Position numbers and translations under genes: made by a program. A model generated the notes under the pieces. The model saw only the letters and a list, made by a program, of their open reading frames with translations. It was not told where the DNA came from and did no database searches. Source: Saccoglossus kowalevskii (taxonomy: Eukaryota > Hemichordata > Enteropneusta > Harrimaniidae). Taken from it: a DNA stretch of 39,905 bases. Positions 1 through 39,905 of the stretch are shown here, piece after piece (position 1 is the stretch's first letter; every line of letters begins with the position of its first letter). Location: contig NW_003127385.1 of assembly GCF_000003605.2 (NCBI RefSeq), forward strand, positions 14,273 to 54,177. Direction: 5' to 3'.

Positions 1-418
1 GTTGGCGTTGGCTGATGTAAGTTGTAGTTTGTTTTGATTGTAGATTATTTGCTTTACGTTATTCGTACAGCTGTAGCTCAATTTGATGGTGTTATAGCTG
101 AAAATTTTCCTGAGTTTGTTTCCTTGTTGGGAACACTTCTCCCGACGCTCTTAGTGACATTTTTACTGAAGGGGGGGTTAAACCAGAGGATATTGTTACG
201 GGATATGTTTGCCCTTCTTCTTTCGGTGAATTTGAGGTGATAATCATATCCACTTTGATTTAGAGCTGTCTGGTAGGATGGCGCGGCTAGATCAAAGTGT
301 TTTTTGTCTGATGAAAGATATAACAATCGTTTGTAGATTCCAGTCAATATTCTTTGTGATGGAGGGTGGGTAGTTGCTCTCTCTATGTACGTATAGTGGG
401 TGGCTGTTGGGTTTAATA
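1..418 (-). mobile_element. Penelope-like element, partial copy A (RT C-terminal part)
   Basis: The minus strand reads as the region just after the reverse-transcriptase core of Penelope-like elements. Recognisable pieces are NSHPLYVHRESNYPPSITK, then YQTALNQSGYDYHLKF, then NNILWFNPPFSKNVTKSVG, which is close to the family's usual Asn-Pro-Pro-Phe-Ser-Lys-Asn-Val block. The copy is broken by frameshifts and small deletions compared with copy B at about 2005-2467, to which it is clearly homologous along its length. It runs off the left edge of the window, so any endonuclease portion lies outside. Homology to copy B stops at 418, immediately next to the microsatellite tail of the LINE fragment. 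It is a dead fragment. Confidence 0.85.
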
Positions 419-423
419 GGTTT

Positions 424-438
424 AATAATAATAATAAT
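424..438 (-). repeat. (ATT)n tail at the LINE 3' end
   Basis: Five AAT units on the plus strand read as ATT/TTA repeats on the minus strand. They follow the putative LINE 3' untranslated region and abut PLE copy A. Many LINE families end in a short microsatellite of this kind, so I read it as the 3' terminus of the element. Confidence 0.6.
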
Positions 439-616
439 GATGAAAATACAATAAAGTAGTACAAAAAGATAGCAAACACAAGACATTTACAGACATTTGA
501 ATAAAGTTGGTTGGTTGAGGCATCTGTCATTTTAGGATTTTTTCTTGTCGTAATTTGAAACAAGTGTGGATGAATTTTCCTAGCTCAATGATTGTTTTGT
601 CATTTTTACTTTTTGT

Positions 617-658
617 ATATCTGCATGGAACTATAAACCCCTAGTTCCATGATATCTG
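617..658. repeat. 28-bp palindromic insert with 7-bp direct repeats (copy 1)
   Basis: ATATCTG (617-623) and ATATCTG (652-658) flank a 28-bp palindrome (624-651). Its arms are CATGGAACTA and TAGTTCCATG, with an 8-nt centre TAAACCCC. It lies inside the LINE remnant. The same palindrome, three bases longer, recurs at 1409-1439 with a different 7-bp flanking repeat. This is the pattern expected of two insertions with target-site duplication. Confidence 0.75.
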
Positions 659-1356
659 TAAGTTGTTCGTCATCCGTCCCCAAGTTGCTTTTATTGTATT
701 TAATTTTCTTGACCATGATTTCTCGTTCCTTCTTGTATAGATTACAATTGTTTTTCGTTTTCAATGTTTTCCTGTTTGTCACAAACTGGGCAAATTCGGT
801 CCTCCGCTAAAATGTTATTATATCTGCCCCTTTCGATTTGAAGAGTATGAACACTTATTCTGAGTTTTGTCATAGTAGCTCTATGATTTGGATTTTTGAT
901 TGTGGTGAGATATTTTTCACTGTTACCCAGTTGTCTTTTCCTTTTGTATCAAGATGTATTCCAAGATTGTAAGCGTCATGCATGTACTAGTGAATTTGGG
1001 TTAGAATTATTTATTTTGATCCAATATTTGATCATATATTTTAAGCGTGTTGCTAGGAGAGGATATCTTCCCAACTCTAGTAGGCTTGCAAAATTACTTG
1101 CTTTGCTATTTACTTTTAGGGGGTATTTGCAGAAATGTATTTGTACTTTTTTCCATTTCCATTTTTAAGTATGTTTTGATTGGAATTAGTTTTCTGAGAA
1201 TAGCATTTGTTTCATTTTAAAAATAGCCTTCAATGCTCTAGCTCTGAGGTCTTCTTGTGCTCCGATAAATTTACCTGATTTGTGTAGTTTAATGCCGAGG
1301 TATGTGTAGGTTTTTGTATTTTCAAGTTCCTTTTCATCAATATTTAATAAAGTCTT

Positions 1357-1408
1357 AACTCGTGATGAGTGAGGTACTCCATGTATCTTACGAAACAGTA
1401 CTGTAGAG
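1357..1408 (+). other. Hammerhead-ribozyme-like fold (one core base wrong)
   Basis: Read on the plus strand, 1363-1368 is UGAUGA. It is followed by a 9-bp stem II (1369-1377 with 1383-1391, two G-U pairs, loop UCCAU), then GAAA at 1392-1395. A minimal stem III follows (CAG 1396-1398 with CUG 1401-1403), then UA at 1404-1405 as a permitted NUH cleavage triplet (GUA). Stem I CUC 1359-1361 pairs with GAG 1406-1408. This is the order of a hammerhead ribozyme. The invariant C before UGAUGA is G at 1362, which should abolish cleavage, but the inverted copy at 1449-1481 has the expected C. The segment is antisense to LINE coding sequence, so coincidence is possible. Confidence 0.3.
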
Positions 1409-1446
1409 CATGGAACTATAAAGGGTTTATAGTTCCATGTGTAGAG
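1402..1446. repeat. 31-bp perfect palindromic insert with 7-bp direct repeats (copy 2)
   Basis: TGTAGAG (1402-1408) and TGTAGAG (1440-1446) flank a 31-bp palindrome at 1409-1439. Its 14-bp arms (CATGGAACTATAAA and its exact complement) surround a 3-nt loop, GGG. Apart from orientation and a 3-nt difference it matches the insert at 624-651. Removing the insert and one repeat restores continuous LINE coding (VHSTVLFRKIH), which supports a true insertion. Confidence 0.8.
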
Positions 1447-1556
1447 TGAACCTCACTCATCAGGAGTTAAGACTTTATTAAATAAACCACCGAAACAGAC
1501 TACGTTATAAGCGCTACAGATTTGCATAACAATGGAGTGTGTTTACGATATTAAAA

Positions 1557-2005
1557 CTAGTTGTTGCATAGCAACGATTTGGCTCTGTGTCTACAGGAAG
1601 AAAAAAGCTCATTTCTTTTATTTAAACTACAGTAATGTGGTTGGAAAATTATAATATATTTCTCTCTAATACATAAGTTGCAACGTTTGCTTGAAGTATT
1701 GTATGGTGCAGCACGCGATAACACTCTCCATTTGATGTCGTAATCGATGTTATTGTCTTTTAATGACCAAGCGTATTTACTGAGCTCTGTTGCGTTTCTC
1801 AATGATTGGTTGCGTAGCGATGCAGTGTGGTTTCTGTACCGGGTTTTAAATTAATTTCCTGTTAGTCCCACATATATTTCACTCTTGTTGTTGTCTTGCC
1901 GTCTGATATTAGCTTGGTAAACCAGGGCCGATTGTAAACAATTTCCGTCTAAGGGGCATTCAGATTTCTTACGGCAGTTACATAATCTGTTGATCTCGGT
2001 ACTGG
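1557..2005 (-). pseudogene. Penelope-like element copy B, GIY-YIG endonuclease region
   Basis: Minus-strand translation gives CNCRKKSECPLDGNCLQSAL, the Cys-rich linker typical of PLEs. It is followed by SEIYVGLTGN, a stop, and FKTRYRNH, then NATELSKYAWSLKDNN, then KRCNLCIREKYII and LNKRNELFSSCRHRAKSLL. This order matches the C-terminal GIY-YIG-type endonuclease of Penelope-like retroelements, with the GIY-YIG motif in its usual diverged form. An in-frame TAA at 1851-1853 breaks the domain; the ORF otherwise ends at a TAG at 1557-1559. The enzyme would nick target DNA to prime reverse transcription. This copy cannot make an intact protein. Confidence 0.85.
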
Positions 2006-2748
2006 GTGTATTGGTGTTGGCCGCTGTAAGTTGTTGTTTGTTTGTTTTGATTGCAGATTATTTGCTTTACGTTATTCGTACAACTGTAGCTCAATTTGAT
2101 GGTGTTACGGCTGAAAATTTTCCTGAGTTTGTTTCTCTGTTGGAAACACTTATCAACCAGGGTGAGGAATCTTCTCCCGACGCTGTTAGTGGCATTTTTA
2201 CTGAAGGGGGGGGGGGGTTAAACCAGAGGATGTTGTTACGAGGTCTGTCTGTTCTTCTTCTTTCCGTGGGGGGTTCGAATTTGAGGTGATAATCATATCC
2301 ACTTTGATTTAGAGCTGTCTGGTAGGGTGGCACGGCTAGATCAAAGTGTTTTTCGTCTGATGAAAGATATGACAATCGTTTGTTGATTCCTGCCGGTGTA
2401 TTCTTTGTGATGGAGGGTGGGTGTTTCTCTCCATGTACGTATAGTGGGTGGCTGTTGGGTTTAATATATGGATCGTAAGAGCTGTCAGTGAGGTTGAATG
2501 TGACGTCCAGGAAGTTGACAATATTTTTATTAGCTTCGATTGTGACTTTCAGACCGTGTAGTTTGAAAATACGACAGATGGCTTTTTTATTTTTTCAGTT
2601 TCTTTGGGTGTGTTGTCTACAGCGGCTAAGCCATCATCTCTGTACAGGCCGATCATTTTCCCGCAAATATCATGTAGCTGTGACAATAAAAAGCATCCAA
2701 CTAATTCACACGTCTCTGCGCCGTCGAAACTGCCCATAGTTACGTCGA
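2006..2748 (-). pseudogene. Penelope-like element copy B, reverse transcriptase region
   Basis: The minus strand reads [19 protein letters not shown], then GLYRDDGLA with the catalytic Asp-Asp pair of RT motif C in the Penelope-type context. In a second frame follow [18 protein letters not shown] and NFLDVTFNLTDSSYDPYIKP, then LYVHGE, YQTALNQSGYDYHLKFEPP and RNNILWFNPP. A frameshift lies in an A-rich run at about 2582-2598. Further breaks occur around the G-run at 2207-2217 and at about 2110. The copy is 5'-truncated at an AT microsatellite near 2749, so the N-terminal RT motifs are missing. It continues downstream into the endonuclease at 1557-2005. Confidence 0.88.
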
Positions 2749-2770
2749 ATATATATATATGTATGTATAT
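2749..2770. repeat. AT/GTAT microsatellite
   Basis: A short run of (AT)n followed by GTATGTATAT sits exactly where PLE copy B loses RT homology. It marks the truncation junction. Confidence 0.6.
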
Positions 2771-5700
2771 GATTTTTCTATCATATGTGACTGCCAACAA
2801 TAATGAGATATACTCTTGCCATTTAAAACAATGGTAAATGCCTTGAACAATCAAAACATTTTATTTCACTCGATTTCTAAACAAAATGCGGTGACACCAT
2901 ATGTTCATTTCATTATTTACATCCCTGTCACATGCAACATATTATCAAAAAATACAATGTTTTAATAACTTTTGAAGTTTTCAACATTAAATAGCATTTT
3001 CTTCCAAATTAGTATTATCGAGGACAAAGCGTCCTCGAATTGTCTTAATTTATATTTTTTTTCTTTAAAGAACACCTCTTCTGGTTCGTTTTTTAGGGTA
3101 AACAGGGTATTACAGTTATGTATTATTATTTATTTTATGTAGTGAATAAATGAACCCGATACGAACCCTTATTATACTTGTTTCTGAGGACATATCCCTA
3201 AAACAGTTAGTCATTCACCCAAACCATAGACCGAACGTGTTTGTCCCTGATAAATCTGAGTAATTTAACCCTCAACAAATGCCACGTGACAGAACGAAAT
3301 CCGCATTGTCCCGAGGTTGTTAATGTTATTTCCAGGCTCAAGAAATTAATTAAGTGCTTCGTATTTTCACCATATCATGTCGGATTTATCTACACTTTTT
3401 ACGAGGTAGTTATTTAGACATATGTGTCTGCGACAGAGTCGCTATTGTTGGTTCTAGGTTTATAATAGAATGCTTTTAACACTCATTAAATTATATATGT
3501 ATCAATAACTTATTTTCCTTGAAACCTATTCATTTAAATTATTTAGAACATTTCATCTTTTTAATCTCTTAAACGAGTTCTATTTATACATCATAAGCAT
3601 ATATTTATACATATATATAAGCATATTTATACATATATAAGCATATTGCAACTATATGTACAATAACTATGATCACTCTGTGAACTTGAGCCACTGATAA
3701 AAACCCTGCAATTGTTAAAAACATGATTCTCTGTTTTTTTTCTAAACTTTGTATTTCAGGCAGTGTCGTTAATTGCACATGAAATAATAATAACTCAAAC
3801 AGGTACGAAAAGATTCTAAATATATGAAGATAACTTACGTTTTACTGGTCTTACTAGCTTAGACTAGACATCGCATTGTGAAGGAGAGCTTCTCGATTAA
3901 TTCAAAAAAAGTAATGACGAATATTACGCCACTAGCTTTCTATGGTGCCATCATTATTTGATCAATGGTGGAATTACTATCAAAACCAAACACATGAATA
4001 TTCAACACCACTTAGCGTCAGGGCCAATCTCTGATAATGAACCATTATTTGATATTCAACTGACCATACTGTTTTAGTCTAATCAGTGGCACAGGGTAGC
4101 GATATTCTCAAACATAGTCTATTATCACCACATAGATGTATGTTAGATAATGAGTGGTATGTTTAAAAATGGTCGAGAGGTCCCTTTTTGTCATTTTCGG
4201 GAATGTGTGATATGTGGTATTGATAGGTCCATTTTACCATGATTTATGACGCTGCATAAAATATTTAAACAAATTTAAGAGTTGGGCTTTCCTTGAAATC
4301 TTGTTACGAACAATATTTTTTTTTGAAAATTTGTTTTAAAGGCTGGGGTTTTCAGAAATGTGGACCATGATTTTCACTAAAAGTGGGGGCTTCGTATTAC
4401 CGTATATAAATAATACATATGACCACCCCACCGTGATTGAATCATGATGTATTAAACACCAACTCGAATCGACACAATTTTAATTTGTTACATCATAATT
4501 TATAATTTGTCCTGTTAAATGTATTTTGTTCCGTGCAATGATTTTCGTGTTGTAATGAATCATTTGCAGGTCGCTTGTGTATGTGGTATTCGCTATGTTT
4601 ATGCTAGCTTCGTATTTAATTAGTTAATTTGCACCAATCAACTAGAGTTTGGCTGTCAATAAAATTTTAACATTTACCTGACAAATTATTATGAGATAAA
4701 TAGTTATTTCGACTAACTGACATCACATGACTGCGTACATAACTTGGAACAAAATAGACGTGTGTTGATCGCATACCATGACACAAGTATCCAGTGACAC
4801 AAATACCCGCTATCACTTAATTATTAGATTTTTTTATTTTAAATAAATGCTATGACTTAATGAAGCAAAACCGCCCAACTCAATCAGATTTGCAACATGT
4901 AAAATCGTAGACATACACGTTACTTTAGTTGTACACAGTATATAGCCATTAGGTTGTGCTTCCTAACAAATACTAATGATTGGTGAACGTTGATTAAATC
5001 ACTCTTTATTTAACTACTACGAGTGGGCAGTATGAACACATCCGTAAATATACCATGAGGCATATAAATTATGAATTTATGTTAACTTAATCCACTGTGG
5101 TAGGCACACTGCTCCTCGGGAAGGAAATCAGTACCTTCATCTACTTCGGTTTTTAACGATTTTGTGCCAATTAGAGACAATTCAGACGGATGGCGATATC
5201 CTAAAGCATTGTTATAGGCATTGATTATTTATGTTAGATACAGTGCCGACACCCCATGCTGCACAACCACTGACTAACTAACTCATCACCTGCCATATTG
5301 CGACAGGTCAAGAAGGTTTATTTTAATATATATTTTACCTTATATAGTTGATGTTATACATAATGTTTGAATGAATGAATGACTAATATACTATTATAAA
5401 ATCACAAAATCTAAATCACAGTATGTTCATAGCTGAGTGTTTTCAGTCAGACGTGTCTAGTATAGCTTCACATTACATCTAAAAGAATATAAATTTTTAT
5501 TTCGATTCATGATTATTGTTTCTACTTTATCGTGACGGGATGAATCACTATTACAGACCGAGTAAGAACTTGTAGTATATCCAGAATGATTGTATTTATA
5601 GTATGAGCATACAACATTATATTTCATAAATAAAATGATATTAATATAATATATATTGTTATCAATGTTACGATTACAGTTGTAACCTAAATGGCTTGAA

Positions 5701-8700
5701 TACATAATTTTTCTTGAAACTATGGATTGCATTACATTCAGTAAACAATGTAGATTTTCGAAAATATAAATATCCATTTATTAGATTAAATTTAACCAAT
5801 AATATCACTCTATATGCATTACAGAAGAATTTATCGAATTGTATCGAAACTCGTGGCTTTGCTTGCGACTGGAAATATATATGCAACTTGTTTGATAAGT
5901 AAATACATTGGTATAATCGGTCGAAGTAGGATATATTCACAATGATTTGATTACTCTTTCTTATTCTACTGAAATGCCATATTATTCAAGAGCTTTTATG
6001 CGATCGTCAAAACGTGAGTTATGTGATTGCTCTCTGATTGAACAGCTGCGCAAGGGATTTATAGTTGTACTTTTGATTTCGCGAGTTTGACAATGCTAAA
6101 TATTAACATTGTATTGTGTTTGACGTAATCGCGCGTGTGTATGCATTTCGTTAGAAATGGCAGCAGACGTTGTTTAAACGGTGTATAGATGGTTGGTACG
6201 CATAGTGTTTCATATTGTAATTGGAAATATGGCAAACATTTCAAAGGCAGGTATATTGTATAATATTATTGGAATTTAGAAAATATTAGTACTCGTATAT
6301 TGTTTTTTATAACAGATTTTGTGTGTGAATATTTTACACATTTATTTTGATCTAAACTTCCATATTCTTGTAGATATTGTAGACAGATTTATTTAGCAAT
6401 GCACAGCCGTTAAATCTACATGATCATGCCAGTACGCATAATCAATATTTTCATCAGTTGAAGTGTGATTTGACATAATTAAAAGTTTAAACATGAGAAC
6501 ACATGTTGTATTAATGTAAAACGATCATATACGCTAGTATACATATGAAAACAATGCACAAACAAACAAATGATTGTGTATATTCGGGTTATGGTAGAAT
6601 TTTTTCATTAGTAAGGTTACCTCAGCATATCCAGCACATACACGCAACAAAAATGTGTTAATAGCTCTTTACTGTCCTTTACAATTTAAAGCCATTGATA
6701 CCCACGTAACTGAATACCAATGCCTGGGGCGTAAGTACAGATATTTTTAAAAAGGAGTTTTTAATTTTACTAGGCGTCTTAGCGGCTGTACTATAACAAG
6801 TATTTCTATTGACATGTTTTGCGTTCTATTTTCTTCACAGCATGCCTTCCTCTTGGCGGCATATCTCCAATAAGTTCAGAGAATTCACATCCACCGACAA
6901 ATTCTTTTCTTAAACCTAAATGTTACGTACCGAACTCGCCCACAGGAAATGAAACGTTCACTCTAACGGGTCGACAGGAAGCACGTTTCTGTGAATGTTA
7001 TCAACTTAAGCTGAATTATGAGCAGCAATATCGCATGAATCTAGGTGACGGCACGTAATAAACGCACACAACGTTCTGCCATAGGAAATTCAAATTGACT
7101 AAGAAATAGAAAAATCTGTTTAATCTGGCCAACTCCGTGACCACACTATTACATACATGATACGAAATAATCCTTTGAGGTGGAATACATGCCACAAAGT
7201 GATAACACGTGTTGGCTGAATGAACAGTCGATCATTGATTATTTTATTTGTCGCTAGGTTGGATATTGTATGCCGATTGATTTGGTACTCCGACTGCATA
7301 TAGATTGTTCTCCAGGTGGTATCCTGGAACACATTTCAAGTCAGTATAGATACCATTCATTTTATATATTTTACATTTTCACATTTCGCTGTATTTGACA
7401 TTGTATCTGTATAGTACGCGCCACAAGTGTACGAGTGGTGATTTAACCTTATACTATGGGGCAAGCAATGTTTCAATGAATAACAGTCGAAAATAAAGTA
7501 GCGTAAACAAATTATTCTAGAATACTGAATAAAGCAATTTGTTTTTTTTTGCTTTGATGCACATCATCGGCTTAATATGTAATTTTTTCGAAGGGAGTAA
7601 ATATTACAGTAACTGTCAGAAAAGACTTAAATAAGCAAATGTGATTGTATATGTGTCGTTTGTCCATTCCTACTGTGATTCGTATGATACGCACGATACA
7701 CTAGTTTCCCGTGAGTTACATTAGATCGCATTATATTTACTGAAACTATGCACCAATTCTAGACACTATATATTGTATGCAGGGGTCTAGTTACTCGCAA
7801 ACTATACAACACAAACACGGAAACTACTGAATGATTTAAATAAATATTTATTGTTTGCAATAAATCCACATGCCTTACCTGTTTCACGTCGGAGTATTTG
7901 GAACAATTTTTTTTTAATATGTAATGACTGCGCGATATAACCTTTACCGAGATGACTCGTTTAAATGCTAGAAGCGATATGAATAACACACAGCATTCAC
8001 GTATTGATTATATAATGTGAAGAGCAAACGACGGGAAATACACACAGAGGAAATGAAAAGTGGAATTGGAAAACATGGGGTACATTGTATTACATCGTTA
8101 TATTATTATATTGTTTTTACTGTAAATTTTGGGAACTCATTTTTGTATAAGTAAAATATGACAAATCTAAGAATACCTACATTGGGTAGCATCAACTCAA
8201 TATTACAGCTTTGTAAACACAAACTATGAATGAATATTTCATGCTTTCTATTATTGCCTATAAAATTGATGATGGAATATTTGTTTAATTTGTATTCCCT
8301 TTGATATGCCGGATTACTTTTTCAGACGTGAATGTAATTGAACAAGGGATGTCATTACAATAACAAACATTATCAATCATGTTTTATATTGTTCCAGCAT
8401 TAGTAAACAGTTGTCAGAGTAAACTCATTGTAAACTTAACAAACAAGTCGTGACCCCGAGTTCTGATAATTGGACAGCACGTGATACCGATCAATTCTTG
8501 GACAACCGCTGACTCGCACGGTATTATTATGCAATATAATTGCTAGCGGGTTTGAAGTAATTTAAATTACATTCTAATATATATAGTCCCACGATATTTC
8601 CTTAGGTCGACAGCTGTGATTACCGCCATGTAGTATCACAGTTTTGTTGTATCGGTATTACACATTGCCACAAATGATGTGGTAGACGCCAGGGATAGTT

Positions 8701-11700
8701 AGTGGACCAACATGTCTTGTGCTGTATTGTAGTATATGTACTTCACTACAACACTGTAAATAACGTTTTGTTTTCTTGACATTAATACATATGATAGAAA
8801 ACATAGATAATAATAAAATTGAACTGCAAATGTGTTCAAAATGTTTTGCTGATACATTAACATTGATAGTTTTGGTTGTATTAAATTAACAGCATTCGGT
8901 ATTTCATGCTAGAGTTTTAACCATCAACTGTCTTGTTATTGAGCTGCTTCACCTTTTGTTGCATTTTTATTTTTCTGGAAATTTAGAGCTAATAGATGAC
9001 AATCACTTTTATTGTGCTACTTCGGATGGGGACTAGTAACAAATTTGCTATGCGCATATTTCTAGTATTTATTCCTACACTTTCGATTGACAGCGAGGGC
9101 ACCATAACTTGCAGTAAATTACTGATGATCGACTTTAAATCCTTAGAAAGTCCCTCAGCCAGATTATTTTGTCGTACAAGTAGTTGGCGATATTTGAATC
9201 AACTTTTGACTTCTTACTTGGTAGTTGCATCATTCATAGTGCCGGCGAACGGTGCGTAACAAAGAACGTAAAACCTTTATACTAGTAAATTTCGCCGTTC
9301 ACGAGTTTGAGTCGCCTCCAACGCAAAATTATTATTTTAGTCGCCAGACTTGCATAGTTAAGTTGCATGTAGGCATTGGATAACACACTCACCCGTATTG
9401 CCAATGAGAACTACTAATAGTAAGACTTCACATTATCTCCATATCACCGAAAACATTTATTTACGATGGAAAATACAAATGATTAACATGCTTAAAAGGT
9501 TTATCAACTTGCTGATGTTCATCATATACTGATAAAAATGTAGGTGGACAACCGGGCGATGACGTTAGAAAACCCTGTGTCCCGGCAAAAATCTTGATTA
9601 CTCGAGCGACTGGACAACCGATAATTTCAAACACTGTTTATATCTCCCGGGAGATTGTTTTGAACTATATTTATTTGAATATTAACACTTTCAGATGTCT
9701 GTTAAAACGTAATGTGTTTTAAAGCCATATATTTGTCGTACCATTTCTAATTCTTCCAACCTCGACCTTGTCCAGCATAAATTTGTTTTAACCGTACCCA
9801 GAGCATGCATTTCAAATTTGATTTATCAGACTCGTGTAAGAAGATATCTTTTATTTCTCGCCAAACGTTTTCACAAGACTGCACTCGTTTAATGAATTTA
9901 CTATTCTTTGACATACACTTTTCATAATGTCAATAGTATTTTATTGTTTAAATACTTAAGATTGTTTGTTTGCTTTTTGCACTAAATATTATGGCATCTA
10001 ATGAAATCAGATGAAACGAAAACAGTTTGCTATGCGCTGTGTGATTTCATCAATCTTGTATTAGTGTACATCCCATTCCATCAACTGTTCCTCAACTGGT
10101 TTTACGATTGTGACGCCTTTCCCACGATTCTATGAATATGTCTCACTATATACAATTGTATATTTTATTTATGAACATTCTGCATGTACATTAGCAGAGA
10201 AGGTCATGGACAAGTTTATGGCAAGCTAGACACACAATAAATATTGAGAATCAGGAAAAGGATTCTTAGTATGTAATATAAATAAACCAATTCACGAATT
10301 AAAGTGCATATTTATTTATTGAATGTATTCATTACTAGCGTTTCCGCCTTCAAAAGTCGTTCCGGTTGCCCACTTAATGTTCGGTAGCTAATGAACTTAA
10401 ATTCATGTATATATATATATATATAAATATCATTGTGTATTTTTTCATGTTCTGAATCTCACCGTCCAATGCACAATGTATTCACTTTGGCAATGCACTT
10501 ATAGGTAACACGTACAGGTGAATGTGATTTTCTATATAGAATTATCAAGATCAGAACCGATAATTAATTGAATATGTATGGTCCCGTACGCCAAACTAAT
10601 CATGGCAAAAGAACTGTGTTAAAGACTCATTTATTTATATTTGTATTGTGAAGTAAAAATCCAAATGTGAGGTCAAGTATTAAGACGTGAGGAATGACGA
10701 TAAAGCCATAACAAAATGTACTTTCACAAAAGAATAATCATGCGTGATGTTATTAACAATATGTTGAATGCAAAAATATCTCTCAACTACTTATTCATAT
10801 TGATACACCATGCCTGTGCATATATTTGCATAATTTTAAATACACACGCCTCTGTGTATAGAAGGGATCTAGGTGATCTAAATGACGGTAAACATCTAAC
10901 ACTGATCTATCAATAAAAATAAACAAAACTGAATATCTATAAGATGTGACAGCATTCAAAGTCAATACCCTTCTGCGTGATTTGATGTACTGGACACAAA
11001 CTATAAGAAACTAAAAGGCCGTTTTCTGTTGTCCATTAGCAAAATGTGTCATTCGAATCAGTCTAATACTTGTATTCAATCATACTTAATAATAATTAGA
11101 TATTAATATTCAAACACAAATACGCGTTTTCTCTAACAAAGCAGAGTGAATATTTTAAGTGATATTTAGTGGCAGTAATACATTGGTTGTTACTTCTTTA
11201 TCATTATTAGAACACACCGTGAAATATTTTCACTTATACCATATTAACGTTAATATCACTTCTTATATCTACGCCTGACTGTTTTGTCAATATATTTGTT
11301 ATGGGGTTTGTCAAAATACCAACCATTGGATTCTGAGTGTAAATCAATATATTTGTGATTTTATAGTAAATTACAATTAGTTTATTGACTGTAACGATGT
11401 TGCATCAACAAATGACTGAATGGAAAAATCTAAATCCGATAAATAAAAAAACATATCTCTAACAATTCGTGGTTTTGAATTTATGATTATTTGTTTGAAA
11501 AAAAACGGCGTTGGCGAACCAACAGATGCTAGTTACATTGACTAACCCTAAATTTGTAAACCAGCTGGAGTTCTAGATAATAGCTCATACTAGTGTGCGA
11601 GTGTTAACAACAGCATGCAGCCTTCGTCAATCAAGTGACATTGCAATAGGTTTAAAAGATTTCTTTTCAACTGAACGTTTTGATCCCCGCGTTTTTCTAG

Positions 11701-11917
11701 GACAGTTAACAATGTCCTTTTGCTATATAAAAGAAAATGTTCTATCGAAATAATAATAATGACAATGAACTTGAACTGTGATCGACGTAATTAGATGGCA
11801 TAATGTCGTCATTAAAAGCATTGTAGCCTGAATCCATCTATTAAAACATACATATTAGTAACCAATGTTACTTTAGAAATATGTATATATATTAGTGTGT
11901 GAGTTGGATCGTGTGGT
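2771..11917. other. Non-coding, AT-rich; no gene recognised
   Basis: I see no supportable gene. Open frames here are all under about 110 codons and show no domain, family resemblance or conserved splice pattern; examples are 5457-5777 minus, 6819-7058 plus and 8996-9259 plus. Local structure includes an AT-rich tandem repeat at about 3594-3650 (units near CATATTTATACATATATAAG) and a (TA)n run at about 10407-10426. Ancient repeats may be present but I cannot name them without a repeat library. Confidence 0.6.
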
Positions 11918-12167
11918 TTCCATTGGAGCGCGTTCGTCCCACTAGAGAGTGTTCTTAGCAATCAGGTGACAATGTCATGTGATCAACTCAGCGTAGATGT
12001 TAGTTTGGTGCAGCAAATTTACATACTCTGTTACGAGTTGATTTGCTCGTTCGGAAGCCGTTTGTGAAAGCGACAGCCTTGAGCAACACACTGTTCATTT
12101 ACACAGTGTTCCTTGTCACCATACGCGCTCAGACATTTTGCATGTGGAGTAAAACGACCTTTTTATA

Positions 12168-12560
12168 CCATTAGAGACAAATCAAGTCATTCCCTCCAAA
12201 GGCCGTTATGACACAAACCACCCACTGGCGTCACTGTGTTTTATTTTATTTGATATGGAAGCTCCAGAATATATGTAATACAATGTATTGAAACCGTTTT
12301 GAACAGTTCAATAATTTAATTAGCCAAGCGATATTTGCATTCCATTAGAGACATTCGCGCTTGGTTCCCTTACAGGCTGTGTATTTGACATGGAATTGAT
12401 GTACTAACAATGCATTGAGACCCCCTTGGACATTTCATTCATTTAATTCTAAACGCGATCTTTTCATTCCATGTCGCTCTTAGTTCCATTACATGCCATT
12501 ATAACAAACAAAACACACCCACTAACGTCATTGTATATTCTTTATTTGGCATGCGAGCTG
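12168..12560 (+). repeat. Left array of ~170-bp repeat (about 2.5 units)
   Basis: Units start at 12168, 12342 and, diverged, about 12469. The second unit lacks roughly 45 bp of its middle, which explains the shorter spacing to the third. Similarity between units is roughly three quarters by eye. The array mirrors the one at 15085-15400. Confidence 0.7.
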
Positions 12561-15084
12561 TAGAATAGATGTAGTACAGTTTCAAATATGTAATTCTTCA
12601 TACAAACGTTTTTAGAAGTGCATACAAACAATTCTCTCACAACCTGCTTGGGATAGTAACGATAATTTGATAATTAAATAAATGAACTCATAAAATCATA
12701 AAACATATTTGTTCCTGAGACCCTACACTTGATGAATCTGCATGATGATCTCCTTGGGCATTTTGGTGAATTAAAAAGCATCATCGTGGTACGGAAATTA
12801 CATATTTGAAACTATAATACGCTTATCTTGCGCATATAAACTAGCAAAGGAATATTTTTTAGAGAAATCATAACTATTAGCATAAATATATAACAAATAG
12901 TCAAGACATCTTCAACAAAATATACTGGTTCCAATATAGAAAAATATATGTTATTGAATGGCTAAACCAATTCATTATGGTTTGGCACTATATCTCTTGT
13001 TAGATTCTATTATCTTCTCATTGTAACAGGCTTCAAACGCAACAATATTATGTATTAGAATTGGGTCTAGTGTTGATGTACTATTGTTTAAAGACCTATT
13101 TCTATACATGAGCTTGCAAGTGTTCACATTTTTTGTGGTGGTCGTATATTAGGGGTTTGTGTTGACTTACATAACCACACAATTGCTATTACCGGAAGCA
13201 GAAATACAAATGAAGAAATACTTCATTTCCAGCATCAGCATATCTCAACTCATAAAAAATAAAAAAAACAGTGATGAATGTAAAGCAAAATAGATAAATA
13301 AATTATCGGCAGATGATACTTATCGCCTGTACTATGTATAGAAGGCCACATCTTGTTCATGTACAAACTATAATTAACATGGGAAATAAAAAAATAATAC
13401 AAAAACAATAATATACAATTGTTGCCTATGTATCTGACATATTTGCGTGTTAGTTCCGTATTTAATAAGTTCCTCATAAAACCACTTTTGGGAGGCTATT
13501 CAATGCCATTACATAGCTATCTCTATATATTCCAACCTGTCATAAGAACCGGGCTACAAAAGCCTGTATGGACACAACAGATTTGCAAAGTCGTGCCTGG
13601 AAACGTGTATTTGACCATGAAACACAAACACTAGATTTAATACTTAATTTGTGGCAGTGTGATGGAATTACTGAGTTTCTGATGCAAATACTATGTGACC
13701 TTTTCTTCGACATAAGTATTCAATACGATTCGCTGTTCATGTGAGGATATCCTGTATAAACGAGGCGTAGATATACAAAGCACAAAACTACCACGTATTA
13801 TTGTCTGTGGGTGTCACACGAGTCGTCCCTAACAGTGAGATGACAGCCAAAAAGATACCTGGCCAGGTGTAGAGCACTACTAGTATACCTATTAGATTAA
13901 TTTGTTCATTCATATGATAACATCTGCTCTATTAGAACTAGTATATTTATAGTATATAAGTGTCATATTATTTTTTACTATTTTTGAACTTTACAAAATA
14001 TAGTGCATGTATCGTCCGTCTGATAATTGGAGATATATCAGTGACTGGGACGAGTATGGGAGTAAACCAATAATATATAATAATATGTTTCATATTTTAC
14101 GTTCATGCATTTTTCTGGGCATTGAATATAATTTATGTTACTTCCAACGCCATGCAGGCATGAATTTCCATTACAGTATTTGTTCATTATAAAAACAAAA
14201 CAAAACAGGTCGACTGAATATTTTACATGGGGGATGTGGTTTGTTTATAGAAAAAGTTCAAAATTAACTGCGTCCCCACCAGTGAATGGCTGAATCCTAG
14301 TATGGAGCACTGACAAGGGAGCTTAGTTGAAGTTAAAATTTGTGGCGTAATAATACATGATATGTAATGTAATGTTATAGGTGAACCAGTATGGTTAGCA
14401 TTAAAAACATAAAGCATTAAGTAATCAAGTACCCCCCCCCCAACCCCAAAGGCTGCTATATCTGAACAACAATTCAATTTAATGAAATAAATGAAATGTG
14501 GTCATCGATGCATCGTACATTGACATCATAATTATGTCCACGTGATATAAATATGTTATTATTAGTAATTAATATAGGAGGCCTGATAAATTGCTAATAA
14601 TTGTAATTGTTCATCTTCTTGCACGCACCGCTGCAAATCAATATGGTATTGGAGCCAAGTAATCATAAAATGTAAAAATTTTTTATCAGAATTGTTTTAT
14701 TTGTATTTGTCGTACAAATTTAACTAATATGTGAAGTGAAGCCACGTTGAAATCAACATCAAATAAAAGAATTGTGAATAAACCAGTCTGTTTTGTTTGG
14801 TGGTGGATATGTGTATTATATTTGTATTACTATTTAGGAAACAACGATATCTCTGGTAAAACTTCAAATCGATTTTGCTTGAATAACATCTTGTATGCAG
14901 ATTTATTCAAAATTGCATTCAGGCTATGTAACTGTATAAAAAGTCAAATACCGCAAGCTAAATAAATTATTTGAATTATAGATATTAATGAAGATATCCT
15001 GCACAAAACACATCTACTTTATGACTGACCTTCAATGAAAATAGAATCAGGATTAAGTTGAGAGTACAAACAGTGATGGTAGTG
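12561..15084. other. Interior of the foldback-like element; no gene recognised
   Basis: Open frames (for example 13250-13477 minus, 13419-13634 plus, 14223-14477 minus) are short and show no transposase, integrase or other domain. A C-rich run at 14431-14447 (CCCCCCCCCCCAACCCC) is the only strong compositional feature. Confidence 0.5.
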
Positions 15085-15400
15085 GGCACGTGGTTTGTGT
15101 CATAACGGTATGTAAGGGAATCAAGGGCTACTTGTCTCTAATGAAATGGAGAGATCGCTTGCTAATTAAATAATTGAAATGTTGAAAACGGTTTCTATAC
15201 ATTGTATTATATATTCATGTCAAATAAAGTAAAGTAAATACAATGATGGTAGAGGGTGGTTTGTGTCATAACTGTCCGTTAGGGAATGAAGAGCTACTTG
15301 TCTCTAATGGAATAATAAGCTCGCTTAAATAATTGAAATGTTCAAACGATATCAGAGAATGTTATATATTGTTTAGCTTTCATGTCAAATACATGAAACT
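15085..15400 (-). repeat. Right array of ~170-bp repeat (2 units), inverted to the left array
   Basis: Two units about 166 bp apart share GTGGTTTGTGTCATAAC, CTACTTGTCTCTAATG and AAATAATTGAAATGTT. Their reverse complement aligns with the left array units along most of their length. Confidence 0.7.
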
Positions 15401-15475
15401 TGAGTAGTAGTTGTAGATGGTTCATGCTATCGCTGCGTAAATTCACTGTGAACGAATGCGCTCTAATTAAATGAC

Positions 15476-18400
15476 TCCAGCTAGGTCTATTTGATCGTCA
15501 CATACACCATCGATACCATTGGCGTGGTATATGTACTGATAAACAAAATGTATGAGAGCAGTGGTTGAAGACGTGAATCGAGAACAATAACACATATTTA
15601 GAAAAGACGGTTTCGCAATGTGCGTCGTTTATCGTCATTTTCCATATAAAAGGGAATACGGTATGTAACATGTCTATGATATGAGTTAGTCAGCTCATAG
15701 AAGTCAAGAAATAACGTAAATTAAAAAAGTCACCTTTGGTAAATCACGATGTTGTTTATTTTAAAGTGAGTTCTTTAATATGTAGTAGTTTTTTCATATA
15801 TACTTAGAAGAATGTTACTGTTCGTGATTGATTTGAAAATTGATCTACAGTACAGGCAACTAGTGTAACTATTTGAGAATTGCGAATGCAACAGACTTCT
15901 CTCATAAGACAAAGCATCATTCTGCCAGCCCCATGTGATTTTACATTGACTTGAGCAGATAAGGTTTAATCTACAAGTAATGCACTAGTCTTCTTAAATG
16001 TGTATTGGTTATTAAATATTAAGCCCGTTTTGTGCAGAATTTACAAACAAATTAATGTGAAATATTGATATTTTGCGAGGAAATAAACACTGTGTTTTTA
16101 ACAGGTCGTTATTACTGAATATCCTAATTGCTTTTTTAATCCATAAATTGCTTAACTTTGAAATATATTTTGTCTGTGGCAACCCTTAAGAGAGTACATA
16201 TTTGGCATATGGTTTGTGGACTACGAGTAAACAATTGTATGTGTAGCTAACATGCAAATGTAAAACAACTGTATATGTATTTAATCTAATATTATCATAT
16301 TAATGCACTTGGCTGCATTAGCTTGGACAAACATCATATTCAACCATAAATGTACTTTAGTTACATTATCATGAACATATGTTTTACTCTGAACTGAGAG
16401 TACTGTATGACAGAAGATATAGTACCTAAATCCAATTAACAACTATATGCGTGATTAGTAAGTGTAAAACAAATGATGTTTTTTAAACGTTTAAACGTAT
16501 GTAACTGTTGAATCTGTACTGAGAATTATAAATTTCCACACCGAGCTCAGAATGACACGTTTCAGATATTACTTTATGTTTTCGTGGCTAGTAAATAGTT
16601 GTAAAACATGTGATGTCTTTTAGTTTAAAATCATTTGACTAGTGTCTGTGTGCAGAGAATTATAAATACCGCTCACACGTACAGAATGAACTGAAAGCAA
16701 ATGTTGTTATAGAACATACACATCGAAGCTATAAATTGTATGGTAAAAGTGATATCGTGTATTTATTCATTTTTCAGTCACATCACTGACTAATGTATTT
16801 TTTAGTTACCATGTTATTTAAAAGATGTCTTCACTCCTACGTGGCCATATATTTAAACGATAATTAAAATATACAACATATTAATATTCATGTTTACCTT
16901 TGTTTCATCCCAACTGTTATTCACGCTGGTTCCATTCCGTTCTACATGCATTCAGAGACCATGCGTATGTCTAGTTCAGTAAGCAGATATCTGTCAGTGA
17001 TACATCAGTTTCTCTCTAGCGACTGTTTCCCTGAAACACGTTAGGTGAAATGTGTCAAGACTGTGTCGTATTGGCATACCATTAACGGGTGTAGTACACC
17101 TGTTTATCGGGATGTCATCACGGATTTTTACGACAGTCAACATAATGTTAGAGAATTCAATTTGGAGTAAAAATAACGTTGTCTGTATTGATGGCGCTCT
17201 TGAATATGCAATGTGTATGTGACTAAATAACACATATTATTCATCTGTGTGTATCTCCGTGTGTACGGATTATACATCACGTTGTTCTATCATTACAGTG
17301 TGCGATAACTAAAATAATACAGTAAGTTTGTAGACATTGACGTATCCAGCGTGCGTACTAAACGTGACAAGAACATATATTGACTTCAGATACCTCCGAG
17401 ATGATTATTTGTGTTGTTCGTTACATCCAACTACAAAATCCCTAATAATAAGTTCATGATTGTACTGATAATACAGATAAGACAAGATGCGAATACATCG
17501 AGCAAAAGAAAATTGTGAGAAAATTCCTAATAAACAATATAAAACATTACACCAGTTTAAAAATTATTGAAAGCAGCCCGTTCAGTTTTAACGATAGTAA
17601 CATTACCAGCTAATTTAATATCAGCACTAACCTTCTTTGTGTGTTAGTGGCTTGAAGTCAAGAATATAGGTGCTTTACTATAAAGCGATTTGTATACTAC
17701 AGTGCAGATATTACGTTGCTTCCAAAATAATGAGAAAATTTGATTTCCACATAATAGAGGGTTTTGTAGTCATACTTTCAATTAAAAAATAATATCATGA
17801 CTTTCTTGATTTTCTCGATTTCTGTTGCGTTTATACTGTCACATTTATGCTGCACGGTTCAACATTACATCATATATGGTCTGATAAAACTGCGCAAGAG
17901 TTGGCTTTTAGCATCGCTGGGTAATAGTCGCTTTAATCGTTGGGACCGCGATATGATTATTAGCTTGCTTTCAAATGTTAAATATATAATTATAAAATTT
18001 CAGTATGTCTTCTAGAATAATATCTAATGGAACAATTATATTGAGGCTAGATTGAAAAATATTTCCGTCCCATCAACAGTGGCCCAAGAAGAATACAGAA
18101 AGGAATTTACATTGATTTACCAGTTGTTAAGATATAATAACAAATATTGTTGTAAAAGCAAATAAATATATTCGGAGGAGGAGATCGAAGAGAATGTATT
18201 TTGTATTTATACGCTTACATTCTTCGAATGACAACAATAAAAATGGCACATGGTTCTCTATTATCTCCGCAGGTGGTACTCCACGATACCCGCCAAATGA
18301 GCTCGTCCTGGTGTGTTATGAAGGTGATTTTCGCTAAATGATGTGTATTGTATTGTATGTGACGTGTATTCTGGAGCGAATTACTCATCAATTTCATTTG

Positions 18401-19649
18401 AATTGTGACAAGTGGAGAAAAAACTTAGTAGTAGCAAGTAGCAAGATGCGTTACCTATGGTATTTAAAAAGAATTAAATAACAGAAGACTGACGATAACA
18501 GGCGCACTAGTTTTGCCATCTTAAAAATATATACACCTGACAACATAAGCTAATAACTTAAACAGGAAGTATGCGCAGAACCACTTGAGCACTGTCTGTT
18601 TTATTATTATATAGTTACTAGTATGTTCATTTCTTTCAGAATACATCCGTGAAATGACGGGAAAAGCCCCCGACAATAAAATAATAAGTAAACGAGAATT
18701 GAATGCTGAACTACAACATTCTTATGGGAGAGCGTTATGTGTACAGTTCCAAACATAATTGTTTTCGGGCGTTATTTAAATCTGTAGAGTTTTTTTGTGT
18801 AAATGTAAAACTATGCTGAAAAAAGAAATTAAAAAATATGTGTTTCTATGGCATATGGCAGAATAACCTGTAGTAAATATTATAAATTATAGCCTGGCTT
18901 ATTAACCTTAATTTACATTTTATTCACCATGTGAGTCCCACCTTTATATCTCAAGACAATGTACGATTGCGAAAACATGAATATTAACACAGTACACAAC
19001 AGAATATTTCGTGATTTATGTCGAGTATATTCGTGTGGATGCTATTAAAAAACATTCAACTTTCTCATTGAAGTACCTTTTGTATTTGCATCTAAATACG
19101 ATTATGTAGTGCTGCTTGATGATCATTATTGGAGTAAAATAATTGTCAATAAAAAATATTCTCCCGTCATTTCAGTCAATGATTTAACTTTCAAAATGTG
19201 AACATAGCGATCTTACGTTAATGTCATAGTTGACGGTGATAAACTATGATCTACTAAGAGCCTTGATTAATACCACTATTCTTATTAAAATTATTGATAT
19301 AGGATATGCTATTGTTATTGAAAGATACAGAAATGTCCGTGTGAAGTGTTATAATCCACGAACGAACACGTAAATAAAATAAAAATGAAAGAGCCCCATG
19401 TCTATGCATGATAACGTAGTTTTTTTTCAGCGATTTATGTTATGGACAAAATCGCAGTTGAGTCGAAGCATATATACAAGGCAGTATTTGTCGACAAACA
19501 AGCTACTCTCTGATTGGTCTGGTTGTTAGGTGTCAGCGTGTTAATCAGGTCGGCGTATTAAAAGTAAACATATTATAAATATATATATATTAATTGTATA
19601 GATATACTATGAAGTGAATTTCACTGTAAGACTTGGATGTTACAATTAG
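15476..19649. other. Non-coding; no gene recognised
   Basis: No coding segment can be supported. The only clear structure is the tandem duplication at 16461-16693. AT-rich runs occur near 19570-19590. Confidence 0.6.
16461..16693. repeat. Diverged tandem duplication, ~134-bp unit
   Basis: Two adjacent units share GTAAAACA.ATGTGATG-like starts, then GAGAATTATAAAT (16521 and 16655), then CAGAATGA near their ends. The spacing of these landmarks is about 134 bp. The middle parts have diverged, so it is an old duplication. Confidence 0.6.
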
Positions 19650-19730
19650 TTGCGTTCACGCACAGCTCCTTAGTACGGGCTAAGGGGTCAAATTCCTTAG
19701 CCCGTGCTAAGAAAACGTGCGTGAACGCTT
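19650..19730. repeat. Nested ~80-bp hairpin inside the left end of the Harbinger-like element
   Basis: GCGTTCACGCAC at 19652-19663 has its complement GTGCGTGAACGC at 19717-19728, and the two CTTAG...CTAAG motifs between them are also mutually inverted. The left end can therefore fold on itself, as though a shorter deletion derivative were embedded in the larger element. Confidence 0.55.
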
Positions 19731-19911
19731 AGCACGGGCTAAGGAATGCTAAGTACGGGTTAAATCTGATCCGAATTTAAGACGCGGTCTAGACCCTTAG
19801 CACGGGCTAACGAAGTCTGCGCGAACGCTTAGCCCAGGGCTAAGCGCCCTCTGCGGCAACCTTTGGGTGTGAAAAATATGCACATGATCAAATACGTCCA
19901 ACTTTCTCATT

Positions 19912-20118
19912 CTAAAAGTTAACAGAACTGAAGTTTTCGAGGAATGTTGCATTGTCCCATGTTCGTATAACGACTCTATTCCACCAGTCATTACTCCGCG
20001 CTCGCTTCCACACTGATCGGGTCGCTGTAGTAGAGCTCTGTATTCTGTTACGCCCGTTGTATACTGTTTCTGTGCATCCAAATAAGTTTGGTTCGTCTTC
20101 TCTCGCGTTCCCGTGCAC
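19912..20118 (-). pseudogene. Harbinger-type transposase remnant
   Basis: The minus-strand frame includes SVWKRARSNDWWNRVV followed by WDNATFLENF. This resembles the N-terminal Arg-Ser-x-x-Trp-Trp-x-x-Val-Val...Glu-Asn-Phe segment of invertebrate HARBI1-like nucleases (DDE_Tnp_4 family). Only about 40 residues match, and the catalytic Asp/Asp/Glu core is absent. The frame stops right after the Glu-Asn-Phe segment. It is a fossil carried by the 548-bp element, not a gene. The resemblance is from memory of the family. Confidence 0.45.
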
Positions 20119-20197
20119 GTCGCTTCACCAAAGGTTACCGACTAATGGCACCCCTTAGCCCGTGCTAATGACTGGCCCTCCCTGTGCGTGGACGCAA

Positions 20198-23100
20198 TTG
20201 GGTCTAGCCGAAATGCAAATATGCTAGATAAGCCTTAATCAGCTTAAATCTTAGCCCTTACTTTGTGTAACGTGAACACAACTTATATGTGAATACAGAG
20301 AAAACTAGAGACGTTATTGATTGTACGATTACAACTATCTTATATGGCGTATTTATCCCTATCCTGATCGTTTATAAGAACAACCACATGTGTCGATGTT
20401 GAAAAAAATACCTTATGTTATGTGTTCATCTCTCTCTCTCTCTCTCTGTCTGTATACGATGCACCGGCTAAGTTAAATAGCCACGTTGTTGTGTGTGTCT
20501 TCTTGAAAAGCCTCTTCGTGACTTCGTGGTTGGCGAGCACATTTAATGGAAATTGATAGCTTGTTCTAATTATAGAACATGGCCATATGTCGCGTGCTCG
20601 TACTCCACATTATCATCGCGGGATACGTATTTTCCCTGTTGATATACATTTAGAAAAAAAATGAGCAACGCTGTTCGAATGTTTATTTATTCATTTAAGA
20701 TAGTATTTGGAATGTGAAGAAATTGTCGTGGGGAATCTTCAAAGTAGTACATGCTGACAATTCAGGAATACAAATATTGAGTAAATATTGGGTTTATGGC
20801 CAGACTGGGAAAGAGGGAGTGTCGGCGGACATGATCGTATTATTCATCAGCCAGTAAGTCGTAATTTGTAATTTCACGATGACGTTGGTTATGTTTCAGT
20901 TCATTTGCTGGCGGAGCGATTTTGACACGATTACGTCATTGCCAAGGTTATTCGTTACTAAAATGTTAATGTTTTGTTAATAAAATATATGTTGATATTC
21001 TTTACGATAATTATCACATGATCGATATTTTACAGTGATTTATATTTTTTTCACGTTTTCGAAAAAATGAATGGATACATTTATTTTGTTCAACGTACGA
21101 TATTTTTATTGACGATTAATAAATGAGATTGATAGAAATTCAAAAAATGGGAATATCTGCTATCTGATAAATTAACTGTACATTGATAACCAATTATGCA
21201 GGAATTACGGGGTGTAAATCTCAATTTGAGTCTCTCTGCACTGGGACAGCGTACAACTTTAGGTTGTTAGGGTCTGTCTTCAATTTCATTGAAGTTTCTC
21301 TCATTAGTAGAAGAAACGGTTTTGTCACATGAGGGCGGCATTATGTACCGTTTTCTACACACTGTGAGTTTGCTGTTAATGAAGGCGCTCTTTACAATTT
21401 ATTTAGAATCATGTCGCTCCGATACGAGCAACGAAGGAAGAGTACTGGTATCGTGCCGGGCCGTTGTTCGTTTCTCGCGTTCGATTTAAGCCAATTACTA
21501 CGGGGCCTTATTAAAGACATGAATGGAACGACTATGAGGTTATTACGAGGATACCACAAAGTATGAACGAAGACACTACAGCTGGAGTGCGGCGTACTTT
21601 CTGAGTGCATACTTTGAGGTAAAAACCTTTTTATTATACTTTTTTTCCTTCCAAGGATACACCATGAGAATACCGAAATCCAAAATGTTTAGAACAGAAT
21701 CAGCGAATTTCTTTGTGTGGAGTCCGGTCAAACCTTGGTGGCAGCCATGTTTGTTTTTATTATTAGAGGACGCTTACTAGTACGCGCGTAATCATTCCAT
21801 ATTTAGAATTCTCATTTCCTAATATGGTAGGATGGAAATACCCCGTAAATACGGCAAAATTACGACAGCTGTAACTAATGGCGTTACGGTGACAGATGTA
21901 TAATAATACTTTTTATAACGAGATAGTATAAGAAGGTAGTTTTTAATCTTTTTCATAAAACGAAATTCTGTGTCACTTTATAACCAGGTTGGTAACATCT
22001 TTTTCTTTCCAAGTGCATTTTGTTCATTGGTGGCCCCCATAAGGCTCCATAAATCCCCAGAAAGGTTATGTGGGACGCGCCGTTGGACATTCACTATACA
22101 GTTTTTCTTTAAGGAACACAGTGTAGTTGCTGTTGTCCACGCCCGTTATGTGATATTGCAAGAGATGTTAGATGTGAGATTACGAAGTCACATAAAATAC
22201 CCTTACTTCTACTCGATTACGTCATGATCATATTCAAAATTGTTATACAAGAGAATCGTTATGCGACATTGTATCACATTTTTCCTCGTTGTATCAAAGT
22301 GTGTCATAGTAAGCGTTTAGTAAATCCGTCGGCCTCGGTGAGGGCACAGTAACTCACTCCGCCACACAGGTAGGCCAAAACCTTTTGTATATTTATCAGT
22401 AATCAAATTGATTTATTTTCAAGGACCATTTCTAAACAATTTCTAATTCAAGAGGTGTCGTTAACCTGTTTTACCAAACGTGTTCGTTCATATCAGCTAT
22501 GTTCGACTGTAAAGAAGAACAATATATACAAACAAAATATTCAGAAAGAAAAAAACACCTTGAGATAACTTTAAGGCAATTGCCAGCAGTTATTGACGCA
22601 GTGTTTATTCAAGTATAAAATATCGACCAAACGACGCATTACCATACCATATTACATCTTACAATAAAATGAACACTCTCAATTAAACACCATTCTATAT
22701 TGATCTCATTGTTTAGGCAGACGATTGTGTTCAAGTTTATTTCTTTCTTTGCCTAGAAAATGAATATTTGTGTTTTTGACCATCGCGCCACAAAAAATCA
22801 ATTAATTAATTTATTATTGAAAATTATTAGTTTTAAAATATGATAAAGAATTTGTTATCAGATATAACAAACTAACACCAACCTGAGAAATTGAAACTTC
22901 GAGTTGCTATTTGGATGTATATTCTGAGTGTATATCGCCCTCTGTCGGTGGAAAGATAATTGATGCCATAAACACCAGAGAAGACAATTTCTTTCGGATC
23001 AAAAGACTGCACAGACTGAAATCTCACCTTTGATGTCATGAACAGTTTACTTTATTGTCTGTCTTCTTTTTCTAATATTCAGAGGACAATACGCGTGTAA

Positions 23101-24690
23101 AACGCGTGTATTAGTAGTTTGAATACTGAACCATGGTCAGAGGGGTGTCACCATTTTTTACACGCGTATAAATTGCAAAATCTAAATGCGGAGTTTGAGA
23201 CATGGACAATTAATTAGAAGAACGAGGTAATATCACATCACTAGAATGACCAGGTGCAAAGCTGAGCTTATCTGAATATGGCATTGTTATTAATTTAAAC
23301 CGATGAGAGCGCACGCCACGGACCGGCGTCCTATCCGGAATGCTTTAGACATAAAAATATTAATAAAAACATATCTTCAACAATTTCAACTTTATTATCC
23401 CTCCGTCTTTTTTTAATTCAATGAACTGATACAAGTTTTGGCTGGAACGGAAATTAAGTAAACTTCTAGTATAAACGCCACAGGACACGTTTTTATTTTA
23501 GTGCAGGGGTGAAACCTAGGCATGCCACATGCTGTCTGTGATAGCATGCTTTGACGTCCACTCCATAACACGGTGGTTTCTCCTGCTTATTGCATGGGTT
23601 TGATTGATTTTGGCAAATCTGATAAAAACTCGTTGTTATCCATGCTCACATTTTTACGACCGCATTGGACGATGGGATACTAAGATAACACGGTGTTAGT
23701 ACACCCACAGTACAGCTCGTATTAATTCTTTTCATATAATTCGTAACAGACTTTCAGGCATGATAATCTCAGTGGTATGATGGTAGAAGTGTAACGTGGC
23801 AATCCATACAAACACATTAAAGTACCCCCAAATGAATATCACATGCAGCCGACTCAAAATAGTATTACTCTGCCAAACTTACATAAATTCAGATTTAAAA
23901 AAAAGCACAATTTAGGCAAACTTTCTTTGTCACCTAATAATATTTTAGGATACTTCGACGTATGCTAACAGTGTTACATTCGTACGTGAAACGTGCATAC
24001 AGTATTACAGTTCGAATTTTGATGATCATAGTCTGGTAGCATGGGATAAATGCAATGAAACAAGAAATATCTCAGGCTCAAACATGATATAAATTAATAA
24101 AAGATTAAATTTATTACCTTATTTAATAAAGACAGTTTTAAATACAAATAAAGGAATCTTTCAGAGATATTTTATACAATAACGTGAAAACAACCATTAT
24201 ACTAATTTCCACTATTATCTTAATTCACCAACCACATAGTCCCTCGAGTATTAAAATAATGTGGCAGTGATAGAAACATACATTACGCAACTCCTTGGCA
24301 CTATTCATTGAATATCACCGCCATTTTTAAAATCGATTGATGTTTCGAAATGACGTCACTGGTCTAGTTCATCCCTCTCTTCCAATAGTTTCGGAGTCAC
24401 ATTCATAAACGCAGTATTTATCTGTTATGGTGTAACCGGCACTGTTTTTTTTAAGTAAGCAATATAATTGTGAGTAACTCAGATGACATCAAGTTCTTAT
24501 AAAATATATATAAGAAGGGGGAATGTTTGACAAATATACTGTTAAAGCCACAAGAATGATCTGGTTCTTAACATTGAAAACAGATGACAGTCAGAAGTCA
24601 GTCCTTTTGATTAGTACAACATATAACTCTTGTATTTCCTCCAAATACTTGGAACAGTTATCAGCTGTTCCAAAAATAAACCACCAATTA
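20198..24690. other. Non-coding; no gene recognised
   Basis: No coding segment is supportable. Contents include a (TC)n run at 20429-20447, an inverted repeat at 23089-23169 and a full CRE-type palindrome TGACGTCA at 24351-24358. The region lies downstream (3') of the LMO gene and may contain part of an extended 3' untranslated region if a distal poly(A) site is used. Confidence 0.55.
23089..23169. repeat. 14-bp perfect inverted repeat with ACGCGT boxes
   Basis: ATACGCGTGTAAAA (23089-23102) is exactly complementary to 23156-23169, with a 53-bp spacer. A third ACGCGTGTATT follows the left arm directly. It could be a very small terminal-inverted-repeat element or a cluster of protein-binding sites. 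Confidence 0.5.
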
Positions 24691-24696
24691 TTTATT
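24691..24696 (-). terminator. Candidate poly(A) signal of the LMO gene
   Basis: The complement reads AATAAA and is the first such hexamer I find downstream of the LMO stop codon, giving a 3' untranslated region of about 0.6 kb. The next minus-strand bases are GT-rich (TGGTGGTTTATTTTTGG), as expected of a downstream element. Further AATAAA hexamers occur farther on, for example near 24110. Confidence 0.4.
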
Positions 24697-25288
24697 TAGT
24701 AAATTAAGAGGGTACAACACCCTAGAAGTAATTCCGAACCTGGTAAACGGTACACGAATACAGCTTCACAAATGTGATTCATCGTGCAGTGCGCCACACA
24801 GCGACGTAATTGGACATGAAAATGACGATCTAGTGTTAGGCACCCTCTGTGTCCGTATTATCTTTCCTATATCACATTTATCCAACAGCACATTACCACG
24901 TGTATATTTATCAGATAACACATGGGCTCATTGTCCAGTTGAAATATTATTAAAAAAATTATATATGTTCCCAGCACCTTTATCAACAAACTTACAAACC
25001 CATTACATATATCACCTTACAATTACAATATAGTGTCACTTGTGCTTCTGAAATGTCAGTGTATTTGGAAATAGTGTTGGTCAAACTTGGCAGAAATAGT
25101 GAAACAAGTATTTGGGCTGTACAAAATAATTCTGTTGTGACGTAACACTGGGCAGAACATTTTTCCGTTGCCTCTGTCAGTGTCGATTTACGTCCAGTAA
25201 TCATTAACGGTGTTACGTGTAATGTTCGTACAGTCTTTGTCTCAGTGTGTTATCAAATCAACCACTTTGAAAACGACGTCGTGGCACT

Positions 25289-25493
25289 CTACACGGATGT
25301 TGGCTGTGGCATCGCTGACGTGGAGTGGACGTTGACGGTGCTGATGGGAGGTCCGTGCTCGTCTGTAGTCATCCCGACCATTGACATGCTGGGTTTGAAA
25401 TAGTGACCCATCGCCAGCATCATAGCGTCTTCGTAATCTTCCTCGCATAGTATTTTATTGTTTCGGAGATAGAATTTGTCACCAACACAGAAC
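25289..25493 (-). CDS. LMO: LMO exon 4: end of LIM2 and C-terminal tail
   Basis: The acceptor is TTTGTTTTGTAG just above 25493. The first base completes an Arg codon split AG|G with exon 3. The exon encodes [20 protein letters not shown], finishing LIM2 with Cys146 and Asp149. A Met-, Ser- and Thr-rich tail follows, ending in PQPTSV, with a TAG stop at 25291-25289. The tail is longer than the very short one of vertebrate LMO1/3. The final Thr-Ser-Val fits the class I PDZ-ligand pattern (S/T-x-hydrophobic), but that may be chance in a nuclear protein. Confidence 0.93.
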
Positions 25494-28400
25494 CTACAAA
25501 ACAAATCGCAATACCTGAGTAGAGCTAATAAACTAATTTCCTTCAGGAAAACTGAATTGCTTCTAGGCACCGGTGTTGTTGTTGTTGTTGTTGTGTGTGT
25601 TTGTGTGTGTCAAGTTTGTGTAGCTTAGGTTTAGTAGGAGGAAGGTATTGTTCAATTTTTATTAATATTGGTATAATTGATTATATTAATAAATTAATTA
25701 ATTTACATGGATCTAACAAAGTACCGTTTCATGAACACTGAATTTTAACATAAATTAAACACGTCATAATGGCGATAATCGGCAACTTCGTAGGATTGTG
25801 TGTGGTTTAATAGAAAATATCAGTGAGCTAATATCTCCTCCAACAAGTTGTAAACAAACTGTGTTTGAGAAATCGAACGTTTGATTATAAAGCATCTTAC
25901 GGTACAATCATAATGTATGGAAACTACGACCGGTGGGATTCAGTGATGACAATAAACAAAACTACAAGACGTTTTGAACTGAAACAGCAGTATAGATAAC
26001 ATCTATATATTATTTTGTTAGGCTTATTTCGAAGCAGGCAATATAATTGTATTTGTTCCATGAAATGTATTTAAATTAAAAGTACGTGCCAGAAATTCGC
26101 AACGCATGCGCAGCGATTACTAGTTGACTATAACTAAGTTTCATCATGATGCTCAATTGAAAAATGCAATTTCGACCGTACTTAAGATAGGATTGCCCTT
26201 TATTACGCAACGTATCGGTATTAGAAACCCGTATTCATGAATTGTGTGGACGCAATCTGGCCAAAAAAGTGATAGAATATGTTGCTTAAATATATGAAAT
26301 ATATATGCCAATTGCTTACCTGTGGTTGCACTGTTGACATGCAAAACATTCAAGGTGGTATACATTGTCCCTTGCCCTCATTACCATTTCAAATGCAGGG
26401 ATTACTTTGGCACACGCAGCACAGTAACCGGTTGTACCGAATAACCTGTAACATATTTTGAAAGACGTGTGAGGAACATTGCATAAAATGTGAAATGTCT
26501 TTAATTTGTCGAAACTATGTATGACACTGACTTCCGGTCACAATTACAAATATATATCACCCATGAAACAGCAGCTGACAATGTTCATAACAATGATTGA
26601 AATTCGGCAAATTATGGGTTCATTTTGGCCAGAAGTCTCTCAAATTCTCAAGATCAACGATGCAATTTGTGGGGGAGCTGCTGGGTTGAGTGGACGACCA
26701 TCCCTCCCTTCTCCGACGGGATATCAATAAAAGAACAATATCCCCTCATCGAGGTTTATCTATCAGTCAGTTATCTGCTTATAGTTGGAATAATCGAAAT
26801 ATGCGAAACAATAAACAGGAGAAGCATTTTCGCTTTCAAACAAAATTCTAATTAATAATGACGATGATATGACGATAATGGGTGACAGTAGGTAATCGTG
26901 GATGTTATTTGTAATTCCGTTATATGGCTATTTATAACCCTGTAACCTAACAGTCAATCCAATCAGAAAGTAGCTTGTCTGTTGACTGGTTTCTTCAACA
27001 AATCAAAATAAATCTTATATAAATTCTTCGACTCAACTGTCAGAACTAGCTATGATGTTTGGATGTAGAAACGATATATCATTGTACCAATGACAAGATC
27101 AAAATAGGTTAGTCTATTAAACCTCATCTGTTGTACAAGTCAAGTAAACGCACTGTCAAGATGCAAAAGAAGGGTTCAGTGTCTGCGAGTTTGACATTTT
27201 AGTTTTGTTTGTTGAATAAAAGTGTTCAAGGGAGATTATAAAAGCACTGAGAATAATAACGTTAGACTAAAATATGGTGTTTATTTATTTATATTGCATA
27301 TCATAATGAGTATAACATAATGACTTTAAAATGACACGTTCGGGCATTCTTTCATGATTTACGACAGGCCGAAAACTCAATACCATGACAGCCAGATTAT
27401 AACTTCGATAAGGCAGTTAGGTTTTTCGCACTCTCGTAATCTGCGTTAGTATTAAAATTAATCTGTTAACAGTTTGTCTCGTTTTGTTAAAACGATGGAC
27501 GTGCACGACTTAGACGGCACCATGTCACCAGCCCCATCTAAATCTATAACTCACCACACAATCCGACAATTTAAATTCACGGGTTTCGTTAATTATAAAT
27601 CGCCTAGGCGATGTCATCAGTATCGTCAGACTAAACTTAAAATTCTCCTCGTCGGTACCCGATCATCGGGAATCATGAATGCTCACTCGGATATGTCGGT
27701 TGACTAAACCCATTTTCCCCAAAGGATGAAAGACATGCTTGCTAATTCTATTTTCTCGCATCCCCCGAGACTGCCCTCTATCGCTGGGGTAATGAATTGT
27801 GTACATAGTGTTACATTATTTAGTTATTTTAGCGACTGCCCCTATTATTGACGATCGTCTGTTTGATCAATTATGATGGCGGATTTTACAGGCCCATGAA
27901 CAAATGGTGCGAACGAAATAGAATTTATTCTGGCTGAGAGCGACGGTTTGGAGAGGTTGAATGTCCTGTGGGAGCAATGATAATCATGGTGATGGATGGA
28001 GTGATAGATACCGAAAGAGTTTATTTCTCAAATGTTTGCTTCTTTTCCGTCCCATACTGATCTACGACGCCCAAATATTCCAGGTTTCGTACGCATGATA
28101 CACACCACCAGGAGTTAAAACGGTGGGAAAAAAATTCGACCTCACCCGGTATGTATATACAGAAAATATGGAATTACGTCATGACAAGCTGCGACTTTTT
28201 TGAACAGTAGTATTTTTTTATCGTGAATCATGATGAAAAACCTCACTGCTTCGAATAGTGTGTTCGGTTTATATATTTCAACATTTCAAGTAATTTCATA
28301 GATACTTTTGTACAGCACTGTTAAACTCAAAATATATAACCGTTTATTAAAGTTTTAGTCTTGTGATGGTGACGGCTAACACAGTGACTGCAGACTGACT

Positions 28401-31400
28401 GAGCTATTTTCTGAACGTAAAATACAAAAAGTTTCGTCCTGTACATTTTTTCTCCTTATATCACAAAAACGTCTATTAAAAACCAAACAGATCACGCGCA
28501 AAATCATATACCGTCGTTCCCAAAGGACGACATCAACAAACACGATTAGCCTTCAAGCGTATTCATCATAGATGCGATTGGCGGTTTTCCGCTGTCCCCG
28601 TTTCGCTGTCTGTACTCGCACGCCTCGGTGCGCTCTTTGTTCCGCCGAAACCATAGATGCACACCAAGTTTAAACTTTTGAATTCTGGTTGTCGGTTTCG
28701 ATCCATTGACTAGCGATGATGTGCAAAATAAACAGCACTTCCGATGTATGACGACAGGAAGACCACTGTCAATAATTCACGCCATCATGTCTTCCGGATG
28801 ACGGATTGCAGTCGACAGTTGGTGCTACAAATATTGATGTAATATGTGTTGATAGCCAAATGTACACGGACCGCTACTCAAGAATATACTCTATATGACG
28901 CTGCAAATATGCACCTCACTGATTGTTTCAGCGGGCCGTGATGAGTCTTTTCTGATTCCATCATGATCTTAATTCGAGCAAAATGTTTGAACCAAAAAAC
29001 ATTCGATAGTGCAGTGATAACGAATTCTGAGGTCATTTCGGAATTCGGCAAGACTCAAACTTAAACATAGTACTGTTTCACTCAGAAATAAATAAAACGA
29101 TACTTGTTATAATTTGAATATGTGTTATGTAGGTTTCTCTGCCTGCTCAATATTCGGTGCGTATTTGTCGTTAACTCATTTTACAGTAATAACTATCTTT
29201 CAGGTACAGTTTGACTAAAACTTACTTGAGTTGGGTTTTGACTGCTACTCATTTGTGCTATGAAAATTTTTAACTCGCTAACTTCAGGGGACATTGTAAT
29301 ATGAACACTAAAAATGTTTTTAAGTGTATTTTTATTTATTTATTTATTTATTTGAATAATTGCATGTGTTTAGCCAAATCAAACATCTGAATATGAGTAT
29401 TTCTGTTTCTTATATTTTTCTACGTATACGAAAACAACTATTTTTTGTATATTGTATGAGCCTTTGAATCTAGTATCTGACATGTCATCGATACAGGAAG
29501 CTGGTAATGCCAATTATCAAACAGTTGAGTTCATTTCATTGAACCCGGAATAGGTTTGATTTTAAATAGCTCCCACAAACCCCGGTTCTCATACTTTTTT
29601 TTTATATAGTCCTCACTTGGGGTTGCCCCCACAGTCGGCCAGGGTATTTGATATCTTGTATAGAAACATAATGAACGTAATGATCATTAAACATGTAATT
29701 TATGCATCATATCAGAATAATTAATGTTGCTTGACTGTTCACAACGATCATTCTACATTTTGCCCGACCGAACGTATTACTTAAACTAGTCAACAAACTT
29801 CCAAAATGACGTCGGCATTAGCGCCAAATATATTAAAACGTGACTTTAAAAAGGAAGAAAGAGCATAACTTAAAAAAACGTATCGTATTAATATTTTAAA
29901 ATTAATCAGTGGATCATTAAACGCTTCAATATTTCTAATGATGTCGCGTAGCCTATATTAATAGTCATATACGAACGATGGGACACTAAGCGGAACGTTG
30001 TGAGATTAAAGATAAATGGATTAAAACTAGATGTCATGGAATGTATTCTAGGCTGATCAGTAATCTACATTTTCTCCCGGGACACAGATTGTTCTCCCCC
30101 GTGAAGGCAGCTTCCAAGAGCAAATTAGGAGTGACATTCGTGAATTTTATATCTGTTTAATTTGTTGGAGTATACTTGAGTCTCGGATTCCCTCCTTCTC
30201 ACCTGAGGTAATCTCTTTTACACAGCATAAGATTTGCTTTGATGTAGAGCGTCGATCCTACTTCGCCTAATCTGCAATCACAGCAAGCACACTTCAGACA
30301 GTCTTCGTGCCAATACTGTTCTAATGCCTTCAACAAATAACGGTCTTTAATTTTCTTTTTGCAGCCCGCACAGTTTCGTTTCTCTAGCGGAGCGTCTAAC
30401 ACTTCAACTTTATCTGTGGGATTTTAAAAAGAAAAAGTTAGTTTGGCTTCCGTCAGGCACCATACCTTCTTTGTGACACGCAGCTGAAATGAAAACAAGT
30501 CAATTGTATTAATCACAAATATAATAACGTAACATGTCATTGTAACTGACTGAAAGCAGCTACAATAGAAGTCAGTGATCAAAAAATTTATTTGCATTTT
30601 TTGATAATTGTTTGTAGTTCAATTGTGATTGACGCGTACACTGTTTTGTTAATGTTAATATTACTATTACGTTATTGCGTTTCCTTCCTTCCTTCCTTCC
30701 TTCCTTCCTTCCTTCCTTCCTTCCTTCCTTCCTTCCTTCCTTCCTTCCTTCCTTCATTCATTCATTCATTCTTTCATTCATTCGAGTCATCGACTCATTC
30801 ATTTAACTATTTAGTATAGTTTTGTATGACAAATTATACACTGAATGCACTGTCTCTTCTAACGTTATTTTATATGCACCTTTCTGTCAAGTTTAAGTGC
30901 AAGCGATCCAGCTTCTCTAGAGCTTCTAGATCAACTGAGGGCGCACTAATATTATAGTAAATACAAAATAAGCAATCACGGGAGGCGTTGGTGATCGAGT
31001 GTCGGGCATTTGTTTTTAATGAACCAGTCGTGGATATTCCCTGGCATCTAGCAGCAACCTTGATATGTCCATTAAAGTTATCACAGGTATTTTCCGGTAA
31101 ATCTCTGTTCACTCTTAGTTCGCCCATACTTATTGAATGGTGCACACCCTTTCTGTATATGATCAGTTGTCGAGCGTGGAATGTATTAGAACAACTTTTG
31201 TATATTTCCGCCTTGACTGGACTCCCCATTACATTATAAAACACACACACCAATGTCACCCAAGATGTATTTTAGACCGCTGGGTCTGTGGTAACCATCA
31301 TTTGCCGTAAAGTGGATGTTGCTGACGGCATTGCCGTTGAATCGTTGATATATCATGATATAACGCCTATCTACTATTAAAGTGATTCCCGCAATTTTAG

Positions 31401-34400
31401 ACGCTCGGTGCCAACTTAATTTAAGCATATGCCTCTAAAGTTAATAGCATGAGATTACGCCATATTCTCCACCAATGTGAAATAAATTCCCTTCTCCCGA
31501 ACATTCGGCAGTATAGGTCTAACGAAAAGACTGTTTAGAAGACCTTTCTAAATTTCTTCTTATTTATGTTTAACTGTTTTAATGCCGTTATTTTATTACT
31601 GTATTAATTACCACATATACACTAAATTGCAATCTAGGTGTAATTCAGACGACCCCAAGGACAATGTCTCGATTCATCCAGATTGGAATCGTCCACAGAA
31701 GATGACTATCGACCTACTTTCGCAGTGGCGGAGGAGTCCCTCTGGCCAGGCAGCGGAGAAAGTCATAGACAGCCGTAATGAAACCTACATTGATGTCTCC
31801 GCGCACCTGATTCTCTCGTGTTTTAATTGATCTATTGTAGTTCTTGTTTTAATTAAAATATTAATTAGAAGGCGGGAACAGGGAATTGCTGAAACAGTTT
31901 AATTAATTTTACTGCCTTGAAACTGAGTGTTTTGAAGCACGGATGTCGCAAATCGTAGCTGTGTTCATATATCATTTTGGGTGGGCGTTCTACTCGGGGT
32001 TTTCGCTGGTAAAAAAAACAGAAGGCCATTTAATTAAATAGTGGGACCGGGTGACGTAAACTAATGAATAAATGTACCAATGCGGAAGAATGAAATTACG
32101 ACACTTTCATAATTTTCCACATGACCTGTGGGCGCCAACAACTTTGAAATATTAATAACACCACCGGGTTATTTGCTCGTGGTGTATTAAACTATCGAAA
32201 TATGACTGGGTCGTTAAACATATTCACACACGTTGTACAGAGGATGGACGGCAATGACCCCCGACTTCATAAATTTGGAGTTTATTTCCAAAATATTTCA
32301 GTATAATATTTACGTTACATTTTACACTGTTTTTAATTACATACTCATATATTTAAAAAAAGTTTGACCACGATGCCGTGACGTTAGAATTGCGTCTCAA
32401 GGGTTATATGGACAAATTAGACCCGTATTTGTTTGACCCAAGCTCAGGCGTCTCCCGCTGACGTTTTAGATACTGCAAACATGCAGTAGACTAAGGACGG
32501 CGGTGTGCTCGGGTGGGTGTACATTTGGGAAACAAAGCTATGCACAGAACATTACATGTAAAAAATTCCTGCAGCTGGATTTAAATATATATAATCCGTA
32601 TAATCGCTTGATAGAGAAAAGTAAAATATTTATAGCAACATTATCCTGGAAAATTAATAGATCAAAAACTAAGTGAAAGAAAAAATATTAATTTGCACAG
32701 TTTTTCTACCATTTCTACCATAACTAACCGCTTAACAAGCACAACAGAACGGTTACAGTGAAACGTTGTGTCACAATGGCGTTGACATTACGTTTACGCT
32801 AGCTACTCAACTTCTTCAGGTGAATCAATATCGACACAGTGAAAAATGTATGCCACTTTCATGATTTCAATTTCTTGAACCACGGTTGATGTGTAGTTGA
32901 GAGCCTCCAAAAAAACAACGTCAAACTGTGGAATTATTATCATTCAATCAATTACCCCAACTTGCAGAATATCATTTCAATCATGCCAATAGCATAATTT
33001 CAGAGGGTTAACTAACGATTTATTCAAAGAGTAGGTATGTAAACAGAGTAGTAGGTGAAAAGGCGCAGACTGTCTGAACATAGCATAAACCAGTATATGA
33101 TATGATGAATGTCACTATATCCCGGACAAAAGTGGTATTAGGACAATCCTAGATGGTAACATATTTCGACTCTGCAAATTGGGAATTCAAAGACTATTGT
33201 ACTAATTAATGTTACGTCATTATGTACACTGGCTCGTACTAGGAAGTCGTCGGAAAATGAAACGTGGATCACGTATCATGAACAGCTGGTCAATAAGAAT
33301 ACATCTCTTGATTTTGGCACATGTATAATTTGAAAGATTGTCGGTTTTATCGTGGGTTATATATTTGAATATTTGTATGCGTTATTGTGCCTCTTATTCT
33401 TCCGTTACATGCTACTGCCTAAATACCCAATAAAGGGTTAGGGTCGTCTTACGTCAGAAAATACGCACGAAACATATGAACATATGACATTACATAATAG
33501 ATGTAAGGCATTGATTTCTGAAATACTGAGAACGACTATGGATGAAGGTAATCCAGTCAAATTTGTAATTACTACTGAAGGCCCAGCCAAAATTTATTCT
33601 AAAGATCCATCTCGGCGTACTTCATTCATGGCAAAAAAAACAAACAAAAAAAACAAAAAAAACACTGAATGGCAGTTCCGGCTATGTTACTTAAATGTGG
33701 TTGACTATTTTGACCCTGAAGAAAAAATATCGCTTCGTTTTGTCCGAGAGGAATGTTTCGCGGCATTCGATCACTGACATATTGAAAACAACGACACTTA
33801 TAGACACTTTTATCGCTAACGCATGATACTCTTTTGTTTTCAAGCTTCGTCAGGGAACGACAGAGCAAAACAAAACTGTGAGTGGAAACCCTCGGGTGTT
33901 TTTACCGCCTACCCTGTCAGCTCATATTTCTTCTATACAATCTGTATTGTGCTAGTGTTACACTAATTTTTGTGTACGCAGTATTCGCAGTGCATACAAC
34001 TAGGATATATTGCTGTGGTCTCTTTCTTCCGCAAGATGTGTTGGTGTGCGCGGTACGAGTGCATCATTTGCCCTGTCGACGTCCAAGTGCAATAGTAGTG
34101 CGAAATCCGCACATTCTGTTAATATTTCGGTAACAAAACAGTCAAATTATCTCGAATATCATGCCACGCACAATGTATCCACGCATTGGAGCAACATTGT
34201 GCTAGTATTGCATACCACCGGCTCAGACTGTCGTGGCAATAGTCAGCATGGAAACCAGGAGAAACAATTACCCGGACTGAGTTATGCCGAGATTCGATTA
34301 ACGATGAAAATAATTTACATTTTTTTCACACGGTATTAAAATAAAATAGTTCCCCCTAGGCACTATTTATTTTGCTGTTTCGCCGTAAAATAAAAGTATT

Positions 34401-35247
34401 TAATCACGTCGATCGGATGGCCAGCACAAGTACCAGCTTGTTGCCTTGAACATATTGATTTTTGAAAATAGAAGTAAGCGGGTGTATTATATATACATAT
34501 TTACACACTCCAGAATTTTACACAAGGCATGTGCTAATCAATCAACAAAATAACCGTTTTCAACAATTCAACAAATATTTTAATGTTTCGGGTTGAAATT
34601 AATAAAACAAGATTTACACTGGGGTTTGTTAAATAGTGCGCATGACAGTGCTTACCCTTATATTATGCTCATAGCTATTAAAACTAAAATAGAATCGTTA
34701 GTTGTGTGACAGGCATTTCGCTGAGAGTAGTTTTTCAGATGTGTCACTGATGAATGTATACACCGTTCCTCCCTTGTAGAGAGACTATGATATAAGTGAG
34801 GATATTGTCTCACACGAGTTGCGTAGATTTTTTTAATGGATTCGTTGTGAGAATCAAAAAGTTTCAGAAAATTACCAAGTGATATGATCATGGTAGTGTT
34901 TACGGGCGTACTCACGGTGGTTGACTGGGAGGTGAACAAAGGTCACGCAGGCACAACTCATCCGATGGCATTGTTGTTATTAACTAGCGTTTGTATATTT
35001 GCAGAAAGCAAATTTAGCGATACCGTGATAAGCTGAACACTGTGTGCTGTTTATACGTGGCTAGCTCGTATACCAGTGTATCAATCAGATGAAATATAAT
35101 ATGCATCCATAGACACCCGTACCGATCAGAGAAGTCGACAATGCGTAGTAAACACGCGAACGGAAAGGAAAAAAAAATGCCATAGAAAAACTTACTGCTT
35201 GTTAAAGAGGTGTCCGATTCAATGATTATAGACGACATGTTGTTCAT
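25289..35247 (-). CDS. LMO: LIM-only protein, LMO1/2/3 (Beadex/dLMO) family; whole gene span
   Basis: Four exons (35247-35196, 30413-30203, 26445-26320, 25493-25289) join to 594 nt, encoding 197 residues. LIM1 uses Cys32, Cys35, His53, Cys56, Cys59, Cys62, Cys82 and Asp85. LIM2 uses Cys96, Cys99, His118, Cys121, Cys124, Cys127, Cys146 and Asp149. All sixteen zinc ligands are present. Phrases such as [30 protein letters not shown] and [10 protein letters not shown] are diagnostic of LMO1/LMO3 and Drosophila Beadex rather than LMO4. LMO proteins do not bind DNA; they bind LDB/Chip and bHLH or GATA partners in the nucleus and can compete with LIM-homeodomain proteins. A tail of about 45 residues follows LIM2. 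Introns are 4782, 3757 and 826 nt. Family assignment is near certain; LMO1 versus LMO3 naming does not apply outside vertebrates. Confidence 0.93.
25573..25610. repeat. (GTT)n/(GT)n microsatellite in LMO intron 3
   Basis: A GTT run passes into a GT run. In the transcript it reads as CA and AAC repeats about 80-120 nt upstream of the exon 4 acceptor. CA-rich intronic repeats can bind hnRNP L-type splicing factors, but no effect can be inferred here. Confidence 0.7.
26320..26445 (-). CDS. LMO: LMO exon 3: core of LIM2
   Basis: The acceptor ATGTTACAG precedes 26445 and the donor GTAAG follows 26320. The 126-nt exon is phase 2 at both ends. Spliced to exon 2 it reads [19 protein letters not shown], then [20 protein letters not shown] and CNHR. 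It supplies Cys96, Cys99, His118, Cys121, Cys124 and Cys127 of LIM2. The match to Beadex and LMO1/3 is close to residue-by-residue. It is too short to appear as a stand-alone open frame and was found by searching between the flanking exons. Confidence 0.95.
26446..30202 (-). other. LMO intron 2
   Basis: A 3757-nt intron with donor AG|GTGAG at 30202 and acceptor ACAG at 26446. It has no internal coding sequence I can support; the open frame at 27474-27707 plus shows no family resemblance. It contains relatively GC-rich blocks at about 27480-27780 and 28560-28660 that stand out from the AT-rich background, and a (TTTA)n run at about 29330-29353. Confidence 0.8.
29330..29353. repeat. (TTTA)n microsatellite in LMO intron 2
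   Basis: About six consecutive TTTA units on the plus strand. No function is inferred. Confidence 0.7.
30203..30413 (-). CDS. LMO: LMO exon 2: linker and LIM1
   Basis: The acceptor is CCCACAG at 30420-30414, preceded by CTAAC and a T-rich tract, a good branch-point and pyrimidine arrangement. The donor AG|GTGAG lies at 30203/30202. The exon starts with two bases (AT) of a split codon, then reads [17 protein letters not shown] and continues through [35 protein letters not shown] and [18 protein letters not shown]. All eight LIM1 zinc ligands are in this one exon. There is no in-frame ATG before LIM1, because Val at 30402-30400 is encoded by GTG, so translation must begin in an upstream exon. 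Confidence 0.96.
30466..30483 (-). CDS. LMO: Candidate 18-nt LMO microexon
   Basis: On the minus strand a strong acceptor (TTGTTTTCATTTCAG) ends at 30484. Eighteen bases later comes a donor AAG|GTATGG at 30466/30465. The next acceptor (exon 2) is only 52 nt downstream, with its own CTAAC and T-tract. Eighteen nucleotides preserve frame: inclusion would replace Asn18 by Thr-Ala-Cys-His-Lys-Glu-Asp, a net gain of six residues (203 in all) just before LIM1. No stop arises. This is a prediction from splice signals and phase; a chance coincidence of weak sites cannot be excluded. Confidence 0.4.
30484..35195 (-). other. LMO intron 1
   Basis: The intron runs from the GTAAGT donor at 35195 to the microexon acceptor at 30484, or to 30414 if the microexon is skipped. 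I see no coding sequence in it; the open frames at 30870-31259 minus and 33484-33777 plus lack any recognisable family. It holds the GGAA/CCTT microsatellite at 30681-30783. Confidence 0.6.
30681..30783. repeat. (TTCC)18 plus TTCA microsatellite (GGAA in the LMO transcript)
   Basis: Eighteen perfect TTCC units (30681-30752) are followed by TTCA-type units to about 30783. The minus strand, which is the LMO sense strand, reads (GGAA)n about 200 nt upstream of the candidate microexon. The Lys-Glu-Gly-Arg repeat frame it creates is an artefact. Confidence 0.95.
35196..35247 (-). CDS. LMO: LMO exon 1 (coding start), predicted
   Basis: ATG at 35247-35245 opens [17 protein letters not shown] plus one base, ending at a consensus donor A|GTAAGTTTTT (35196/35195). 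The single leftover base joins exon 2's AT to give Asn (AAT), or joins the 18-nt microexon to give Thr, so the phase fits both. A second in-frame ATG at 35238-35236 has A at -3 and may be the better start. The frame stays open upstream to at least 35394 but has no earlier in-frame ATG. A 6-codon upstream reading frame begins at 35342. Short acidic/Ser-rich N-termini before LIM1 are usual in the family. Support is splice signal and phase only. Confidence 0.62.
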
Positions 35248-35439
35248 GTAGTGTTGTTGTATGAGGATACAGTCTGACGCGAGCTGTCGATGGCGCAACC
35301 AGCAAGTCGGGGCCACGTCAGTCACTGAAGCAGTGTGTACATCGGTCTGTGTCAGCACTGAAACATACACTCGTGTATCCGGGCTCCTACACAATACGTC
35401 ACGCCGTAGCTAGCAAGTTGTAGAAGGGGGGGGGGGGGG
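35248..35439 (-). promoter_or_regulatory. Putative 5' UTR/promoter-proximal region of LMO
   Basis: This stretch upstream of the predicted start is more GC-rich than its surroundings. It carries two CRE-like half sites on the minus strand: TGACGTGG (complement of 35313-35320) and TGACGTA (complement of 35395-35401). A run of 14 G on the plus strand (35426-35439) bounds it. I see no TATA box at a convincing distance, and the transcription start cannot be fixed. Confidence 0.3.
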
Positions 35440-38400
35440 TGCGCCGAGTGGTTGCAATTATACACGCTTTCACAGTCATGCCGTGACACTGAATCGGAAC
35501 ACGGTCAAATTGTTCGACACTTTCATTATAGACATTCATTCGACATCCGCTTTGAAATTACCATGTTTTATCATTAAAAAATACAAGTCAAAACGTGAAC
35601 ATAAATTAGTGGTCTAGTAATAATAATTTAACAAGGAGGATTTAATGCTTTCCATTGTGCACTGCAAGCTGTAATTCATGTTGCTCGCATTTGGAAATAA
35701 ACTACGTGTTTACCATTAAATGAGGTTTCTATAATTTTCGCTAAAACATGCACTCTTACCAAAACATGCGATTAATAGAATTGGAATCACCTCGAAGATT
35801 ATTGACACCAGACATTTATATACAGTGCATAGACGACACACTGTGTTCATCATGACATGTAATCGGGTTGACACGGTTGCGAGTAGTTTAACGTAATAAA
35901 CTAGCACATATACATAAATGTCTCGATTTTACGATGGAAATATGTCCATTTACAGCATTTTAGTAGGCTGAACATAATAGAGAAACGTCGATCTGGGACG
36001 TGGTAAATGTTGACTCCCTTTTAGCCTATGGTGTGTTATATATGTACATACACTAACGATATATATATAGGTATTTTTTACGTGACGACCAGAACGTATG
36101 TATTGAATGTCATATGCAGTGAGATTATTTTACGACAGATAAATGAACATGTACATAGTATAATGTATCAATACTGTGGCATCGAAGCATAGTGACAGTG
36201 ATGTCAATCACGTTTCCTGTCATCCGATTTATGTTGCCGTACCTGCATATTTTTAGTGAACGGACAAAAACAGGCGCAATTGCAAACAGTATTGCCTATT
36301 GTATTGTCTACAGTCTATTGATGGTGCTGTTCTGTGTCAGCAGCATTTCCCCCTGCAGCGGAGACGTCGGCCGAAGGCATTTTCCGCTGTGTTGACGTGC
36401 ATTTATGTGATGTCTAACACTGTGTCGGGAGTGGCGTTACATGTTATAGTCTATGTCATCACGTAGAATAAGTCACGCTGAAAAGTGTAAGATTTTGCCG
36501 ACTCCAGTAGTATTACAATCTCGTACTCTGAATAAGTTATTACAGACACAGCTACAGTGTTTTAAATTGGTCAATGTGGATAGATTTTTCAGCCGATTCC
36601 ATCACACAAGATCGGTTCTTGAATTATGCTTAATCAACCACCCTCTTCAGCTGAACATATTGTTGCTGCTCTTCGTATTAACGATTTTATCGATTACATT
36701 TGGCTTACAGTTTTGGGGTATATAATTTAGTTCTCGTGATTGTCAATTTTAAACTTCAGTTGCACTATTATATTAAAATAATATTGCTGATTAAAAATAA
36801 TAAATGTGACGGAGAATTGAAATAAAACCCCAATTATTACCAAGTAACGTGCACTGAAAATGCAGTTCATAGTAGTGACGCGGCACCTGTAGATTGAGTA
36901 AATATTTTGTATGCGTGCGTTTCTGCATATTATAAGCGCGCCACCTGCGACCAAAATCTAACAAAGCACCCCAAATGTTTTCGTTGAATATCCGCTTATA
37001 GGGGAATGTTAAGGAATATTCTCGATCCTTTTTTTTTTAAAATGTGAAGATACGATAATTTTTTTCAACTTTGGATAAATATTAAAATAAATAATAAAAG
37101 AACATACTACCCATGAAACAAAAAAATGAAATAATGCTAACTTGAACCTAACGAAATAAGAAACAAGTGATATCAAATACCGCCATGCCCAGGGACCCCG
37201 AGTATACTTATCACCTAATCAAGATCTCAGTCTTATGCGGGATTGAGATTCGTGCGTGAAACTTTCCGAGCCGATCAGCTGTTGTTTATGCCGATGGGCT
37301 TGGTCGGGTTTCTGTGACAAATCGAAAAACCCAGATAAAGTCGAAGAAAGCCCATCAAGGGAAAAACGTATCAGTGATCATGAAACTATAAACCTGAAAA
37401 AATATGTGTGATACACAATTCTTATAATTTATTGACAATAATAAAGAATACTGTTCATAGTTTTCTTCAGCACATCGCAGCGAAGCTGTGAAAAACAAGA
37501 GTTAACGTGGCATGGTGTTCGTAACTGATCGGAAGTGCACATAGATTTTCTAGAAATCGTCGGTGCACAGCTTAAGTGCGCCATACGCAAATGGTGTGCA
37601 TTTCAATAAACATTTCCTGTGTACGGTGTTTTTTCATGTTTTTATTTCTCGATTGATATCCCTTTGGATCCTATCCATTTTGGTGAGTTTTTCATGATTC
37701 AAATATTGTGTATACTACATGTTCGACCCATTAAATTTAATGAAATTTTCGTATTTGCCCTACAGGGATAGAAAACAAAATTATTTGTATTAAAGAAATA
37801 ATTTGAGGGTAGCGTTTTAAGTCATGGGTTATTTCAAACTCAATTTGTGTTTTGTTTCCGCATCAAAGGGGTTGTTTTCGTTTTGTTATTAGTAAAATGC
37901 CATAAATGGAGACTCTAAGGATTTTTCTGACTACCACTGAGGCCACTTTTGCTCTTACCTACCGTGCCTTCTTTCTCGTGGGTTTCAGGCAACACATTAA
38001 CTCGGCTTATCAATTTGCATTTTAATTAATCAAATTTTCATATTTTACCATTGTATTGCAATATTTATACCAATATAAATTACACTTAATCTGAGCAGGG
38101 TGATTACTTAGGCAATGGCTGCCGGGCCAGCTTTTTCTTTTCGTTTTATCTAATAAAAAATTCAGCAATGGCTTATGTAGGAGGTTGACAAGTTCCACAT
38201 GATATTCTTTCATTGATGGTTTGTTATTTGATGTTGACTAAAATACCCCGTAATACTTCACATCAAAACAATATTTATTGATGCGCATTGTTACCATATG
38301 TCAATTATCGATATTTCAGTACTCTGATTCAAATTTGTTGATAGTCTCCATTGTGATTGGTTGAGAGCGTGAGTTCCCTCGTTTTGTGTATCAGACTAGT

Positions 38401-39662
38401 AATGTTTTTCAAGCTTTAAGCGAAACCTATTATTTTCTGTCAAATAAGACCTGTTCGAGATATGTTGGGTGCTCGGATTAGAGTTGGAACTCACTCAATC
38501 GTGTTGACCTTCAAACTCTCGCTGACGTATCATTGACGAATCACAAGCGAGGAAAATACATCTCTCTCATTATTTTGCATAATCCATAGTATATTTGGAA
38601 TCACGGACTGAGACAGTTGTCGTAGAAGTTGGACTAATTCAGAATTGTTTGAGGATCCTGCATTTCCTTAATATGCAAAATAAAATGTGAATGTGTTGAG
38701 TTTCCATAAGCCCAGCCACAGACATTTTTTCCCGACTTATTGGTGTTTTGTCCCAACTCACTGTCACGGTGCTGTTCAGCGTTTCAAGTTATTTGAATGA
38801 TGCTAAATAGATTCGGTCATAATACGTCTCTGAGAAGGGGAATAACAGAAGAAGTGCGCGTCCTGTCGCGGAGATCTTCATTCGCTATCTAAAACAGTCG
38901 CTCATGCATCACCTATCAACAAAATTAATACCGAGGAAAGAAAACTTCAATTTGATGCTAAGGTCTAAGACGCCTTAATGCGGCTGTTTGGAAATTACAA
39001 ATGTACGTTTTCCATGAGTCGAATTAATTGGTTTTAATTTTTAATTATCTCCTACTCCCAGGTGGGACGGACTATATGTGTTTTTACCAGTGTTACGGGC
39101 GATTTTATTACACAGATAGGTGAGGTAAGTTCGTGAGAAGTTGAACATACACAATCTCATAGCGATGCAGCATCAATATTAACATGTTGAAATGTGACGC
39201 TATATGTGATATGTACTGACGTCTGTTAAAGGACAAATCCCGGTAAAAAACAAGAAAAAAGTGAATATTTTAAAAAGTAAGTAAAACTGAGATATTATTA
39301 TTATGATGATATTTATAATTAATATGGTCACTTTAAAAAAAAAAACGAATATGATAGTTTGACAAAATAAAAATACGTATCCGTTAATTAGCCAATAATT
39401 AAAAATCTTAGGTTATAACAAAATTTATGTAAAAAAAAATTCTGTATCAACCTCCGTATCACCTACTCGAGAAATCTTACCCATGTAAAATGGAATGTTC
39501 CGGAATCCATGGTTTTCTTTTACATCTATTGAATGTTAAACTTTGGCTGGATATTAAAAAGGTTGCGATAGCAAGGTATGGTCTATACTCGCATTCAAAC
39601 AATTATATTGCATTCCCTATTGGTCGCAGCATGCTCGTCCGAGAATAAAGTATTGTAGATTT
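35440..39662. other. Non-coding; no gene recognised (upstream of LMO)
   Basis: Open frames are short and unrelated to any family I know, for example 36192-36395 plus, 36453-36725 plus and 36727-36954 minus. No repeat family is identifiable by eye. It may include LMO upstream regulatory DNA or further 5' untranslated exons, which could not be seen without transcripts. Confidence 0.5.
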
Positions 39663-39899
39663 TTAAAAGATCTCAATTAAAATGAGTAGAAATTGAGAAT
39701 AAAATTTGAAAGCTCTCGGAGCGTACAGCTGGATAACATTCACAAACATGGTTCTCTTCGTGGAAGTAATCAGCCCCGGCAACTCGCTAACCAATACAAT
39801 AGAAATATCATGCTCCTTGAACGATTCTAGAATCATTGGAATTGACTGAATACTTTTTATACTTTTGGCACGAAGACAGTGAAGCAATGAGATGATCAT
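39663..39899 (-). pseudogene. Possible LINE endonuclease fragment (weak)
   Basis: A 78-codon frame contains MFVNVIQLYAPRAF after a stretch that ends in VSELPGLITSTKRT. The Val-Ile-Gln-Leu-Tyr-Ala-Pro phrase resembles the conserved Ile-x-x-Tyr-Ala-Pro strand of LINE apurinic-like endonuclease domains. Nothing else in the frame is diagnostic and it runs to the window edge. It may equally be meaningless. Confidence 0.2.
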
Positions 39900-39905
39900 A
39901 TGTCA

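What the first reader, a model, noticed from the sequence alone, without database searches (positions are those of the whole stretch)
1402..1446. 31-bp perfect palindrome flanked by a 7-bp target-site-like duplication
TGTAGAG brackets a hairpin with 14-bp arms and a 3-nt loop, and excising the insert with one repeat restores LINE coding sequence. With its relative at 624-651 this looks like a mobile unit of about 30 bp, far smaller than ordinary MITEs. It could be two terminal inverted repeats with no interior, mobilised by a transposase that makes 7-bp duplications. Alternatively a hairpin oligonucleotide may have been captured during break repair.
Basis: partly seen in the sequence, partly recalled or inferred. 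Interest (0 to 1): 0.75.

Follow-up and report, generated by a model that had tools for sequence, protein, structure and literature searches.

The report
Scars left by a jumping gene
The short palindrome is best read as the scar left when a transposon resembling the fruit-fly P element jumped out and the break was sealed, one of dozens of such scars in this genome rather than a tiny mobile element of its own.

Summary
In detail: at 1402-1446 a 31-bp palindrome lies between two copies of TGTAGAG. Its relative at 624-651 also has an exact 7-bp repeat, ATATCTG. The window's 572-Mb genome holds 310 copies of the 14-nt arm, 12 for the reversed control. The first 100 places listed are 79 loci, all looked at. 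Fourteen are transposons of 229-757 bp, mostly near 740 bp, with inverted ends beginning CATGGAACTATAAACCCC; 13 have exact 7-bp duplications. Fifty-two are short inserts like ours. Of all 54 short inserts, 46 sequences are distinct; 50 have exact 7-bp flanking repeats; 52 need at most 18 nt of either transposon end, joined bluntly, by microhomology or with filler. That is the anatomy of P-element excision footprints in Drosophila (PMC2895639 Table 1). Palindrome-free sites matching both window flanks exist elsewhere. So the insertion with 7-bp duplication is supported, but the ~30-bp unit is a footprint, not a mobile element. P-type transposase domains occur in the genome, but none was found linked to these ends; P-superfamily membership is inferred.

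The parts
1402..1408 (.). target duplication, left copy (TGTAGAG)
1409..1422 (+). 14 nt of one transposon end
   Evidence: matches the first 14 nt of the 30-bp end
1423..1439 (-). 17 nt of the opposite transposon end (CATGGAACTATAAACCC on the - strand)
1440..1446 (.). target duplication, right copy (TGTAGAG)
617..623 (.). target duplication, left copy (ATATCTG) of the second footprint
624..641 (+). 18 nt of one transposon end
642..651 (-). 10 nt of the opposite transposon end
652..658 (.). target duplication, right copy (ATATCTG)
606..1452 (-). decayed LINE remnant that received both insertions (by eye, several frames; limits are ORF limits, not element limits)
   Evidence: no Pfam match over cut-off; palindrome-free copies of both flanks elsewhere

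Best explanation
Both palindromes are excision footprints of a non-autonomous DNA transposon family with 30-bp inverted ends (CATGGAACTATAAACCCCAGGAAGAACAAC) that works like a P element. SHOWN: elements, mostly near 740 bp, with these ends and 7-bp duplications; dozens of short inserts that keep both 7-bp duplications plus at most about 18 nt of each end, joined at variable points; palindrome-free versions of both window sites. INFERRED: the element inserted into a LINE copy and duplicated 7 bp. A P-type transposase later cut it out with a stagger, at the tip on one strand and about 18 nt inside on the other, so each chromosomal side kept an 18-nt 3' tail of transposon end. End joining trimmed and sealed the two tails, sometimes with microhomology or templated filler. 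Because the tails are inverted copies, the sealed product is a near-perfect palindrome of up to 36 bp between the duplications. At 1409-1439, 14 nt of one tail met 17 nt of the other; at 624-651, 18 nt met 10 nt.
For: Elements: of 11 pairs of ends fetched as long pairs (229-757 bp) 10 have an exact 7-bp duplication, L017 none; three further loci are elements of 694-739 bp with exact duplications and one mismatch in the far end. The 30-bp end occurs 109 times at <=2 mismatches, 0 in the control. Short inserts: the 100 places listed (of 310) are 79 loci, all looked at; 52 of 79 plus the 2 in the window are short inserts, 50 of 54 with an exact 7-bp repeat and 4 with one mismatch; 16-39 bp, 46 of 54 distinct. 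52 of 54 need no more than 18 nt of either end. Junctions: 27 exact, 8 with 1-3 nt microhomology, 19 with filler. Papers: P transposase leaves 17-nt 3' extensions (PMC7776569, passages); sealed P breaks have this anatomy (PMC2895639, section 7 with Table 1); Galileo of the P superfamily makes 7-bp duplications (PMC2775673, passages); zebrafish Pdre2 ends begin CATACC (PMC10983969, section 6). P-type transposase domains in this genome: PF21788 2 matches, PF21787 13 matches; an ORF of L077 matches PF21787 at 5.4e-28 and the fly P transposase structure 6p5a at E=0.0012.
Against: No copy with both these ends and a transposase gene was found. None of the 13 PF21787 loci (about 3.2-3.4 kb each) shows a convincing end, only two weak look-alikes; C1630:8300-18779 around the best one has only two look-alikes; none of the contigs in the 100 places listed (of 109) bears a match. 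The apparent tail is 18 nt, not the fly's 17, and the duplication 7 bp, not 8. L036 and L071 could hold a 19th nucleotide. The 14-nt seed demands at least 14 nt on one side, so footprints trimmed on both sides were missed and the tail lengths on that side are truncated from below. Filler counts include mutated right ends (for example L012, L056) and the 5-mer test for templating (8 of 19) had no control. Three of the 79 loci (L057, L069, L089) fit no class. L050 and L056 are one event copied in a dispersed repeat, so at most 53 of the 54 are independent.
Confidence: 0.92

Rival explanations
1. A self-mobile mini-element of about 30 bp: two inverted repeats without an interior, moved in trans by a transposase that makes 7-bp duplications.
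For: Dozens of copies with independent 7-bp duplications; one insert sequence occurs 3 times and six others twice at different sites.
Against: 46 of 54 inserts are distinct and differ at the junction, and lengths run from 16 to 39 bp; some keep nothing or only CATG of one end (L010, L037, L041, L058), which could hardly be mobile; elements of about 740 bp with the same ends exist.
Confidence: 0.04
2. Internal deletions of the transposon by interrupted gap repair (incomplete copying from the sister chromatid), not joining of the cut tails.
For: Longer deletion derivatives exist: L061 (93 bp), L026 (229 bp), L027 (243 bp).
Against: Incomplete copying should end at any distance inside the element; here 52 of 54 short inserts need no more than 18 nt of either end. 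The selection of inserts under 46 bp contributes to shortness but does not produce an edge at 18 of 30 nt on both sides.
Confidence: 0.03
3. The footprint reading is right, but the transposase belongs to another superfamily that also makes a long stagger and 7-bp duplications.
For: No transposase gene was found between these ends; tail and duplication lengths differ by one from the fly P element.
Against: The review read in passages calls the 17-nt stagger unusual and distinctive for P; the ends start CATG like the fly P element's; P-type domains are present in the genome. Dada (6-7-bp duplications) lacks terminal inverted repeats in its U6 and U1 families and targets small RNA genes (PMC3706591, passages), unlike the varied sites here.
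Confidence: 0.18
4. A hairpin oligonucleotide was captured during break repair.
For: The insert can fold into a hairpin.
Against: 7-bp duplications recur at dozens of loci and the inserts share their ends with full transposons.
Confidence: 0.01
5. The palindromes are native parts of the LINE family.
For: Both lie in one LINE-like remnant.
Against: Matches to the joined flanks without the palindrome: 27 places against 1 in the control, and 46 against 0.
Confidence: 0.01

Closest known systems
Drosophila melanogaster P element excision footprints (P{wa} repair junctions, PMC2895639 Table 1)
   Same: Both target duplications kept; parts of the two end tails joined head to head; blunt joins, short microhomologies and fillers; maximal tail set by a long staggered cut; ends start CATG.
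   Different: 8-bp duplication and 17-nt tails there, 7-bp and 18-nt here. Those were made in the laboratory from one insertion in Rad51-deficient flies; these are scars at dozens of genomic loci. The ends differ in sequence after CATG.
Galileo (P superfamily, Drosophila; PMC2775673, passages)
   Same: 7-bp target duplications; its target consensus GTAGTAC resembles the loose GTYWRAC that I read from 60 duplications pooled in both orientations.
   Different: Galileo has long, internally repetitive inverted ends; this family has 30-bp ends. No sequence comparison was made.
Zebrafish Pdre2 / THAP9 (PMC10983969, passages and section 6)
   Same: P-type element outside insects; ends begin CAT; internally deleted copies exist.
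   Different: 13-bp ends with distant subterminal repeats and 8-bp duplications; in fly cells its transposase left larger flanking deletions.
MITEs (general knowledge)
   Same: The ~740-bp element is a non-autonomous element with inverted ends and several size variants.
   Different: The palindromes of the finding are what is left after excision, not such elements.

Membership tests
P-element-type excision footprint | both target duplications retained around remnants of the two ends | tested here: met
   50 of 54 exact 7-bp, 4 of 54 with one mismatch; both window copies exact
P-element-type excision footprint | remnants limited to a long tail of each end (17 nt in the fly), with variable junctions | tested here: met
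   52 of 54 need at most 18 nt on either side; 46 of 54 distinct inserts. The limit here is 18, not 17
P-element-type excision footprint | full-length donor family with the same ends in the same genome | tested here: met
P superfamily of DNA transposons | target duplication of 7-8 bp | tested here: met
   exact 7 bp in 13 of 14 paired-end elements; 7-bp precedent Galileo
P superfamily of DNA transposons | terminal inverted repeats starting CA | tested here: met
   ends CATGGAAC; fly ends CATGATGA, zebrafish CATACC
P superfamily of DNA transposons | TNP/THAP9-type transposase encoded between the ends | tested here: inconclusive
   13 PF21787 and 2 PF21788 matches in the genome, none seen linked to these ends; pieces of two 740-bp-type elements gave no THAP match; four single-end loci run into N
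P superfamily of DNA transposons | staggered cut about 17 nt inside the ends | not testable with these tools
   inferred only, from the 18-nt limit of the footprints
[quoted passage not shown]
   no search made
Self-mobile mini-element of ~30 bp | copies share one interior sequence | tested here: not met
   46 of 54 inserts distinct, differing at the junction
Self-mobile mini-element of ~30 bp | copies flanked by independent target duplications | tested here: met
   equally expected of footprints

The most novel reading that the evidence does not exclude
The genome holds a natural archive of P-type excisions: a family whose transposase makes 7-bp duplications and cuts 18 nt inside its ends. 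The sum 7+18 equals the fly P element's 8+17, which would fit a conserved distance in the transposase-DNA complex. Its footprints outnumber full elements among the loci read (52 against 14 of 79) and record germ-line end joining, including templated, polymerase-theta-like fillers, in an animal outside the usual laboratory species.
Probability: 0.5. Interest if true: 0.55.

Novelty: new member of a known kind. Interest (0 to 1): 0.42.

Why it matters
It turns an apparent 30-bp mobile palindrome into a readable scar and shows that excision footprints of one transposon family can be collected from an assembly with one short motif. Such collections allow the cut position and target size of a transposase to be inferred without a biochemical assay, and show by which end-joining routes germ-line breaks were sealed. 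They also warn that a short palindrome with perfect target duplications need not be a transposon.

Tried and rejected
Rejected: mobile mini-element, hairpin capture, native LINE hairpin, interrupted gap repair (see rivals). The hairpin or end patterns gave 0 viral contigs and 8 bacterial contigs; 0 of those 8 have a flanking repeat, so they look like ordinary hairpins. Rfam: nothing at gathering thresholds in the window; the five matches at 1341-1484 up to E=1 are microRNA families far below their gathering scores and I read them as hairpin shape only. Pfam on ten window ORF pieces gave nothing over its cut-off. A frame in the 740-bp element that looked THAP-like to me gave no THAP match. Autonomous copy: not found. 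Copies of the window LINE inside the loci held: none beyond the insert itself. Literature: 20 of 106 shown; 6 of 6; 1 of 1; 2 of 2; 0; 12 of 31; 6 of 6; 1 of 1; no title or abstract start that I saw there describes a genome-wide survey of P-type footprints. This covers an open library only.

Dropped before the count of 54: two rows (L027 minus strand and L073), which are ends of longer elements whose inner GAACAAC resembles the duplication by chance. Kept in it: L050 and L056, copies of one event. One search gives 189 hairpin places per strand and 0 in the control, but of the 50 distinct places listed 21 lie in one tandem array on contig C913, so 189 is not used as a footprint count.

Full report
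What is there. I take it for an animal from LINE-like, Penelope-like and LIM-domain-like remnants read by eye; no call names the organism. At 1402-1446 the sequence is TGTAGAG + CATGGAACTATAAA-GGG-TTTATAGTTCCATG + TGTAGAG, as reported. The relative at 624-651 is flanked by its own exact 7-bp repeat, ATATCTG. Of 8 hairpins in the window (arms >=9, loop <=12) only these two have a flanking repeat. Forty simulated windows gave none with a repeat of 7 or more.

The first clue. The reverse complement of the 31-bp insert begins CATGGAACTATAAACCC, exactly the first 17 nt of the 28-bp insert. So the two inserts are not two copies of one palindrome but different joins of the same two ends: 14+17 nt at 1409-1439 and 18+10 nt at 624-651. 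That is the form of a P-element excision footprint.

Genome evidence. The 14-nt arm occurs 310 times, 12 in the reversed control. Only the first 100 places were listed; they are 79 loci, and all were looked at (loci). The classes, are: 14 elements with both ends paired, 229 to 757 bp, ten of them 694-757 bp, 13 of 14 with an exact 7-bp duplication (L017 has none); one 93-bp derivative, L061, with one mismatch in the duplication; 8 loci with one recognised end of a longer element (L039, L042, L049, L064, L073, L082, L085, L086), of which L042, L049, L064 and L073 contain 2,065 to 4,655 N and L082, L085 and L086 were read over 151 bp only; 52 short inserts; one loose footprint copy, L066; and three loci that I cannot explain, L057, L069 and L089. 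The 30-bp end occurs 109 times at <=2 mismatches and never in the control; all pairs visible among the 100 places listed span at most 906 bp.

The short inserts. With the two of the window there are 54. The 7-bp flanks are identical in 50 and differ by one base in 4 (L029, L050, L062, L090). Lengths run from 16 to 39 bp and 46 sequences are distinct. By my arithmetic, searching 32 positions for an exact 7-mer succeeds by chance in about 0.2% of loci, and with one mismatch allowed in about 4%, so a few of the one-mismatch cases could be chance. Shuffling right flanks among inserts left 1.03 exact pairs on average, a control that ignores the search over positions. In 52 of 54 no more than 18 nt of either end is needed; L036 and L071 could contain one further A. 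Junctions: 27 exact, 8 with 1-3 nt of microhomology, 19 with filler, 8 of these holding 5-mers found in the tails. The 5-mer test had no control, and some fillers are mutated right ends. The longest untrimmed forms are 18+18 nt (L029, L032) and 18+17 nt (L028). L050, L056 and L066 share similar flanks of about 60 bp on each side and are one footprint copied inside a dispersed repeat.

Empty sites. The joined flanks of 624-651, with one ATATCTG, match 27 genome places at <=3 mismatches, three of them with one mismatch, against 1 in the control. Those of 1409-1439, with one TGTAGAG, match 46 places, 27 with 2 and 19 with 3 mismatches, against 0 in the control. I did not read the surroundings of these places; that they are copies of the same LINE family is inferred from the match.

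How it works. Shown: insertion of a transposon family with 7-bp duplication; loss of the interior; retained tails of at most about 18 nt; variable sealing. Inferred: a transposase cut at the tip on one strand and 18 nt inside on the other, leaving 3' tails on the chromosome that end joining sealed. The fly P element does this with 17-nt tails (PMC7776569, passages), and its sealed breaks in spn-A flies (PMC2895639, section 7 with Table 1) have the same anatomy: duplication, partial end, microhomology or filler, partial end, duplication. Seven-base duplications occur in the P superfamily (Galileo, consensus GTAGTAC; PMC2775673, passages). Sixty duplications pooled in both orientations give, as I read the frequencies, a loose consensus GTYWRAC.

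Limits. I found no autonomous copy. P-type transposase domains exist: PF21788 twice and PF21787 13 times on 11 contigs. ORFs of L077 match PF21787 at 5.4e-28 and PF21789 at 1.2e-6, and one matches the fly P transposase structure 6p5a at E=0.0012. But the sequence held around them shows only weak look-alikes of these ends, and their contigs are not among the 100 places listed (of 109). For one search only 100 of 310 places are known, so linkage elsewhere is not excluded. A coding copy could also lie in the stretches that read N. The 14-nt seed and the 46-bp limit on insert length bias the survey towards little-trimmed, short footprints, so 52 against 14 is not an unbiased ratio. The family is P-like by mechanism and ends; its superfamily membership is inferred.

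Verdict. The palindrome is best explained as an excision scar, a new member of a known kind; the collection of scars across the genome gives it moderate interest.

Noticed in passing
window 1341-1375 and 1450-1484: A 35-bp inverted repeat (97% identical) brackets the footprint at 1402-1446. By recall it resembles the hammerhead region of Penelope-like elements, but Rfam gave no such match.
   Followed up: partly
window 2-418 and 2011-2466: Two copies, 84% identical, of a retroelement segment in the same orientation; minus-strand frames at 1557-2594 look like a Penelope-like element by eye, with no Pfam match over cut-off.
   Followed up: partly
G000 contig C913, 376-17488: An array with a period of about 854 bp, at least 21 units listed, each holding a hairpin CATGGAACTAAAACCCATCCAATTGTAGTTCCATG or a near variant; C47 holds one too. 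It may be a footprint amplified inside a satellite, or unrelated.
   Followed up: no
L050, L056, L066: One footprint appears to have been copied within a dispersed host repeat (similar flanks of about 60 bp on each side), so it would predate the spread of that repeat.
   Followed up: partly
L093-L105: 13 PF21787 (P-type transposase) matches in the same genome, several in long open frames (267-610 aa); 6 of the 13 matches have no stop inside.
   Followed up: partly
L009, L059, L090: Footprints with fillers that repeat parts of the transposon tails, as templated insertions would; no control was made.
   Followed up: partly
window 25289-25609 (-): ORF with a weak, sub-cut-off LIM-domain match (E=0.21); by eye the end of an LMO-type gene.
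   Followed up: no
window 33442-33777 (+): ORF with a sub-cut-off match to a PH-like domain of fungal RNA-dependent RNA polymerases (PF25358, E=0.0028).
   Followed up: no
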